From Bacillota bacterium (GTDB lineage: Bacteria > Bacillota > Negativicutes > CTSoil-072), in NCBI GenBank assembly GCA_017889545.1, contig JAGFZV010000012.1, positions 1 through 64,000 on the forward strand: DNA of 64,000 nt, given 5' to 3'. The notes under the pieces were generated by a model. The model made no database searches and was not told where the DNA came from. It was given only the letters and a program-made list of their open reading frames with translations. The position numbers and the translations under genes are program-made. Positions 1-64,000 of the stretch are shown here, piece after piece; position 1 is the stretch's first letter; each line of letters starts with the position of its first letter.

Positions 1-94
<94 letters not shown>

Positions 95-99
95 TTCAT

Positions 100-175
100 T
101 CCTCGATAGCTCAGTTGGTAGAGCATTCGGCTGTTAACCGAATGGTCGTAGGTTCGAGTCCTACTCGAGGAGCCA
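100..175 (+). tRNA. tRNA-Asn (anticodon GTT)
   Basis: This is a complete 76-nt cloverleaf. The acceptor arms are TCCTCGA (100-106) and TCGAGGA (165-171), followed by discriminator G and an encoded CCA (173-175). The anticodon stem TTCGG/CCGAA holds the loop CTGTTAA with anticodon GTT at 133-135. The T loop GGTTCGAGTCC is present. It lies only a few bases after the 5S gene, so it is probably co-transcribed with the rRNA operon. Confidence 0.98.
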
Positions 176-182
176 GTTTCTT

Positions 183-210
183 AGCTGCCTAATTCTTAGG
201 CAGCTTTTTT
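183..210 (+). terminator. Intrinsic terminator of the rRNA/tRNA unit
   Basis: A perfect 9-bp stem AGCTGCCTA (183-191) / TAGGCAGCT (197-205) is followed by a run of T to 210. It lies directly downstream of tRNA-Asn. Confidence 0.92.
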
Positions 211-290
211 AGTACACCAAAAAGTATAAAATTCCCAGCCAACGGCTTCCGCCATCGCAATAAAAGCTCGGCGCAAGCCGGGCTTTCGAA
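211..290 (+). repeat. Dispersed intergenic repeat, copy 1 (short form)
   Basis: It begins AGTACACCAAAAAGTATAAA directly after the terminator and ends with a 40-nt block at 243-282 that recurs at 53021-53060 with a single mismatch. The block contains the hairpin AGCTCGGC-GCAA-GCCGGGCT (one G-T pair, GNRA-type loop). Compared with copy 2, this copy lacks the right arm of the first hairpin (GTACACC...GGTGTAC). No coding potential is seen. Function is unknown; it resembles REP or MITE-like intergenic elements. Confidence 0.75.
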
Positions 291-303
291 TCTTTTATTT
301 AAC

Positions 304-332
304 TTGCTTTAATAAAAAAAATAGAGTAAAAT
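304..332 (+). promoter_or_regulatory. Sigma-A-type promoter of the hydrogenase cassette
   Basis: TTGCTT (304-309), a 17-nt spacer and TAAAAT (327-332). Transcription would start near 339, about 45 nt before the first gene. It is the only good promoter match before the five co-directional genes. Confidence 0.6.
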
Positions 333-348
333 TTAAGTGTGTTAAAAC

Positions 349-366
349 AAGTGAAAAAGTTCACAA
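349..366 (+). promoter_or_regulatory. Candidate Rex (NADH/NAD+ sensor) operator
   Basis: AAGTGAA-AAAG-TTCACAA is an interrupted inverted repeat that matches the Rex consensus TTGTGAA-N4-TTCACAA at 12 of 14 half-site bases; the right half is perfect. It lies just after the predicted transcription start and before the ribosome-binding site, where a bound repressor would block transcription. Rex is known to control hydrogenase and fermentation genes in clostridia. Its action here is inferred from the match alone. Confidence 0.55.
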
Positions 367-385
367 TCATTGGAAGGTGAAAAAT

Positions 386-637
386 TTGGCGAAAATTTCA
401 ATTTGTGTTGGCAGTGCGTGTCATTTGCGAGGTGCGCATGGGGTATTGGATGCTTTTATTGCATTAATTGCGAAATATAATGTTGGTTCTGAAGTAGATA
501 TGGCAGGCAATTTTTGTCATGGAAGATGTACTGAAGGAGTTGTTATTAAAATTGATGACGAGATCATTACTAATGTATCCAAGGACAAGGTTTATGATAT
601 TTTTATAGAAAAAGTGTTGAAAGGAAATCGGCCATGA
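386..637 (+). CDS. Thioredoxin-fold [2Fe-2S] ferredoxin (NuoE/HydC-like small protein)
   Basis: This small protein of about 83 residues carries the C-x4-C (CVGSAC) plus C-x3-C (CHGRC) cysteine pattern of thioredoxin-like [2Fe-2S] ferredoxins related to NuoE and HydC, which pass electrons between NADH-linked flavoproteins and hydrogenases. The start is taken as TTG 386 because GGAAGGTG (372-379) is then well spaced; an upstream GTG at 377 overlaps that site. The first residues then match the paralogue at 3504. It is the first gene of the hydrogenase cassette and its stop overlaps the start of the next gene by 4 nt, implying translational coupling. It is likely the electron carrier for the adjacent hydrogenase, in the cytoplasm. 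The precise partner is inferred from position. Confidence 0.85.
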   Translation: MAKISICVGSACHLRGAHGVLDAFIALIAKYNVGSEVDMAGNFCHGRCTEGVVIKIDDEIITNVSKDKVYDIFIEKVLKGNRP

Positions 638-2322
638 AAATTATTACAACACAAAAAGTGAATTGCAAAGATTGCCATCGATGCGTCCGGTCATGCCCAG
701 TCAAAGCGATTGGCATTGAAAAAGGCCATGCCAGGCTAGTGGAAGATAAATGTATTCATTGTGGCAAATGTATTGTTGAATGTCCTCAGCATGCCAAACA
801 AGTGATTAATCATATCCCTGAAATTGAACAGATTATTGCTTCTGGGCAGCGTGTTGTGATGAGCTTAGCACCATCCTTCGTTGCCTCATTCAGTGAACTT
901 TCACCCGGAGAGCTCGCATCTAAGATCCGTGGTCTTGGATTCAATGCTGTTGAGGAGACGGCGATTGGCGCAGAAGTGGTATCCGGTGTATATCGTTCCT
1001 TATTGGCCAATAGTCGCGATACGGTGTTATCTTCCTGCTGTCCGGTTATTGTGAATTTGATCGAGAAATTTTATCCGCAGCTCGTCCGTAACCTGGCACC
1101 GGTAGTTTCACCTATGGCCGCACATGCCAGAATTATCAGAGAGAAATATGGCGTTGATACATTTGTTGTTTTTGCCGGTCCGTGTGTTGGCAAATTGGCT
1201 GAAATACAGTTGAAAGACAGTATGGTTGATGCTGCAATTACGTTTGAACAATTAAAAGAATGGCTGAGTCGCTCGACCATGACAGTTGACTCGGATGAAA
1301 TTGATCAAGCATGGGGCAATGCAAGATATTTCCCTGTTCCCGGAGGTGTTTTGAAATCATTTATGTGTCATGAGGAAACTGATATAAATGTGATTTCAGT
1401 TGATGGCATCGATAAATGCATTGAGGTCTTTGACGGTCTTCTTCGCAATGAAATAGCCCCCCGCTTTATTGAGGTTATGGCATGCTCTGGCGGTTGTATT
1501 GGCGGACCTGCGAGTGGTGGCAGCTGTATTCCGGCAAAACGGGTTAAAGTGGTCGAGTATGCAAAGAGCAGTCAAAAAGAAGAACCGCATTTTCTACCAG
1601 CCGCTCTGAATTTTCAACGGGTGCATCAGGGCGAAGCATTTATGAGTACAGAGCCGACAGAAGAGATCATTCGTGAAATTTTACAACAAACAGGCAAATT
1701 TTCGAAAGTAGATGAGAAAAATTGCGGAGCCTGCGGTTACAACTCTTGTCGAGAAAAAGCGATTGCGGTGTATAAAGGTTTGGCGGAAATTGAAATGTGT
1801 GTGCCTTATATGCGGTCAAAGGCGGAGTCATATGCTAATATCATTGTCGATAATTCGTTAAATGCGATCATTGTCGTCAATGAAAAAATGATCATTCAGG
1901 ATTTTAATCCGGCAGCTGAAGTAATGTTTGACCGTAAACATGAAGTAACGAAAGGGATTAGCCTTTCTGAAATTATTGACTGCAGCGATTTTTTAACCGC
2001 AGTGGAGAGAGGGAACCAGATGTGTTGGCTTCCCAAACGTGTCGAGTACCCACGCTTTGGGATGATTACGGAACAGCGGATTATTCCGGTACCTGATCAT
2101 GGACTGGTGATTGGTGTATTTACCGATGTAACTGCGAACGAAAATAAAGAACGCGAACTGCAGAAAATAAAATTGGATACTGTAGAAAAAGCAACAGAGA
2201 TCATTAATAAGCAAATGCAGGTTGCGCAAGAAATTGCTGGATTACTGGGAGAAACCACTGCGGAAACAAAGTCCGCTTTGCTTGAACTTATCTGGTTGTT
2301 GAAGGATAAGGAGGGAGCGTGA
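634..2322 (+). CDS. PAS-containing [FeFe]-hydrogenase, probable sensory hydrogenase (HydS-like, group C)
   Basis: Domains in order: two [4Fe-4S] ferredoxin motifs (Cys 11/14/17/21 and 40/43/46/50), an H-cluster domain (about 70-310), a four-cysteine Fe-S domain (CGACGYNSC, Cys 364/367/372/389) and a PAS domain (about 400-510) with a short helical tail. All H-cluster cysteines are present: SSCCP (133-137), GPCVGKLAE (182-190, keeping Lys187 and Glu190 but with Gly for the usual Met) and VMACSGGC (282-288). Both cysteines of the first motif are kept, including the one used for proton transfer in catalytic enzymes. Hydrogenases ending in Fe-S/PAS modules and paired with a PP2C phosphatase are classed as putative H2 sensors. 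Its stop overlaps the phosphatase start, supporting a signalling pair. Whether it turns over H2 cannot be told from sequence. Confidence 0.85.
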   Translation: MKIITTQKVNCKDCHRCVRSCPVKAIGIEKGHARLVEDKCIHCGKCIVECPQHAKQVINHIPEIEQIIASGQRVVMSLAPSFVASFSELSPGELASKIRGLGFNAVEETAIGAEVVSGVYRSLLANSRDTVLSSCCPVIVNLIEKFYPQLVRNLAPVVSPMAAHARIIREKYGVDTFVVFAGPCVGKLAEIQLKDSMVDAAITFEQLKEWLSRSTMTVDSDEIDQAWGNARYFPVPGGVLKSFMCHEETDINVISVDGIDKCIEVFDGLLRNEIAPRFIEVMACSGGCIGGPASGGSCIPAKRVKVVEYAKSSQKEEPHFLPAALNFQRVHQGEAFMSTEPTEEIIREILQQTGKFSKVDEKNCGACGYNSCREKAIAVYKGLAEIEMCVPYMRSKAESYANIIVDNSLNAIIVVNEKMIIQDFNPAAEVMFDRKHEVTKGISLSEIIDCSDFLTAVERGNQMCWLPKRVEYPRFGMITEQRIIPVPDHGLVIGVFTDVTANENKERELQKIKLDTVEKATEIINKQMQVAQEIAGLLGETTAETKSALLELIWLLKDKEGA

Positions 2323-3473
2323 TGCAGCGTTTTCATGCTGAAGTCGGTGTTTCTCAGCTTTCAAAACACGGCGAAGAATTATGCGGAGATAACGTCGAAG
2401 TCGTACGTACGGCGAATTCCACGATTATTGTATTGTCTGATGGCTTAGGCAGCGGTGTGAAGGCGAATATATTGGCAATGCTGACGACAAAAATTGCTTC
2501 TTCCATGCTGAAGCGGGGTATTCCATTAGAAGAGGTCGTTAATACCATTGCGCAGACGTTACCGGTTTGCCGGCAGCGAAAAATTGCGTATTCAACGTTT
2601 CATATCATTAAAATCAATGAAACAGGATTAACAAATGTAATAGAATTTGATTGCCCTACTTCTTTTTTGCTTCGAGGGCATCATGTCCTTCCTTTTCCCT
2701 CTCAGGAAAAGATCATTGCTGGTAAGACTGTGAGAGAGGGGGAGCTGATGTTACAGGAAAATGATAAAATTGTCATGATCAGCGATGGTGTTATTCATGC
2801 TGGAATCGGCGGTTTGCTGAAACTTGGCTGGGGTTGGCAGGGCGTTGAACAGGAATTGAAAACTGCAAATCAAATGAATACTGACGCAGAACAGCTTAGT
2901 CAGCAGATTATCAATTGCTGTCAGGGATTTTATCTTGATCGACCGGGAGATGATTCTACGGCAGTAGTCGTAAAAATCCGCCCCAAACGGGCTCTTACTT
3001 TATTTGTTGGGCCACCGGCAAATTCCGCAAATGATGAAAGAATTACAAAACGGTTTTTAAGCCGTGCGGGGAAAAAGGTGGTTGCCGGCGGAACGACAGC
3101 TCACATTGTCAGTCGAATTACAGGCAAACCGGTAACAACAAAATTAAATTATGAAGATCCTCAAATCCCGCCGATCGGACATATTGATGGGATTGATTTG
3201 GTCACAGAAGGAGTTTTGACAGTGAACGCTGCAGTAGAACGTATGCTGCGCCCGAAGATACTTAAGCAGAGTACACGTCAGGATGGAGCAACTTTACTGG
3301 CTAAGATGCTGATGGATGCCGATATAATCACCCTTTTAGTGGGAACGGCGATCAATCCGGCTCATCAAAATCCCAGCTTTCCGAACCAATTGAATATTAA
3401 AAGCCAAGTGTTAACCAAAATGCAAGAAGTTTTACTTAATTTGGAAAAACAAGTCGAGATTGAATGGCTGTAA
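2322..3473 (+). CDS. SpoIIE-family PP2C serine/threonine phosphatase
   Basis: The N-terminal half is a PP2C/SpoIIE catalytic domain. Metal-binding aspartate motifs are visible: SDGLGSG (about residue 40), ISDGV (about 155) and GDDST (about 209). The C-terminal part, about 150 residues with a segment rich in glycine and threonine (VVAGGTTAHIV), is not recognised. It has no membrane segment, so it is cytoplasmic. The start ATG 2322 (or GTG 2319) overlaps the hydrogenase stop. Such phosphatases typically act on anti-anti-sigma factors or other phosphoproteins; no kinase, STAS protein or anti-sigma factor is encoded nearby, so the substrate is unknown. Context suggests it is the output of the sensory hydrogenase. 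Confidence 0.85.
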   Translation: MQRFHAEVGVSQLSKHGEELCGDNVEVVRTANSTIIVLSDGLGSGVKANILAMLTTKIASSMLKRGIPLEEVVNTIAQTLPVCRQRKIAYSTFHIIKINETGLTNVIEFDCPTSFLLRGHHVLPFPSQEKIIAGKTVREGELMLQENDKIVMISDGVIHAGIGGLLKLGWGWQGVEQELKTANQMNTDAEQLSQQIINCCQGFYLDRPGDDSTAVVVKIRPKRALTLFVGPPANSANDERITKRFLSRAGKKVVAGGTTAHIVSRITGKPVTTKLNYEDPQIPPIGHIDGIDLVTEGVLTVNAAVERMLRPKILKQSTRQDGATLLAKMLMDADIITLLVGTAINPAHQNPSFPNQLNIKSQVLTKMQEVLLNLEKQVEIEWL

Positions 3474-3503
3474 CCTTGAAAAGATTGTAGTGGAGGTTGA
3501 GGT

Positions 3504-3737
3504 ATGCAAAAACTGGTATTGGAGATTTGTGTGGGGACATCTTGTCATCTATTAGGATCACAAGATCTTATACAAATGGTGGAGCGCTTTCCGGCCGAGG
3601 TAAAAAATAAAATTGAACTACAAGGAGCAACTTGTTTGGGAGCATGTGGGAAAGGCCCTAACGTTCGAATAAATGGAACGATATTAAACAATATGACACC
3701 GGAACAATTACAGCAAATTATTTGTGATACTATTTGA
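3504..3737 (+). CDS. Second thioredoxin-fold [2Fe-2S] ferredoxin
   Basis: A paralogue (77 aa) of the gene at 386, with C-x4-C (CVGTSC) and C-x3-C (CLGAC) cluster ligands and the same overall layout. The ATG is preceded by TGGAGGTTGAG. It sits between the phosphatase and the second hydrogenase, 24 nt before the latter, and is probably its electron-transfer partner. Having one such ferredoxin in front of each hydrogenase suggests two parallel modules, hydrogenase plus dedicated carrier. Confidence 0.83.
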   Translation: MQKLVLEICVGTSCHLLGSQDLIQMVERFPAEVKNKIELQGATCLGACGKGPNVRINGTILNNMTPEQLQQIICDTI

Positions 3738-3761
3738 TCGTACGAAAGAGGAGTGAAATTC

Positions 3762-5267
3762 ATGTCTCAGGTGACCGAAGTGGTCAAAATCCGCCGTAAA
3801 GTTTTTGCAGAACTTGCCAGAATGGCATTTGCCGGAACTTTGGAAAAAGATATTGCAACTATTTTAAATACTGTTGTGACAGAAGAAGGGCCCCGCTATC
3901 GCTGTTGTGTCCACAAAGAACGTGCCGTATTGCATAACCGGATTAATTTGGCATTAAGCCAACCGATGACAGTGAGTATTGCTGAGGCTGCTTCTGCTGC
4001 GTTGCAAGGAAAAAGGGTAACTATGCCGGTTGTGAATGTGTTGCCGGAAGCATGCGATCAATGCCCGATTGATAAATTTTTGGTTACTGATGCCTGCCGC
4101 AACTGTATAGCTCACAATTGTATGGCGGCCTGTCCGAAAAAAGCGATCCATGTTGTACTGAACCGTGCTTATATTGATAAGAATAAATGTGTTGAATGCG
4201 GTCTTTGCAAAAAATCTTGTGAATATGGCGCCATTATTGAGATTAGCAGGCCTTGTGAACGAGCATGTGATCTAGGCGCGATCAAAGCGGGCGCTGATCG
4301 CCGGGCTGTCATTGATTATGAAAAATGTGTTCAGTGTGGTGCTTGCAAGACGACGTGTCCATTTGGGGCTGTTGGCGATAAATCGTTTATTGTCCAACTG
4401 ATACAGACATTAAAAGCCGGAAAACGAGTATATGCAATTTTAGCGCCGGCATTTATCGGGCAATTTGGCTTTAAAGTAAAACCCGGCCAAGTTGTTGAAG
4501 CATTAAAAAAAATGGGCTTTCATGATGTTTACGAAGCTTCCTTCGGCGCGGACCTGGTAACAATGACGGAAGCAAAAGAATTAGCCGAAACGCTTGCCGA
4601 GAATCCAAAATCATTTTTGACTACTTCCTGTTGCCCTGCATTTGCCGGTATGGTTCAGAAACATATGCCGGAAATTGCTAATCGGGTCTCGACAACTGTT
4701 TCACCCATGGTTGCGACCGGCAAGATTATTCGGGACAAGGATCCGGAGGCTGTGACCGTATTTATCGGACCTTGTGTTGCCAAAAAAGCAGAAGCGGAAG
4801 AGACAAAAGGAATTATTGATTATGTCTTCACTTTTGAAGAACTGGCAGCGATGATGGTTGGTGCGGGAATTAACCTGGCAGAAGTGGAAAACACCGACTA
4901 TCATTCCACTGCATCAAGAGACGGGAATGGTTTTGCGTGCGCAGGAGGGGTAACTTGTTCGGTGATTGATACTGCAGCAATTATTTCGCCGGAAGTGAAA
5001 ATTATCGCGCAGTGTGGCGAGGGTTTGGCGGAGTGTCAAAAAATATTGAAACAAATCCAGTCCGGCCAAATCTCTGCTAATTTTTTTGAAGGTATGGCTT
5101 GTGTTGGCGGCTGTGTCGGCGGACCTTCTGTGATGGCAGATCGTCGAGTCACTGGAAAATTAGTTGCACATTTTGCCGCGGAGTCATTTGCCGAAGAGTC
5201 TGTCCAAAACAAACCTGTGTCGGAACTGTTAGCGAAAGGTGGACATTGGCACAGAATTCCATCATAA
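3762..5267 (+). CDS. [FeFe]-hydrogenase, monomeric, group B-like
   Basis: A 501-aa protein with an N-terminal domain of about 100 residues containing YRCCVHKER, several ferredoxin-type cysteine motifs (CRNCIAHNCMAAC, CVECGLCKKSC, CVQCGACKTTC) and a full H-cluster domain: TSCCP near residue 290, GPCVAKKAE near 340 and GMACVGGC near 445. All four H-cluster cysteine ligands and the Lys/Glu pair are kept, so it should be catalytic, evolving or consuming H2 with ferredoxin. The architecture matches the group B enzymes of anaerobic Firmicutes; the group call is by motif, not phylogeny. ATG 3762 is chosen over GTG 3753 because GAGGAG at 3748-3753 is then correctly spaced. No terminator is visible; the next gene has its own promoter. 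Confidence 0.87.
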   Translation: MSQVTEVVKIRRKVFAELARMAFAGTLEKDIATILNTVVTEEGPRYRCCVHKERAVLHNRINLALSQPMTVSIAEAASAALQGKRVTMPVVNVLPEACDQCPIDKFLVTDACRNCIAHNCMAACPKKAIHVVLNRAYIDKNKCVECGLCKKSCEYGAIIEISRPCERACDLGAIKAGADRRAVIDYEKCVQCGACKTTCPFGAVGDKSFIVQLIQTLKAGKRVYAILAPAFIGQFGFKVKPGQVVEALKKMGFHDVYEASFGADLVTMTEAKELAETLAENPKSFLTTSCCPAFAGMVQKHMPEIANRVSTTVSPMVATGKIIRDKDPEAVTVFIGPCVAKKAEAEETKGIIDYVFTFEELAAMMVGAGINLAEVENTDYHSTASRDGNGFACAGGVTCSVIDTAAIISPEVKIIAQCGEGLAECQKILKQIQSGQISANFFEGMACVGGCVGGPSVMADRRVTGKLVAHFAAESFAEESVQNKPVSELLAKGGHWHRIPS

Positions 5268-5273
5268 AATGTT

Positions 5274-5302
5274 TTGCTAAAAACAGGGTATTGTGCTAAA
5301 AT
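5274..5302 (+). promoter_or_regulatory. Promoter of yebC (extended -10)
   Basis: TTGCTA (5274-5279), 17-nt spacer, TAAAAT (5297-5302) with TGC just upstream forming an extended -10. It begins 7 nt after the hydrogenase stop codon and gives a leader of about 30 nt. Confidence 0.65.
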
Positions 5303-5340
5303 ATTTGCGATACAGACTGTCTGAGAGGAGCAAGGAAATT

Positions 5341-6081
5341 ATGTCAGGACACTCAAAGTGGGCGAATATAAAGCACAAGAAAGGTCGAATGGATGCTGAA
5401 CGCGGGAGGATCACTACCAAGATTAGCCGGGAAATTGTAGTGGCGGTTCGAAATGGCGGTTCAGATCCATCTGGCAATATGCGTTTGAAACTAGCTTTAC
5501 AAAAAGCGAAGGATAACAATTTTCCAAAAGAAAATATCCAAAGAGCTATTCAAAAAGGATTAGGGACTTTGGAAGGAAGTACTTACGAAGAATTGACGTA
5601 TGAAGGTTATGGGCCTGCAGGCGTAGCGGTGATGGTGGATGTTATGACGGATAACCGCAACCGTACCGCAGCAGATATTCGGCATATCTTCACGAAAAAT
5701 GGCGGCAATTTAGGAGAAACGGGCTGTGTAGGCTGGATGTTTAAGAAAAAAGGTTCTTTTGTGATTGATCCCGAAGCCGAAGTGAACGAAGAAGATTTAA
5801 TGATGATTGCTTTGGATGCTGGTGCTGAGGACGTTAAAACCGAAGACGGCGAAATTGAAATCATTACTGAGCCGGAGGATTTTGACCGTGTGCAGGAAGC
5901 TTTGGAAAATAATAATATAAAAACGTCGGTTGCGGAGATCACCATGATTCCGGAAACTACAGTAACTTTGACAGAAGCAGACGCCGGCAAGATGATGAAA
6001 CTGATGGAAACTTTGGAAGAACATGATGATGTTCAAGAAGTATATTCTAATTTTGATATTCCGGAGGAATTGCTGTCGTAA
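5341..6081 (+). CDS. yebC: YebC/PmpR-family protein (TACO1 family)
   Basis: The N-terminus MSGHSKWANIKHKKGRMD is the family signature, and the 246-aa length is normal. YebC-type proteins were annotated as DNA-binding regulators; more recent work links members to translation of proline-rich stretches. The start ATG 5341 follows GAGAGGAG and fits the conserved N-terminus; in-frame codons upstream would lie inside the promoter. The acidic C-terminal half (about 90-246) is typical. It commonly precedes ruvC, as here, but a hairpin at 6123 separates the two. Confidence 0.93.
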   Translation: MSGHSKWANIKHKKGRMDAERGRITTKISREIVVAVRNGGSDPSGNMRLKLALQKAKDNNFPKENIQRAIQKGLGTLEGSTYEELTYEGYGPAGVAVMVDVMTDNRNRTAADIRHIFTKNGGNLGETGCVGWMFKKKGSFVIDPEAEVNEEDLMMIALDAGAEDVKTEDGEIEIITEPEDFDRVQEALENNNIKTSVAEITMIPETTVTLTEADAGKMMKLMETLEEHDDVQEVYSNFDIPEELLS

Positions 6082-6122
6082 TTTTTCCGCTTTACGGAAC
6101 TTGAAGAGCGAATGAAGTTAAG

Positions 6123-6150
6123 AGGATGTACTCTGATGCGAGTACATCCT
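6123..6150 (+). terminator. Probable terminator after yebC
   Basis: An 11-bp perfect stem AGGATGTACTC (6123-6133) / GAGTACATCCT (6140-6150) with a 6-nt loop, followed by the moderately T-rich TGCTTCTTGTG. The T tract is weak, so termination may be partial. The 140 nt from here to ruvC hold nothing else that is clear. Confidence 0.6.
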
Positions 6151-6289
6151 TGCTTCTTGTGTAGAACAGGAATAGTTTACTAACCTGTCGAATTGGGCAT
6201 AAGGCAGGAAACCAACTTTTCCGCCGCAAGAGAAATTAGTGGCTGAATGCTCAATTTATGTTACAGTATGTGATGGGAGGCATTGTAAT

Positions 6290-6787
6290 ATGCTGGCACT
6301 AGGAATTGATCCCGGTACGGCAATCTGCGGTTATGGTTTAGTTCGTTCAGATGGCTGTCGATTACAGGCTGTTACGCATGGAGTGATAGAGACGGCTGCA
6401 GGAACACCAGCGGCTGAACGTTTACAATTGATCTTTCGGGATGTTGATCTATTGATTAAGCGGTTTAAACCAGATATTATTGGTGTTGAACAACTATTTT
6501 TTAATAGGAATGTGACTACCGCCATGACTGTAGCACAAGCGCGCGGCGTTATTTTATTAGCGATTGTACAAAATCAGACATCACTTGTCGAGTATACGCC
6601 GTTGCAGGTTAAGCAGGCTGTTGTCGGATATGGAAAAGCTACTAAGGAACAAGTGATTTTTATGACGCAGCGATTGCTGGGCTTGGAGACGAAACCCCAT
6701 CCTGATGATGCAGCAGACGCATTGGCGATTGCAATTTGCAGCATACATTCATCAAGAATGACAAATATACAGGAGCGACGACGATGA
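6290..6787 (+). CDS. ruvC: Crossover junction endodeoxyribonuclease RuvC
   Basis: The Holliday-junction resolvase that nicks the junction symmetrically after RuvAB branch migration. The catalytic acidic residues are visible: Asp in LGIDPGT at the N-terminus, Glu in IGVEQLFF, and the pair in HPDDAADALA near the end. The 165-aa length is normal. ATG 6290 is preceded by GGGAGG at 6275-6280 and gives the standard N-terminus; an upstream in-frame GTG is not supported. It overlaps ruvA by 4 nt, the common ruvCAB arrangement. Confidence 0.96.
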   Translation: MLALGIDPGTAICGYGLVRSDGCRLQAVTHGVIETAAGTPAAERLQLIFRDVDLLIKRFKPDIIGVEQLFFNRNVTTAMTVAQARGVILLAIVQNQTSLVEYTPLQVKQAVVGYGKATKEQVIFMTQRLLGLETKPHPDDAADALAIAICSIHSSRMTNIQERRR

Positions 6788-7383
6788 TCGGTTATTTGGA
6801 GGGAAAAGCAACTCATTTACATGTAGATTCTTGTTTTTTGCAAGTTTGCGGCGTAGGATACCGCGTTTTTATTTCGGCAATGACCAGACAAAAAATTACT
6901 CCCGGTGCAGAGATTTTGCTTTTCACACATTTACATGTCCGGGAAGACGCTTTGCTGCTATATGGTTTTTACAGTCAGACAGAATATGAAATGTTCCAAC
7001 ACTTGCTGGAAGTATCTGGAATTGGCCCTAAAGTGGCTATGGGGATATTATCTGTTATGACGCCGGAACGGTTTCGTCTGGCAGTCAGCCAGAAAAAACT
7101 GGAAGAATTAACTCGTTTGCCGGGAATTGGGAAAAAAACAGCTGAACGGATTATTTTGGAATTAAAAGACAAACTGGGAGCAGGGACCATGGAAATGGAT
7201 ACGGACTTGTCCTCTGATAAGCAATCGGATAACGGCGCATTAGCCCAACAGGCTTTGCAGGCGCTTTTGGCGCTTGGGTATACGCAGAGTGAAGTATTGC
7301 CAATCCTGCGTAAAGCTGCACCAGAGGCAGAAACAGTAGAAGAATTGATTAAAGCGGTGTTGAAAGAGTTTGTCAGGAGGTAA
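6784..7383 (+). CDS. ruvA: Holliday junction branch migration protein RuvA
   Basis: RuvA binds the four-way junction as a tetramer and loads RuvB. The N-terminal OB fold starts MIGYLEG; two helix-hairpin-helix motifs follow ([13 protein letters not shown] and [13 protein letters not shown]), and a C-terminal RuvB-contact domain includes [12 protein letters not shown]. It is 199 aa. The start ATGA overlaps the ruvC stop, indicating coupling. Confidence 0.97.
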
Positions 7384-7385
7384 TT

Positions 7386-8408
7386 ATGAACGAAGGACGG
7401 ATCATTGCCGGTGAAGAACTAGATGCGGATGGTTGGCAGTACAGCCTTCGTCCTCGCCGGTTGGCGGAATACATCGGTCAAGACAAGGTAAAGCAGAATT
7501 TGGCAATTTTTATTAAAGCGGCTGTGAGCCGGTCTGAGGCGCTGGATCACGTTTTGTTGTACGGGCCCCCCGGTCTGGGGAAAACAACTCTGGCTGGTAT
7601 TGTTGCCAATGAATTGGACGTTAATTTCCGCATTACATCCGGTCCAGCCATTGAAAGACCAGGAGATTTGGCTGCTCTTCTTACGAATTTAAAAGAAAAG
7701 GATGTTTTGTTCATCGATGAGATTCATCGCTTATCTCGCAGCGTGGAGGAAATATTGTATTCTGCCATGGAAGATTATGCGTTGGATATTATTATCGGCA
7801 AAGGGCCGAGTGCCAGGTCTGTGCGCCTTGATTTGCCGCCTTTTACGCTTATTGGAGCAACAACCCGGGCGGGTGCGCTTGCGCCGCCGCTCAGAGACCG
7901 GTTTGGGATTATTTCCAGGTTGGAATATTATCAACCGGAAAGTCTAATATGTATTGTAAAACGGGCAGCAGAAATTTTGCAGATTTCGATTGAAGATCGC
8001 GGCGCTGAAGAAATTGCCCGCAGATCAAGAGGAACGCCGCGCATTGCTAATCGCTTGCTTAAGCGGGTTCGTGATTATGCGCAGGTTGTTGGCCAAGGTG
8101 TAATTACCGACAAAATTGCTGATGAGGGTTTGGCCCTTCTGGAAGTAGATAAATGCGGCCTTGATAAGACGGATCGTACAATGCTTCGGACAATTATTGA
8201 AAAATTTAACGGCGGGCCGGTCGGCGTGGAAACATTGGCTGCTGCAATTAGTGAAGAGACGGAAACAATTGAAGATGTATATGAGCCTTTTTTGATTCAA
8301 ATGGGGTTTATTAACCGCACGCCGCGTGGCCGCGTGGCGACAAAAGGAGCTTATCAGCATCTTGGTTTGTCGAACGTTTGCGGCGATGAACAAGAAAAAT
8401 TATGGTGA
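7386..8408 (+). CDS. ruvB: Holliday junction branch migration DNA helicase RuvB
   Basis: The AAA+ motor of the RuvAB complex. Walker [10 protein letters not shown] lies near residue 60, Walker B FIDEIHR near 112, sensor I ATTRAG near 160 and the arginine-finger region RDRFG near 172; a winged-helix domain ends the 340-aa protein. GGAGG precedes ATG 7386, 2 nt after ruvA. In many Firmicutes ruvAB is followed by queA and tgt, as here after a short insertion of three genes. Confidence 0.97.
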
Positions 8409-8418
8409 GGGAAATAGT

Positions 8419-8964
8419 ATGCGACTGTTATTGCACACATGCTGTGGGCCATGTTCTGTTTATCCGGTGAAACAATTACGAGAAAGTGGATACGACGTTA
8501 CCGGATATTTTTTTAATCCAAACATTCACCCGTACCGGGAATTTAAGCATCGCCTGGAAACATTACACGAATATGCAGCGCAGGTAAAGCTTGAGTTAGT
8601 TACCGATTCAAATTATGCATTGGAAGATTTTTTGCTTAGGGCATTGTCATTTAAGGGAGATCGATGTCGGCCCTGTTATGAACAGCGGCTTCGTCAAACA
8701 GCCCGCTATGCCCGCAATAATGCGTTTTCCTGCTTCAGTACCACTTTGCTGGTGAGTCCTTACCAAAAGCATGAGCTTATCAAAGAAGCAGCTTCAATTA
8801 TTGCAGAGGAAGAAGGCATACCTTTTGAATATATTGACTTCCGCGTAGGCTGGCAGGAAGGGGTAACAGTCAGCAAAGAGATGGGGTTGTACCGTCAACC
8901 GTATTGTGGTTGTATTTTTAGCGAGAAAGAGCGTTACTACAAGGCTGGAAGGGGACGAAGCTGA
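8419..8964 (+). CDS. queH: Epoxyqueuosine reductase QueH
   Basis: QueH (formerly DUF208) performs the last step of queuosine synthesis, reducing epoxyqueuosine in tRNA. The cysteine motifs HTCCGPCS at the N-terminus, CRPCYEQR near residue 85 and PYCGC near the C-terminus are the family's metal-cluster and redox residues. It is the non-homologous replacement for the cobalamin-dependent QueG. ATG 8419 has GAGGGAA upstream. It clusters with queA and tgt downstream, so three queuosine enzymes lie within 4.3 kb. Confidence 0.93.
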   Translation: MRLLLHTCCGPCSVYPVKQLRESGYDVTGYFFNPNIHPYREFKHRLETLHEYAAQVKLELVTDSNYALEDFLLRALSFKGDRCRPCYEQRLRQTARYARNNAFSCFSTTLLVSPYQKHELIKEAASIIAEEEGIPFEYIDFRVGWQEGVTVSKEMGLYRQPYCGCIFSEKERYYKAGRGRS

Positions 8965-9186
8965 GTGGCTGAGTTTGATTCTTTCGGAAAAACATTGATG
9001 GTATTGGGAGCGGTCTTGCTGATTATTGGCGCTTTATTTCATTTTGGCGGGAAAATTGGTTTTGGTCAGTTACCAGGAGATATTCACTTTAAGAGCGACA
9101 ATTTTCATGTTTATTTTCCCATTATGACATCAATTGTTGTCAGCATTATATTAACTATCTTATTTGCTTTGTTCAGAGGCCGGTGA
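8965..9186 (+). CDS. DUF2905 family small membrane protein
   Basis: A 73-aa protein with two predicted membrane helices (about residues 9-29 and 48-70) around the conserved GKIGFGQLPGDI segment of DUF2905. GTG 8965 follows the queH stop immediately, and its end overlaps the next gene's alternative GTG. Members are often found near ruvB, queA or spoIID in Firmicutes. Function is unknown. Confidence 0.85.
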   Translation: MAEFDSFGKTLMVLGAVLLIIGALFHFGGKIGFGQLPGDIHFKSDNFHVYFPIMTSIVVSIILTILFALFRGR

Positions 9187-9191
9187 ACACT

Positions 9192-10493
9192 ATGAAGACG
9201 TATTTTTTAAAAAAGAGAAATACATGGGTAAGGCTGTTGGTGAGTTTATTTTTTTCGTCCTTGATTTTATCTTCCTTTGCTTCTCCTGCTTTGGCTGATG
9301 AAAAAATGATGAATTATGCGTTGGGTCCTGTTTTGCGGGTAGGTCTATGGACTAACCAGTCCAACGTTTTAATTTGCAGCGATGTTGATTTCCAACTGAT
9401 TGACGGGGATAATCAACGTGTTTTAAAAAAAGGGAAGCGAAATATAAAAATGTCGGTAACGATGAAAAACGGCCGGTTTTCGATCGATTCAGTTCCTGTG
9501 CAGACCCATAGTATTTTTATTAAAGCGATAACAACAGAAGACAAAGAGCGATTTATTGAAGTGAATGGGCGGAATTATCGCGGGGACGTTGAACTACATC
9601 AAACCAAAAAAAATGCAGGGATCACGGTTATCAACATTCTACCGGTTGAACTGTACTTATACGGCATTCTTCCTCAGGAAATTTCTCCGGAATGGCCGCT
9701 GGAGGCAATAAAAGCCCAAGCGGTAGCTGCGAGGACATACGCACTGTATAACCAGAAAAAGCATGGTGAAGATGGTTTTGATATCTGTTCGACGAGTGAT
9801 TGTCAGGTCTATGGAGGAATGGATAGTGAAACTTCCAGGACAAACAAGGCTGTAGACGAGACGAACGGTGTCACTATTATGTATCAAGAGAAATTGATTC
9901 CTGCTTTTTTTCACAGCAGTGCCGGAGGGTTTACAGAGAATAGTGAAAATGTTTGGGGCGCGTATTTGCCGTACTTGCGAGGCGTTGAAGATCGCGATCA
10001 ATTTTCACCATATTACAAGTGGGAACGGCGATTTGCCCCAGCCGATTTAATCCGGGACTGCGCTCCTTATATCGACAAGATAGGCAGGCTGAAGGCTATC
10101 GAATTATCTGCTTTGACAGCGGCTCCGGTTACGAGAAATGACCGGGGTGTATCAGGACGTGTAAAAACATTGCGCTTGATTGGCGATAAAGGCAGTATAC
10201 AAGTACCGGGAAACACGATAAGGACATTACTGAATTTGCCGAGCACGCTGTTTGATGTTAAAATGATGTCTGCAGCTCATCTAAAAGACAAGTCATTGGA
10301 AATAACCCATCGAATAACCGGAGCAGCCGGTGAGACGGTGTTGTTTATGGGATATGGATGGGGTCATGGCGTTGGCTTGTCGCAATGGGGCGCAAAATCG
10401 ATGGCTGAACAGGCGCCGAAAAACGATGCAGCATATTACAAGGAAATACTGCGTCACTATTATACTGGTGTTGACGTTCGAAAATCATATTGA
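9192..10493 (+). CDS. SpoIID/LytB-domain protein (secreted peptidoglycan-modifying)
   Basis: It begins with a positively charged stretch, a hydrophobic segment and a likely signal-peptidase site after SPALA, so it is exported. The SpoIID core contains [20 protein letters not shown], including the conserved glutamate region of lytic transglycosylases, and ends with [15 protein letters not shown]. SpoIID proper acts in forespore engulfment, but the domain also occurs in other cell-wall proteins, so a sporulation role is not proven. The start is uncertain: ATG 9192 or GTG 9183, both poorly spaced from GAGG at 9176. Confidence 0.82.
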
Positions 10494-10509
10494 GGGAGTA
10501 TTACGATTC

Positions 10510-11529
10510 ATGTTACTAACTGACTATGCTTACGATTTGCCGGAAGAATTGATTGCTCAGCATCCGATTGAGCACCGTGATCAGTCCCGGCTTATGGTAA
10601 TGGACCGTTCAAATGGATCTGTTGTTCATAAAAAATTCTATGAATTGATAGATTACCTGCAAACTGGCGACACTCTCGTTTTTAATGATACACGGGTTAT
10701 TCCTGCGCGTTTATACGGCAAACGGCCTGGAAGCGGCGGCAGAGTGGAAGTTTTACTGCTGCAACGGCTATCGGCTGACGAATGGGAAGTCTTGGTGCGT
10801 CCGGGAAAAAAAATGCAAATTGGCGCAGAAATTATTTTCAGCGACGAACTCTCTTGCCGGATCGTCGACCGGACTGATTTTGGCGGCCGCAGGGTCCGGT
10901 TTCAATTCACAGGGGTCTTTGAAGAAATTTTAGACCGTTTGGGCGAAATGCCTTTGCCTCCATACATTAAGGAAAAACTTGCCGATAAGGAACGGTATCA
11001 AACAGTTTATGCCCGTGAACAAGGGTCTGCGGCAGCCCCAACCGCCGGATTGCACTTTACAGAGCAATTGATGACGGAAATTAGGAAACGAGGGATAAAC
11101 CTAGCCTTTGTCACCTTGCATGTTGGGTTGGGAACGTTTCGTCCTGTTCATGTTACTGACGTAAAGAAACATGTAATGCATAAAGAATATTATTCAATAA
11201 CGGAAGAAACAGCTGCACTGTTGAACCGGACGCGGCAATCAGGCCATAAAATTATTGCGGTGGGTACGACGGCAGTTCGTACTTTGGAAACATGTTCATC
11301 TCAGGGGGTTGTTGTGGCTGGCAGTGGGTGGACCGACATATTTATTTATCCGGGATATCGATTTTCAGTGGTAGATGGGATGATCACCAATTTTCATTTG
11401 CCGCTGTCAACCTTGTTGATGCTGGTTAGCGCCTTTGCGGGACGTGAACAGGTATTATCGGCCTATCGATTGGCTGTACAGGAAAAATACCAGTTTTTTA
11501 GTTTTGGCGATGCGATGCTGATTTTATGA
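10510..11529 (+). CDS. queA: tRNA preQ1(34) S-adenosylmethionine ribosyltransferase-isomerase QueA
   Basis: QueA transfers and isomerises the ribosyl group of SAM onto 7-aminomethyl-7-deazaguanine in tRNA, giving epoxyqueuosine, the substrate of QueH encoded upstream. Conserved segments include [12 protein letters not shown] at the N-terminus, [21 protein letters not shown] and a long C-terminal [19 protein letters not shown]. It is 339 aa. ATG 10510 follows GAGGGAG; longer in-frame versions would overlap spoIID. Confidence 0.96.
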
Positions 11530-11562
11530 CAATCTGATCACGTTATGAATACGCATATTTAA

Positions 11563-12696
<1,134 letters not shown>

Positions 12697-12757
12697 AGGA
12701 TTTCACGTTTTTGTGTGGAATTGAATAATGATTATCTGTTTAGGGAGGTGATTAGGT

Positions 12758-13057
12758 ATGCCAGAAATGTCCGGAGATTTAATGCAAATTATTCAAGCAT
12801 CTTGGCCGATTCTTTTGATGATCGTTATTTTTTATTTTATCTTGTATCGTCCGCAAAAGAAGGAGCAGGCGAAACGCAGTGAGATGCTCGCTAATCTGAA
12901 GAAGGGTGACCGCGTTGTTACGATTGGCGGCGTGCATGGAACGATAACGGCGCTTACCGACAAAATTGTAACGCTGAAAATTGCGGATAAAGTAGAAGTT
13001 GATGTAACCCGTTCGGCTGTAAACCATTATCAGAATCAACAAAAGAATGGTCAGTAG
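12758..13057 (+). CDS. yajC: Preprotein translocase accessory subunit YajC
   Basis: A 99-aa protein with a single N-terminal membrane helix (about 14-32, ending YFILYRPQKKEQ) and a small cytoplasmic domain containing GDRVVTIGGVHGTI. YajC associates with SecDF and SecYEG. GGGAGGTG precedes ATG 12758. A hairpin terminator separates it from secD, which has its own promoter. Confidence 0.95.
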   Translation: MPEMSGDLMQIIQASWPILLMIVIFYFILYRPQKKEQAKRSEMLANLKKGDRVVTIGGVHGTITALTDKIVTLKIADKVEVDVTRSAVNHYQNQQKNGQ

Positions 13058-13083
13058 AAGTTAGCAATACGATTAGGCACATT

Positions 13084-13116
13084 AGGGCAAAATGTAGCGA
13101 ACCTACATTTTGCCCT
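13084..13116 (+). terminator. Terminator between yajC and secD
   Basis: A 14-bp stem AGGGCAAAATGTAG (13084-13097) / CTACATTTTGCCCT (13103-13116) with loop CGAAC. The T tract is short, so it may be leaky or act mainly as an RNA-stability hairpin. Confidence 0.7.
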
Positions 13117-13183
13117 TGCATTGTGCACTGCATTAAAACCTGATATAACGGTGGTCTCAACTCCATTGTTGGGGTTAGTTTCG

Positions 13184-13213
13184 TTGACATTAGGATATGG
13201 TTACAGATATAAT
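13184..13213 (+). promoter_or_regulatory. Consensus sigma-A promoter of secDF
   Basis: TTGACA (13184-13189), 18-nt spacer, TATAAT (13208-13213): both boxes match the consensus perfectly. It rules out the upstream secD start codons at 13197 and 13212, which lie before the expected transcription start near 13220. Confidence 0.85.
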
Positions 13214-13253
13214 GTTTTTTGGAAAAATGAGACATGAATGGGGGGAGCAGTTA

Positions 13254-14459
13254 GTGAGATGGGGTAATTTCACCAGCTTTTTGGTGGTTGTTTTAGCAAT
13301 TATCATCGTTTCCGGACTTTACATGTCGCCTTTGGCTTTATCTATTAAGCAGGGCCTTGATTTACAGGGGGGGACGCATGTTGTCTTGGAAGCTGTAGAT
13401 ACGCCGGAAGCGAAGGTTGATGAAGATGCGGTGCAGCGTGTTGTAAAAATTATTGAACGCCGGGTCAATGAACTGGGGCTGACAGAACCGATTATTCAAC
13501 GACAGGGTGAACGCCGGGTCATTGTTGAATTACCAGGCGTTAAGGATCCGGAAAAAGCAATTGAAATGATTGGAAAAACTGCATTGCTGGAATTCCAGGA
13601 TGAAAGCGGAACGACAGTATTGACAGGGAAAGATCTAAAAGATGCCAAAGCGCAAATCGATCAGTCAAACCGGAATTTGGTTGCATTGGAGTTTTCACCG
13701 GAAGGTGCGACAAAATTTGCTGAACTGACTACGAAAAACGTTGGCAAGCATATTGCCATTTTGTTGGATAAGCAAATGTTGACAAATCCGGTTGTTGAAG
13801 AGCCGATTTCGGGCGGCAAGGCGGTTATTACCGGCAATCGAACAATTGAAGAAGCACAACGGGTTGCCATTTTACTGCGGTCCGGTTCGCTGCCGGTTAA
13901 GATGGAAGTCTTGGAGACTCGGACCGTTGGTCCGACGCTGGGACAGGATTCGAAAGATAAAAGTCAATTTGCCTTCATGATTAGTATCATTGCCATCGTA
14001 ATTTTTATGCTGTTGTTTTATCGTTTGTCCGGTCTTGTGGCCAATATCGCACTGCTGATGTATGTCTTGCTGCTGCTTTTCTCGTTGAAAATGCTGAATG
14101 CAACGTTGACATTGCCTGGTATTGCCGGGATTATATTGTCCATGGGTATGGCGGTTGATACAAATGTCTTGATCTTTGAGCGGTTTAAAGAAGAGTATCG
14201 TGGCGGAAAAACGCTGCGTTCGGCGATGGACGCTGGATTTAACAGAGCATTTTCTACGATCCTTGATTCCAACATCACTACATTGATTGCTGCGGCTGTT
14301 TTGTTTGCACTGGGAACAGGTCCAGTCAAAGGATTTGCAATTACGTTGGGACTGGGTATTATTTTGAGCATGTTCACGGCTATTACTGCAACACGGTTTA
14401 TGTTAAAAATGTTGATGAATGCCAATATATTCAAAAACGGCAAAATTTTTGGGGCGTAG
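13254..14459 (+). CDS. secD: Protein translocase subunit SecD
   Basis: A membrane component that uses the proton gradient to complete protein export. It has one N-terminal helix, a large periplasmic domain starting LSIKQGLDLQGGTHVVLE, and five C-terminal helices (RND-like) with the signature MGMAVDTNVLIFERF. GTG 13254 is chosen because GGGGGAG (13240-13246) is well spaced and the predicted transcript begins near 13220. It is 401 aa. secF follows after 12 nt. Confidence 0.95.
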   Translation: MRWGNFTSFLVVVLAIIIVSGLYMSPLALSIKQGLDLQGGTHVVLEAVDTPEAKVDEDAVQRVVKIIERRVNELGLTEPIIQRQGERRVIVELPGVKDPEKAIEMIGKTALLEFQDESGTTVLTGKDLKDAKAQIDQSNRNLVALEFSPEGATKFAELTTKNVGKHIAILLDKQMLTNPVVEEPISGGKAVITGNRTIEEAQRVAILLRSGSLPVKMEVLETRTVGPTLGQDSKDKSQFAFMISIIAIVIFMLLFYRLSGLVANIALLMYVLLLLFSLKMLNATLTLPGIAGIILSMGMAVDTNVLIFERFKEEYRGGKTLRSAMDAGFNRAFSTILDSNITTLIAAAVLFALGTGPVKGFAITLGLGIILSMFTAITATRFMLKMLMNANIFKNGKIFGA

Positions 14460-14471
14460 GGGGTGGATGAT

Positions 14472-15383
14472 ATGACTATGAAATTTGACATCATTGGCAA
14501 ACGGTACTGGTGGTTTTTGTTTTCAGCGCTTATCATCATCCCGGGTCTTATCTCGATGGCCGTTCAGGGATTTAATTTAGGCATTGATTTTACCGGCGGG
14601 ACTCTTCTGGATTTGAAATTTGACCGACCGGTTTCTGTTCACGAAGTTCGTGAAGCGCTCAAGGAACATCAATTGGAAAACAGTACAATTCAATTAGCGG
14701 GAATAAATCAAGGCGATAAAGCGCAAAATGTGTTCATTCGCACCAGAGTGTTAACAGAAGAAGAACGAAAAACAGTTGCCAATGATTTAAGAACGAAAGT
14801 CAGTCAGTTTGATGTTCTCAGGGTGGAGAAAGTTGGCGCGACGATTGGCGCTGAGCTTACAAGGCAAGCGATTATCGCGCTGGTTGTCTCCTGGATACTG
14901 ATGATTATTTATATTACTTGGCGCTTTGAATTCAAATTTGCGGTGTCCGGTATTGCTGCATTAGTTCATGACATTGTTTTGGTCTTAGGGGTTTTCTCGC
15001 TCCTGCAGAAGGAAATTGATGCAACTTTTGTTGCTGCAATTTTGACAATTGTTGGATATTCTATTAATGATACGATTGTCATCTTTGATCGGATCCGTGA
15101 GAATTTAAAGACGCATCGCAAGTCGGAAACCTTTAGCAATTTGGTAAATCGCAGTATTTGGCAGGTTATGACACGTTCTATTTACACGGTTTTAACAGTA
15201 TTGATGGCGACAGCCGCTTTATATTGGTTTGGCGGCGAGACCACGAAAAACTTCTCATTAGCCCTGTTGATCGGTATTTCGAGTGGTTGCTACTCCTCTA
15301 TTTTTAATGCTAGCCCGATTTGGGTAACGTGGAAAGAGTATGCGGATCGCAGGCGGTTGCAGGCAAAAACAAAGGGTGCGTGA
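14472..15383 (+). CDS. secF: Protein translocase subunit SecF
   Basis: Partner of SecD. One N-terminal helix precedes the GIDFTGGTLLDLKF motif; five C-terminal helices include TIVGYSINDTIVIFDRIREN, the SecF hallmark. It is 303 aa. ATG 14472 is preceded by GGGGGTGG; an in-frame GTG at 14463 lies inside that ribosome-binding site. A terminator follows. Confidence 0.95.
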   Translation: MTMKFDIIGKRYWWFLFSALIIIPGLISMAVQGFNLGIDFTGGTLLDLKFDRPVSVHEVREALKEHQLENSTIQLAGINQGDKAQNVFIRTRVLTEEERKTVANDLRTKVSQFDVLRVEKVGATIGAELTRQAIIALVVSWILMIIYITWRFEFKFAVSGIAALVHDIVLVLGVFSLLQKEIDATFVAAILTIVGYSINDTIVIFDRIRENLKTHRKSETFSNLVNRSIWQVMTRSIYTVLTVLMATAALYWFGGETTKNFSLALLIGISSGCYSSIFNASPIWVTWKEYADRRRLQAKTKGA

Positions 15384-15391
15384 CGAGGTTG

Positions 15392-15425
15392 AAAAGGTCT
15401 GGGAAACTTCCCAGGTCTTTTCTTT
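15392..15425 (+). terminator. Terminator of secDF
   Basis: An AAAAG/CTTTT outer stem and a CTGGGAA/TTCCCAG inner stem separated by a small GT/GT internal loop, followed by TTTTCTTTTC. Confidence 0.75.
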
Positions 15426-15534
15426 TCATTATGCAATAAGAGGATAATCGGCTTGGTTTCGAGAATAATATTAACAAAAAATGACTAATAAATTACGTTT
15501 TTGTATTTTTTTCATATCGTACATTGGAGGTTGT

Positions 15535-17625
15535 ATGGGGCCCTTGAAGAAAAAGTGGAAATTATCACCTGCCAAATTTGATATTCAACAACAATTGAGC
15601 AGTCAGCTTGGTATTCCGCGTCCAATTGCCCAGGTTCTCATTAACCGTGGGTTAGAACAGGTAGATGAGGCCAGGGATTTTTTGTGCAGTGATGTTGGCA
15701 AGCTATGGGATCCATATTTGCTTAAGGGTATGGATTTTGCGGTGAAACGAATTCGACAGGCAGTCGATGGCAAGGAAAAAATCATAATCTACGGTGATTA
15801 TGACGTAGATGGGATGACCAGTACGGCAACTCTTTACAAGCTTCTTTCCTGTTTGGGTGCTTGTGTCGATTATTATATCCCGGAGCGGCTTAGTGAAGGC
15901 TATGGATTGAATGCATTGGCACTGGAACAACTTTATCAATCAGGTGCGCAATTAATCCTTTCCGTGGACTGTGGAATTAGTTCTGTTTCCGAGGTTGCTC
16001 AATTCTTCGGGAAGCTTGATTTTATTATTACCGATCATCATCAACCTCCTGCTCAGCTACCGCTAGCCACGGCAATTATTAACCCAAAGCAGATTGACTG
16101 TACTTATCCGGAAAAGAATTTGGCTGGTGTTGGCATAGCATTTAAGTTGTGTCAGGCTCTGTGGCCTGACTTTCGTCAAGAACCATTGCCTATGGATGAT
16201 TATTTGGAATTGGCAGCGATCGGTACGATCGCGGATATTGTCTCGTTGACGGGTGAGAACCGTATCATAGTAAAAAATGGATTGCAAAAATTAAACCGGA
16301 CCCAAAATATTGGGTTGCAAGCGCTGTTGCTGCGTTGTGGACTTTCTCCCGGGACTGTTGATTCAGGTAAGGTTGGCTTTGTGATCGCTCCACGTTTGAA
16401 CGCGGCTGGCCGAGTTGGCAATGCATCTAACGGTGTGGAGCTTTTGGTAACCACGGATCAGGAACGGGCGGCAGTATTAGCCGGTCAGCTTGATGAAGAA
16501 AACTTACTGCGACAAGCGACGGAAAAAGAAATTTTTGCGGCGGCGGAAGAAATGCTCGCCAAACAAGAGGAAGAATGGAAAAATGTATTCGTTTTGGCTG
16601 GATCAGATTGGCATCCGGGAGTCATTGGCATTGTAGCTTCCCGTCTGGTTTCAAAATATTACCGCCCTGTGGTTATGATCAGTGTGCAGGATGGAGAAGG
16701 ACGTGGTTCCTGCCGCAGCATTCCAGGATTTGATATCGTTCATGCGTTAAGTGAATGTTCCGGTTTATTGTTGAAATTTGGCGGACATAAACAAGCAGCC
16801 GGCTTAAGTATTGTGGAGAATAATATTGATGAATTTCGTGCACAGTTGAATAAAATTGCTAAAAATGCTTTATCTCCGGAGGATTATATTCCTGTTCTTA
16901 AGATTGATTCTTTCGTTGGCATTGAAGAAATTGATGAATCATTTTTGCAAAAAATGGATTCATTGGCTCCTCATGGAATGGGAAATCCAAGTCCGTTATT
17001 CGTTTGCAAGAAAACGGCAGTTGCTTCGGCAAAAGCGATCGGAAAAGAAAAAAAACATTTGAAGTTAAAAGTGCGGCATAATGAAATCGCCAGGGAAGTA
17101 ATTGCCTGGAATATGGGAGAACGAGCTGCAGAACTGACTGTAAACGATCCGATCTACATTGCTTTTTCACCGGCGTTCAATGAGTGGCAGGGACGACGCG
17201 ATATTCAATTCAAAGCGGAAGATGTATTCAAACCCGAATTCGAAGAAAAGGCGGATCAAGCACTTGATGATATTGCACCTGACAGGGATGTAATTACGAC
17301 GGTATACTGTGTTTGTCGTGAACACGCCGTCAGAAATAAAAATATCGATATCAGTTTTTCCAATCTGGTAAACTTAGTTCGACATCAGTACAAAGGTAAG
17401 ATCGGTGAACGGTCGATACAATTATCCATGGAAATTCTTCAGGAATTGGATTTTCTTAGCATCGAAAAAGCAGGAGAAGATCATCGCGTTTCTTTTCTTC
17501 CGCATGCTTCTGAACGCCGGGATTTGTTTTCTTCTTTAATCTACCGGAAAAGCTTAAAAATGCGGGAAGACTATATTAGCAAAGAAATTTTTCAACGCGG
17601 ATCGCAAAACGAAACCGAGTGCTGA
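15535..17625 (+). CDS. recJ: Single-stranded-DNA-specific exonuclease RecJ
   Basis: A 5'-3' ssDNA exonuclease of the DHH superfamily used in recombination and mismatch repair. Metal-binding motifs: GDYDVDGMTST (about residue 82), SVDCGISS, ITDHHQPP (about 163), DHHA1-type GRGSCRS and LKFGGHKQAAG. The OB-fold region and a C-terminal extension of about 120 residues, seen in Firmicutes RecJ, are present (696 aa total). ATG 15535 after GGAGG is preferred to an in-frame ATG at 15481 with no ribosome-binding site. Confidence 0.95.
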   Translation: MGPLKKKWKLSPAKFDIQQQLSSQLGIPRPIAQVLINRGLEQVDEARDFLCSDVGKLWDPYLLKGMDFAVKRIRQAVDGKEKIIIYGDYDVDGMTSTATLYKLLSCLGACVDYYIPERLSEGYGLNALALEQLYQSGAQLILSVDCGISSVSEVAQFFGKLDFIITDHHQPPAQLPLATAIINPKQIDCTYPEKNLAGVGIAFKLCQALWPDFRQEPLPMDDYLELAAIGTIADIVSLTGENRIIVKNGLQKLNRTQNIGLQALLLRCGLSPGTVDSGKVGFVIAPRLNAAGRVGNASNGVELLVTTDQERAAVLAGQLDEENLLRQATEKEIFAAAEEMLAKQEEEWKNVFVLAGSDWHPGVIGIVASRLVSKYYRPVVMISVQDGEGRGSCRSIPGFDIVHALSECSGLLLKFGGHKQAAGLSIVENNIDEFRAQLNKIAKNALSPEDYIPVLKIDSFVGIEEIDESFLQKMDSLAPHGMGNPSPLFVCKKTAVASAKAIGKEKKHLKLKVRHNEIAREVIAWNMGERAAELTVNDPIYIAFSPAFNEWQGRRDIQFKAEDVFKPEFEEKADQALDDIAPDRDVITTVYCVCREHAVRNKNIDISFSNLVNLVRHQYKGKIGERSIQLSMEILQELDFLSIEKAGEDHRVSFLPHASERRDLFSSLIYRKSLKMREDYISKEIFQRGSQNETEC

Positions 17626-17679
17626 TCTGTATAATGTGTTAAGGCTGGAGTTCAGTAATTGCGAAAGGAGGGTGCGTTT

Positions 17680-19893
17680 GTGGGATTGACAAAGAATGAA
17701 CAAGCAATTGAAAATATTATTGCCCAAATACAGGCTTCTCAACCTGATGCATCAGTTGACTTGATACGCAAAGCCTATGATTTTGCCTGCAACGCACACG
17801 AGGGGCAACTACGGGCTTCGGGCGAGCCTTATATTTCGCATCCGCTTGGCGTAGCCAAAATTCTTGCTGGGCTGCAAATTGACACGGTGACAATCAGCGC
17901 CGCATTGCTGCATGATGTAGTGGAAGACACCAAGGTATTGTTAGAGGAACTGGAACGGATTTTTGGCAAAGATATTGCGAAACTGGTCGATGGCGTTACA
18001 AAACTGAATAAAATTGAATATAAATCCAAAGAAGAACAACAAATGGAAAATTTTCGAAAAATGTTTTTGGCGATGGCCAAGGACATTCGTGTCGTGCTTA
18101 TTAAACTGGCAGACCGTCTGCACAATATGCGGACTTTAAAATATATGCCTGAGCCCAAGCAGCAAAAAATTGCTTATGAAACGTTGGAGATTTTTGCGCC
18201 GTTAGCGCATCGTTTAGGTATATCAAGTATTAAATGGGAATTGGAAGATCTTTCTTTTCGTTATTTGGAACCGGAAAAGTATTATAAATTAGTAGAACAG
18301 GTCAAACAAAAACGGCAAGAACGGGAAAAAATGATCAATGAAACCATCCAAATTTTATCCGAACGGATAAAGGCGATGGACATCAAGGCGGTTATTGAGG
18401 GACGGCCCAAACATTTTTACAGTATTTATAAAAAAATGCAAAAAGATCACAAAGATTTGAGCGAAATTTATGATTTGTCTGCGATACGAGTAATTGTAGA
18501 CTCTGTAAAAGATTGTTATGGGGTTTTGGGCATTGTGCATACTCAATGGAAGCCATTGCCGGGACGATTCAAAGATTACATTGCCATGCCAAAATCGAAT
18601 ATGTACCAGTCTTTGCATACGACAGTCATTGGGACGCATGGGCAGCCATTCGAAATTCAAATCCGCACGTGGGAGATGCATCGCGTATCCGAGCACGGCA
18701 TTGCCGCTCACTGGCGTTATAAAGAAGGCAATCGTGGCGCCGATCGTGACTTTGACCAAAAAACGGCTTGGTTGCGTCAATTGTTGGAATGGCATCAGGA
18801 TTTACGTGACCCGGCTGATTTTGTTGAAACCGTTAAACTGGATGTTTTTGCTGATGAGGTGTTCGTCTTTACACCCCGTGGCGATGTCATCGATTTACCG
18901 GCTGGATCCGTGCCGATTGACTTCGCTTATCGTATTCATACTGATGTTGGCCACAGGTGTATAGGCGCACGGGTGAACAGTAAAATGGTACCATTGGATT
19001 ATAAGCTTTCCAATGGTGACATTGTTGAGATCATCACCGTCAAACAGGGAAATGGCCCTAGTCGCGATTGGTTGAATATTGTCGGATCTTCGGAAACAAA
19101 AAATAAAATCCGTCAGTGGTTTAAAAAGGAAAGAAGAGAAGAAAATATTATAAAAGGTCGCGAGTCATTGGAGCGGGAAAGCAAAAAACTGGGGTATGAC
19201 TACAAGGAACTGGTTAAAAGCGACCGATTAGCCGGTGTTTCTAAAAAATTTAATGTGTTGAATGAAGATGATTTATTTGCTACCATAGGCTACGGCGGGA
19301 TTGCTGTTCACAGTGTAATAACAAAATTAATTGAAGCGTATAAAAAAGAACAGCGGATAGCGAATCCGGCGGCATCCGACCTCACTGCCATGCTTGCTGA
19401 AATGAAACCAAAACACAGCAAGAGCAAGGGAAGTCATGGGATCCTTGTTGAAGGAGAAGCAGGTTTACTGGTTCGTTTGGCTCGCTGTTGCAATCCAGTT
19501 CCCGGAGACGTAATAGTTGGCTATATAACCAGGGGCCGTGGCGTCTCCGTGCATCGTGCAGATTGTGTTAATGTTTTGAACAATCAGGAGGAGTATGAGC
19601 GGATGATTGCGGTAGACTGGGACACGACAACGGATTCATTATACAAAGTGACGGCAGAGATTGATGCGACGGACCGGCCTGCATTATTAACGGATATCTT
19701 GATCGTGGCGTCCGAAACAAAAACCACGGTGAGTTCAGTAAATGCCAAGGTAGATAAAATGAAACGTGCGACCATTACTCTGAGTTTGGACATTGCTAAC
19801 ATCAATCAATTAGAATCGATTTTGACTAAAATGCGTCGTGTTAAAGGCGTACACAGTGTTCATCGCGCATCGAATGTCGGGGGGTCGGCATGA
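17680..19893 (+). CDS. rel: Bifunctional (p)ppGpp synthetase/hydrolase Rel
   Basis: Controls the stringent response. Domains in order: HD hydrolase (HDVVEDT near residue 78), synthetase ([20 protein letters not shown] near 300; the RFKD form is typical of bifunctional Rel), TGS ([12 protein letters not shown]), a region with [10 protein letters not shown] (zinc-finger/helical part) and a C-terminal ACT domain. It is 737 aa, normal for Firmicutes. GTG 17680 follows AGGAGGGTG; the upstream TTG 17659 overlaps no such site. It overlaps dtd by 4 nt. Confidence 0.96.
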
Positions 19894-20339
19894 GGGCGGT
19901 TGTTCAACGGACGGATGCGGCGAGCGTTACTGTTGAGGGCGAAGTCATTGCTCACATTGGAGCAGGATTGACGGTTTTACTAGGAGTTGGCAAAGAAGAT
20001 ACGGAAAAAGATGTCCGGTTTTTGGCTGAAAAAATTATTCAATTACGGATATTTCCTGATGAACAGGGGAAAATGAATCGATCTCTTTGTGATGTTAACG
20101 GCGAACTGTTGGTCGTATCACAATTTACCTTATATGGAGATTGCCGCAAAGGCAGGCGGCCGAGTTTTGACGCTGCTGCGTCTTTGGATAGGGCGGAGGA
20201 ATTATATGAAGTCTTTGTTTCATTATGTAAGGCAGCAGGAATCAAAACGGCTACAGGCCGTTTCCAGACAGAGATGATTGTCAAACTGGCTAATCATGGG
20301 CCTGTTACTCTGATGTTGGATAGTAAACACACATTTTAA
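19890..20339 (+). CDS. dtd: D-aminoacyl-tRNA deacylase
   Basis: Hydrolyses D-amino acids (and glycine) mischarged on tRNA. It shows the N-terminal [15 protein letters not shown], the cross-subunit region near [20 protein letters not shown], and the C-terminal [11 protein letters not shown] with the family Gly/Pro motif. It is 149 aa. It overlaps rel (ATGA), the usual rel-dtd pair. Confidence 0.96.
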
Positions 20340-20352
20340 AGAGGTGAATAGG

Positions 20353-20976
20353 ATGAAAATAATCAAGTTAGAAGTGGGAAACTTGGGAACCAATTGCTAT
20401 ATTGTATTTTGTGAAGAAACCAGGGAGGCAGCTGTAATTGATCCTGGCGGAAACGAAGGCGATATTCTGCGGGTTATCGCACGGGAAAAATTAAAAGTTC
20501 CATATATCATCAATACGCATGGACATGCTGACCATATCATGGCCAATTCGAAGATTAAACAGGCGACCGGAGCTAAAATTTTAATTCATCAGCAGGATGC
20601 CGACATGCTAACGAATGCACGAAGCAATTTGTCGGCTTTCATAGGGAATGGTCTTGTTTGCGATCCGGCCGATAAGACAGTGGCGGATGGTGATGCGATT
20701 GATCTTGGTACGACGGTTCATTTAAAGGTACTTCATACGCCTGGACATACACAAGGAGGAATTTCCCTCTTGGCAGGCAGTGTTCTCTTCAGCGGCGATA
20801 CGCTATTTGCAGAATCAATTGGCAGAACAGATTTTCCTGGCGGATCTTACCAGCAACTGTTAAAGAGTATCCAGGAAAAATTCATGCCACTGGCGGACGA
20901 TGTTAAAGTTTTGCCGGGACATGGGCCCGAAACGACGATCGGCTGGGAAAGACGAATGAATCCTTTTATCCAATAA
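20353..20976 (+). CDS. Metallo-beta-lactamase-fold hydrolase (glyoxalase II-like)
   Basis: A small MBL-fold enzyme (207 aa) with the zinc motif THGHADHI, the later ligands in LHTPGHTQGG and SGDTLF, and LPGHGPET near the end. Such proteins act as thioesterases of the hydroxyacylglutathione-hydrolase type; the true substrate is unknown and many Firmicutes lack glutathione. ATG 20353 has GAGGTG at 20341-20346. It commonly follows rel-dtd in this phylum. Confidence 0.9.
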   Translation: MKIIKLEVGNLGTNCYIVFCEETREAAVIDPGGNEGDILRVIAREKLKVPYIINTHGHADHIMANSKIKQATGAKILIHQQDADMLTNARSNLSAFIGNGLVCDPADKTVADGDAIDLGTTVHLKVLHTPGHTQGGISLLAGSVLFSGDTLFAESIGRTDFPGGSYQQLLKSIQEKFMPLADDVKVLPGHGPETTIGWERRMNPFIQ

Positions 20977-21032
20977 TATTCACCTCGATTAGATTAATGG
21001 AAGTAATGAATTATTTTGGTGAGAAGATGGTG

Positions 21033-21494
21033 ATGACAATGACAATTGATATGTCTGATCTGCGCCGCAGATTTCATGATATGCAATACAAAATGACACC
21101 GCAACGGGAAATAATCCTTCGTGCTTTTATTGATTTTCAAGATAAGCATCTCAGCGCTGAAGATATCTATCAGATCGTGCGCAAACGCTCGCCGGAAATC
21201 GGTTTGGCAACTGTATACCGCACTTTGGAATTGCTAAGCGATCTGGAAGTTTTAAAAAAACTGGATTTTGGCGATGGCCGCAGCCGTTATGAGATCAATG
21301 AAACAAACAGTTCACATCATCATCACCATTTGATCTGTTTATTATGCGGCAGTGTGAAGGAATTTGAAGACGATTTGCTGGAAACACTGGAAAATGCGAT
21401 TGCTCAAAAAAGTAATTTTCTAATTGTTGATCACCAGCTGAAAATTTATGGCTATTGTTTGGCATGCCAACAGAAACGCAACAATGTCGATTAG
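21033..21494 (+). CDS. Fur-family metalloregulator (Fur/PerR type)
   Basis: A winged-helix N-terminal domain (KMTPQREIILRAF ... LATVYRTLELL) and a dimerisation domain with a histidine run (HHHHH) followed by CLLCG and, near the C-terminus, CLAC, forming the structural Zn(Cys)4 site. It could be Fur, PerR or Zur; the sequence does not settle which. The start is uncertain among ATG 21027, 21033 and 21039; GGTGAG at 21018 best suits 21033. Transcription is separate from hisS, which has its own promoter. Confidence 0.88.
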   Translation: MTMTIDMSDLRRRFHDMQYKMTPQREIILRAFIDFQDKHLSAEDIYQIVRKRSPEIGLATVYRTLELLSDLEVLKKLDFGDGRSRYEINETNSSHHHHHLICLLCGSVKEFEDDLLETLENAIAQKSNFLIVDHQLKIYGYCLACQQKRNNVD

Positions 21495-21543
21495 GACATT
21501 TGCTGAAAAAATTGGTTGTGGGCAAGAAAATATGAAAAATTTA

Positions 21544-21574
21544 TTGGACGAATCTATACTATGCAAGATATAAT
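21544..21574 (+). promoter_or_regulatory. Promoter of hisS-aspS
   Basis: TTGGAC (21544-21549) and a perfect TATAAT (21569-21574) separated by 19 nt. The leader to hisS is about 100 nt and contains AGCCGG (21619-21624) / CCGGCT (21640-21645), which can form a hairpin before a T-rich stretch. No T-box signature was found. Confidence 0.5.
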
Positions 21575-21679
21575 ATGTATTTGAGAGATTTAGAGATTAG
21601 CTTTATAGCAATAATTACAGCCGGTGGTGAAAGCTGTTGCCGGCTTAATTCTTTGTGATAGGCAAGGGGGAATAGGAAC

Positions 21680-22945
21680 ATGGTGATTTCAGGACCGCGT
21701 GGGACGAAAGATATGTTGCCGGAGTCTAGCTGCCGTTGGCACTATGTAGAGCAGATGGTGCGTGATCTTTGCCGTTTATATGCGTATCAGGAAATACGGA
21801 CTCCGATTTTTGAACATACCGAACTGTTTTTGCGGGGAATTGGTGAAACGACAGATGTTGTTTCCAAGGAAATGTATACTTTTACCGATAAAGGAAAACG
21901 AAGTATTACTCTTCGGCCCGAAAATACGGCATCTGTAGTCCGTTCTTTCTTGGAAAATAAGTTATATGCTGAACCGCAGCCGGTTAAACTTTATTATATG
22001 GGACCAATGTTTCGTTATGATCGTCCGCAGGCAGGCCGCCTGCGTCAATTCCATCAATTTGGAATTGAAGCGATCGGCGCTGCAGGACCAACTATTGACG
22101 CTGAAATTATATTATTAGCAACAGATTTTTTCCAAAAACTAGGACTCAATGAACTTACTTTATTGATTAACTCTGTGGGATGTCCTCAGTGCCGGCCTAT
22201 CTACCGTGACAAGCTTCAAGCTTTTCTCCATGACAAGTTGGACGGTTTGTGCGAAGACTGTCAATCAAGGTTTGAACGTAATCCGATGCGTATTCTGGAC
22301 TGCAAAAACGAGAACTGTCAAACGTTATCACATGGAGCGCCGCATATGACGGAGTGTCTATGCGACGAATGCCAAGGACAATTTTTAGGCTTGCAAACGC
22401 TTTTGCAGGCGGCTGGAATTACATTCACATTGGATCCGCGTTTGGTCCGCGGATTGGATTATTATACGAAAACCGCTTTTGAAATTCAGTATCCGCCGTT
22501 GGGGGCGCAAAGCGCAATCTGCGGCGGCGGCCGCTATGATGGATTAGTCGAAGAGTGTGGCGGACAGCCAACCCCAGGGATCGGTTTTGCAATTGGTCTG
22601 GAACGGGTATTGCTGGCGTTGGAAAAACAGCAGCTTTTACCGGATTTTAAGACGGGAATTGATGTTTATATCGCTCCGATTGGCGACAAGGGTAAAACAC
22701 TGGCTTTTCAGCTTTTGCATCAATTGCGGCGGTCCGGTTTGTCATGCGATATGGATATGATGAACCGCAGTATCAAAGCGCAGTTAAAACGGGCAAACAA
22801 ATATCCGGCGCGTTATGTAATCATTATCGGTGATGAAGAAGTGGATCAGGAAAAAGTGATGGTGAAAAACATGGACAGCGGCGAACAGTGCATGCTCGCT
22901 TTGCAGGATGTCCAATCAATGATAGCAGGGGAGATGGACAACTAA
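21680..22945 (+). CDS. hisS: Histidine--tRNA ligase
   Basis: A class II synthetase. Motif 1 (GTKDMLPES onward), motif 2 (MFRYDRPQAGRLRQFHQFG), the histidine-A loop LVRGLDYYT and motif 3 (GIGFAIGLERVLLAL) are all visible, followed by the anticodon-binding domain. It is 421 aa. GGGGGAATAGG precedes ATG 21680. aspS follows after 1 nt, the conserved hisS-aspS operon. Confidence 0.97.
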   Translation: MVISGPRGTKDMLPESSCRWHYVEQMVRDLCRLYAYQEIRTPIFEHTELFLRGIGETTDVVSKEMYTFTDKGKRSITLRPENTASVVRSFLENKLYAEPQPVKLYYMGPMFRYDRPQAGRLRQFHQFGIEAIGAAGPTIDAEIILLATDFFQKLGLNELTLLINSVGCPQCRPIYRDKLQAFLHDKLDGLCEDCQSRFERNPMRILDCKNENCQTLSHGAPHMTECLCDECQGQFLGLQTLLQAAGITFTLDPRLVRGLDYYTKTAFEIQYPPLGAQSAICGGGRYDGLVEECGGQPTPGIGFAIGLERVLLALEKQQLLPDFKTGIDVYIAPIGDKGKTLAFQLLHQLRRSGLSCDMDMMNRSIKAQLKRANKYPARYVIIIGDEEVDQEKVMVKNMDSGEQCMLALQDVQSMIAGEMDN

Positions 22946-22946
22946 C

Positions 22947-24734
22947 ATGGATACAATGATGGGATTAAAACGCACGGACTCTTGTAGTAATATAACAAAA
23001 GAGCATGACGGGAAGGAAATCGTCTTGTGTGGGTGGGTCTCGCGCAGACGTGATCATGGAGGTTTAATTTTCGTTGATTTGCGTGATCGCTCCGGTTTGG
23101 TTCAAGTCGTGTTTTCCCCAGAGGTAAATATGGAAGCTTTTCGCAAAGCTGAACATATCAGAACGGAGTTTGTCCTGGCAGTGAGGGGAACTGTATCTTT
23201 GCGCAAGGCTGAAACGATTAACCCGAATATGAAAACCGGTGAAATCGAAGTTTTTGGTGTCGAGTTGCGCATTTTGAACAGTGCGAATACGCCGCCATTC
23301 TATATTCAGGATAATATTGACGTTGATGAAATTGTTCGATTAAAATATCGTTATCTGGATTTGCGCCGTCCGGAAATGCAGCGCAATCTACTGCTTCGTC
23401 ACCAAGTTACGAAAGCAATGCGTGATTTTTTTGACGGTGAAGGTTTTGTGGAAATTGAAACCCCAATGCTTACCAAGAGTACACCGGAAGGCGCTCGTGA
23501 TTATCTGGTTCCTAGTCGTGTAAATCCCGGCAAATTTTATGCCTTGCCGCAGTCGCCGCAAATTTTCAAACAAATTTTAATGATTTCCGGGATGGAGCGT
23601 TATTTTCAAATTGTACGCTGTTTCCGGGACGAAGATCTAAGAGCTGACCGCCAGCCAGAATTTACTCAGCTTGATGTAGAGATGTCGTTTATCGACAGAG
23701 AAGATATTCTGGCGATGATGGAAACAATGATTTCATATTTGTTTAAGAAAACGATGAATACTGAGATTTCCTTGCCGATGCAGCGTCTAAGTTATCGTGA
23801 AGCTATGGACCGGTATGGTTCGGATAAACCGGATACCCGTTTTGGAATGGAACTGATCGATTTGTCTGCAGTCTGTAAGGGGTCGGATTTTAAGGTCTTT
23901 GAAACAGTTTTAACTGGCGGCGGACAGGTGAAGGCAATCAATGTAAAAGGCTATGCTGCAATTCCCCGCCGCGAGTTGGATGGCCTGGTGAATTACGTTG
24001 CTACCTACGGCGCCAAAGGATTAGCATGGATGTGCTATACTGCCGAAGGCATTAAGTCGCCAATTGCCAAATTCTTCTCGGCTGATATTCTAGACGGTAT
24101 TACGAATGCAACCAACGCTGAAGAAGGAGATTTGCTGCTTTTCGTTGCTGACAAGCCCGCAGTTGTCGCAGCTGCACTTGGACAATTGCGGTTAGAGATG
24201 GCTCGCAGGCGTGATTTGATTGATCCGGATAAACTTGCTTTTCTGTGGGTCATGGATTTCCCCATGTTTGAATATGATGAGGAAGCGAAACGCTATGTAG
24301 CGATGCATCATCCGTTTACGTCTCCGCAGGATGAAGACATGGAATATCTGGAAACGGATCCGGGACGGATCAAAGCAAAAGCGTATGATATGATATTGAA
24401 TGGTACGGAGATTGGCGGCGGCAGTATCCGGATCTATACCCGCGATATTCAGGAAAAAGTATTCAAAGCGATAGGCTTGACCAGTGAAGAAGCGAATGCC
24501 AAGTTCGGCTTTTTGCTGGAGGCTTTCGAATATGGCACGCCTCCCCATGGGGGAATTGCTTTTGGCTTGGATCGCTTGATTATGCTGATGGCTAAACGGT
24601 CTTCCATTCGTGACGTTATCGCTTTTCCCAAGACTCAAAGCGCTGCGGATGTTATGTCACAGGCGCCTTCTGAAGTGGCTCCGCGCCAGTTGAAGGAATT
24701 GCATATCAAGACAAGCGTTCTGGCAAAGTCTTAG
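22947..24734 (+). CDS. aspS: Aspartate--tRNA ligase (bacterial type)
   Basis: A class II synthetase with an N-terminal OB anticodon-binding fold (LCGWVSRRRDHGGLIFVDL), catalytic core with QSPQIFKQ and RCFRDEDLRADRQPEFTQLD (motif 2), an inserted GAD domain (about 280-420), and motif 3 AFGLDRLIMLM. It is 595 aa. Alternative starts at ATG 22956 and 22959 are possible. Whether it is discriminating or also charges tRNA-Asn is not decided here. Confidence 0.96.
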   Translation: MDTMMGLKRTDSCSNITKEHDGKEIVLCGWVSRRRDHGGLIFVDLRDRSGLVQVVFSPEVNMEAFRKAEHIRTEFVLAVRGTVSLRKAETINPNMKTGEIEVFGVELRILNSANTPPFYIQDNIDVDEIVRLKYRYLDLRRPEMQRNLLLRHQVTKAMRDFFDGEGFVEIETPMLTKSTPEGARDYLVPSRVNPGKFYALPQSPQIFKQILMISGMERYFQIVRCFRDEDLRADRQPEFTQLDVEMSFIDREDILAMMETMISYLFKKTMNTEISLPMQRLSYREAMDRYGSDKPDTRFGMELIDLSAVCKGSDFKVFETVLTGGGQVKAINVKGYAAIPRRELDGLVNYVATYGAKGLAWMCYTAEGIKSPIAKFFSADILDGITNATNAEEGDLLLFVADKPAVVAAALGQLRLEMARRRDLIDPDKLAFLWVMDFPMFEYDEEAKRYVAMHHPFTSPQDEDMEYLETDPGRIKAKAYDMILNGTEIGGGSIRIYTRDIQEKVFKAIGLTSEEANAKFGFLLEAFEYGTPPHGGIAFGLDRLIMLMAKRSSIRDVIAFPKTQSAADVMSQAPSEVAPRQLKELHIKTSVLAKS

Positions 24735-24843
24735 TTTTCCTTATTGATTATGCCTTTCAAAGCCTAGGGTTGCTTGCAAAGCAGCCACGTTTCTGATAAA
24801 ATTAGTTTGTATTCAGCATGGTTAAAAACCCCTGCTATGTGCG

Positions 24844-24849
24844 TATAAT
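24844..24849 (+). promoter_or_regulatory. -10 element of the 6S RNA promoter
   Basis: A perfect TATAAT; the -35 (around 24820, GGTTAA) is weak. It lies directly before the structured RNA and would start it near 24855. The preceding 110 nt after aspS contain GGTTGCTT/AAGCAGCC, a possible aspS terminator stem without a T run. Confidence 0.5.
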
Positions 24850-24851
24850 GT

Positions 24852-24984
24852 CCGATGTTTTGAGCCAACACATTTACATTGGGAATCCAGAGCTCTGGCT
24901 ATTGCGTGTATGCCCCTGGCACTTTGGGGACACATAAGGTAGCCAGGAGGATACCCACCTGCTCAGGCAGGTTCAAAACAACGG
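24852..24984 (+). ncRNA. ssrS: 6S RNA (SsrS), RNA polymerase regulator
   Basis: No ORF fits this 380-nt gap, but it folds like 6S RNA. A closing stem pairs GTTTTGAGCC (24857-24866) with GGTTCAAAAC (24970-24979). A large open centre follows, with a small hairpin ACCTGC/GCAGGT on its 3' side, then an inner stem CTGGCTA (24895-24901) / TAGCCAG (24940-24946) and an apical stem GTGT..CCCC / GGGGACAC. This open-promoter mimic binds sigma-A RNA polymerase. The location between aspS and rarA matches bsrA, the 6S-1 gene of Bacillus subtilis. Ends are approximate; downstream GGTGGGGAT (about 24997-25005) before a T run can pair with ATACCCACC (24951-24959) as a terminator that competes with the closing stem. 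Confidence 0.75.
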
Positions 24985-25117
24985 CAAAACGGCATGGTGG
25001 GGATTTTTCTTTTAAGCGCTAACCATTGTGTTAGTGTTTTTCTTTTCGAATAGGATATTTTCATTACAGGCTACTTCAATCGAATCAAGTCTGACATTGT
25101 TATTAAAGGGTGATGAC

Positions 25118-26449
25118 ATGGACTTATTTTCTAATAATGCCTATCCAGAAAGCAACCAGCGTGAAACTCCTTTAGCCGTACGGATGCGTCCAGAAAAAAT
25201 CACCCAGTTTATTGGTCAAGAAAAGATTGTCGGAGCAGGGACTTTTTTGCGTCAGATGATGGATACGGATAATATCCCATCCATCATCCTATTTGGCCCT
25301 CCGGGAACCGGAAAAACTACCTTGGCCAATGTTATAGCTCATACCACTGGTGCGTATTTTGAACAATTGAATGCCGTATCCGCCGGGATTGCCGATATAC
25401 GAAAAGTAGTCGAAGCTTCAAAAGGACGATTGCTTACGCGTCACCAACGAACCATTTTATTTATTGATGAGATTCATCGTTTCAATAAGGCGCAACAAGA
25501 TGCTTTGCTGCCGCACGTCGAAAATGGAACCGTCATTTTGATTGGCGCGACAACTGAAAATCCGTATTTTGAGGTAAATTCACCACTGTTGTCGCGTATG
25601 CGAGTTGTTGAACTCAAACCGCTGTGCCAGGAGGAAATTGTAAAAATATTAGAAGCGGCATTAACAGATGCGGTTCGCGGCTTAGGTGACATGCAGCTTG
25701 AATACGATAAAGAACCGTTGGAACTCATTGCGGAAGTCTCCGGCGGTGATGCCAGGATTGCACTTACTGTTTTGGAGCAAGCGGCTCAAATGCTGAAGAA
25801 TGTTTCCCCCGCGCTTTTGACAAAGGACATGATACGTTTGGTCGCGGCGGAAAAGATTCAGGTTTATGATCGTCGCGGTGACAATCATTATGATGTTGTT
25901 TCGGCGTTTATTAAGAGCATGCGCGGTTCTGATCCGGATGCTGCGCTGCACTATTTGGCACGTATGCTTGAGGCAGGAGAAGACATCAAATTTATTGCCA
26001 GACGAGTTGTGATTTGTGCAGCAGAAGATGTCGGCAATGCCGACCCGCAGGCTTTGGTTTTGGCAATGGCAGCTGCGCAAGCGGTCCAGTTTATTGGAAT
26101 GCCGGAAGCGCGCATTCCGCTGGCACAAGCCGTGACTTATATTGCCGGAGCTGAAAAAAGCAATGCAGCTTATTTGGCTATTGACCAGGCAATGGAAGAC
26201 GTTAGAAAACGAAATTGCGGTCCAGTTCCACAGCATTTGCGTGACAGACATTATCGTGGTGCGGAAAAATTGGGACGGGGTCAAGGGTATGTATATCCCC
26301 ACGATTATCCCGATGCGATTGTCAAGCAGCAATATTTACCGGATAATCTAATGGACAGAACATACTATAAGCCAAAATTAGCAGGCAAAGAGAAAGAACT
26401 TTATGAACGTTTGCAGAGAGTAAGAAAAAATGAAGATAAAGTTGAGTAA
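25118..26449 (+). CDS. rarA: Replication-associated recombination protein RarA (MgsA)
   Basis: A AAA+ ATPase acting at stalled replication forks. Walker A FGPPGTGKTT lies near residue 59 and Walker [11 protein letters not shown] near 115; the C-terminal tetramerisation domain contains SAFIKSMRGSDPDAALHYLA, diagnostic of the family. It is 443 aa. ATG 25118 follows AAAGGGTGATG; the longer frame from 25028 has no ribosome-binding site and begins just after the 6S locus. Confidence 0.95.
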   Translation: MDLFSNNAYPESNQRETPLAVRMRPEKITQFIGQEKIVGAGTFLRQMMDTDNIPSIILFGPPGTGKTTLANVIAHTTGAYFEQLNAVSAGIADIRKVVEASKGRLLTRHQRTILFIDEIHRFNKAQQDALLPHVENGTVILIGATTENPYFEVNSPLLSRMRVVELKPLCQEEIVKILEAALTDAVRGLGDMQLEYDKEPLELIAEVSGGDARIALTVLEQAAQMLKNVSPALLTKDMIRLVAAEKIQVYDRRGDNHYDVVSAFIKSMRGSDPDAALHYLARMLEAGEDIKFIARRVVICAAEDVGNADPQALVLAMAAAQAVQFIGMPEARIPLAQAVTYIAGAEKSNAAYLAIDQAMEDVRKRNCGPVPQHLRDRHYRGAEKLGRGQGYVYPHDYPDAIVKQQYLPDNLMDRTYYKPKLAGKEKELYERLQRVRKNEDKVE

Positions 26450-26466
26450 AAAAGTTGGAAATCATT

Positions 26467-26495
26467 TTGACAAGTTTTTTCTTTTCTGCTATATT
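26467..26495 (+). promoter_or_regulatory. Promoter of the iscR-iscS-iscU-mnmA operon
   Basis: TTGACA (26467-26472), 17-nt spacer, TATATT (26490-26495) with TGC just upstream (extended -10). Downstream, CTATC (26512-26516) and GGATAAG (26526-26532) form an imperfect inverted repeat before the gene, a plausible Rrf2 autoregulatory site. Confidence 0.8.
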
Positions 26496-26540
26496 GTATA
26501 TATAATAAAACCTATCGCATTACTCGGATAAGCGGGAGAG

Positions 26541-26969
26541 ATGAGTGTGAAATTATCAACCAAGGGGCGATATGGTGTTGCCGCTATGTATGATTTAGCT
26601 CTGCATTATGGTGAAGGTCCCATATCATTAAAAAGCGTTGCCATTCGGCAGGAAATATCGGAACACTATCTGGAGCAGTTGATGGGGACATTGCGGAAAT
26701 CGGGATATGTTAAAAGTGTTCGCGGAGCCCAGGGCGGCTATGCGTTGACAAAAGAGCCGTCTCAGATTTCTGTAGGCGATATTATTAAAGTGATGGAAGG
26801 ACCGATTGCTCCTGTAGATTGTTTATTAACCGATGATACTGCTAATGCTTATTGCCAACGGGCCGGTGATTGCGTTACGCGCGGCGTGTGGGTAAAAGTT
26901 CGGGATAGTATTAACGGCGTGCTGGATTCTATTTCGCTTGCGGACTTATGCGAAGAAGAAAAGAAATAG
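26541..26969 (+). CDS. iscR: Rrf2/IscR-family transcriptional regulator
   Basis: A winged-helix Rrf2 protein (142 aa) starting with the typical KLSTKGRYGVAAMYDLA and recognition helix ISEHYLEQLMGTLRKSGYVKS. Three cysteines in the C-terminal part (VDCLLTD, AYCQRAGDC) are arranged as in Fe-S-binding members such as IscR, so it probably senses Fe-S status; the spacing C-x10-C-x5-C differs slightly from E. coli IscR. It is the first gene of the Fe-S assembly operon and likely represses it. It could instead be a CymR-like cysteine regulator, but those lack these cysteines. Confidence 0.88.
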   Translation: MSVKLSTKGRYGVAAMYDLALHYGEGPISLKSVAIRQEISEHYLEQLMGTLRKSGYVKSVRGAQGGYALTKEPSQISVGDIIKVMEGPIAPVDCLLTDDTANAYCQRAGDCVTRGVWVKVRDSINGVLDSISLADLCEEEKK

Positions 26970-26982
26970 GGGGATGAATGGT

Positions 26983-28191
26983 TTGAAGCGTGTTTATTTA
27001 GATAATTCGGCTACAACCCAGACACATGAAGAAGTAGCCAAAATTATGGTGGAATATATGACGGAGAAATACGGTAATCCGTCAAGTATTCATTCGTTTG
27101 GCCGGGAAGCGCATAAAGCGATAGAGGAAGCACGTGCGCAAGTCGCAACGTTACTAGGCGCAAACCCGAATGAAATCTTTTTTACCAGCGGTGGGACAGA
27201 AGCGGACAATCTGGCAATAAAAGGGGTCGCCCTTGCAAATCGCAAAAAGGGAAATCATATTATTACTACGGCAATAGAGCATCATGCAGTCTTGCATTCA
27301 TGTGAATTTTTAGAAAAAGAAGGGTTTGTCGTAACCTATTTGCCGGTAGACGAAAATGCGATGGTTAGTCTTGAAGACGTTAGAAAAGCAATCACAGATC
27401 AAACCATTTTGATTAGCGTAATGTATGCTAATAATGAAGTCGGCACAATGCAGCCTATTCGGGAGATTGGTCAATTAGCCAAAGAAAAAGGGATTTACTT
27501 CCATACTGATGCGGTGCAGGCGGTAGGAAGTTATCCTGTGAATGTAAACGATGATCACATTGATTTGCTTTCTTTATCCGGACACAAATTTAATGGGCCG
27601 AAAGGCATTGGCGCGTTGTATGTTCGGCGCGGCGTCCGGATCGGCTCTATACAAAAAGGCGGATCTCAGGAACGAGGAATGCGGGCAGGTACGGAGAATG
27701 TTCCCGGGATTATTGGCTTAGGGAAAGCGTCTGAACTTGCCGGCGCTGAAATGGATGAAAAAATAAAAAAACTTACCGGATTGCGGGAAAAGTTAATCGA
27801 AGGAATTATAGCCAAAATTCCGGATGTAAAGTTAAATGGTCATCGCACAGCGCGTTTACCAGGGAATGTAAATTTTAGCTTCCTTTATGTTGAGGGCGAA
27901 TCTTTGCTGCTCAATCTGGATTTAAAGGGAGTTGCCGCTTCCAGCGGTTCAGCATGCACTTCCGGATCCTTGGACCCTTCGCATGTTCTGTTGGCGATGG
28001 GCCTCACGCATGAAGTGGCGCATGGATCATTGAGACTTTCTTTGGGACGGAACAATACAGAGGCTGATGCGGACTATTGCCTGGAGGTTCTGCCGGGGAT
28101 TTTGGAAAGACTGCGCAGTATGTCGCCGTTATACGCTTCGTATGCAGCTTCTGCTTCCAATCCTTGCAGTCAGTGCCAGCGGCACGGATAA
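26983..28191 (+). CDS. iscS: Cysteine desulfurase IscS/NifS
   Basis: A PLP enzyme that releases sulfur from cysteine for Fe-S clusters and tRNA thiolation. The PLP lysine lies in LSGHKFNGPKG, the cofactor histidine in IEHHAVLH and the catalytic cysteine in SGSACTSGS. The C-terminal tail (SNPCSQCQRHG) has extra cysteines. TTG 26983 is preferred because AGGGGG at 26968-26973 abuts the in-frame ATG 26974 too closely; both give nearly the same protein (about 402-405 aa). Its partners IscU and MnmA follow. Confidence 0.95.
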   Translation: MKRVYLDNSATTQTHEEVAKIMVEYMTEKYGNPSSIHSFGREAHKAIEEARAQVATLLGANPNEIFFTSGGTEADNLAIKGVALANRKKGNHIITTAIEHHAVLHSCEFLEKEGFVVTYLPVDENAMVSLEDVRKAITDQTILISVMYANNEVGTMQPIREIGQLAKEKGIYFHTDAVQAVGSYPVNVNDDHIDLLSLSGHKFNGPKGIGALYVRRGVRIGSIQKGGSQERGMRAGTENVPGIIGLGKASELAGAEMDEKIKKLTGLREKLIEGIIAKIPDVKLNGHRTARLPGNVNFSFLYVEGESLLLNLDLKGVAASSGSACTSGSLDPSHVLLAMGLTHEVAHGSLRLSLGRNNTEADADYCLEVLPGILERLRSMSPLYASYAASASNPCSQCQRHG

Positions 28192-28233
28192 TTAAGCTTT
28201 GGCTGTTAACGAAGATAAAGGAGAGAATATGCG

Positions 28234-28605
28234 ATGTATACAGAAAAAGTAATGGATCATTTTACGAACCCGCGTAATGTCGGTGAAATCAGTGATGCGA
28301 ATGGTGTCGGTGAAGTCGGAAATGCCAAATGCGGAGATATCATGCGTATTTATTTGAAAGTAGAAGACAACATCATTAAAGATGTGAAATTTAAAACTTT
28401 TGGCTGCGGCGCAGCGATCGCGACCAGCAGCATGGTTACGGAAATGGTGAAGGGAAAAACTCTTGAGGAAGCGCTGGAGATTTCTAATCAGGCCGTAGCA
28501 GAAGCATTGGGCGGGTTGCCGCCGGCAAAGATGCACTGCTCCAATTTAGCAGCGGATGCTTTGCATGAGGCAATTAAAAACTATATTGAAAATAAAGGAC
28601 AGTGA
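28234..28605 (+). CDS. iscU: Fe-S cluster scaffold IscU/NifU-like
   Basis: The scaffold on which Fe-S clusters are assembled with sulfur from IscS. The three ligand cysteines are in NAKCGD, FGCGAA and MHCSN, with the conserved Asp following the first. It starts MYTEKVMDHFTNPRNVG, typical for NifU-type IscU. It is 123 aa. AAAGGAGAG precedes it by suitable distance. Confidence 0.95.
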   Translation: MYTEKVMDHFTNPRNVGEISDANGVGEVGNAKCGDIMRIYLKVEDNIIKDVKFKTFGCGAAIATSSMVTEMVKGKTLEEALEISNQAVAEALGGLPPAKMHCSNLAADALHEAIKNYIENKGQ

Positions 28606-28614
28606 GTATATTTC

Positions 28615-29727
28615 ATGTGTGCTAAACCCAGAGTGGTTGTCGCCATGAGCGGAGGGGTGGACAGTTCTTTAACTGCCGCCCTTCTTGTGCATCAGGGCTA
28701 TGACGTTATCGGCGCCACCATGCAGATTTGGGAAAACTCTGCTGAAACAATTGATCCGGATCACCGGGGCTGTTGTTCTTTATCAGCAATTGATGATGCC
28801 CGCCGAGTGGCTGATCAAATCGGTATCCCGTATTATGTGTTCAATTTTCGCGAGATGTTTCATGATAAAGTGATTCGCTATTTCATTGATGAATATGCGG
28901 TTGGCAGAACGCCTAATCCATGTGTTGCCTGTAATCGGTATCTTAAGTTTGAGGGATTTTTGCAGCGAGCGCTGGCTTTGGAAGCAGATTTTATTGCAAC
29001 CGGTCATTATGCCAGAATTAATTTTGACAAGAATAGTGAACGGTATGTATTGCGTAAAGGAATTGATCAGTCCAAGGACCAGTCGTATGCGCTGTATCAT
29101 TTGAACCAGAGAACACTAGAGCATTTTTTGATGCCGCTGGGTGATTATACAAAACAGCAAACGAGGCAAATGGCTCGCGATTTAGGCTTAAGCGTTGCGG
29201 AAAAACCGGATAGTCAAGAAATTTGCTTTGTACCGGATGATGATTATAAAAATTTTCTTAGCCAGCGTGTTCCGGAAATTCTAAAGCCGGGAAACATTGT
29301 TGATCTTCAAGGCAAAATTCTTGGCCGGCATCAGGGTCTTCCGCTCTATACGATTGGGCAGCGCAAGGGACTCGGAATCGCGGCTGGCAAACCGCTTTAT
29401 GTTGTTGCGCTTCGTCCGGAAAAAAACGAAGTGGTGGTTGGGATAAACCAAGAAGTTTTCTCAACGGAATTAATTGCGGATGATTTTAATTATGTATCCG
29501 GTGATCCTTTTGAAAAACCGATTTTGGTTAAAGCAAAAATCCGTTATAATGCGGTAGAAAAAGATGCTTGGGTGACGCCTCTGCCGAATGGAAAAGTTCA
29601 TATCCGGTTTATTGAACCGCAACGGGCGATTACAGCCGGACAGTCGGTTGTATTATATGATCAAGATATGGTTTTGGGCGGTGGGACGATCATTGGCAAT
29701 GGTGAAATTCCGAAAGAAGGCATGTAG
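28615..29727 (+). CDS. mnmA: tRNA-specific 2-thiouridylase MnmA
   Basis: Installs the 2-thio group on wobble uridine of Lys/Glu/Gln tRNAs using sulfur relayed from IscS. The PP-loop SGGVDSS lies at the N-terminus and the catalytic cysteines are in TPNPCVACN (about residue 103) and DSQEICFVPD (about 204). It is 370 aa. It is placed 9 nt after iscU, the last gene of the operon; a terminator begins within its stop codon. Confidence 0.96.
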   Translation: MCAKPRVVVAMSGGVDSSLTAALLVHQGYDVIGATMQIWENSAETIDPDHRGCCSLSAIDDARRVADQIGIPYYVFNFREMFHDKVIRYFIDEYAVGRTPNPCVACNRYLKFEGFLQRALALEADFIATGHYARINFDKNSERYVLRKGIDQSKDQSYALYHLNQRTLEHFLMPLGDYTKQQTRQMARDLGLSVAEKPDSQEICFVPDDDYKNFLSQRVPEILKPGNIVDLQGKILGRHQGLPLYTIGQRKGLGIAAGKPLYVVALRPEKNEVVVGINQEVFSTELIADDFNYVSGDPFEKPILVKAKIRYNAVEKDAWVTPLPNGKVHIRFIEPQRAITAGQSVVLYDQDMVLGGGTIIGNGEIPKEGM

Positions 29728-29757
29728 AAAAGACTTGACTTGCGTCGAGTCTTTTCT
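29726..29757 (+). terminator. Terminator of the iscRSU-mnmA operon
   Basis: A stem AGAAAAGACT (29726-29735) / AGTCTTTTCT (29748-29757) is extended by TGAC/GTCG around a TTGC loop. It overlaps the mnmA stop codon. The 3' arm itself supplies the T-rich end. Confidence 0.8.
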
Positions 29758-29788
29758 ACTTACGGTATTTTCCAAAAAGAGCCATTTA

Positions 29789-29817
29789 TTGACACTCGAA
29801 GATAAATTAGGTATAAT
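29789..29817 (+). promoter_or_regulatory. Consensus promoter of alaS
   Basis: TTGACA (29789-29794), 17-nt spacer, TATAAT (29812-29817): a perfect sigma-A promoter. The leader is only about 30 nt, so there is no room for a T-box riboswitch. Confidence 0.88.
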
Positions 29818-29851
29818 CCAATAGATAGTGCCTTATTTGAAGTGGAGGTTG

Positions 29852-32470
29852 ATGAAGTTGACAGGAAACGAACTGCGTAAAAAATTTTTGCAGTTTTTTG
29901 CCAGTAAAGATCATTTAATATTACCAAGTTATCCGCTGATCCCTGAAAATGATCCCAGCTTATTATTAATCGGCGCAGGAATGGCGCCGTTTAAACCTTT
30001 TTTTACTGGAAAAATGACGCCGCCGCACCCGCGTATTGCAACCAGCCAACGGTGTATTCGTACCGGTGACATTGAAAATGTTGGACGAACCGCCAGACAC
30101 CATACCTTTTTTGAGATGTTGGGTAATTTTTCTTTTGGCGATTATTTTAAAAAAGAAGCAATTTCCTGGGCTTGGGAATTTGTAACTAAGGAATTGCAAT
30201 TACCGATAGAGAAATTATGGATTACGATCCATACAGAAGATGATGAAGCATTTGATATCTGGCATGACATAATTGGTTTGCCGTCGGAGCGGATCGTTCG
30301 CTTGGAAGATAATTTTTGGGAAATTGGTCCGGGACCATGCGGGCCATGTTCGGAAATTTATGTTGACCTTGGTGAACAACGCGGATGCGGAAGTCCGGAA
30401 TGCGCTGTCGGCTGTGATTGCGACCGTTTCCTGGAGATTTGGAATCTGGTATTTACTCAATTCAATCGTGACGAAGATGGTAATTATACACCCTTAGCAA
30501 AAAAGAACATTGATACCGGCGCTGGGTTGGAACGAATAGCGTCTGTATTGCAAAATAAACCATCCAATTTTGAAACGGACTTATTATATCCGATCATTGA
30601 ACATGCTTCTGCTCTTGCCGGTGTGCCGTATGGTCAGGCATCGAACAGCGACATCTCTTTAAAGGTGATCGCTGATCACGCTCGCAGTATGGTCGTAATG
30701 ATTGCCGATGGAGTGCTTCCGTCTAATGAAGGCCGCGGTTATGTCCTGCGGCGAGTTCTGCGACGCGCGGTCCGTCACGGCCGTCTCTTGGGAATTGAAA
30801 AACCATTTCTTACAGATATTGTTGATGTTGTGGGTATTCTTTTTGCAGAACCTTATCCTTATATCACAGAGAAAAAAGCCTATATTAAGAAAGTTGTCGC
30901 ATTGGAAGAACAACGGTTCCATACAACGTTGGCGCAGGGAACGGACTTGCTGGCTGGCCATATTCAAGAGATGAAAGAAGCATGCAGGGAGGTTCTTGAC
31001 GGGGAAACTGCATTCCAGTTATACGATACGTTCGGATTTCCATGGGAATTAACGCATGAAATCTTATTGGAACACGGCTTGAGGCTTGATAAGCAGGCGT
31101 TTGATCAAGCGATGCAGGAACAGCGGGCCAGGGCCAGGGCCGGCAGGCAGGAAAACGAGGCAAAGACAGTGATGCCGGATTTATCCGGATACGATGTATC
31201 GAAGCTGCGCTATTCCGAAACAGCCGATTCTGCTCACGTATTTTTATTATTGCGCGATGGCAAGGTGACCGATGAGATCCATGACGGAGAGGAAGTAGCC
31301 ATCATTTTAGACGTTACTTCTTTTTACGCTGAAGGCGGCGGACAAATTGGCGATTCAGGGCTCATAACGGGCCCCATGGGGAACATGCAAGTTACGGTAA
31401 CCCGTAAACTGCCGGACGGCACCATTTATCATTTGGGACAAGTCTTGGAAGGATCGATCAAAACCGGCGAATGTGTTGTCATTCAACCGGATATTGAAAA
31501 GAAAAGGGACACAGCCCGAAATCATACCGCCACGCATTTGCTTCAGGCTGCTCTGCGGAAAGTTTTAGGAACTCATGTAAACCAAGCTGGATCTTCTGTT
31601 GATCCGGATCGATTGCGGTTTGACTTTTCCCATTTTTCTCCGGCTGCTGAGGATCAATTGGCGGAAGTGGAGCAGATTGTAAATCAAGCTATCTGGGACG
31701 CTCTTTCTGTTGATGCTATTGAAACGTCACAGGAGGATGCCCGTGAGATGGGGGCAATGGCGCTATTCGGCGAAAAGTATGGAGACAAAGTAAGGGTCGT
31801 AGCTGCCGGTGATTTCAGTAAAGAATTATGCGGTGGAACTCATGTTAAGAACACGGCCGAAATCGGATTGTTTACTATTCTCAGCGAAGCGGGTATTGGT
31901 GCCGGATTGCGTCGTATCGAAGCGGTCACTGGTCGCGGTGCTTACCGGCAACTGAAAAAAATGAGTAATGTTTTAACGGCATCGGCAGCGAAATTAAAAA
32001 CCCGGAACGAAGATTTGCCGGAAAAAATTGACGCTTCGCTAGCGCGGGAAAAACAATTGGAACAGGAATTAGCGATCGCTAATAATAAGCTTGACAAAGT
32101 AATTGTTGAAGAGCTGATCGCTGCTCAACAGATAGTCGGTGAAGTGAGTATTGTGGCATCTCAGGCCACGGTTGCCGATATGAACGCATTACGTTCTTTA
32201 GCTGACAAAGTGCGGGATCGTTTGCAATGCGGTGTCGTTATCTTGGGGGCAGTGAACCAGGATAAAGTCAATTTTGTAGCAATGGCGACAGCTGAGGCGT
32301 TGAATAAAGGAATTCATGCTGGAAACATTGTCAAAGAAATGGCCCGGATAGCGGGTGGCGGCGGCGGTGGGCGCCCTGACATGGCTCAGGCGGGCGGACG
32401 TGAACCGCAAAAAATTGCTGCCGCTATACAGGCTGCTGTTGCGGTGGCCATTCGCCAAGTATCTTCCTGA
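29852..32470 (+). CDS. alaS: Alanine--tRNA ligase
   Basis: A class II synthetase with a catalytic core (MAPFKPFFTG, RTARHHTFFEMLGNFSFGDY), a tRNA-binding helical domain, an editing domain with the zinc ligands HTATHLL and CGGTH, and a C-terminal DHHA1 oligomerisation region (AGGGGGGRPDMAQAGG). It is about 872 aa. GGAGG at 29844 suits either ATG 29852 or TTG 29858; the latter gives the common N-terminus MTGNEL. It is the first gene of the unit continuing to ireB beyond a terminator. Confidence 0.96.
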   Translation: MKLTGNELRKKFLQFFASKDHLILPSYPLIPENDPSLLLIGAGMAPFKPFFTGKMTPPHPRIATSQRCIRTGDIENVGRTARHHTFFEMLGNFSFGDYFKKEAISWAWEFVTKELQLPIEKLWITIHTEDDEAFDIWHDIIGLPSERIVRLEDNFWEIGPGPCGPCSEIYVDLGEQRGCGSPECAVGCDCDRFLEIWNLVFTQFNRDEDGNYTPLAKKNIDTGAGLERIASVLQNKPSNFETDLLYPIIEHASALAGVPYGQASNSDISLKVIADHARSMVVMIADGVLPSNEGRGYVLRRVLRRAVRHGRLLGIEKPFLTDIVDVVGILFAEPYPYITEKKAYIKKVVALEEQRFHTTLAQGTDLLAGHIQEMKEACREVLDGETAFQLYDTFGFPWELTHEILLEHGLRLDKQAFDQAMQEQRARARAGRQENEAKTVMPDLSGYDVSKLRYSETADSAHVFLLLRDGKVTDEIHDGEEVAIILDVTSFYAEGGGQIGDSGLITGPMGNMQVTVTRKLPDGTIYHLGQVLEGSIKTGECVVIQPDIEKKRDTARNHTATHLLQAALRKVLGTHVNQAGSSVDPDRLRFDFSHFSPAAEDQLAEVEQIVNQAIWDALSVDAIETSQEDAREMGAMALFGEKYGDKVRVVAAGDFSKELCGGTHVKNTAEIGLFTILSEAGIGAGLRRIEAVTGRGAYRQLKKMSNVLTASAAKLKTRNEDLPEKIDASLAREKQLEQELAIANNKLDKVIVEELIAAQQIVGEVSIVASQATVADMNALRSLADKVRDRLQCGVVILGAVNQDKVNFVAMATAEALNKGIHAGNIVKEMARIAGGGGGGRPDMAQAGGREPQKIAAAIQAAVAVAIRQVSS

Positions 32471-32488
32471 ACGATAAATTAGTAATTG

Positions 32489-32534
32489 AAAAGACTTGGC
32501 GACTCACGGCGAGCCAAGTCTTTTCAGTTTTTTT
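32489..32534 (+). terminator. Terminator after alaS
   Basis: A perfect 12-bp stem AAAAGACTTGGC (32489-32500) / GCCAAGTCTTTT (32513-32524) followed by a T-rich stretch to 32534. Confidence 0.88.
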
Positions 32535-32621
32535 CGCATTTTTCGAAAGGAAATAAGAAGGCGGGGTAGAAATATAGAATCAGATAGTAATTGTAAAAAG
32601 ATGGCCAAGGAGGGGGAAATC

Positions 32622-32879
32622 ATGACGAATCCATCGGAGCATACAGTCATGTTTCGGGTCGACAACGAAGAAAAGAATAAAGCCGCAACGATCATTGATT
32701 CAGTGTACCAAGCATTAAAGGAGAAAGGCTACAATCCAATTGATCAGCTTGTCGGCTACCTCTCATCCGGTGATCCGACATACATCACCAGTTTTAATAA
32801 TGCTCGCAGCTTGATCCGCACATTGGAACGGGATGAAATTTTGGAAGAATTGGTTCGTGCGTATGTAAAGGGGAAATAA
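32622..32879 (+). CDS. ireB: IreB family regulatory phosphoprotein (UPF0297)
   Basis: An 85-aa member of the IreB/UPF0297 family ([47 protein letters not shown]). In Enterococcus IreB is phosphorylated by the PASTA kinase IreK and affects cephalosporin resistance. ATG 32622 has AAGGAGGGGG upstream. The order alaS-ireB-ruvX-DUF1292-mltG is standard in Firmicutes; here an aldo/keto reductase gene is inserted after ireB, overlapping its stop by 1 nt. Confidence 0.93.
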
Positions 32880-33826
32880 TGGAATACCAAACACTGGGGA
32901 ATACGGACTTACAAGTATCACGGTTGTGTTTTGGTTCGCTCACAATTAGCCCGCTACAGGCTAATTTGCCTCTGCAGGAGGGAGTTTCTGTAATCAGAGA
33001 CGCTCTTGTTGCAGGGGTCAATTTTATTGATACCGCAGAATTATATAACAATTACGAGTATATACGGTTGGCGTTGCGCGAGAAGCTGCGGCCAGTTTAC
33101 GTTTGTTCAAAATCTTACGCGTATACCTATGATGCGATGAGAGAAAGCGTTGAAAAAGCTTGCCGGGCTATCGAACGCGACTATATCGATATTTTCATGA
33201 TGCATGAACAGACTTCGCGGCTTACGTTGCAGGGGCATGCTGAGGCGTTAAAATATCTTGTTGACGCAAAACAAGCGGGTACGATCAGGGCAATCGGCGT
33301 TTCCACTCATACAGTGGAAGTTGTTCGCGCAGCTGCGATGTATGATGAAATTGACGTGATCCATCCTATATTGAATAAACAGGGACTGGGCATTTGTGAT
33401 GGAACTGCATTCGACATGCTATCAGCGATTCAATTTGCCGATAGCATGGGTAAAGGGATTTATACGATGAAAGCCTTGGGTGGAGGGCATTTGTCTTCTG
33501 TTGCTCCTGCTGCTTTTGAGTGGATTCTGTCACAGACAGGAATCGATGCCGTAGCAGTCGGCATGCAGTCACGGGAAGAAGTGAGGGTGAATGTTGCCAT
33601 TTTCGCGGGACTTCAACCGGAGCAAAAAATGCTTAACCAGGTATTAGGGCGTCAAAGAAAATTGTTAATTGAAGAATGGTGTCTTGCTTGCGGAAAATGT
33701 GTTCAAGTCTGCCCAATGGGAGCCATCCAAATTGTTGAAGGGCAAGCCGTTTCCAATCTAAATAAATGTGTATTATGCGGGTACTGTGGGGCCCATTGTC
33801 CGGAATTCTGTATCAAAGTAATCTAA
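32879..33826 (+). CDS. Aldo/keto reductase with C-terminal 2x[4Fe-4S] ferredoxin domain
   Basis: The first 260 residues form an AKR barrel with catalytic residues Asp/Tyr in FIDTAELYNNYEYI, Lys in VCSKSY and His in FMMHEQT. The end carries two ferredoxin motifs, CLACGKCVQVC and CVLCGYCGAHC, for two [4Fe-4S] clusters. This fused type is common in strict anaerobes and probably couples carbonyl reduction or oxidation to ferredoxin; the substrate is unknown. It starts inside the ireB stop codon, so it is co-translated with it. Confidence 0.9.
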   Translation: MEYQTLGNTDLQVSRLCFGSLTISPLQANLPLQEGVSVIRDALVAGVNFIDTAELYNNYEYIRLALREKLRPVYVCSKSYAYTYDAMRESVEKACRAIERDYIDIFMMHEQTSRLTLQGHAEALKYLVDAKQAGTIRAIGVSTHTVEVVRAAAMYDEIDVIHPILNKQGLGICDGTAFDMLSAIQFADSMGKGIYTMKALGGGHLSSVAPAAFEWILSQTGIDAVAVGMQSREEVRVNVAIFAGLQPEQKMLNQVLGRQRKLLIEEWCLACGKCVQVCPMGAIQIVEGQAVSNLNKCVLCGYCGAHCPEFCIKVI

Positions 33827-33850
33827 AGGACAGGATAACAAGGAGGAACT

Positions 33851-34270
33851 ATGCGAATATTGGCGCTGGACGTTGGTGATAAAACGATTGGCTTGGCGAT
33901 TAGCGATGAATTATTGTGTACGGCTCAGGGTGTGGATGTAATCCGTCGTTCGTCATGGATCAAGGACGTGGTGCAATTGAAAGATGTTATTGAACAGCAT
34001 GGAGTAAACAGACTTTTGATTGGGATGCCACGAAACATGGATGGTTCTTATGGTCCAAGAAGTGAGATCGTTAAAAAATTTGTCGATAAGCTGCGCACCG
34101 AATTTCCGGAGCAGGAGTTTGTTTTTTGGGATGAACGGCTTTCTACAGTTGCAGCACAGAAAAATTTAATTGCCGCTGATGTGAGCCGTGCTAAACGGCG
34201 CAAGGTCATTGATAAAATGGCTGCTGTTTTTATTTTACAGGGATATTTGGATAGTCTGCGGCGAAGCTAA
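33851..34270 (+). CDS. ruvX: Putative pre-16S rRNA nuclease / Holliday junction resolvase RuvX (YqgF)
   Basis: An RNase H-fold protein (139 aa) beginning MRILALDVGDKTIGLAISDE, with later acidic motifs IGMPRNMDGS and FWDERLST. YqgF matures the 5' end of 16S rRNA in E. coli; the Holliday-resolvase label is by fold. AAGGAGGA precedes ATG 33851. It ends the ireB unit. Confidence 0.94.
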   Translation: MRILALDVGDKTIGLAISDELLCTAQGVDVIRRSSWIKDVVQLKDVIEQHGVNRLLIGMPRNMDGSYGPRSEIVKKFVDKLRTEFPEQEFVFWDERLSTVAAQKNLIAADVSRAKRRKVIDKMAAVFILQGYLDSLRRS

Positions 34271-34276
34271 ACATTC

Positions 34277-34305
34277 TTGACAGGATCCAATTTCTAGTAT
34301 AGAAT
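34277..34305 (+). promoter_or_regulatory. Promoter of the DUF1292 gene
   Basis: TTGACA (34277-34282), 17-nt spacer, TAGAAT (34300-34305), with a leader of about 25 nt. Confidence 0.82.
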
Positions 34306-34336
34306 AGCATTACATTAAAACAGAGAGGTGAATAAA

Positions 34337-34681
34337 ATGGCTGATTTTGAAGATAATGACCTTGATGATTTGGATAGTGAGCCTTGTGTTGTTGTTATGA
34401 CCGACGAAGAAGGCAATGAATATTATTATCGTGAAGATATGATCATTCCGATTGATGATAAACGGTTTGCAATTTTGGTACCGATTGACATTGAAGAAGA
34501 GTGCGAATGCGAAAGCCACGCCTGTGATTGCTGCGGCTCGGATGTCGATGCAGTGATCGCTCGTGTAGACAAAGACGCCGATGGAGAGGACGTCTATGTA
34601 GACCCTACTGACGAGGAATATGAACAAGTCATTAAGGCTTATGATGAAATTATTGCAGCAGAAGAGGAAGAGGCCGAATAG
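34337..34681 (+). CDS. DUF1292 family acidic protein with a cysteine cluster
   Basis: A 114-aa, very acidic protein. The first half matches DUF1292 (VVVMTDEEGNEYYYREDMIIPID). The middle holds an unusual cluster of five cysteines and one histidine (EECECESHACDCCGSD, about residues 54-69), followed by DKDADGEDVYVD, which resembles a calcium-binding loop imperfectly. The cluster looks metal-binding and is not part of the basic DUF1292 domain. ATG 34337 follows GAGAGGTG. Function is unknown; its position between ruvX and mltG is conserved in Firmicutes. Confidence 0.85.
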   Translation: MADFEDNDLDDLDSEPCVVVMTDEEGNEYYYREDMIIPIDDKRFAILVPIDIEEECECESHACDCCGSDVDAVIARVDKDADGEDVYVDPTDEEYEQVIKAYDEIIAAEEEEAE

Positions 34682-34693
34682 GCTTCTTTTTTT
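34668..34693 (+). terminator. Terminator overlapping the DUF1292 stop codon
   Basis: AAGAGGCC (34668-34675) / GGCTTCTT (34681-34688) with one G-T pair; the loop contains the TAG stop. A run of T follows to 34693. A TATAAT at 34708-34713 may start the mltG transcript, although its -35 is poor. Confidence 0.8.
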
Positions 34694-34801
34694 CTGTCGC
34701 TTTGTTGTATAATGGAGTAGACTTGCTTTAGTCAAAGTGATCTAAGCAAAGAAACCAACAAGTGGAATATAGCGTAAGTGATAGAAAATTTGAGGTGGCA
34801 C

Positions 34802-35824
34802 GTGATACAGCACTATTTTCTCATGTTTCGTAAAAAAATAATATTAGCAGTAATTTTAATTTTGTGTCTTGGTTTTCTATTTTATTATCGTACGGTCAAT
34901 TCTCCCGATGCTGCTTTTGTAGCGGCCGGTCAGCCAGTTTTGATTACGGTAAAGCAGGGTATGAATGTGCAGCAAATAGGTGATAATTTGTACCAGCAGG
35001 GGATTATTGGAAATGTTACCGTTTTTCGTGTTGCAGCAAAACTGAAAGGACTTGAAAACTCATTGCAAGCCGGTGATTACGCGGTCGTACCCGGAACGAG
35101 CATGACCAGGGTGCTGCAAATGATGGCGCAGGGTGAGACTGCTTATCAGCAAATAACCGTGCCCGAAGGGTATACGATTGACCAGATTGCTGATTTATTG
35201 GAGAAAAAACGTCTTGGCGGTGCGTCTCAGTTTAGAGCGGCAGCGAAAAAAAGCAGGGTGCTGGATTCTTCTTCGCAGAATCTAACGGTGAAATATGCTG
35301 TCGAAGGGTACGCATTTCCTAATACCTACCGATTTTCGTCTGGTACTACTGAAGAGCAGATTTTGACGTTAATGCTGAAAGAATTTGATAAACAAATTAC
35401 GCCCGAAATGAAAGACAGAGCCCAGGCACGGGGATTATCCATGCGGGACGTCATTATTTTGGCTTCGTTGGTGGAAAAAGAAGCACAATTGACACAGGAT
35501 CGGCCTATTATTGCAGCTGTTTTTATGAACCGTTTAAAAATGGGGATGCCTTTGCAGTCCTGTGCAACGATCCAATACATTCTAGGGTATCCTAAACCGG
35601 AATTGTCTGTTCAGGATACCATGATTTCTTCACCTTACAATACATATCAGAATATGGGTTTGCCGCCCGGACCGATTGCCAATCCTGGTTTGGCTGCGAT
35701 ACAATCGGTTTTGTATCCCACAGAAACAGATTATTTGTATTTTGTTGCGGATAAACAAGGCGCCCATCACTTCAGCAAAACATACGAAGAACATTTGATT
35801 GCGATAGAGCAGGTGCGAAACTGA
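34802..35824 (+). CDS. mltG: Endolytic peptidoglycan transglycosylase MltG
   Basis: A membrane-anchored YceG/MltG protein that cleaves nascent glycan strands. A single N-terminal helix (KKIILAVILILCLGFLFYY) is followed by a LysM-like part (ITVKQGMNVQQIGDNLYQQG) and the catalytic domain with the key glutamate in LASLVEKEAQ and LPPGPIANPGLAAI. GTG 34802 is preferred (GAGGTGG just upstream); ATG 34823 and GTG 34778 are alternatives. About 340 aa. Confidence 0.93.
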   Translation: MIQHYFLMFRKKIILAVILILCLGFLFYYRTVNSPDAAFVAAGQPVLITVKQGMNVQQIGDNLYQQGIIGNVTVFRVAAKLKGLENSLQAGDYAVVPGTSMTRVLQMMAQGETAYQQITVPEGYTIDQIADLLEKKRLGGASQFRAAAKKSRVLDSSSQNLTVKYAVEGYAFPNTYRFSSGTTEEQILTLMLKEFDKQITPEMKDRAQARGLSMRDVIILASLVEKEAQLTQDRPIIAAVFMNRLKMGMPLQSCATIQYILGYPKPELSVQDTMISSPYNTYQNMGLPPGPIANPGLAAIQSVLYPTETDYLYFVADKQGAHHFSKTYEEHLIAIEQVRN

Positions 35825-35825
35825 T

Positions 35826-36455
35826 ATGAACAAATTCGATTACGCTATTTTGCTTGCAACCCGAAAAGAGGCCGAACGATATGCGATCGAGAAGAGGGTT
35901 CCGATCGTTTCGCAGGAGGGCGCGGCCTTGTTGTCGCAAATTGTTTCTATTCGCCGGCCGCAAAGAATATTGGAAATTGGCACGGCTATTGGATACTCGG
36001 CTATGGTAATTGCGGCGTCGATGCCGGTTGGGGCGTCGATTGTCACAATTGAACAGGATCCGGATCGTTTTTCTGTTGCGGAAAATTTTTTGACCAAAGC
36101 CGGACTTTTATCTCAGGTTCAAATGTGCTGCGGCGACGCTAGACAAATTATTCCAGATGTTTCCGGTCCTTTCGATTTGGTTTTCTTTGATGCCGCAAAA
36201 GGACAGTATCCTGATTATCTTGCCGCTGTGCGGGACAAACTTTCCTCTGAGGCAGTGATTATTGCTGATAATATCCTTTTTCGGGGGTTAGTTGAAGAAC
36301 AAGGCAGCATCCCACGGCGCTACCGGACAATTGTCAAACGCCTGCGTGAATATTTGAATTTGGTCAATGACCAGCGCTGTTTTCATACAGATATTCACCG
36401 TGGCGGCGATGGAATAGCGGTTTCCTATTATCAAGGGAGGGCCAATCATGTTTAA
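35826..36455 (+). CDS. O-methyltransferase (YrrM/TrmR type)
   Basis: A class I SAM-dependent methyltransferase of the O-methyltransferase family 3 (209 aa). The SAM motif is ILEIGTAIGYSAMVIA and motif post-II is PFDLVFFDAAKGQYPDYL. The Bacillus homologue in the same gene order (YrrM/TrmR) methylates 5-hydroxyuridine in tRNA. The next gene is a U32 protein of the kind that makes 5-hydroxyuridine, so the pair probably makes 5-methoxyuridine at tRNA position 34. The link is by synteny and family, not shown directly. Confidence 0.88.
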   Translation: MNKFDYAILLATRKEAERYAIEKRVPIVSQEGAALLSQIVSIRRPQRILEIGTAIGYSAMVIAASMPVGASIVTIEQDPDRFSVAENFLTKAGLLSQVQMCCGDARQIIPDVSGPFDLVFFDAAKGQYPDYLAAVRDKLSSEAVIIADNILFRGLVEEQGSIPRRYRTIVKRLREYLNLVNDQRCFHTDIHRGGDGIAVSYYQGRANHV

Positions 36456-37680
36456 ACCGGAATTACTTGCTCCAGCCGGAAACCCTGAAAAATTGCGTAT
36501 GGCTTTGCAGTATGGAGCAGATGCAGTTTATTTAGGCGGAAAAGATTTTAGCCTGCGCGCTTTTAGCGGAAATTTTTCACTGGAAGAAATAGAGGCTGCC
36601 ACGCTTTTTGCTCATTCTTTACAAAAAAAAGTTTATGTCACTGTTAATATATTTCCCCACAATGAGGATTTGGTCCATTTGCCGAAATATATTGCATCTC
36701 TTAGGGATATTGGAATTGATGCTTTAATCATTGCGGATTTGGGAGTCTTTCGGATAGCGCGTGCTGTTGCACCGGATATTCCTTTGCATATTAGTACGCA
36801 GGCCAATAATACCAATTGGGCATCGGTTTTGTTCTGGCAAGAAATTGGCGCCCAAAGAGTAGTGTTAGCCAGAGAACTATCATTGGAAGAAATGAAATTA
36901 ATCCGCGCTAAGACATCTTTGGAACTGGAAGTTTTTGTTCATGGGGCAATGTGTATTTCCTATTCGGGGCGCTGTTTGTTAAGTAATTATTTGACTGGTA
37001 GGGACGCGAACCGAGGTGAATGTACGCAACCGTGCCGTTGGAAATATTCTCTGATGGAAGAAACACGGCCCAATGTGTATTTGCCGGTACACGAAGATGA
37101 ACGAGGCACGTACATATTTAATTCAAAAGACTTATGTTTGCTGGAGCATATACCGGAACTTACAGAAGCCGGTGTAAACAGTTTTAAAATCGAAGGCCGC
37201 ATGAAAAGCGTTTATTATGCAGCGGTAGTGGTAAAAGCATATCGGGAAGCAATCGATCGGTATTGTGACGATCCTTCCAATTATACGCTGCATCCCAAAT
37301 GGCGCGAAGAGTTAAACAAGATTTCGCACAGGGAATATACGCAAGGGTTTTATTGTAAGAAAACGGGACCGGAAGATCAAATATACGGATCATCTTCTTA
37401 CATTCAGCCGTATGATTTTGTCGGACTGGTAAAAGGCTATGACCATCAAACAAAAATGGCGCTCGTAGAGCAGCGAAATCGCTTTATGGTCGGTGATGAA
37501 GTGGAAATCGTTCAGCCAGGCAAGGATTTTTCTTGTCAACGGATTACAGAAATCATTAACGAGGCCGGGGAAAAAGTGGAATCAGCGCCGCATCCGCAAC
37601 AACTGGTGAGGATCCCAGTGGACGAAGAGGTTGTTGAGTTTGCCATGCTGCGACGTAAGGGGGTTGCCGATGCCGAATAG
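36448..37680 (+). CDS. U32 peptidase-family protein, probable tRNA hydroxylation protein (TrhP-like)
   Basis: A 410-aa U32 protein with the N-terminal ELLAPAGNPEKLRMALQYGA, the family signature EVFVHGAMCISYSGRCLLSN and a cysteine set CTQPCRW plus C in KDLCLL, which likely bind an Fe-S cluster. Members with this layout (TrhP/YegQ, YrrN/YrrO) are needed for prephenate-dependent 5-hydroxyuridine formation in tRNA rather than for proteolysis. It overlaps the methyltransferase by 8 nt, fitting a joint pathway. Only one U32 gene is present where Bacillus has two. Confidence 0.9.
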   Translation: MFKPELLAPAGNPEKLRMALQYGADAVYLGGKDFSLRAFSGNFSLEEIEAATLFAHSLQKKVYVTVNIFPHNEDLVHLPKYIASLRDIGIDALIIADLGVFRIARAVAPDIPLHISTQANNTNWASVLFWQEIGAQRVVLARELSLEEMKLIRAKTSLELEVFVHGAMCISYSGRCLLSNYLTGRDANRGECTQPCRWKYSLMEETRPNVYLPVHEDERGTYIFNSKDLCLLEHIPELTEAGVNSFKIEGRMKSVYYAAVVVKAYREAIDRYCDDPSNYTLHPKWREELNKISHREYTQGFYCKKTGPEDQIYGSSSYIQPYDFVGLVKGYDHQTKMALVEQRNRFMVGDEVEIVQPGKDFSCQRITEIINEAGEKVESAPHPQQLVRIPVDEEVVEFAMLRRKGVADAE

Positions 37681-37879
37681 CATACGGATACGGACTGAAC
37701 CGTGTAATGTAAATTATGTGAACCGCATCATGGAAGGCTATGAATACCTGGGGGTTGTGACGACAATTGATCGCTCTGATGGTTTGCTGATGATCAGGGC
37801 AACTCCGGATACAGCTTATGAAGTTCGACAGATATTGACTGATCTGCCGGTGAAAATTGAGTTTGAAATGCAGCAATAG
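37670..37879 (+). CDS. DUF4911 domain protein
   Basis: A 69-aa protein (MPNSIRIRTEPCNVNYVNRI ... EGYEYLGVVTTIDRSDG) matching the small DUF4911 family, which often follows the U32 gene. ATG 37670 is preceded by AAGGGGG, and its first 11 nt overlap the U32 gene. Function is unknown; it may be an RNA- or metabolite-binding small domain, but nothing in the sequence proves this. Confidence 0.8.
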   Translation: MPNSIRIRTEPCNVNYVNRIMEGYEYLGVVTTIDRSDGLLMIRATPDTAYEVRQILTDLPVKIEFEMQQ

Positions 37880-37940
37880 GCAAAGTGAAAAAAATATGGT
37901 AAAATAGTAAAGTTAAAAATTGTAGGATGGTAGTGATGGT

Positions 37941-38408
37941 ATGTCAATCTGCAAGCCGTGTATATTGGTCATTCACGGACCTAATCTTAACTTGCTTGGA
38001 ACCCGCGAGCCGAATGTCTATGGAGCGATGACGCTGGCGGATATCAACCAGAATTTAACGAAGCAGGCGGCAGAGTTTGGAGTAGAGGTTGATTTTATCC
38101 AAACTAATCATGAAGGCGTTATGATTGATTGTATTCACCAAGCTGCCGGCAAATATTCTTGTATTATCATAAATCCGGCCGCTTTTTCTCACTATAGTAT
38201 AGCGGTTCGCGATGCTTTGGCAGCGATTTCAGTTCCTGCGGTGGAGGTCCACATGTCAAATATTCATGCAAGAGAAAAATTCCGGCATCGATCCGTTATT
38301 TCACCGGTTGTCCGTGGCCAAATTGTCGGTTTTGGGGCAGATAGTTATTTCCTTGCCTTGCAATATGCCGTAAAGCTTATTGCCAAGGAGGAAGCAACTA
38401 TTGAGTGA
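37941..38408 (+). CDS. aroQ: 3-dehydroquinate dehydratase, type II
   Basis: The third step of the shikimate pathway, trans-dehydration of 3-dehydroquinate. Typical motifs: IHGPNLNLLGTREPNVYG (catalytic Tyr), TNHEGVMIDCIH, INPAAFSHYSIAVRDAL and VEVHMSNIHAREKFR (catalytic His region). It is 155 aa. A second shikimate-pathway gene (DAHP synthase) lies at the end of the window. pepP overlaps its 3' end. Confidence 0.95.
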   Translation: MSICKPCILVIHGPNLNLLGTREPNVYGAMTLADINQNLTKQAAEFGVEVDFIQTNHEGVMIDCIHQAAGKYSCIIINPAAFSHYSIAVRDALAAISVPAVEVHMSNIHAREKFRHRSVISPVVRGQIVGFGADSYFLALQYAVKLIAKEEATIE

Positions 38409-39474
38409 GCGGATTACACGTTTAAGGAACTATTTGCAACAGCAAAATCTTGACGGTGTTATGATCAGCAAGCCGGAAAACCGGCGCTATTTTAGTAATT
38501 TTACCGGTTCAGCTGGAATGCTTCTGGTTACCGGAACGACATTGCATTTGTTAACAGATTTTCGTTATATGGAGCAGGCCGAAGAACAAGCCACAGAATA
38601 CCAGATTGTTAATGCCGGTGCAAAATATAGCGGCAGTTTGCTGGCATTATGCCAACAGATTGGCGGAATTATTCATGTCGGGTTTGAAAGCGACTATATG
38701 ACTTATGATGATCATTGCTCTTTTGAACGGGCAATGACAAATATTGTATTAGAGCCGACAAGAATTGACCATCTTAGAATGATTAAAGATAGTATAGAAA
38801 TATATGCTATACGTGAAGCGGTTCGAATCGCCGATGAGGCGTTCACACGGGTTTTGCCTTTTATTAAACCAGGTGTCCGGGAAGCGGATATCGCTTGTGA
38901 ACTTGAATATATCATGCGTAAGCAAGGATCAGAGAGACCGGCTTTTGATACGATTGTGGCATCTGGAAAACGGGGCGCTTTGCCGCATGGCCGGGCTTCA
39001 GATAAACGGATTGCTCAAGGCGACATGATCACAATGGATTTTGGGGCTGTTTATGACGACTATCATTCGGATATTACACGTACCATTGTTTTAGGACCTG
39101 TGAATCCGAAACAGCGTGAAATTTATGAACTGGTGTTAACTGCTCAGCTGGCGGGTATCCGCGCTGTGGCTGCCGGTCGAATGTGCCGTGAGGTTGACGC
39201 GGCCGCCCGTAAAATTATTGAGGATGCCGGATATGGCAAATATTTTGGGCATGGGCTTGGCCATAGTTTGGGCCTGGCTATTCATGAGGAGCCTCGTTTC
39301 TCGCCCAGCGCGGGGGACATACTCCTGGAAAAGAATATGGTAATGACTGTGGAACCGGGTGTTTATCTGCCCGAATGGGGTGGAGTCCGGATCGAAGATA
39401 CAGTGCTGGTTTCCGATCAGCAGGGGGTTGTTTTAACTTCCAGTACAAAGAAACTAATAGAATTAGATTGTTAA
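38401..39474 (+). CDS. pepP: M24 family Xaa-Pro aminopeptidase
   Basis: A metalloaminopeptidase removing N-terminal residues next to proline. The C-terminal pita-bread domain holds the metal ligands: MDFGAVYDDYHSDITRT (two Asp), GHGLGHSLGLAIHEEPR (His) and VEPGVYLPEWGGVRIED (Glu pair). The start is TTG 38401 (GGAGGA at 38386-38392), overlapping the aroQ stop; 357 aa is the usual length. aroQ-pepP-efp is a conserved order in Firmicutes. Confidence 0.94.
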   Translation: MSERITRLRNYLQQQNLDGVMISKPENRRYFSNFTGSAGMLLVTGTTLHLLTDFRYMEQAEEQATEYQIVNAGAKYSGSLLALCQQIGGIIHVGFESDYMTYDDHCSFERAMTNIVLEPTRIDHLRMIKDSIEIYAIREAVRIADEAFTRVLPFIKPGVREADIACELEYIMRKQGSERPAFDTIVASGKRGALPHGRASDKRIAQGDMITMDFGAVYDDYHSDITRTIVLGPVNPKQREIYELVLTAQLAGIRAVAAGRMCREVDAAARKIIEDAGYGKYFGHGLGHSLGLAIHEEPRFSPSAGDILLEKNMVMTVEPGVYLPEWGGVRIEDTVLVSDQQGVVLTSSTKKLIELDC

Positions 39475-39499
39475 TTAATGCGAATTAGGAGGTAAATTA

Positions 39500-40057
39500 A
39501 TGATTTCGAGTAATGATTTTCGAACAGGTGTAACGATTGAAATTGACAATGATGTTTGGCAGGTAGTGGATTTTCAGCATGTGAAACCGGGAAAAGGTGC
39601 CGCTTTTGTGCGGGCTAAATTAAAAAATGCCCGAACCGGTGCAGTGGTCGAGAGAACCTTTAATGCAGGTGAAAAAATGCCCAAGGCGCACGTTGATCGC
39701 AGAGAAATGCAGTATTTGTACGCTAGTGACGACCAATATAATTTTATGGACAACGAAACATTTGAACAGATCGCTTTAACGCAGGCGCAATTAGGTGATG
39801 CCACAAAATTTCTTAAAGAAAATATGAGTATCGGAATCATGTTTTTCCAAGAAACGATCATTGGCGTTGATGTGCCGAATTCAGTGGAGTTAACGGTTAT
39901 TGAAACGGATCCCGGCATCAGAGGAGATACTGCTACCGGCGGGACAAAACCTGCGAAACTTGAAACAGGGCATGTTGTTAAAGTGCCATTGTTTATCAAT
40001 ATTGGCGATGTATTACGGATTGATACCCGTTCCGGAGAATATCTGGAACGAGCTTGA
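39500..40057 (+). CDS. efp: Translation elongation factor P
   Basis: Relieves ribosome stalling at polyproline. It is 185 aa with three beta-barrel domains; the lysine at the tip of domain I is in [14 protein letters not shown], the usual site of modification. The C-terminal signature [13 protein letters not shown] is complete. AGGAGG precedes ATG 39500. Confidence 0.97.
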
Positions 40058-40064
40058 GTGATCG

Positions 40065-40202
40065 ATGGTTCCTAAAAGTTTCCCTCTGGGATGCATGTTG
40101 GCAAAAGACGGTAATGGAATTCCATTAGTTATTTTGCGGCATGCTCAGGAGGGATCTTTTTTTGATTGCAAAATTTGTAAAGCACAGCATTGTTTGATAT
40201 AA
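40065..40202 (+). CDS. Candidate 45-residue cysteine-containing microprotein
   Basis: An open frame begins ATG 40065, 7 nt after efp, and encodes 45 residues starting MVPKSFPLGCMLAKDG and ending DCKICKAQHCLI, with a C-x2-C-x4-C group near the C-terminus. The ribosome-binding site (TTGAGTGA) is weak, and the 3' end overlaps the next promoter. The frame contains a 16-nt perfect palindrome TAATGGAATTCCATTA (40112-40127). I do not recognise it. It could be a real small protein, a remnant of a lost gene, or chance. Confidence 0.35.
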   Translation: MVPKSFPLGCMLAKDGNGIPLVILRHAQEGSFFDCKICKAQHCLI

Positions 40203-40203
40203 T
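40175..40203 (+). promoter_or_regulatory. Promoter of the asp23-amaP operon
   Basis: TTGTAA (40175-40180), 17-nt spacer, TATAAT (40198-40203), followed by a leader of about 70 nt to asp23. Confidence 0.75.
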
Positions 40204-40278
40204 TATTTAAATATGAAAAATTTGTTAAGAAGGTGAACCTTCACTATAGAGCACTTGTTTAGTAAAGGGGGGAATAGT

Positions 40279-40677
40279 ATGGAGAACCGTGTTGTGGAGA
40301 GAACGGAACGCAACGAGACAGGCTCAATCCGGATTGCGGATGAAGTTGTTGGTATTATCGCCGGGTTAGCTGCGACAGAAGTCCCTGGTGTGGCTGGTAT
40401 GAGTGCCGGCCTTGTTGGCGGCATTGTAGAGATGCTGGGCAAAAAAAATTTGGCTAAAGGCGTGAAGGTTGAAGTTGGTGAGCGGGAAGCCGCCGTGGAT
40501 CTCTATATTATCGTTGAATATGGAGTGAGAATCCCTGATGTTGCCCTGCGGGTGCAAGAAAGCGTGAAGCGAGCGATTGAAGCTATGACCGGCCTTGATG
40601 TAGTCGAAGTCAATATTCATATTCAGGGAGTCGGCTTTGCTCCTGAAGAGAAAGAGGAAGATATTCGGGTACGATAG
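40279..40677 (+). CDS. Asp23/Gls24 family envelope stress response protein
   Basis: A 132-aa Asp23 protein (GSIRIADEVVGIIAGLAATEVPGVAGM ... VEVNIHIQGVGF). Asp23 is an abundant membrane-associated protein in staphylococci, tethered by AmaP and linked to cell-wall stress. ATG 40279 is preceded by AAAGGGGGGAA. The two following genes are its usual partners. In Firmicutes it typically lies between the spoIIIA/acc region and nusB. Confidence 0.93.
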   Translation: MENRVVERTERNETGSIRIADEVVGIIAGLAATEVPGVAGMSAGLVGGIVEMLGKKNLAKGVKVEVGEREAAVDLYIIVEYGVRIPDVALRVQESVKRAIEAMTGLDVVEVNIHIQGVGFAPEEKEEDIRVR

Positions 40678-40689
40678 AAAGGAGTAGTT

Positions 40690-41229
40690 ATGGGCATTTT
40701 TGATCGGATTATTTTATCCATTTATACTTTTTTTCTGGCCTTTCTTTCAATTGGTGTGATTTTACTGGCATTGCAATTGATTCCAATTGATGCTGTTTGG
40801 GCCGGAATTTCCCGTATCTATGGACAGTGGGAAGCCAGTTTGGTAGGCGCAGTATTTCTTCTTGTCAGTGTTCGGCTCTTGTTGGCTGGAATTCGATCAA
40901 GACGAGGAAAGAGTATGGTAATACACCATACTGAAATGGGTGACGTACAAGTTTCCTTAAGAGCTGTTGAAAACCTAGTGGAGAAAACTGCCCGCCACAT
41001 TCATGGTGTGAGGGGCGTAGACGTAGATGTTACGCAAGGAGATCACGGCTTAAAAGTCGGTATAAAAGCTGTCGTCAGTTTGGAAAGCAACATTCCGACC
41101 GTTACTGCGGAGATGCAGGCAGCAGTGCATAAATATATAAAAAATACGGTTGGTGTTGAGTTGGCTGATGTTAAGATTGTAGTTGAAAATATCTCAAATG
41201 AGTTCAAGGCCAGACATCGTGTCGAATAA
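40690..41229 (+). CDS. amaP: Alkaline shock response membrane anchor protein AmaP
   Basis: A 179-aa protein with two N-terminal membrane helices (about 7-29 and 50-68) and a C-terminal Asp23-like domain (GDVQVSLRAVENLVEKTARHI). AmaP anchors Asp23 at the membrane. GAAAGGAG precedes ATG 40690. Confidence 0.9.
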   Translation: MGIFDRIILSIYTFFLAFLSIGVILLALQLIPIDAVWAGISRIYGQWEASLVGAVFLLVSVRLLLAGIRSRRGKSMVIHHTEMGDVQVSLRAVENLVEKTARHIHGVRGVDVDVTQGDHGLKVGIKAVVSLESNIPTVTAEMQAAVHKYIKNTVGVELADVKIVVENISNEFKARHRVE

Positions 41230-41240
41230 GGAGTGGTAAT

Positions 41241-41468
41241 ATGGATGCTAGTCTATGGCGGGAAATATGGGAACAACACTCCGGTAAGATCATTGGCGCA
41301 ATTGCTGGGCTATTGATCGGCATATTAATTATTACCTTTGGTTTTTTTCGCACGCTATTTGTTTTGCTATGCATTATTGCCGGGTTTATTATTGGTAAAA
41401 AAATTGATGAAAAAGAAGATCTTATGGATATCCTGGACAAATTATTACCTCCAGGCTATCACCGCTAG
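41241..41468 (+). CDS. DUF2273 small membrane protein
   Basis: A 75-aa protein with two close membrane helices (about 15-33 and 35-52) followed by a charged tail (KKIDEKEDLMDIL). It is the third usual member of asp23 operons. Function is unknown; probably part of the Asp23/AmaP membrane assembly. Confidence 0.88.
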   Translation: MDASLWREIWEQHSGKIIGAIAGLLIGILIITFGFFRTLFVLLCIIAGFIIGKKIDEKEDLMDILDKLLPPGYHR

Positions 41469-41485
41469 AAGAAGAGAGGAAAACA

Positions 41486-41896
41486 ATGAGTCGAAGAAAA
41501 GCCAGAGAAATGGCATTGCAAACCTTATTCCAATTGGATTTTAATCAAATTGAACCAGATGTTGCACTAGAATCTGTATTTGCAGAAAACGCATCTTTGC
41601 CGGAAAATGCAAAAGAATATACTATATTATTGGTCAAAGGTACCCGTGATCATTTATCAGAAATTGATGGAATCATATCCGAGTCAGCGATTGACTGGAA
41701 ACTGCAACGCATGCCGGGGGTGGATCGTAACATTACCCGCATGGCAATTTTCGAGATGCGGTTTGGCAAGGAAGAGATAGCACCGAATGTTATTATTAAT
41801 GAGGCTGTGGAATTAGCAAAATCATTTGGTTCGGCTGAATCTGGCCGATTTATTAATGGCATTCTAGGTTCACTGGTCAGGAAACAGAAAAAATAA
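41486..41896 (+). CDS. nusB: Transcription antitermination factor NusB
   Basis: An RNA-binding factor that joins NusE/S10 on boxA of rRNA transcripts. It starts MSRRKAREMALQTLFQLDFN and carries the conserved EMRFGKEEIAPNVIINEAVELAKSFGS... core; 136 aa. GAGAGGAAA precedes it. A terminator follows, splitting it from xseA. Confidence 0.95.
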   Translation: MSRRKAREMALQTLFQLDFNQIEPDVALESVFAENASLPENAKEYTILLVKGTRDHLSEIDGIISESAIDWKLQRMPGVDRNITRMAIFEMRFGKEEIAPNVIINEAVELAKSFGSAESGRFINGILGSLVRKQKK

Positions 41897-41952
41897 GTTT
41901 CGCGGTATCATATCGTTGCAACGCGCCCGATTGGTGCATTCTTGCGCGTCGT

Positions 41953-41989
41953 GAAGACTTGGCGCAGGCCAGGTCTTCTTGTTATTTTT
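41953..41989 (+). terminator. Terminator after nusB
   Basis: GAAGACTTGGC (41953-41963) / GCCAGGTCTTC (41968-41978), 11 bp with one G-T pair, loop GCAG, followed by T-rich sequence. Confidence 0.85.
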
Positions 41990-42026
41990 GATTTTTTGCG
42001 AATACAATTTGATGAAGGTGGATGAA

Positions 42027-43244
42027 ATGCAGATTATCAGCGTGAGCGATTTGACCCGCTACATCAAACAATTATTTGATTCGGATCAATTGTTGGGAAC
42101 GGTATATCTTCGGGGTGAAATCTCGAACTTCAAACGGCATTATTCAGGCCATTGCTATTTTACACTAAAAGATCAAAGCAGCACCATAAGATCGGTTATG
42201 TTTAAGGGAAGAGCGCAGTATCTTAAGTTCCAGCCTTGCGATGGTCTCAAAGTTGTTGCTGGCGGAAGAGTAACAGTCTTCGAAAGGGATGGTCAATATC
42301 AACTGTATGTCGACCAGTTATTGCCGGAAGGAACGGGAGAACTAAGTATTGCCTTTGAACAGTTAAAAAAGAAACTGAGTGAGGAAGGCTTATTCGACAA
42401 CAGCCGAAAAAAAGAGCTTCCGGTTTTCCCGGGATCGATCGGTCTTGTGACTTCACCTACCGGCGCTGTTTTGCGTGATATTTTTACGGTCTCAAAGCGA
42501 AGAAATCCCAATATCGAATTGATATTATATCCGGTTCAAGTGCAGGGAACGGACGCTCCTTTGCAAATCGTGCATGCGATTGAAGTTTTTAACCGCATCA
42601 AAACGGTAGATGTGCTGATCGTCGGCAGGGGAGGCGGTTCTATTGAAGAACTTTGGGCATTTAATGACGAAAGGGTAGTAAGGGCCATTGCTGCTTCAAA
42701 GATCCCGATTGTATCGGCTGTAGGACATGAAACGGACTATACATTGTCTGACTTTGCTGCTGATTATAGAGCTGCGACCCCGTCTCAGGCGGCAGAAATT
42801 GTTGTGCCTGATATAGCGGTCTTACGTCAACGTGTGGCCATGCTGCGAACTAGTTTGGAAACGAACATTCGCTCCTTGCTTCGTAATGCGGCGATTCACT
42901 TGAGAAGGCTTGCCGCCAGGCGAATTTTTTTGCGTCCAAAGGACTTGCTTCTATCCCGGCAACAGACAGTTGATCTTCTGGGTCAGCGACTGATCCGGGC
43001 GATGCAGCGGATATATACTGCAAAGCAACACCAATTATTGGTTTTATCAGGGAAATTAGATATGTTAAGCCCATTGGCTGTTTTGTCGCGTGGCTATAGT
43101 ATTACCCGTTTACCTGACGGACAAATATTGCAGTCTGCGGAACAAATTATGCCAGGCCAAGATTTGGAAGTCCTTTTGCGTTACGGTATTCTGGGTGTTT
43201 GCGTAACTACTGTTGAAAAGGGTGAACCGTATGGCAAAGAGTAA
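42027..43244 (+). CDS. xseA: Exodeoxyribonuclease VII large subunit
   Basis: Catalytic subunit of ExoVII. An N-terminal OB fold (YLRGEISNFKRHYSGHCYFTLKD) is followed by the nuclease domain with GLVTSPTGAVLRDI, VGRGGGSIEELWAFNDE and VGHETDYTLSDFAADYRAATPSQAAE (motif residues). It is 405 aa. ATG 42027 is best spaced from AAGGTGG; ATG 42012 is an in-frame alternative. xseB overlaps its end. Confidence 0.96.
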   Translation: MQIISVSDLTRYIKQLFDSDQLLGTVYLRGEISNFKRHYSGHCYFTLKDQSSTIRSVMFKGRAQYLKFQPCDGLKVVAGGRVTVFERDGQYQLYVDQLLPEGTGELSIAFEQLKKKLSEEGLFDNSRKKELPVFPGSIGLVTSPTGAVLRDIFTVSKRRNPNIELILYPVQVQGTDAPLQIVHAIEVFNRIKTVDVLIVGRGGGSIEELWAFNDERVVRAIAASKIPIVSAVGHETDYTLSDFAADYRAATPSQAAEIVVPDIAVLRQRVAMLRTSLETNIRSLLRNAAIHLRRLAARRIFLRPKDLLLSRQQTVDLLGQRLIRAMQRIYTAKQHQLLVLSGKLDMLSPLAVLSRGYSITRLPDGQILQSAEQIMPGQDLEVLLRYGILGVCVTTVEKGEPYGKE

Positions 43245-43500
43245 AATAGAAAACAAAACACAGGAACTGAATTTTGAAGAGGCGTTGCATAAATTAGAGA
43301 TTATCGTGAACCAAATGGAGGCGGGTGAATTACCATTAGAAGAGGCGTTATCTTCTTTTTCGGAAGGTGTTCGCTTATCCGGCATTTGTTTGACTAAATT
43401 GAATGCAGCAGAAAAAGTGATTGATAAAATGATCCAAGAGGAACAGGGAACTTTGACAGAGACAGCATTAGTACTGAAAGGTGATGCGGAAAATGCTTAA
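43231..43500 (+). CDS. xseB: Exodeoxyribonuclease VII small subunit
   Basis: An 89-aa helical subunit (NFEEALHKLEIIVNQMEAGE, PLEEALSSFSEGVRL) that binds XseA. ATG 43231 overlaps the xseA end by 14 nt and is spaced from GGGTGAA upstream. The pair overlaps ispA in turn. Confidence 0.94.
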   Translation: MAKSKIENKTQELNFEEALHKLEIIVNQMEAGELPLEEALSSFSEGVRLSGICLTKLNAAEKVIDKMIQEEQGTLTETALVLKGDAENA

Positions 43501-44371
43501 AGGGTACTTAAAAACGAGAGCGGCGCTTGTGGAAGAAATGATGGACAGCCTTGTGCCTGCACAAGGCGTACAACCACCGATTATTTTTGAAGCGATGCGT
43601 TACAGTCTTTTTGCGGGCGGCAAGCGTCTGCGGCCGATTTTACTTATGGCATCGGCAGAGGCAGTTGGCGCAGATGGCAAACAATTTTTGCATGTCGCTT
43701 CCGGATTAGAAATGGTGCATACCTATTCTTTGATTCATGACGATTTACCGGCCATGGATGACGATGATTATCGACGGGGGAAATTAACCAATCATAAAGT
43801 TTACGGCGAAGGTATTGCCATCTTGGCAGGTGACGGTCTGTTGACTGCAGCTTTTCAGGCAATCCTTGAACAGCCAGGTATTGATGCCGGTGTGCTTTTA
43901 GCTGTTGCTCAGGAAGTGGCAACAGCCAGCGGTGCTTATGGAATGGTTGGCGGACAGGCTTTGGATTTAATTTCTGAAGGAAAAATGATTAATTCGGATA
44001 CTTTGTGTTTTATGCATCGCGCAAAAACTGGCGCCCTGTTTCGTGGTGCGGTTCGTTCCGGAGCTATTCTTGCTAAGGCCGACCCGGAGCAATTGGCGGC
44101 GTTGACTCGTTATTCCGAGCAGTTTGGATTAGCGTTTCAAATTACGGACGATATTTTGGATGTGGTCGGAACGCAGGAATCAATAGGAAAACCGGTGGGC
44201 AGCGATGAAAAAAATCAAAAAGCAACGTATGTCAGTCTGTATTCTTTGGAGCAAGCCCGCATGATGGCTCAAACGGCTGTCGATGAAGCTCTTGCGGCTT
44301 TGAGCGTTTTCGGGCCCACGGCCAATGTTTTGCGGGAGTTAGTGAAACAATTGATCGCTCGTGATCACTAA
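43493..44371 (+). CDS. ispA: Farnesyl/geranyl diphosphate synthase (polyprenyl synthetase)
   Basis: Condenses isopentenyl diphosphate units. The first Asp-rich motif is DDLPAMDDDDYRRG (about residue 82) and the second is DDILDV (about 221); GGKRLRP is at about residue 42. The length (292 aa) and motifs fit FPP synthase (IspA). ATG 43493 lies inside the xseB 3' end; GTG 43481 and ATG 43484 are alternatives. It feeds quinone and undecaprenyl synthesis together with dxs downstream. Confidence 0.93.
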   Translation: MLKGYLKTRAALVEEMMDSLVPAQGVQPPIIFEAMRYSLFAGGKRLRPILLMASAEAVGADGKQFLHVASGLEMVHTYSLIHDDLPAMDDDDYRRGKLTNHKVYGEGIAILAGDGLLTAAFQAILEQPGIDAGVLLAVAQEVATASGAYGMVGGQALDLISEGKMINSDTLCFMHRAKTGALFRGAVRSGAILAKADPEQLAALTRYSEQFGLAFQITDDILDVVGTQESIGKPVGSDEKNQKATYVSLYSLEQARMMAQTAVDEALAALSVFGPTANVLRELVKQLIARDH

Positions 44372-44416
44372 TTTTTCATGTAGAGTAACAGCATGCTAAT
44401 CAACCATGCGAAGATA

Positions 44417-44425
44417 TGGTATAAT
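44417..44425 (+). promoter_or_regulatory. Extended -10 promoter of dxs
   Basis: TGGTATAAT: a perfect TATAAT (44420-44425) with the TGn extension. No good -35 is visible, which extended -10 promoters tolerate. Leader about 40 nt. Confidence 0.6.
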
Positions 44426-44471
44426 AATGCATGGTATTCATATTGGCTTGATTATTGAAAGAGGGGAACGC

Positions 44472-46361
44472 ATGTTAAACAACCTGCTTTCTACGGTTGA
44501 CCGGCCCCAAGATTTGAAAAATTTATCTGTGGCTCAAATGGAACGGTTGGCTGCGGAAATTCGTGATTTACTTATTAATACAGTTGCCCATAATGGAGGG
44601 CACCTTGCCCCTAACCTCGGAGTGGTTGAATTAACCCTGGCTATACATAACGTGTTTGATAGTCCGCGTGATAAAATTATTTGGGATGTTGGTCACCAGG
44701 CATACGTTCACAAAATTTTGACCGGCAGAAGAAATCAATTTTCAACGATAAGGCAGTTTGGCGGTCTGAGCGGTTTTCCGAAACGAAGCGAAAGCGAACA
44801 TGACGCTTTTGGCGCCGGACATTCCAGTACATCCATATCGGCAGCTGTAGGAATGGCGTTAGCCCGTGACATATCAGGGGAACAACATAAAGTTCTAGCC
44901 GTGATTGGCGATGGATCACTTACGGGAGGGCAGGCTTATGAAGCTTTGGATCAGGCTGGACATTTAGGAAATGATTTAATTGTTGTTCTGAATGATAATG
45001 AGATGTCGATTGCCCGCAATGTTGGTGCGATGGCAACTTATCTGTCTAAGATCCGCACCGATCCCACCTATTCACGCGTAAAGCGTGATGTGGAGTTGCT
45101 ATTGCGCCGTATTCCGGCTATTGGCGAGACGGTTGCCAAGACGGCTGAAAGGGTTAAAGATAGTTTTAAATATTTTTTAATTCCCGGGATGATTTTTGAA
45201 GAATTAGGATTTACTTATTTGGGCCCGATTGACGGGCATAATATCCCTGCCTTGCTTGATGTTTTGGGAAAAGCTAAGGTAATGCAAGGACCTGTCCTTG
45301 TGCATGTGATCACCTGCAAAGGGAAAGGTTATACGCCAGCAGAATGCAGTGCCGATAAATTTCATGGCATTGGTCCTTTCTGTGTAGAATCAGGGAAAGT
45401 CATTTCGAATGGCAATAATCCAACTTACACTTCAATTGCTGGCAAAGCTTTGGTAGAACTTGCGGATAAGGATCCGGAAATTGTCGCAATTACGGCTGCT
45501 ATGCCTCAGGGTACCGGCTTAGGGACCTTTTCCGATCGTTTCCCGAAACGTTTTTTTGATGTGGGTATTGCAGAACCTCATGCCATTACAATGGCTGCAG
45601 CGATGGCTGCGGAGGGCAAAAGACCGGTCATTGCAATTTATTCGACCTTTTTTCAGCGTGCATATGATCAGGTTGTACATGATGTGTGTTTGCAGGAATT
45701 GCCAGTGACTTTTTTATTGGATAGAGCAGGGATCGTCGGTGAAGATGGACCTACACACCATGGCGTTTTTGATTTCGCTTATTTGCGGCATATTCCGCAC
45801 ATGACAATTATGACCCCTAAAGATGAAAATGAGTTGCGGCATATGTTATTTACCGCAATATATCATAATGGTCCGGTTGCCATTCGTTATCCACGAGGGA
45901 GTGGACGGGGAGTGCCAATCGATGATCCTTTTCATCAAATTGAAATAGGCCGCAGCGAAGAACTGGTTTCCGGACAGGATCTTGTATTCTTAGCGGCAGG
46001 CATTATGGTGGAACCTTGTCTTGCCGCCAAAGACTTGTTAGCAGCGGAAGGTATTCGAGCAGGTGTTGTCAATGCCCGTTTTGTAAAACCTATCGATGTA
46101 GAAATGGTGAAAAAGCTATCTGCCAGCGGTGCGGTTATTGTTACCGTTGAAGATCATGTTTTGCCTGGTGGATTTGGATCGGCTGTTCTGGAATGTATCA
46201 ATTCACAGAATATATCTGGCGTGAAATTATTGCGGTTAGGACTACCGGACCAATTTATTGAACATGGCAGCCGTGAGCAGCTTTTGGAACAGTTCGGTTT
46301 ATCCGCTTCTGGCATCAGTGCTGCAGCCAAGGCGTATTTTTATCAATATGGAGCAAAATAG
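44472..46361 (+). CDS. dxs: 1-deoxy-D-xylulose-5-phosphate synthase
   Basis: First enzyme of the MEP isoprenoid pathway; thiamine-diphosphate dependent. Visible motifs: VGHQAYVHKILTGR, GAGHSSTSISAAVGMA, the TPP/Mg site GDGSLTGGQAYEALDQAG and the C-terminal DRAGIVGEDGPTHHGVFD. It is 629 aa. ATG 44472 follows AGAGGGGAA; longer in-frame versions would begin inside the promoter. Confidence 0.96.
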   Translation: MLNNLLSTVDRPQDLKNLSVAQMERLAAEIRDLLINTVAHNGGHLAPNLGVVELTLAIHNVFDSPRDKIIWDVGHQAYVHKILTGRRNQFSTIRQFGGLSGFPKRSESEHDAFGAGHSSTSISAAVGMALARDISGEQHKVLAVIGDGSLTGGQAYEALDQAGHLGNDLIVVLNDNEMSIARNVGAMATYLSKIRTDPTYSRVKRDVELLLRRIPAIGETVAKTAERVKDSFKYFLIPGMIFEELGFTYLGPIDGHNIPALLDVLGKAKVMQGPVLVHVITCKGKGYTPAECSADKFHGIGPFCVESGKVISNGNNPTYTSIAGKALVELADKDPEIVAITAAMPQGTGLGTFSDRFPKRFFDVGIAEPHAITMAAAMAAEGKRPVIAIYSTFFQRAYDQVVHDVCLQELPVTFLLDRAGIVGEDGPTHHGVFDFAYLRHIPHMTIMTPKDENELRHMLFTAIYHNGPVAIRYPRGSGRGVPIDDPFHQIEIGRSEELVSGQDLVFLAAGIMVEPCLAAKDLLAAEGIRAGVVNARFVKPIDVEMVKKLSASGAVIVTVEDHVLPGGFGSAVLECINSQNISGVKLLRLGLPDQFIEHGSREQLLEQFGLSASGISAAAKAYFYQYGAK

Positions 46362-47168
46362 ATGCAAAAGGAACGATTGGATGTTTTGTTGGTTAATAAG
46401 GCGTTAGTTTCCAGCCGTGAGAGAGCAAAAACAACTATCATGGCAGGCCTGGTGATTGTTGATGGGAAGAAGATTGACAAAGCGGGAACTATGGTGCCGG
46501 TTGATGCCGATATTCGTGTTTGTGGCGACAGCATTGGTTATGTAAGCCGCGGGGGCTTAAAACTGGCAAAAGCGCTTGCTGTTTTTTCGATTGATCTAAC
46601 TGGTAAAGTGGCTGCTGATGTTGGTGCTTCCACCGGCGGTTTTACGGATTGCGCACTGAAAAACGGTGCAATCCGTGTATATGCGGTTGATGTCGGTTAC
46701 GGACAACTCGCATGGTCTTTAAGGACGGACGCGAGGGTTGTCAACATGGAAAGGACGAATATCCGAACTGTTGAACCAGAACATATCGGTGAACTTTTGG
46801 ACTTTGTATCAATTGATGTAGCGTTTATTTCTCTGGAAAAAGTTTTGCCGGCTGTTTATAGTTTATTGCTGCCTCAGGGGATAGTCGTGGCGTTGATTAA
46901 ACCCCAATTTGAGGCTGGCAGAGAAAAGGTGGGTAAAAAAGGAGTAATAAAAGATCCGAAAGTTCACCGGGAAGTAATTCAGCATGTTTTGGAAGTTGCT
47001 CAAAAAATGGGCTTTGCTTCGCAAGGGCTGACATTTTCACCGGTTAAAGGACCAGAAGGCAATATTGAATATCTGCTTTTACTGAAAAAAACGTCTGAAA
47101 CCAGCAAAGTGACAGACGAAATTGTTGAACAGGTAGTACAGGAAGCACATACTGCATTAATAGGTTGA
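46362..47168 (+). CDS. tlyA: TlyA family rRNA (cytidine-2'-O)-methyltransferase
   Basis: An N-terminal S4 RNA-binding domain (RLDVLLVNKALVSSRERAK) is followed by an FtsJ-like methyltransferase domain (VAADVGASTGGFTDCAL, DFVSIDVAFISLEKVLP, ALIKPQFEAG). TlyA methylates 16S/23S rRNA in mycobacteria; Firmicutes members are often called hemolysin A without proof of that activity. It is 268 aa and starts directly after the dxs stop, the usual order. Confidence 0.92.
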   Translation: MQKERLDVLLVNKALVSSRERAKTTIMAGLVIVDGKKIDKAGTMVPVDADIRVCGDSIGYVSRGGLKLAKALAVFSIDLTGKVAADVGASTGGFTDCALKNGAIRVYAVDVGYGQLAWSLRTDARVVNMERTNIRTVEPEHIGELLDFVSIDVAFISLEKVLPAVYSLLLPQGIVVALIKPQFEAGREKVGKKGVIKDPKVHREVIQHVLEVAQKMGFASQGLTFSPVKGPEGNIEYLLLLKKTSETSKVTDEIVEQVVQEAHTALIG

Positions 47169-47182
47169 TGGAGGTTGACGAT

Positions 47183-48052
47183 GTGTTGACGATCGGTCTC
47201 TTTCCCAATACGAAAAAACAGAGCGTAGGGACAGTGTTGGCTTGGATGGTGCAGTATTTTAAAGAACGGAACGTAAAAATCCTGCTAAGCGAGGCTGTTG
47301 CTGAGGAAATGGGTTACCCTGAACTTGCCGGAAACCGTGAAAAAATGCAGCGCGAAATCATGCTGGGGATCACGTTGGGTGGAGATGGCACACTCTTGAG
47401 CACAGCACGTGAAATTGCTCCGGTAGGAATTCCGGTTTGCGGCGTAAATATGGGACAGCTTGGCTTTCTTACGGAAGTTGAACTTCCACAGCTTAGCTTG
47501 GCTTTGGACAAAATAATCAACGGAGATTATTATATTGAAGAACGGCTGATGCTGGATGCAATGGTTGTCAGAAATAAAGAAACAATTTATCTTTCATCGG
47601 CATTAAACGATGTTGTTGTCAGCAAGGGCGGATTTTCCCGCATGATACGGATGAAGCTTTTTGTTGACGGACAATTCACAGCGGATTATCCGGCGGATGG
47701 GCTGATTGTCGCTACCTCAACCGGTTCTACGGGTTATTCTCTGTCTGCCGGAGGACCTATCGTGAATCCTAATTTGAAAGTAATTATTTTAACGCCAATT
47801 TGCCCGCATTCTCTCCACACAAGATCTTTAGTCGTATCGGAAAAAGAAGAAATTAAAATTGTATTTCGAGCAACGCATGATGACATTGTATTGACAGTGG
47901 ATGGGCAAACAGTATATAAATTGCTGCCGGATGATGTTGTTCTGGTGAAGCGGTCTGAACATCGAGCGCGGTTTGTACGGTTTTTTGAGTCCAGTTATTA
48001 TCAGACTTTACGGACGAAACTGCGACGAGGCGATGAAAATGAAATTATCTAA
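47183..48052 (+). CDS. nadK: NAD kinase
   Basis: Phosphorylates NAD to NADP. The GGDG motif is LGGDGTLLSTAREIAPVGIPV, the NE/D-type region follows, and the glycine-rich TSTGSTGYSLSAGGPIV is clear. It is 289 aa. GTG 47183 is taken because GGAGG (47170-47174) is 8 nt upstream; the ATG at 47168 overlaps that site. Confidence 0.94.
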   Translation: MLTIGLFPNTKKQSVGTVLAWMVQYFKERNVKILLSEAVAEEMGYPELAGNREKMQREIMLGITLGGDGTLLSTAREIAPVGIPVCGVNMGQLGFLTEVELPQLSLALDKIINGDYYIEERLMLDAMVVRNKETIYLSSALNDVVVSKGGFSRMIRMKLFVDGQFTADYPADGLIVATSTGSTGYSLSAGGPIVNPNLKVIILTPICPHSLHTRSLVVSEKEEIKIVFRATHDDIVLTVDGQTVYKLLPDDVVLVKRSEHRARFVRFFESSYYQTLRTKLRRGDENEII

Positions 48053-48638
48053 TGCAGTAAAGATGGCTCATCAGTTCTTGTCTGACCGGTTGTCTAATGC
48101 GCAGTATGTTGTTGATGCAACTGCCGGTAACGGTTATGATACTTTGTTTTTGGCGAAAAATACTTCGGAGAACGCGACTATTTTCGCATTCGATATACAG
48201 CAAATTGCGTTGGATAAAGCCAGAAAGCTTATTGATAATCATGGCTTTTCATCTAAAATACGATATATTTTGGACAGTCATGTTGATATTGCTTCTTATG
48301 CAGATCATCAGATCGATGTTGTCATGTTTAATCTGGGTTATTTGCCCGGAGGTTCTCATGCAATTACGACCCAGGCAAAAACTACTGTGCTGGCATTGCA
48401 AAACGTATTGCCGCATCTTTCCTTGAACGGCATGGTATCAGTGGTTGCTTACCCTGGACATCCGGCGGGAACAGAAGAACAATTGCTGCTTAAGGACTTC
48501 TTGCAATCGCTTCCGCAGCAAACATATACTGTCAGTAGTTATGTGATATTGAATCAGATTCATCATCCGCCGGTATTGTACATGATTGAAAAAGTAGGAG
48601 GAAAAGCCGATGAAGGGACTGCGTCACGCAAAAATTAA
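48039..48638 (+). CDS. Class I SAM-dependent methyltransferase, YtqB-like (predicted rRNA methylase)
   Basis: A 199-aa Rossmann methyltransferase (DATAGNGYDTLFLAKN as the SAM motif, VVMFNLGYLPGG as the NPPY-like motif) of the family annotated as predicted rRNA methylase (YtqB). ATG 48039 is best spaced from GACGAGG; ATG 48033 is possible. It overlaps nadK at its start and argR at its end, so it is part of the same operon. The substrate is not known from sequence. Confidence 0.85.
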   Translation: MKLSNAVKMAHQFLSDRLSNAQYVVDATAGNGYDTLFLAKNTSENATIFAFDIQQIALDKARKLIDNHGFSSKIRYILDSHVDIASYADHQIDVVMFNLGYLPGGSHAITTQAKTTVLALQNVLPHLSLNGMVSVVAYPGHPAGTEEQLLLKDFLQSLPQQTYTVSSYVILNQIHHPPVLYMIEKVGGKADEGTASRKN

Positions 48639-49065
48639 AGAAATTATAGAACATCGAGTGATTGAGACGCAAGAAGATTTGGCCGAGGCTCTGAGGAAAG
48701 AGAATATTATTGTGACTCAAGCTACTGTGTCACGGGATATCAAAGAGTTAATGCTGGTTAAAACGCCAACAAGCGATGGCCGGTATCATTATGCACTTCC
48801 TAAGGAACAAAATATCGTTCTCTCACAATCCCGTATGGAGAGAACGTTCAGGGATTCACTTGTGGCGATTGACTACAGTCTAAACATCATCGTTTTAAAA
48901 ACTTTGCCGGGTACGGCGCAGGCGATTGCTTACACTGTGGATTCTGCAAGATGGCCGGAAATACTAGGCACGGTTGCCGGTGATGATACAATTTTTATTA
49001 TTGTCAAACCACCGGAAGCTGTACAACAAGTTTTGGCAAGGTTCAAAGCTTTGGTGCAACCGTAA
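48610..49065 (+). CDS. argR: Arginine repressor ArgR
   Basis: A winged-helix N-terminal domain (TQEDLAEALRKENIIVTQATVSRDIKELML) and a C-terminal arginine-binding hexamerisation domain (ALPGTAQAIAYTVDSARWPEILGTVAGDDTIFII variants). It is 151 aa. GGAGGAAA precedes ATG 48610. The neighbourhood has no arginine genes; its place before recN is conserved in Firmicutes. Confidence 0.94.
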   Translation: MKGLRHAKIKEIIEHRVIETQEDLAEALRKENIIVTQATVSRDIKELMLVKTPTSDGRYHYALPKEQNIVLSQSRMERTFRDSLVAIDYSLNIIVLKTLPGTAQAIAYTVDSARWPEILGTVAGDDTIFIIVKPPEAVQQVLARFKALVQP

Positions 49066-49099
49066 AAGTTATGATTATGGGCAAAGCGGGGAATGGCAA

Positions 49100-50836
49100 T
49101 TGCTAAAGTCCTTACACGTAATTAATTTTGCGCTGATTGAGGAAGCGCAAATCGATTTTGTCGCCGGGTTAAACATCTTGACAGGGGAAACCGGCGCGGG
49201 AAAATCAATCCTAATTGATGCATTCAACAGTGTTTTAGGAGGTCGGTCTTCAGTAGATACGATCCGTTCCGGCTGTGATTATTTTCGCGTGGAAGCTGTT
49301 TTCGATATCCCGTCGTCTAACCCAGTGACCTGTTTATTGGAAGAACAAGGAATACCATTGGAAGATGACAGCCAGCTTATTCTGAGCCGCCGTCTGTCTA
49401 TACATGGAAAAAATATCATCCTGGCAAACGGTTGCAACGTTCCCTTGTCTACGTTAAGAAAAATAGGCGCTTTTTTGGTTGATATGCATGGTCAGCATGA
49501 AAATCAAGCGCTTCTGCATCCGGAGTTTTATTTGACCTTGGTTGACTCTCATTCGCCAGCGATAAAACCTATTCTTGCCTCTTACCAAGGACTGTACCAA
49601 GAATGGCAGGAAGTAAAGAAGCAGTTGGCGGCAACAGAAGATAACGCCCGGGAACGTGCGCAAAGATTGGATATGCTCACTTGGCAAACTCAGGAAATTG
49701 CCATGGCAAACCTTAGAATCGGCGAAGAAGAAATGTTGAAGCAAGAGATTTCTTTTCTCACCAATGCAGAAAAAATTACACACTCCATTCAGCGGATCCA
49801 TGCGCTCTTTTTTGAAGGAAGGCCAGACAATAACGGAGTTATTGCTGACTTAGCCGATATCCGGCGAGAATTAGAAAGTATTGTCCGTTTTGACGATCAT
49901 CTCCAGGCGCAATTGACTGCGATTGGCGATGCTTACTATCAATTGGAAGAAACAAGTGCTAATCTGCGTGACTATGCGGAAACCACTGATTTTGATCCTG
50001 AACGGCTGTCGCAATTGCAAGAACGGATGGATATCATCTACAAGTTAAAGAAGAAGTATGGGTCATCAGAAGAGGAAATTTTGGAATATTATCGCCTGGC
50101 GCTGAAAGAATTAACTGATATTTCCAATCATGAAGAACGGATGGAAAAAATCTTAAATACAAAGAATGTATTGGAAGCGCGCCTGGCAGCGAAAGCTGAC
50201 GAACTACATCGAGCCCGCTGTCAGACCGCCGAAGATATGGCCAAATCAGTGTGTTCCCATTTGACGGACATGTCAATGCCGAATGCGATATTGGCTGCAA
50301 AGGTTATTCCGACAAATGGTTTTTCTCCTACGGGATCCGATGAACTCGCTTTATTATTCTCAGCCAATCCAGGTGAAGAACCGAAGCCGTTGCAAAAAAT
50401 TGCTTCAGGTGGTGAATTGTCTCGAATCGCATTAGCGATTAAGTCTGTTTCTGCTAAACGGGATGATGTTGGAACCATGGTGTTTGATGAAATCGATACA
50501 GGAATCGGAGGTCAGACTGCGCTCAAGGTAGGCGAAAAAATTGGCAAGTTAGGCTGTGAAAAACAAGTGCTATGCATCACTCATTTGCCACATATTGCTT
50601 GTATGGCCGATTCACATATTTATATTGAAAAAACAATTGACGGTGAACGAACCCAGACTATTGTGCGAACGCTGGACCATCAATCGCGCTTAACAGAGCT
50701 TGCAAGAATGATGGGCGGCGATGGTTCAAACCAGTTGGCGGTAGACAATGCTGAACAGCTGTTGATTGCAGCTCAGGCAAAAAAAGAATGTTGGAAAAGT
50801 GAAGCACAGGACTGCGCTTGCACAAATGGAGGCTGA
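49100..50836 (+). CDS. recN: DNA repair protein RecN
   Basis: An SMC-like ATPase for double-strand-break repair. Walker [14 protein letters not shown] lies near residue 30, a central coiled-coil region at about 160-350, the ABC signature [14 protein letters not shown] near 435 and Walker [13 protein letters not shown] near 460. TTG 49100 follows GCGGGGAA and gives the standard N-terminus [15 protein letters not shown]. It is 578 aa. spo0A follows after 10 nt without the spoIVB gene that usually intervenes. Confidence 0.95.
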
Positions 50837-50846
50837 GCTTGTAATC

Positions 50847-51617
50847 ATGAATGAGAAGATTAAGGTAGCGATCGCTGATGACAACCGTGGCTTTTCAAGT
50901 CTTATGGAAGAATGTCTGCTGCGGCAACCAGATATTGATCTAGTTGGAGTTGCATACGACGGCGAAGAAATTTTGCGAATTATACAAGGACAAAAACCGG
51001 ATGTAGTTGTATTAGATATGATCATGCCGCATTTGGATGGTATGGGCGTATTGGAGCGGCTGAATGATGCCGGTGGCCCGAAGCCCAAAATCATCATGTT
51101 GACGGCTTTTGGGCAGGAAAGTATTACACAGCGCGTCATGGAATTAGGAGCGGATTATTATGTTTTAAAGCCGTTCAATATTGAAGTGCTGATCAATCGA
51201 ATTCGGCAACTGGCTACCCAGTCTCACGTTCAGCGATCGTCAACAGTGCAAAATGTCAAAAATCCTTCCATGGAAGCGATCATTACCGATATTATCCGTG
51301 ACATTGGCATTCCGGCTCACATTAAAGGATATCAGTATTTGCGTGATGCAATTATGATCATTTGCGCCGAACCGGACCTTTTAGGTGCGATTACAAAAAC
51401 GCTGTATCCGATGATTGCTGAGAAGCATGCAACAACTCCAAGCCGGGTAGAGCGAGCGATCCGGCATGCCATTGAAGTGACATGGAGCCGCGGTAATGTA
51501 GATGTCATTAATAAAATTTTTGGCCGTGATGTCATGACAGACAAAGGAAAACCGACAAATTCTGAATTTATTGCGATTATCGCTGATAAAATACGAATTG
51601 ATATGCAACAAGAATAG
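50847..51617 (+). CDS. spo0A: Sporulation transcription factor Spo0A
   Basis: A response regulator (256 aa). The receiver domain has the acidic pair in IADDNRG, the phospho-acceptor Asp in [10 protein letters not shown], the Thr in LTAFG and the Lys in VLKPF. The C-terminal Spo0A DNA-binding domain contains [21 protein letters not shown], nearly invariant in the family. It appears intact. ATG 50847 is chosen; an in-frame ATG at 50826 lies inside recN with no ribosome-binding site. The GGAGG at 50828 is rather far from the start (14 nt). Confidence 0.95.
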
Positions 51618-51650
51618 CGGAAATAAAATTAAGCAATAAAGGAGAAAGAA

Positions 51651-52337
51651 ATGGAAACGTACGAAAAATTACTACGAGGCAATTCAAGGGTGAAAATTCT
51701 GATGGGTGAGTTTGGCAGCGGAAAAACGGAATTGGCAATAAATTATGCATTGGCTTTACGTGATCAGGGAGCTGATACTGCGATTGTGGATATCGATTTG
51801 GTAAAGCCTTATTTTCGTACCCGCGAGAATAGCATGATTTTGCAGAAACATGGTGTCCTGTTGGTTGCACCGGATAAAAATTTGGCGAATGCTGATCTGC
51901 CGATTCTTCCGCATGAACTATCCAGAATACTGCATGGGACAAACCATGAGGTGGTTATGGATGTCGGCGGCGGTGAATCTGCCATTGTGCTTGGCCAGCT
52001 GTGTAAGGAATTCGAAAAATCTACTTATCAGGCGATAATGGTCGTCAATACCCGTAGGCCGTTTACCCGGGATAAAGAGGGAATTATCCAAACTTTACGA
52101 CGTATTGAAAAAGCTTCCCGTTTGAAAATCAGCGGATTGATCAGCAATACTAACCTTGCTGACGAGACTACTTGCGAGCATGTTTATGAGGGGTTGCAAA
52201 TAGTTGAAGCAGCGGCTGCAGAATTACAGTTGCCAATTTTATGGGTTGTTGCACCGGAATGGCTGGCGGAAGAGGTAAAGGTTGACTATCCTTTGTTCAT
52301 TTTGAAACCATATACACAATATCCTTGGATGATATGA
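51651..52337 (+). CDS. P-loop ATP-binding protein of unknown function
   Basis: A 228-aa protein with Walker A GEFGSGKTEL near residue 21, a DIDLVKPYFRTREN segment and a Walker B-like MDVGGGESA near 100, resembling CobQ/MinD-type P-loop folds. It has no membrane segment. AAAGGAGAAAG precedes ATG 51651. Homologous ATP-binding proteins occur in anaerobic Firmicutes, sometimes near oxidoreductase genes, but no function is assigned. Here it lies between spo0A and a NUDIX gene. Confidence 0.75.
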   Translation: METYEKLLRGNSRVKILMGEFGSGKTELAINYALALRDQGADTAIVDIDLVKPYFRTRENSMILQKHGVLLVAPDKNLANADLPILPHELSRILHGTNHEVVMDVGGGESAIVLGQLCKEFEKSTYQAIMVVNTRRPFTRDKEGIIQTLRRIEKASRLKISGLISNTNLADETTCEHVYEGLQIVEAAAAELQLPILWVVAPEWLAEEVKVDYPLFILKPYTQYPWMI

Positions 52338-52378
52338 AGAATAAATATTGCAAAGGGATATGTCGGGGGCGAGCATGA

Positions 52379-52909
52379 ATGGATTTGCGAGAAAAATTAA
52401 TTGAATCGAAACTGTTGTATGATGGAAAAATTTTAAAATTACGTTTTGATACTGTAACGCTACCCGATGGCGAACTTAGTACGAGAGAAATTGTGGAACA
52501 TCCCGGTGCGGTTGCTATCGTTCCTATCACTGCAGATGGCCGAATTGTACTGGTTCGCCAATACAGACATGCTATCGGCGATCTCATGTTAGAGATCCCG
52601 GCCGGCAAGCTGGACGCGGGCGAAGATCCGCTAGCGTGCGCTTATCGTGAATTGGAGGAGGAAACGGGTTATTCCGCTGGTTCTTTACGGTATTTGTCCA
52701 GCGTATACACCACTCCCGGTTTTACGAACGAAAAGATTCATTTGTATGTGGCCGGCCAGTTATGCGAAACAAAACAAAGGACGGACAATGATGAATTCAT
52801 AAACGTAGAGATTTATTCTTGTATGCAAATACGGTCATTAATTGATACCGGTGTTATTTGTGATGCGAAGACGATGCTTGCTTTATTGCTTTCCGGCGTT
52901 CTGTCGTAA
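52379..52909 (+). CDS. nudF: NUDIX hydrolase, probable ADP-ribose pyrophosphatase
   Basis: A NUDIX protein (176 aa) with the box GKLDAGEDPLACAYRELEEETGYS matching G-x5-E-x7-REUxEExGU, preceded by EIPAG and with the N-terminal strand region VEHPGAVAIVPI typical of ADP-ribose pyrophosphatases. GGGGGCGAG precedes ATG 52379. It ends the long + strand operon; a very strong terminator follows. Confidence 0.9.
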   Translation: MDLREKLIESKLLYDGKILKLRFDTVTLPDGELSTREIVEHPGAVAIVPITADGRIVLVRQYRHAIGDLMLEIPAGKLDAGEDPLACAYRELEEETGYSAGSLRYLSSVYTTPGFTNEKIHLYVAGQLCETKQRTDNDEFINVEIYSCMQIRSLIDTGVICDAKTMLALLLSGVLS

Positions 52910-52925
52910 GTAACAGGAAATAGAA

Positions 52926-52971
52926 ATGGGGCTGAAGAAAACAAACAATGTGTTTTCTTCAGCCCCATTTT
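52926..52971 (+). terminator. Strong terminator after nudF
   Basis: A perfect 18-bp stem: 52926-52943 pairs with 52951-52968, loop AACAATG, followed by TTT. It is the longest perfect hairpin seen in the window and could work on both strands. Confidence 0.9.
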
Positions 52972-53068
52972 AGTACACCAGAAAGTATAAATTTTATCTG
53001 GTGTACATAAGTGCAACCAGCGGCTTCCGCCATCGCTATAAAAGCTCGGCGCAAGCCGGGTTTTCTAA
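52972..53068 (+). repeat. Dispersed intergenic repeat, copy 2 (long form)
   Basis: It starts AGTACACCAGAAAGTATAAA, like copy 1, and contains the same 40-nt block at 53021-53060 (one mismatch). Here the first hairpin is complete: GTACACCAGA (52973-52982) / TCTGGTGTAC (52997-53006), 10 bp with a 14-nt AT-rich loop. The second hairpin AGCTCGGC-GCAA-GCCGGG is shared. It lies in the convergent gap between nudF and the minus-strand thioredoxin gene, directly after a terminator, as copy 1 does. Confidence 0.75.
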
Positions 53069-53071
53069 CAT

Positions 53072-53101
53072 GGCGAAATGCAGTTTTTTTACTGTTTCGC
53101 C
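53072..53101 (-). terminator. Possible terminator of the arsR-permease-thioredoxin operon
   Basis: On the minus strand GGCGAAA and TTTCGCC (with CAGT/ACTG inside) form a hairpin that overlaps the thioredoxin stop codon at 53089-53091. There is no T run after it on the minus strand, so function as a terminator is uncertain. Confidence 0.4.
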
Positions 53102-53331
53102 GCTTCTATCATTTTTTTTATTTCAGTTGAAGTTGGTATTTTTCCAACGGATGTGACCAGACCATCAATGACTATGGCCGGAGTTCTCATTACGCCATAG
53201 CCGGCAATTTCTTTCGCATTGTCAACTTTAATAATTTCGGCCTGAGTTTGTAATTCCTGATCCGCTTTCACTACTTCTTTGTAAAGTTGGTCGCATTTTG
53301 AACATCCATAACCTAAAATTTTAATTTCCAT
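53089..53331 (-). CDS. Small thioredoxin-fold protein (redox-active disulfide protein 2 type)
   Basis: An 80-aa thioredoxin-like protein (MEIKILGYGCSKCDQLYKEV) with a C-x2-C redox site (GCSKC) and the cis-proline region VMRTPAIVIDG. This is the TM0996/MTH895-type mini-thioredoxin often found beside DUF318 permeases and ArsR regulators. It starts at 53331 because AGGAGGA is then correctly spaced; a GTG/TTG-type extension to 53349 is not supported. It probably serves the permease upstream, perhaps by passing electrons or handling a thiol-bound substrate; that is inference. Confidence 0.88.
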   Translation of the reverse strand: MEIKILGYGCSKCDQLYKEVVKADQELQTQAEIIKVDNAKEIAGYGVMRTPAIVIDGLVTSVGKIPTSTEIKKMIEAAKQ

Positions 53332-53355
53332 CGTAGTTCCTCCTATCATATGTGA

Positions 53356-54327
53356 TTATAATAAATAATTAAATAGGTAACCGGTAAATAAAATGCCGCA
53401 GCCAACGATGCCGATAAAAACAGCTAATAATTTTGGTTTTAATACTTGGCGTAAAATAATCATCTCAGGAAGGCTTAAGGCGGTAATCGACATCATGAAA
53501 GCCAAGGCAGTTCCCATGGCAACACCGGCTCTCGTCAGTTCACTGATTAAGGGAATTACTCCAGCCGCATTGGAATAGAGCGGTATGCCTATCAGGACAG
53601 CAACAAAAACTGCAAACGGGTTATCGGCCCCGGCGTACTCGGCCAGCGTTCCGGCTGGGACCCAACCGTGGATCCAAGCGCCAACTCCAATACCGACAAC
53701 AACGTATATCCAGATTTTTTTCAGCAAATCACGGGTAAAATTCCATGCATCCGATAACCGTTCTTTCATAGTTGGTTCAGGAAGCGAAAATCCGGCATTG
53801 TTGCTGCGCTGAAGCTCATATACATATCCTTCAACATATTTTTCGAGCTTTAAACGGCCAATTAAAATTCCGCATACGATCGCAATCACTTCACCGGATA
53901 TAAGATAAATTACAGCAATTTTCAAACCAAACATTCCATACAACAGAACGAGTGCGATTTCATTGACCATAGGGGCTGCTATTAAGTAAGAAAACGTGAC
54001 ACCAAGCGGAATGCCCGCTTCAACAAAACCAATAAATAAGGGTACTGCAGAACAGGAACAGAACGGTGTGACGATGCCAAGCAAAGCAGCTAAGACATGA
54101 CCTATCAATGTATTGCCTTTGTTTCTTGCCAGAATTTCCCGAGTTTTTTCCGGTGAGAAAAAACTGCGGATGAAGGTGATAGCATAAATGATGATTAATA
54201 ATAAGATAAATATTTTAATCGTGTCAAAAATGAAAAAGTTGAGAGCATCGCCTGCCTTGCTGCCGGTTTGCAGCTTAAAAACTGAATATACAAGCCAATC
54301 TGCCAATTGTTGTACAGGAGTAAACAT
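53356..54327 (-). CDS. DUF318/ArsP-like permease
   Basis: A membrane protein of about 323 aa with around eight predicted helices in two halves. The motif GIVTPFCSCSAVPLFIGF contains the paired cysteines characteristic of the DUF318 (YraQ/ArsP) family; a second half begins IPLYSNAAGVIPLI. Some members (ArsP) export trivalent organoarsenicals; others are uncharacterised. The start at 54327 has AAGGAG suitably upstream; 54333 is an alternative. Its arsR-type regulator and mini-thioredoxin suggest a metalloid or thiol-reactive substrate. Confidence 0.87.
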   Translation of the reverse strand: MFTPVQQLADWLVYSVFKLQTGSKAGDALNFFIFDTIKIFILLLIIIYAITFIRSFFSPEKTREILARNKGNTLIGHVLAALLGIVTPFCSCSAVPLFIGFVEAGIPLGVTFSYLIAAPMVNEIALVLLYGMFGLKIAVIYLISGEVIAIVCGILIGRLKLEKYVEGYVYELQRSNNAGFSLPEPTMKERLSDAWNFTRDLLKKIWIYVVVGIGVGAWIHGWVPAGTLAEYAGADNPFAVFVAVLIGIPLYSNAAGVIPLISELTRAGVAMGTALAFMMSITALSLPEMIILRQVLKPKLLAVFIGIVGCGILFTGYLFNYLL

Positions 54328-54341
54328 GAACATTCTCCTTA

Positions 54342-54698
54342 TTAAGAGTTATTTTCAAGCCAGTCGCACGGCATGCCTTTATGTTGGCAATCTAACAGCC
54401 GTTCTAAGTCTTCTTTGCACTTTGCTTCATTATTTATTTCTTGAGATAGAATGGTTCGCAGGAACGGATATTCCGCCAGGATCACAGGATTGATTTGGTA
54501 AGATACCCATTGTGCTTTTTTAGATGAGATGACGAAATTCGCATCTGTTAATTTCCCTAAGTGTCTGGAAATGTTCGATTGAGTTGCACTTAATGCATAC
54601 GTGATTTCACAGACGCATAGTTCAGAGTAGTTAAGCAAATTTAAGATACGGAGTCTTGTTTCGTCACCTAATACTTTAAAAATTTTAACAAGTTTCAT
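54342..54698 (-). CDS. ArsR/SmtB-family metalloregulator
   Basis: A winged-helix repressor (118 aa) beginning MKLVKIFKVLGDETRLRILNLL with ELCVCEI, the alpha-3 cysteine motif that binds As(III)/Sb(III) in ArsR. The recognition helix is TQSNISRHLGKLTDANFV. The C-terminus has three more cysteines (AKCKEDLERLLDCQHKGMPC), which could add to metal binding. AAGGAGACATT precedes the ATG at 54698. It probably autoregulates the operon through the palindrome in its promoter. Confidence 0.9.
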   Translation of the reverse strand: MKLVKIFKVLGDETRLRILNLLNYSELCVCEITYALSATQSNISRHLGKLTDANFVISSKKAQWVSYQINPVILAEYPFLRTILSQEINNEAKCKEDLERLLDCQHKGMPCDWLENNS

Positions 54699-54718
54699 AA
54701 TGTCTCCTTATTATTTAC

Positions 54719-54765
54719 ATATGATCATATACTCATATAATAATGCAATAATTATTATATGTCAA
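54719..54765 (-). promoter_or_regulatory. Promoter and candidate operator of the arsR operon
   Basis: On the minus strand TTGACA (54765-54760), 17-nt spacer, TATTAT (54742-54737). The perfect 12-nt palindrome ATATGATCATAT (54719-54730) lies at the expected transcription start and resembles the AT-rich dyads bound by ArsR/SmtB repressors. The region continues AT-rich toward xerD; no clear xerD promoter was seen between 54766 and 54906. Confidence 0.7.
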
Positions 54766-54906
54766 GAGACATTCGATTGGATGATCAGTCCTGGATTGTA
54801 AAAATGATGAAAAATCCTGTAAAACCAGAATGGAAAAAAAGGGAAAAATTAGATTATGTAGAATTGAGATAGTTGCGAAGCATGCTCAAAGCACAGGGAC
54901 TTTCTT

Positions 54907-55815
54907 ATGAAAAGGATGATGGATGTGGATACTTATGTCGACGAATTCATCAATTATCTTGCGGTAGAAAGGGGTTTGGCTCAGAATACATTGGAATCAT
55001 ATGGAAGAGATATACGTCAGTTATCTGAATATCTAAAACAAAATAATCTAGGATTGTTACAAGATACTAGCCGGGTAACAATTATGCATTATTTTAACAC
55101 ATTGAAATCTCAGGGCCGGGCAATGTCGAGTATTTCTCGAAACCTAGCGGCAATTAAGGCATTCTATCAATACTTGATGCGAGAGCGATACATTCAGCGC
55201 GATCCGGTAGCAAGCATGGAATCGCCTAAATTGGAGAAAAAGCTGCCCAAAGTGTTGACCGTAAATGAAATTGACAGGCTTTTGAAACAGCCCGCTGTTC
55301 GTTCGGTGGCTGGTATTCGGGACAAAGCAATGTTGGAATTATTATATGCTACAGGGATACGGGTGTCCGAACTGATTTCGCTTACTATTTCGGATGTTAA
55401 TCTGGAACTGGGGTATATTAAATGTTATGGAAAAGGATCAAAGGAACGCATTGTCCCGTTAGGGTCAATTGCTGCGCAATGTGTTAGGGACTATCTTGCC
55501 AGGGGGAGAAATAAGTTACTCCGAACTGCTGATATGCAAGCACTGTTTCTTAATCAACACGGAAAGCAGCTTACCCGTCAGGGTTTTTGGAAGATTATTA
55601 AAAGATATGCTGGAGAGGCCAATATCCAAAAAGAAATTACTCCTCATACCCTTCGACATTCTTTTGCAACTCATTTATTAGAAAATGGGGCGGATTTGCG
55701 ATCTGTCCAAGAAATGTTAGGACATGCGGATATTTCTACAACGCAAATATATACCCATATAACCAATAAGCATTTGCAAGAAGTATATGATAAGACGCAT
55801 CCTCGCGCCCGATGA
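54907..55815 (+). CDS. xerD: Site-specific tyrosine recombinase XerD
   Basis: A chromosome-dimer-resolving recombinase (302 aa). It has an N-terminal SAM-like core-binding domain (NYLAVERGLAQNTLESYGRDI) and a catalytic domain with Arg in TGIRVSELISL, Lys in YGKGSKERIVPL, HTLRHSFATHLL (His-x2-Arg), GHADISTTQIYTHI (His and catalytic Tyr). It is XerD-like by length and neighbours; the partner XerC is not in the window. ATG 54907 is supported by AGGGA; ATG 54916/54919 are alternatives. Confidence 0.92.
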   Translation: MKRMMDVDTYVDEFINYLAVERGLAQNTLESYGRDIRQLSEYLKQNNLGLLQDTSRVTIMHYFNTLKSQGRAMSSISRNLAAIKAFYQYLMRERYIQRDPVASMESPKLEKKLPKVLTVNEIDRLLKQPAVRSVAGIRDKAMLELLYATGIRVSELISLTISDVNLELGYIKCYGKGSKERIVPLGSIAAQCVRDYLARGRNKLLRTADMQALFLNQHGKQLTRQGFWKIIKRYAGEANIQKEITPHTLRHSFATHLLENGADLRSVQEMLGHADISTTQIYTHITNKHLQEVYDKTHPRAR

Positions 55816-55844
55816 CAATATGGTTCGAAGGAGGTTTTTCAACG

Positions 55845-57176
55845 TTGACGATGCGGATAGTAGATATTATTGCCAGAAAACGTGATGGAAAGGACTTGAC
55901 GCCAGAAGAAATCAATTATATGGTGCAAGGTTTAACGGCCGGTACGGTTCCTGATTATCAAGTCAGCGCATGGTTGATGGCTGTTTATTTAAAAGGAATG
56001 ACATTGGAAGAGATCGTTGCATTAACGATGGCTATGGCACAATCGGGGCGGATGGTTGATTTAAGCGGGATACCCGGTGTCAAAATCGATAAGCACAGCA
56101 CTGGCGGAGTTGGCGACACAACTACGCTTGTTGTAGCTCCCATTGTTGCTGCCGCGGGTATTCCGGTAGCGAAAATGTCTGGACGGGGCTTAGGATTTAC
56201 CGGCGGAACAATTGATAAATTGGAAGCGATTCCCGGATTTTCACCCGCGCTCGAAATGCCTTCTTTTTTGCGACAAATTCGTCGTCATCATTTGGCGGTA
56301 ATCAGTCAAACCGGTGACTTGGCACCGGCTGATGGATTGTTGTATGCTTTGCGTGATGTCACTGCGACAGTCGAAAGTATTCCTTTGATAGCATCATCAA
56401 TTATGAGTAAAAAAATTGCAGCTGGTGCGGATAAAATATTGTTGGATGTCAAAGTTGGAAACGGCGCTTTTATGCATGACTTGCAGGATGCTGTTTTGTT
56501 GGCACAAACTATGGTGAATATCGGCAGAGTGAGTGGCAGAGAGACAATCGCGCTTCTTACCGGGATGGATGAACCACTTGGTTGTGCAGTGGGCAATGGG
56601 CTGGAAGTTCAGGAAGCAATCGACATTTTAAGCGGGAAAGTGCAAGGGCGATTACGCGACCTTTGTCTTATGCTGGCAGCTTATATGTTGGTCATGGCAA
56701 AAGCAGAAAATACGATCTCTGAAGGACGCGAAAAAGCGATCCGTTTACTTGATGACGGTAGTGCATTGAGAAAATTCGTAGATTTCATTACGGCGCAAGG
56801 CGGCAATCCGGAGGCGGTTGTTAATCCGGCCTTGTTGCCGGCCGCGCAATTTCAAAGGGAAGTTGTGGCTGCCCGTGATGGTTATATTCAAAGCATAAAC
56901 ACGGCAGAAATCGGGTACAGTGCGGTTGTCCTGGGAGCTGGAAGGGAATTCAAGGGACAGCAGATTGACTTGGCCGCCGGGTTGGTTATGAAGTGCCGTG
57001 TAGGCGATTATGTTGCCAGAAACCAACCGTTAGCAGTGTTGCATTCAAATCGGCATGATGTTTTGGAACCGACAAGCGAGAAGGTCGTGGAGGCAATTGC
57101 TATTGGCGATCGGCCAGTGTCTCCCACACAGTTGATACTGGGTTTTGTTGATGATGCTGGACTGCATTTGAATTAA
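55845..57176 (+). CDS. pdp: Pyrimidine-nucleoside phosphorylase
   Basis: Reversible phosphorolysis of uridine, thymidine and deoxyuridine. The signature KMSGRGLGFTGGTIDKLEAIPG is split by no gaps (residues about 108-129) and KHSTGGVGDTTTLVVAPIVAA marks the phosphate/pyrimidine site; the C-terminal domain is complete. It is 443 aa. TTG 55845 is chosen from AAGGAGG at 55828-55834; ATG 55851 is too far for that site but possible. It follows xerD by 29 nt. Confidence 0.92.
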   Translation: MTMRIVDIIARKRDGKDLTPEEINYMVQGLTAGTVPDYQVSAWLMAVYLKGMTLEEIVALTMAMAQSGRMVDLSGIPGVKIDKHSTGGVGDTTTLVVAPIVAAAGIPVAKMSGRGLGFTGGTIDKLEAIPGFSPALEMPSFLRQIRRHHLAVISQTGDLAPADGLLYALRDVTATVESIPLIASSIMSKKIAAGADKILLDVKVGNGAFMHDLQDAVLLAQTMVNIGRVSGRETIALLTGMDEPLGCAVGNGLEVQEAIDILSGKVQGRLRDLCLMLAAYMLVMAKAENTISEGREKAIRLLDDGSALRKFVDFITAQGGNPEAVVNPALLPAAQFQREVVAARDGYIQSINTAEIGYSAVVLGAGREFKGQQIDLAAGLVMKCRVGDYVARNQPLAVLHSNRHDVLEPTSEKVVEAIAIGDRPVSPTQLILGFVDDAGLHLN

Positions 57177-57264
57177 AAGAACGAATTTCTTCATGCATCT
57201 TCCATAATATCCCATGACCATATGTTGACATCAAGATGGAATTATAATACAATAAAAAATGTTT

Positions 57265-57361
57265 TATAATCGTTGTGTAGTTGCGGATCGCATTAATATG
57301 GTGAGGTACTACTTTTTTTGTTACAATTGACGGCTGTGAAAATGCATTCACAGTCGTTTTT
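57265..57361 (+). ncRNA. Candidate small RNA gene (promoter to terminator) between pdp and the M50 gene
   Basis: This 328-nt gap has no good ORF. TTATAA (57242-57247), 17-nt spacer and TATAAT (57265-57270) form a possible promoter; about 90 nt later ACGGCTGTGAA (57330-57340) / TTCACAGTCGT (57347-57357) with a T run to 57361 forms a clear intrinsic terminator. Together they outline a transcript of about 57277-57361. The hairpin might instead be a late terminator for pdp. No known RNA family recognised. Confidence 0.4.
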
Positions 57362-57504
57362 AGTTGTTATTCCTGCAAAATGGTAGTTGTAATCGCAATT
57401 CATTGATGAATTTCGTTTCAGTTTTGCCGCTTGCCTATCGCTTGATTTTATGTAACAATGAATAAGATGGTTTTACTGGGAAAAGAGGACAAGGAGGAAC
57501 ACGC

Positions 57505-58125
57505 GTGTTTGGTTTTGATGCAGACATGATTTTTCGAATTCCGGCTTTACTGATTGCGTTGACAATCCATGAATTTGCTCATGCCGCTGTAGCGGTGCGT
57601 ATGGGTGATCCTACACCGCGATTGTTGGGCCGGTTAACTTTAAATCCAATTGCTCATCTTGATCCCGTGGGATTGATCATGTTGTGGCTGTTTCAGTTTG
57701 GCTGGGCCAAGCCGGTTCCGGTGAATTCAGGCTATTTTCAAGATGCCCGCAAAGGGATGATGCTGGTGTCTTTCGCTGGCCCGGGGGCCAACATTTTGTT
57801 GGCATTTGTTACAGCAGTATTGCTTGGACTGTTAGTCAAACTAGGAATGTTGACTCCTGTTTGGAGTAAAATTCTTTTACTGACATACAGCTATAATCTC
57901 TTATTTGCTGTATTCAATTTACTTCCGATTCCGCCACTTGACGGCTCAAAGATTGTCGGCAGTATGCTTCCAGCCTCTCAAGCGAATACTTTTGAACGAA
58001 TAGAGCGCTACGGGCCTTTTATTTTAATTGCTTTAATTTATCTTGGTATTGTCGGTGCCGTTATTCATCCGATACAATTAGGAATATCTTATATAATTCA
58101 TTCTATTGTGATGTTGTTTTTCTAA
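57505..58125 (+). CDS. Site-2 protease family (M50) membrane protein
   Basis: A 206-aa membrane metalloprotease-like protein with the zinc motif IHEFAHA near residue 22 and the second ligand in NLLPIPPLDGSKI near 145; about five helices are visible. These small M50 proteins (YwhC type) are widespread; targets are unknown. GTG 57505 follows AAGGAGGAA. It lies before trpS and scpAB, a frequent Firmicutes arrangement. Confidence 0.9.
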   Translation: MFGFDADMIFRIPALLIALTIHEFAHAAVAVRMGDPTPRLLGRLTLNPIAHLDPVGLIMLWLFQFGWAKPVPVNSGYFQDARKGMMLVSFAGPGANILLAFVTAVLLGLLVKLGMLTPVWSKILLLTYSYNLLFAVFNLLPIPPLDGSKIVGSMLPASQANTFERIERYGPFILIALIYLGIVGAVIHPIQLGISYIIHSIVMLFF

Positions 58126-58142
58126 TGGGAGGAGAGATTTTT

Positions 58143-59132
58143 ATGACAAAAGGGCGTATTTTTAGTGGCATGCAGCCTTCAGGAAAGTTTCATCTTGGCA
58201 ATTATTTTGGTGCATTGGACAATTGGGTGAAATTGCAAAAAGAGTACGAGTGTTTTTTTTCAATCGTTGACTGGCATGCATTGACATCTTCTTTTGAAGA
58301 TACGTCGAGATTGCCGGAATATATTCACGATATGGCTTTGGATTGGCTAAGTGCTGGCCTTGATCCGGAAAAAAATGTAATTTTTGTTCAGTCGCAAGTG
58401 AAGGAACATGCAGAATTGCATCTTCTATTGTCAATGATTACTCCATTATCTTGGCTCGAACGGGTTCCAACCTACAAAGACAAATTAATCCAATTGGGAT
58501 CGCAAGGCAAAGATATTAATACGTATGGTTTTTTAGGCTACCCGGAACTGATGACGGCGGATATTATCCTATATAAGGCGGATACTGTGCCGGTCGGGGA
58601 AGATCAAGTACCGCATTTGGAATTGACACGAGAAATATTACGGCGTTTTAATTATCTTTATCAGCCGATTTTTCCGGAGCCTAAACCTTATCTTAGCAAA
58701 GCTTCTCTTTTGCCTGGAATTGACGGCAGAAAAATGAGTAAATCTTATGGAAATGAAATCAGTTTTTCGGCGAATCCGGATGAACTTCGTTCGCGTGTAA
58801 TGCTGATGATTACTGATCCGCAACGGGTGAAAAAAAGTGATCCTGGTCATCCGGAAGTTTGCACAGTGTTTTCCTTCCACAAATTATTTAATTCCGGTGA
58901 AATTTCAAAAGTTAGTGAGGATTGCCGTAATGCATCTGTAGGCTGTGTACAATGCAAAAAAATGCTGGCGGAAAAAATGGTTGACATGCTAGCTGACGTT
59001 CACGCTCGTCGTCGTGAATTGGAAAATAATCCTGGAAGAGTTCGGGAAATTCTCGCATATGGCGCCGAACGAGCTCGCAAAGTGGCAGCGGCCACGATGG
59101 AGGAAGTTCGGGCGGCTATGCATTTGGCCTGA
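58143..59132 (+). CDS. trpS: Tryptophan--tRNA ligase
   Basis: A class I synthetase (329 aa). The HIGH-like motif is in KFHLGNYFGALDNW, KMSKS in GRKMSKSYGNEI, and VGEDQVPHLELTREI contacts the substrate. ATG 58143 is preceded by GGGAGGAGAG; an in-frame ATG at 58125 overlaps the M50 stop without such a site. Confidence 0.96.
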   Translation: MTKGRIFSGMQPSGKFHLGNYFGALDNWVKLQKEYECFFSIVDWHALTSSFEDTSRLPEYIHDMALDWLSAGLDPEKNVIFVQSQVKEHAELHLLLSMITPLSWLERVPTYKDKLIQLGSQGKDINTYGFLGYPELMTADIILYKADTVPVGEDQVPHLELTREILRRFNYLYQPIFPEPKPYLSKASLLPGIDGRKMSKSYGNEISFSANPDELRSRVMLMITDPQRVKKSDPGHPEVCTVFSFHKLFNSGEISKVSEDCRNASVGCVQCKKMLAEKMVDMLADVHARRRELENNPGRVREILAYGAERARKVAAATMEEVRAAMHLA

Positions 59133-59134
59133 TT

Positions 59135-59857
59135 ATGGGTGAATACACGATCAAATTACAAACCTTTGAGGGACCATTGGCTCTTTTAATGCATATGATT
59201 GAAAAAGATCAAATTGATATTTATGATATTCCAATCATGAAAATTACAGAACAGTACTTGCATTATTTAGATACAATGGAAGAATTTAATATTCATATTG
59301 CGAGTGAATTTCTGGTGATGGCGGCAACCCTATTGCAAATAAAATCCCGTCTTCTTTTGCCGCGCCCGCCCTTAGTTGTTGTGGAAGAAGAAGATCCCCG
59401 CCAGGAATTAGTAGATCGTTTATTGGAATATCGCATGTTCAAACAGGCTTCTCAATTTTTGGAACGTTTAGCGCAAAACCGGGAACGGTATATAGCCAGG
59501 CAGCCGCAGGAGTTTGCCTCGCAGTTACTGTTGCCGACGGGGTTGCAAATTGATAGCCTGATTACCGCTTTCGCGGCAGTATGGGAAAGCAAAGAAGAGG
59601 AATACTCGCTTGTGACCCGGGATGAAGTCAGTGTGCAAGATAAAATGTATGCGATTATTCATAAACTTCATCAACATGAAGGCGAAATTGAATTTTTAAA
59701 GATGATGGAATTCACTCGTAGTCGTGGAGAAGTGGTAGCGTTGTTTTTAGCGTTGCTGGAACTTATTCGCCTAAAAAGAGTACAGGTTCGGCAGAATGCC
59801 GGATTTGGTCCCATTTATTTGATGCTGAGGGAGCAGTGGTCCGACGATGTTTTATAA
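59135..59857 (+). CDS. scpA: Segregation and condensation protein A
   Basis: Kleisin subunit of the SMC-ScpAB condensin (240 aa). The N-terminal TFEGPLALLMHMIEKDQIDIYDI and C-terminal winged-helix region (FLALLELIRLKRVQVRQ) are typical. It starts 2 nt after trpS and overlaps scpB. Confidence 0.95.
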   Translation: MGEYTIKLQTFEGPLALLMHMIEKDQIDIYDIPIMKITEQYLHYLDTMEEFNIHIASEFLVMAATLLQIKSRLLLPRPPLVVVEEEDPRQELVDRLLEYRMFKQASQFLERLAQNRERYIARQPQEFASQLLLPTGLQIDSLITAFAAVWESKEEEYSLVTRDEVSVQDKMYAIIHKLHQHEGEIEFLKMMEFTRSRGEVVALFLALLELIRLKRVQVRQNAGFGPIYLMLREQWSDDVL

Positions 59858-60404
59858 TCATATGAAAAAAGCGGTGGAAGCGCTTCTTTTTGCCAATGGG
59901 CAACCTCTTTCTGCTGGTAAGATTGCTAAATTGCTGGAAATTCCGGAAGAATCGGTACTAACTTTGTTAGATAAACTAAATAATGACATGGAACATTCTG
60001 ACCGCGGCCTGATTATTTTGGAAGTAGCCGGCGGGTTTCAGCTTTGCACAAAACCGGAATTGGCGTCTATTGTGGAAAAATTGGCTCATACACAAGAAGT
60101 AAGGCTGTCTTCCGCGGCAATGGAAACTTTGGCAATTATTGCATTTCGCCAACCGGTAACGCGACAGGAAGTGGAAGCGATCCGCGGTGTAAATGCCGAT
60201 AAAATAGTAAGTAATTTGTTGGAACGGGGATACATCCGGGAAATGGGGCGCAAAGAAGCGATTGGCAGGCCGATATTATATGGTACGTCAGAACAATTTC
60301 TGCAAAGTTTTGGGTTGAAAGATTTGCACGATTTACCGCCTTTGGCTGATTTCTTGCGAGATTCGAGTTTATCAGCGCAGGAGAAGGATCAAAGCAGTTC
60401 ATAA
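59847..60404 (+). CDS. scpB: Segregation and condensation protein B
   Basis: Partner of ScpA, two tandem winged-helix domains (AVEALLFANGQPLSAGKIAKLL; METLAIIAFRQPVTRQEVEAIRG). It is 185 aa and overlaps scpA by 11 nt. ATG 59862 is an alternative start. A terminator overlaps its stop codon. Confidence 0.95.
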   Translation: MFYNHMKKAVEALLFANGQPLSAGKIAKLLEIPEESVLTLLDKLNNDMEHSDRGLIILEVAGGFQLCTKPELASIVEKLAHTQEVRLSSAAMETLAIIAFRQPVTRQEVEAIRGVNADKIVSNLLERGYIREMGRKEAIGRPILYGTSEQFLQSFGLKDLHDLPPLADFLRDSSLSAQEKDQSSS

Positions 60405-60424
60405 ATATGAGCTGCTTTCTTTTC
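60391..60424 (+). terminator. Terminator overlapping the scpB stop
   Basis: AAAGCAGTTCAT (60391-60402) / ATGAGCTGCTTT (60407-60418), 12 bp with one G-T pair, loop AAAT, then CTTTT. The scpB TAA begins in the stem. Confidence 0.85.
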
Positions 60425-60476
60425 GAAGAATGTTTTTGATCCGAATTTACCACATATATGGAAAGGATTATGTGAA

Positions 60477-61628
60477 ATGATTCGAAAAGGATTCATTATC
60501 TTTTTAATAATAAGTTTCATTTTCCCGCAATTCGCTTTAGGGGCGACTAAGCAAACAGCAAATCCTGATCTCAGTTCAAAAGCTGCTATTGTAATGGAGG
60601 CTTCTACAGGAAAAGTACTGTTTGCTTATAATGCGGAAGTGCGAAATTTTCCTGCAAGTACCACAAAGATGATGACTTTGCTGACTGCACTGGAAAACGG
60701 CAATATGAACGAGATTGTGACAACAAGCCAGAATGCGGCCGGTGTGGAAGGATCCAGTCTATGGTTATCTCCAGGCGAAAAACTAAAACTAGTTGAATTA
60801 TTATACGGAATGATGCTCATTTCAGGTAACGATGCAACTGTTGCAGTCGCAGAACATATTTCCGGCACAACAGACGCTTTTGCACGTTTGATGACTCAGA
60901 AAGCGCATGCAATTGGCGCTGTTCACACTAATTTTACGAACACAAGCGGATTGCCGGATCCAAATCATTATACCACGGCTCATGATTTGGCAAAGATTGC
61001 GGCTTACGGATTCAGAAATCCTTTGTTTGCCCAGATTGTCAGCACCAAACATGCGGTGATTCCTTGGGCGGGGAAAAACTTTGGGCGCGATTTATATAAT
61101 GAGAATAAGATGCTTTGGAATTATGACGGAGCGAATGGTGTAAAGACAGGGTATACGGAAGCTGCCGGACCTTGTTTGGTCAGCAGCGCCAAACGAGGAA
61201 ATATTCAATTGGTAGCGGTGGTTCTCGATAGCAATCGGATGTGGCTTGACTCGAAGGCGTTATTGGATTATGGTTTTAGCAAGATTGAAACACAGTTGTT
61301 ATACAGACAAAGCGAGGTCATAAAATCAATTCGTGTCAAAGATGGCGTAGACGATTTTTTGCCGCTTGCCGTTGCAGAAGATGTGGTTTTACCGGTATCC
61401 CTTGGCGATCGTGAAGATTTCACAGCAATTGTTGAAGCTCCGCAAAAATATTCTGCGCCGATCAGTGCCGGACAGCCTATTGGATCAATAAAATTGTTGT
61501 ACCGGGGTCAGACATATGGATCGGTGGATCTCCTTGCGGCGCAAACGATTGAGAGGAAATCCTTATTCGGGAAATTATGGACTTCATTGTGGAATGTTGT
61601 CACTTTTGTCATGCAAAAAATTGCCTGA
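60477..61628 (+). CDS. dacF: D-alanyl-D-alanine carboxypeptidase (DacF-like, S11)
   Basis: A secreted low-molecular-weight penicillin-binding protein that trims D-Ala from peptidoglycan stem peptides. It has a signal peptide (hydrophobic core to about residue 21), catalytic motifs S-x2-K in PASTTKMM, S-x-N in ISGNDATVA and K-T-G in GVKTGYTEAA, and the C-terminal PBP5-type domain with an amphipathic end (LWNVVTFVMQKIA) likely for membrane attachment. It is 383 aa. In Bacillus dacF is followed by spoIIAA-AB-sigF; here rluB follows instead. Confidence 0.93.
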   Translation: MIRKGFIIFLIISFIFPQFALGATKQTANPDLSSKAAIVMEASTGKVLFAYNAEVRNFPASTTKMMTLLTALENGNMNEIVTTSQNAAGVEGSSLWLSPGEKLKLVELLYGMMLISGNDATVAVAEHISGTTDAFARLMTQKAHAIGAVHTNFTNTSGLPDPNHYTTAHDLAKIAAYGFRNPLFAQIVSTKHAVIPWAGKNFGRDLYNENKMLWNYDGANGVKTGYTEAAGPCLVSSAKRGNIQLVAVVLDSNRMWLDSKALLDYGFSKIETQLLYRQSEVIKSIRVKDGVDDFLPLAVAEDVVLPVSLGDREDFTAIVEAPQKYSAPISAGQPIGSIKLLYRGQTYGSVDLLAAQTIERKSLFGKLWTSLWNVVTFVMQKIA

Positions 61629-61656
61629 CAGCTACAAGACAAAAGGGGTGCTGGTT

Positions 61657-62379
61657 GTGGAACGTCTGCAAAAAATACTCAGTCAGGCCGGGGTATGTTC
61701 CCGGCGTGAAGCGGAAACCCGGATATTGGCCGGAAGAGTGATGATCAATGGGCAAGTTGTGACTGAATTGGGCGTAAAGGTTGATCCGGTGCAGGATGAG
61801 ATTGTGGTTGACGGCAAACGAATAGCTGCGCAAAAACACATATATATTCTTTTGAATAAGCCAACTGGCGTTGTTACGACTTTATCAGATCCGCAGAGGC
61901 GAAGAACAGTTGCAGACTTGCTGCACGGAATTTCCGAACGCGTGTATCCCGTTGGCAGACTGGATTATCATACGCAAGGATTATTGCTTTTGACGAATGA
62001 CGGCGATTTGGCAAATCGTTTAATGCATCCGCGTCAGCATGTCGACAAGACATATGTGGTTAAGGCGTATGGAACAGTATCGGAAGACCGGTTGGATATA
62101 CTAAGAACGGGGATTAAGCTGTCGGATGGGATTACAGCCCCGGCATTGATCCGGATTTTGAGCGTTGATAATGAGCAGCATTTTAGTATGGTCGAGGTGA
62201 CGATACACGAAGGAAAAAACCGCCAAATCCGGCGAATGTTCGAAGCAATCGGTCACCCTGTTAAACAACTTGAAAGAACAAGAATTGCGTTTTTAACGCT
62301 GCAGAATTTACCGGCAGGATCTTTTCGGCATCTTACGAAAGACGAAGTAAACCGACTAAAAAAATTGGCGGAAAAGTGA
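61657..62379 (+). CDS. rluB: Pseudouridine synthase RluB family
   Basis: A 240-aa RsuA/RluB/E/F pseudouridine synthase. An N-terminal S4 domain (RLQKILSQAGVCSRREAE) is followed by the catalytic domain with the Asp in VGRLDYHTQGLLLLTNDG and GKNRQIRRMFEAIGHPV. It probably modifies 23S rRNA. GTG 61657 follows AAAAGGGG at 61641; a longer frame upstream overlaps dacF. Confidence 0.94.
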   Translation: MERLQKILSQAGVCSRREAETRILAGRVMINGQVVTELGVKVDPVQDEIVVDGKRIAAQKHIYILLNKPTGVVTTLSDPQRRRTVADLLHGISERVYPVGRLDYHTQGLLLLTNDGDLANRLMHPRQHVDKTYVVKAYGTVSEDRLDILRTGIKLSDGITAPALIRILSVDNEQHFSMVEVTIHEGKNRQIRRMFEAIGHPVKQLERTRIAFLTLQNLPAGSFRHLTKDEVNRLKKLAEK

Positions 62380-62421
62380 ATTCTCCCGATTAGGTCATAA
62401 GCTGATGCGAGGTTGAGTTAT

Positions 62422-63669
62422 ATGAAAAAAATACTGGTGATTGGCGGCGGAGCCGCCGGCATAATGGCAGCGATCAGTGCGGCAGAACATGGCGGAAAGG
62501 TTACGTTGTTGGAAAAAATGCCTTCAGTAGGACGTAAACTGTTAATAACCGGCAAAGGCCGCTGTAATATTACGAATAATTGCGACTTGGATGGATTGAT
62601 ACAAAACATGCCCGGGAACGGCAGTTTTTTGTATAGTGCTTTTTCTCAATTTACGAATCATGATGTTCGAGAGTTCTTTCATCGACATGGACTTCTGACC
62701 AAGGTAGAACGCGGAGGGCGTGTTTTCCCGATAACGGATAAGGCTGCAGATGTTGTAGCAACATTGCGCCTGGCGTTGCGAAAACTGCAAGTAAGCGTTG
62801 TAACGGAACATCCCGTAAAAGAGTTTACTGTGTCCGATGGCAAAATCAGCAAAGTGACAACAATAGCGAACTCAGAATATGGTGCAGATGCTTTTATCTT
62901 AGCAACCGGCGGTGCATCATATCCGGGAACGGGATCGTCTGGGGATGGCTATCGGCTAGCATCGGCATTAGGACATACGATTATTCCTTTGAGGCCATCG
63001 TTAGTGCCTCTTGAAGTCGAAGAAGAATGGATCAAGGATCTTCAGGGCCTTTCTTTGAAAAATATTCGAGCAGCGATTTTTGCTGATGGGAAGCCTGTTG
63101 CAAGCGAGTTTGGCGAAATGTTATTTACCCATTTTGGAGTATCAGGACCAGTCATTCTTTCATTGAGTGAACATGTCTCTGAATTTTTGGCTGCACAAAA
63201 TGGGAATAAAAGCGACATAACGTTAGAGATTAATTTAAAACCGGCCTTGACAGCAGAAGTTCTTGATCAACGTATCCAAAGGGATTTTGAAAAATTTATC
63301 CGCAAACGGATGAAGAATGCACTAAATGATTTACTGCCGGTAAAAATGATCGATGTTATGATTGATTTGGCGCATATTGATCCGGAAAAACCGGTTCACC
63401 AATTAAAAAAAAGTGAACGCTTGCGGCTTGTTCATCAACTCCAGCACGTTTGCTTGACGGTTAAAGGCGCCCGTCCATTAAGTGAAGCAGTGGTTACCGC
63501 CGGTGGGGTAAGTACAAAAGAAATCAATTCAAAAACGATGAACTCGAAATTAATCAGCAATTTATATTTTGCAGGTGAAGTGATCGATGTCAACGGCTAT
63601 ACAGGAGGGTATAACCTTCAAGCAGCGTTTTCCACCGGATATACAGCCGGATTGCATTCTGTAGATTGA
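62422..63669 (+). CDS. NAD(P)/FAD-dependent oxidoreductase, HI0933/BaiN family
   Basis: A 415-aa flavoprotein with an N-terminal FAD-binding Rossmann motif (VIGGGAAGIMAAISAAEHGG), RKLLITGKGRCNITNN typical of the HI0933 family, FILATGGASYPGTGSSGDGY and a C-terminal AGEVIDVNGYTGGYNLQAAF second FAD motif. Substrates are unknown; related BaiN acts on bile-acid intermediates, but this cannot be transferred. It may be co-transcribed with the next gene, since no terminator is visible in the 82-nt gap. Confidence 0.92.
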   Translation: MKKILVIGGGAAGIMAAISAAEHGGKVTLLEKMPSVGRKLLITGKGRCNITNNCDLDGLIQNMPGNGSFLYSAFSQFTNHDVREFFHRHGLLTKVERGGRVFPITDKAADVVATLRLALRKLQVSVVTEHPVKEFTVSDGKISKVTTIANSEYGADAFILATGGASYPGTGSSGDGYRLASALGHTIIPLRPSLVPLEVEEEWIKDLQGLSLKNIRAAIFADGKPVASEFGEMLFTHFGVSGPVILSLSEHVSEFLAAQNGNKSDITLEINLKPALTAEVLDQRIQRDFEKFIRKRMKNALNDLLPVKMIDVMIDLAHIDPEKPVHQLKKSERLRLVHQLQHVCLTVKGARPLSEAVVTAGGVSTKEINSKTMNSKLISNLYFAGEVIDVNGYTGGYNLQAAFSTGYTAGLHSVD

Positions 63670-63751
63670 AATATTGCTGCAGCAGAACAAAGGATATTGA
63701 TCTGTAATGAGGAAATATAGTACATGAATATAGTTCGAGGAGAAATCTGCC

Positions 63752-64000
63752 ATGATTATCCTGATGAATGCACCAACCGGGGAACAATTGAACCGTTTGC
63801 TGGAAAAACTTCAGCAGCATGGTCTTGCGGCTCAAATTCTTCAACAGGGAGAAAATACTATTGTTTCGGCGGCAGGCGATGCGCATCATTGTCATATTGA
63901 TTTGTATGAAAGAATGACGGGGGTTGATCGTGTGATCCCGATCCTTACGCCATTCAAGCTGGTTAGCAGGGAGTTTTGTCCGCAAAATACAAAAGTACAA
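63752..64000 (+). CDS. aroF: 3-deoxy-7-phosphoheptulonate (DAHP) synthase, N-terminal part (runs off window)
   Basis: The frame open to the window end encodes 83 residues beginning MIILMNAPTGEQLNRLLEKL and ending near RVIPILTPFKLVSREF. This is the N-terminal ferredoxin-like regulatory domain of the AroF/AroG-type Firmicutes DAHP synthase, which ends with a PILKPYKLASREF-like segment before the catalytic barrel. The catalytic part lies outside. GAGGAGA at about 63737 precedes ATG 63752. It is the first step of the shikimate pathway, of which aroQ is encoded earlier. Confidence 0.85.
   Translation, partial: MIILMNAPTGEQLNRLLEKLQQHGLAAQILQQGENTIVSAAGDAHHCHIDLYERMTGVDRVIPILTPFKLVSREFCPQNTKVQ

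Follow-up and report, generated by a model that had tools for sequence, protein, structure and literature searches.

The closest described relatives of the locus considered here are the hfsABCD operon of Thermoanaerobacterium saccharolyticum and its relatives, which encodes in order a small Fe-S protein, a PAS hydrogenase, a serine phosphatase and a ferredoxin hydrogenase (PMC5707799, PMC11837493), and a cluster of Ruminococcus albus 7 in which a PAS-containing sensory hydrogenase and a putative Ser/Thr phosphatase are linked to a fermentative hydrogenase (PMC6776011). A Rex site has been predicted 5' of hfsABCD (PMC5886521), and adhE is expressed more strongly and hydrogenase activity is higher once hfsB has been deleted (PMC5707799). 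Within a full deletion in T. thermosaccharolyticum, hfsD is sufficient to give the ethanol phenotype, and the phosphatase is therefore dispensable in some cases (PMC11837493). Expression of the R. albus cluster, in which adhE and a hydrogenase accompany the sensory hydrogenase, tracks H2 and drops by a factor of 111 when an H2 consumer is grown alongside (PMC6776011). A proposal of the kind made below, phosphatase included, has already been published for R. albus and is not new. In fermenters that matter for biofuels and the rumen, H2 sensing of this type sets the balance between ethanol on one side and acetate plus H2 on the other.

Two further systems serve as points of comparison. TmHydS and TamHydS, both of group C, combine an H-cluster with a PAS domain and have been proposed to act as sensors of low activity (PMC10055695, PMC11376134); the signal relay of sensory [FeFe]-hydrogenases is stated to be unknown (PMC11376134). 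In RsbP of Bacillus subtilis, PAS domain, helix and PP2C domain follow one another in a single chain, and control is exerted by the alpha0 helix of the regulatory domain, for which a contact with the switch helices has been suggested and a role in positioning the phosphatase switch proposed (PMC5468089).

The stretch of DNA analysed here (the window) comprises the first 64,000 nucleotides of contig JAGFZV010000012.1 from a Negativicutes bacterium. Five genes lie on its + strand at 377-5267, and the set named in an earlier, sequence-only reading (two thioredoxin-fold ferredoxins, two [FeFe]-hydrogenases and a SpoIIE/PP2C phosphatase) is present in full, each gene where it had been placed. The first, fd1 (377-637), encodes a small HfsA-like thioredoxin-fold [2Fe-2S] ferredoxin with a CX4C...CX3C pattern (PF01257, 29.2 bits; cut-off 24.8); TTG at 385 is its probable start rather than 377, because a Shine-Dalgarno sequence, GGAAGG, occupies 371-376. 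It overlaps through ATGA (634-637) with the gene for HydS (634-2322, 562 aa), an HfsB-like putative sensory [FeFe]-hydrogenase (PF02906, E 3.5e-49; PF04060; a weak PAS match). The HfsC-like SpoIIE/PP2C phosphatase (383 aa; PF07228, 64.9 bits) runs from ATG 2322 to 3473, and the TGA/ATG overlap described earlier holds: the last base of the HydS stop codon (2320-2322) is the first of the phosphatase start. A second thioredoxin-fold [2Fe-2S] ferredoxin, fd2, follows at 3504-3737 (PF01257, 50.4 bits), and the last gene (ATG 3762, end 5267) encodes an HfsD-like group B (monomeric) [FeFe]-hydrogenase of 501 aa, assigned by TIGR04105 (567.8 bits; cut-off 450) and by the tree; this enzyme carries matching H-cluster motifs.

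The gene order is thus that of hfsABCD except for the ferredoxin gene fd2, which stands between those for phosphatase and hydrogenase and is the main addition, since the hfsABCD layout lacks it. Both operons are translationally tight and have a Rex-type site upstream, but the one in the window lies in a member of the Negativicutes, between an rRNA operon and yebC-ruvCAB. Unlike the R. albus cluster, it has no adhE beside it; nor does it have a neighbouring kinase, whereas an adjacent kinase is given for R. albus in the passage of PMC5707799 that cites Zheng et al. The operon is not new in kind, as it matches Thermoanaerobacterium hfsABCD and resembles the R. albus hydS cluster. Three of the loci compared (L109-L111) are probably Thermoanaerobacterium, because they bear an 18-mer identical to the published 18-bp hfs Rex site; the window proteins are homologous to theirs over the full length, with identities of about 36% (HydS), about 44% (phosphatase) and 40% (hydrogenase). 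The gene order recurs across the class (Negativicutes) and phylum (Bacillota) loci compared, which places the observation far beyond chance. What is new here are the linkage counts, the recognition of a C-terminal helix as the conservation peak of HydS, the C-terminal domain of the phosphatase and a Rex-like palindrome in 13 of 16 Negativicutes operons.

A ribosomal RNA operon immediately precedes the genes, its end represented by the 3' part of a 5S rRNA gene (1-95, + strand; Rfam 5S_rRNA, 59.1 bits) and a tRNA (100-172, +; Rfam tRNA, 74.7 bits). A terminator-like stem-loop (183-213, +), made of a stem of 10 pairs and a run of T after it, closes this unit, and the operon is therefore transcribed from a promoter of its own. 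Two other genomes (G028, G038) have an N-masked stretch, taken as rRNA, 5' of HydS; the giant open frames called over HydS there correspond to these masked, presumably rRNA, stretches and were rejected as real frames. Just 5' of fd1, at 349-366, lies the palindromic Rex-like operator AAGTGAAAAAGTTCACAA with the core GTGAA-N4-TTCAC. Among the 16 Negativicutes operons, 13 carry such a palindrome at -29 to -45 (12 matching 9 or 10 of the 10 core bases, one matching 8); the scores of the set sum to 146, whereas shuffling reached at most 115. Three places in the genome have the exact core; one of them, near the HydABC operon (C31:205020), falls inside a coding gene and was not counted as an operator. 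The genome encodes two Rex proteins, one of them by the last gene of the HydABC operon, so the upstream Rex-type palindrome has a Rex gene to go with it. A binder of CRP/FNR type may act here instead, because the outer bases of the operator differ from TTGTGAA-N4-TTCACAA.

HydS contains, in order, two [4Fe-4S] sites, the H-cluster domain (residues 73-292, nt 850-1509, +; Pfam match), an extra [4Fe-4S] linker domain (358-393, nt 1705-1812, +; PF04060 above cut-off), a PAS domain (404-498, nt 1843-2127, +) and a C-terminal helix. The H-cluster ligands C136, C184, C284 and C288 and the linker cysteines C364, C367, C372 and C389 are invariant in 46 HydS homologues. In the window the PAS domain is a predicted fold that reaches no Pfam cut-off (best E 0.0025); PAS_4 is matched above its cut-off in a homologue (28.9 bits; cut-off 23.1), and the AlphaFold model (mean pLDDT 88.5) has a five-stranded PAS-like sheet at 411-498. 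Together with the PF04060 match, these results uphold the earlier suggestion that the first hydrogenase ends in an extra Fe-S and a PAS domain, and HydS thereby combines the H-cluster ligands and PAS domain of the sensory group C. In a tree built without TmHydS and TamHydS, HydS forms a lineage apart from group B and HydA: a branch with an SH-aLRT of 95 separates off 26 HydS sequences. The sequence-only reading had named a placement among ordinary catalytic enzymes as grounds for rejecting its idea; HydS falls outside both catalytic types.

The most conserved part of HydS is the C-terminal output helix (residues 500-558, nt 2131-2307, +), above all its core KQMQVAQEIAGLLGETTAETK (residues 526-546, nt 2209-2271). 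Entropy is 0.15 bits over residues 532-546; the H-cluster motifs have about 1.45 bits and the poorly conserved PAS domain has 2.39. Folded alone in the AlphaFold monomer, the helix has low model confidence. The helix was matched 109 times across 300 Bacillota genomes, and 108 of these matches adjoin one to the phosphatase subfamily, at distances of -5 to 83 bp; in the sole exception, the helix lies on a different contig from that genome's truncated phosphatase match. Starting from the phosphatase, HydS is found directly 5' in all 80 loci retrieved from the named-genome collection, so the conserved linkage proposed for checking in related genomes proves near-obligate. No HydS-phosphatase fusion, which would be Rosetta-stone evidence, was seen among the frames listed. 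Conservation of the stretch QEIAGLLGETTAETK and of the partner phosphatase spans Bacillota and reaches some Bacteroidales assemblies; with one short stretch and one partner protein named, the signalling step becomes directly testable. Dimerisation alone could also account for the strong conservation of the helix.

The phosphatase consists of a catalytic domain (residues 1-221, nt 2322-2984, +; PF07228) and a C-terminal domain (222-383, nt 2985-3470, +). The model matches SpoIIE (5mqh) in Foldseek with an E-value of 9e-16, and D23, D40, D155, D210 and D211 are invariant in 45 phosphatases, giving both the catalytic fold and the metal-binding aspartates of a SpoIIE-type PP2C. Residues 37-51, which cover the metal site and the start of the next helix, have an entropy of 0.18 bits. 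The catalytic domain begins at the N-terminus, and since no N-terminal regulatory domain precedes it, we infer that HydS and the phosphatase may form a split RsbP-like switch. PAS and PP2C lie in two genes instead of one chain, and the pair further differs from RsbP in its hydrogenase and Fe-S input, its extra C-terminal phosphatase domain and the lack, by Pfam, of a STAS partner in the genome; it is thus not an RsbP member but may, by analogy, work like one. The conserved C-terminal domain of about 160 residues has no Pfam match and is also encoded alone beside HydABC, directly 3' of HydA, in three loci (L089-L091); the free-standing copy of L089 occupies 5945-6415. A likeness to PF17042 appeared in one paralogue only (E 0.011) and in none of 45 members, and was dropped; Foldseek with the whole phosphatase model gave only PP2C among the matches listed, which is uninformative on this domain. 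STAS partners are the usual targets of SpoIIE-type phosphatases. No STAS protein (PF01740, PF13466) had a Pfam match in the genome, which is 96% complete, with positive search controls, and all RsbW-like ATPase matches lie on other contigs; the earlier statement that no kinase or sigma-regulator is nearby stands as far as this search extends. A relative of APH-like kinases was not found in the genome by a search run without a positive control.

Taken together, HydS is probably a sensor of hydrogen or electron pressure that switches its partner phosphatase. The preferred reading, to which we assign a probability of roughly 0.6, is an hfsABCD-type operon with HydS as sensor and the adjacent phosphatase as its dedicated output, the two making up an RsbP-type PAS-helix-PP2C switch divided between separate polypeptides. 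The extra [4Fe-4S] cluster beside the PAS domain would receive electrons either from fd1 or, by way of the H-cluster, from H2; the PAS domain would move the C-terminal helix, which would dock on the switch helices of the phosphatase and set the activity of that enzyme. The phosphatase would then dephosphorylate a target and so adjust hydrogenase and fermentation gene activity, while a Rex-type repressor would add NADH control over the whole operon. As to sign, the Thermoanaerobacterium deletions and R. albus expression data suggest that HydS holds the phosphatase pathway back when H2 is absent, and that H2 or reduction would lift this restraint. Tentatively, and with slightly less than even chances, the invariant hydrogenase helix replaces the missing regulatory domain, the phosphatase bears a new substrate or partner domain (the one also free-standing beside HydABC) and output does not pass through STAS.

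Less likely, though the strongest competitor, is that the pair senses the redox state of ferredoxin via fd1 and not dissolved H2, the H-cluster being a redox reporter or electron vent. Many loci have a small [2Fe-2S] ferredoxin gene 5' of HydS, three [4Fe-4S] sites accompany the H-cluster, and proton-path residues vary in the family (alignment; PMC10055695), yet the four H-cluster ligand cysteines do not vary in 46 HydS. The hfsA and hfsB deletions share a phenotype (PMC5707799), but the former also cuts hfsBCD expression two- to six-fold. The R. albus response to H2 removal (PMC6776011) favours H2, although redox state changes too.

That the phosphatase tunes the downstream hydrogenase, as first suggested, is plausible. 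Among the 80 phosphatase loci, a group B hydrogenase lies directly downstream in 34 and HydABC within the locus in 16, whereas in 28 the flank retrieved contains no hydrogenase partner, and the partner type changes at least three times among 21 rows of the HydS tree. Because lineages differ in the neighbouring hydrogenase (group B, HydABC or none), the gene for the target may lie elsewhere than downstream. This variation, and the change in adhE transcripts in T. saccharolyticum (PMC5707799), make it rather doubtful that the phosphatase acts post-translationally on the hydrogenase or ferredoxin encoded beside it instead of on a transcription pathway, an idea favoured by the frequent group B and HydABC neighbours, the standalone C-terminal domain behind HydA and the missing STAS target.

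It is very improbable that the main role of HydS is catalysis, or electron transfer as a subunit of the downstream enzyme, and that its phosphatase link is incidental: its ligand set is complete and C135 and M282 are as in catalytic enzymes, but its lineage is separate, its linkage to the phosphatase near-obligate and its strongest constraint on the helix, and loss of hfsB raises, not lowers, hydrogenase activity (PMC5707799). 

Sensory enzymes are described as altered at three positions of CpI; HydS differs at one of them, M353 (G182), and keeps the other two, C299 (C135) and M497 (M282), so it might, judging by these residues, turn over H2. A cysteine at the C299 position is found in 24 of the 46 HydS of the present set, compared with 17% of the sensory enzymes in PMC10055695.

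The HydS-phosphatase locus is a real, conserved regulatory module. Sequence together with Pfam/NCBIfam matches placed its five forward-strand genes (377-5267) where the sequence-only reading had them, with some starts refined. A [2Fe-2S] thioredoxin-like ferredoxin (start TTG 385) is followed by the putative sensory [FeFe]-hydrogenase HydS (634-2322, 562 aa), which combines two [4Fe-4S] sites and an H-cluster domain with a further Fe-S domain and a weakly matching PAS domain. Then come a SpoIIE phosphatase (ATG 2322 to 3473, 383 aa), a second ferredoxin and a group B hydrogenase (start ATG 3762) that scores well over its family cut-off. The operon stands 3' of a 5S rRNA and a tRNA, with a terminator-like hairpin upstream (183-205) and yebC and ruvCAB after it, and its layout is common to a Selenomonadales assembly (L182), which together with the gene content points to the class Negativicutes.

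Similar systems have been described. Thermoanaerobacterium hfsABCD encodes a hydrogenase with a PAS domain (HfsB), a serine phosphatase homologue (HfsC) and a ferredoxin-linked hydrogenase (HfsD) (PMC11837493). Without hfsA or hfsB, ethanol yield goes up about 1.8-fold and adhE transcript levels rise two- to three-fold; loss of hfsB also increases hydrogenase activity, while hfsC or hfsD deletion does not give high ethanol (PMC5707799). Three compared loci (L109-L111) are taken to be Thermoanaerobacterium, since their gene order is exactly hfsABCD and the 18-base Rex site predicted for that operon, TTGTTAATAAATTAACTA (PMC5886521), lies upstream; the window proteins align to their counterparts there over their length. 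Growing R. albus together with an H2 consumer lowers expression of an eight-gene cluster that includes a sensory hydrogenase, phosphatase, adhE and hydrogenase 111-fold; there, the phosphatase was proposed as the route of H2 sensing (PMC6776011). Thus, the idea that the first hydrogenase reads H2 or electron state and sets phosphatase activity to tune another hydrogenase was already published for relatives and is not novel; the separate HydS lineage and its linkage to the phosphatase both stand. The present analysis adds that sensor and phosphatase form a near-obligate pair, that the output helix is extremely conserved, that the phosphatase has a domain without family assignment and that an operator is conserved in the class Negativicutes.

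Genes beside the module in relatives agree with what was described for R. albus and with the adhE effect in Thermoanaerobacterium. adhE adjoins the module in 13 relatives' loci (L177, L203, L193, L208, L162, L100, L102, L127, L189, L154, L176, L181 and L116), seven of which have an APH-like kinase of ~250 aa between adhE and the ferredoxin-HydS genes.

The pairing was searched from both sides in 300 Bacillota genomes. Full-length matches defined a phosphatase subfamily at 111 places in 94 genomes, and the last 60 residues of HydS, used alone as an independent query, matched 109 places in 92. Of these 109, 108 lie on the same strand as a phosphatase match and end -5 to 83 bp from it. In the remaining case (G285), the genome's truncated phosphatase match is on a different contig, which makes a contig break the likely cause. 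Besides that truncated copy, two phosphatases lack a helix match: one (G110) has a diverged HydS directly upstream, and one (G045, L097) has no HydS beside it. In a named genome collection, HydS directly precedes the phosphatase in 80/80 loci, with a group B hydrogenase directly downstream in 34 and HydABC within the locus in 16. Among 21 rows, the HydS tree implies three or more switches of partner hydrogenase, marking sensor and phosphatase as the stable core. Bacteroidales and Coprenecus assemblies also carry the module (L176, L205, L195, L197, L199), which suggests transfer between phyla. The window's genome has a second, diverged pair (contig C18 70345-73195; L056 6346-9205; 33-36% identical) with no ferredoxin or hydrogenase genes alongside; G033 has a similar one (L057).

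A quick hydrogenase tree, in which some branches are long and which lacks TmHydS, separated HydS, group B and HydA-type enzymes (SH-aLRT 95, 93 and 79), so HydS does not fall with the catalytic enzymes, the placement that would have refuted the sequence-only reading. Across 46 HydS, entropy is lowest in the C-terminal helix (0.15 bits, residues 532-546). The Fe-S linker comes next (0.69, 361-375); mean entropy over the three H-cluster motifs is ~1.45 bits, and the PAS domain reaches 2.39. Monomer model confidence is low at 500-538 and 543-558 of the C-terminal helix, as might be expected of a docking element. Window HydS retains the cysteine and methionine equivalent to C299 and M497 of the catalytic enzyme CpI and has glycine at the M353 position, so it might turn over H2. 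The C299 position (proton-transfer cysteine; window 1030-1044) changes fast within one class, being N in several close relatives (L039, L045, L049).

In the phosphatase model (mean pLDDT 90.8), the SpoIIE match covers the first ~221 residues, with no regulatory domain ahead of them. Conservation peaks in block 37-51, which contains metal ligands and the first part of a helix assigned, by position rather than superposition, to the regulatory switch of SpoIIE. In RsbP, a regulatory-domain helix has been suggested to touch this switch (PMC5468089); by analogy, we infer that the HydS helix would contact it in trans. Residues 222-383 are also conserved (mean 1.79 bits vs 1.66 in the catalytic part; 0.59 in block 289-300), and no Pfam match consistently covers them in 45 members. 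This domain also occurs as free-standing ORFs of 156-159 aa directly 3' of HydA (L089 5945-6415, L090 5623-6102, L091 5599-6075), behind the HydA of a HydABC operon and before a second HydC/HydA set. Elsewhere, a TnpB-like gene with a weakly matching Cas12f1-like TNB zinc ribbon overlaps the phosphatase end or stands close behind it (L133 9160-10716, L134 7110-8603, L140 9170-10690). The RuvC-type motifs in L133 look degenerate (GISRGIKN, VVLQNL), so this gene may be a nuclease-dead TnpB-derived regulator recruited into the HydS operon.

A genome search for STAS/anti-sigma partners, as the sequence-only reading had suggested, found no STAS or STAS_2 protein, which makes a classical target of the SpoIIE type less likely in this organism. 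The RsbW-like ATPases sit on another contig, in the HydABC operon (C31 195552-204691; L058). That operon also encodes two DRTGG proteins, a PHP protein, a hydrogenase-like protein and a histidine-kinase-like ATPase, and ends with Rex, one of two Rex genes in the genome.

A Rex-like core, GTGAA-N4-TTCAC, lies at -29 to -45 in 13/16 Negativicutes operons, matching nine or ten of ten bases in 12 and eight in one (summed score 146 vs a shuffle maximum of 115). The exact core occurs at three genome places: upstream of the operon, upstream of acyl-CoA dehydrogenase-etf and inside a coding gene. A backward control pattern occurs at four, so the count alone has no weight, and it is positional conservation that supports the operator. 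The second, intergenic palindrome (C31 186439-186452), ~190 bp before the acyl-CoA dehydrogenase-etf operon, is a plausible further predicted Rex target.
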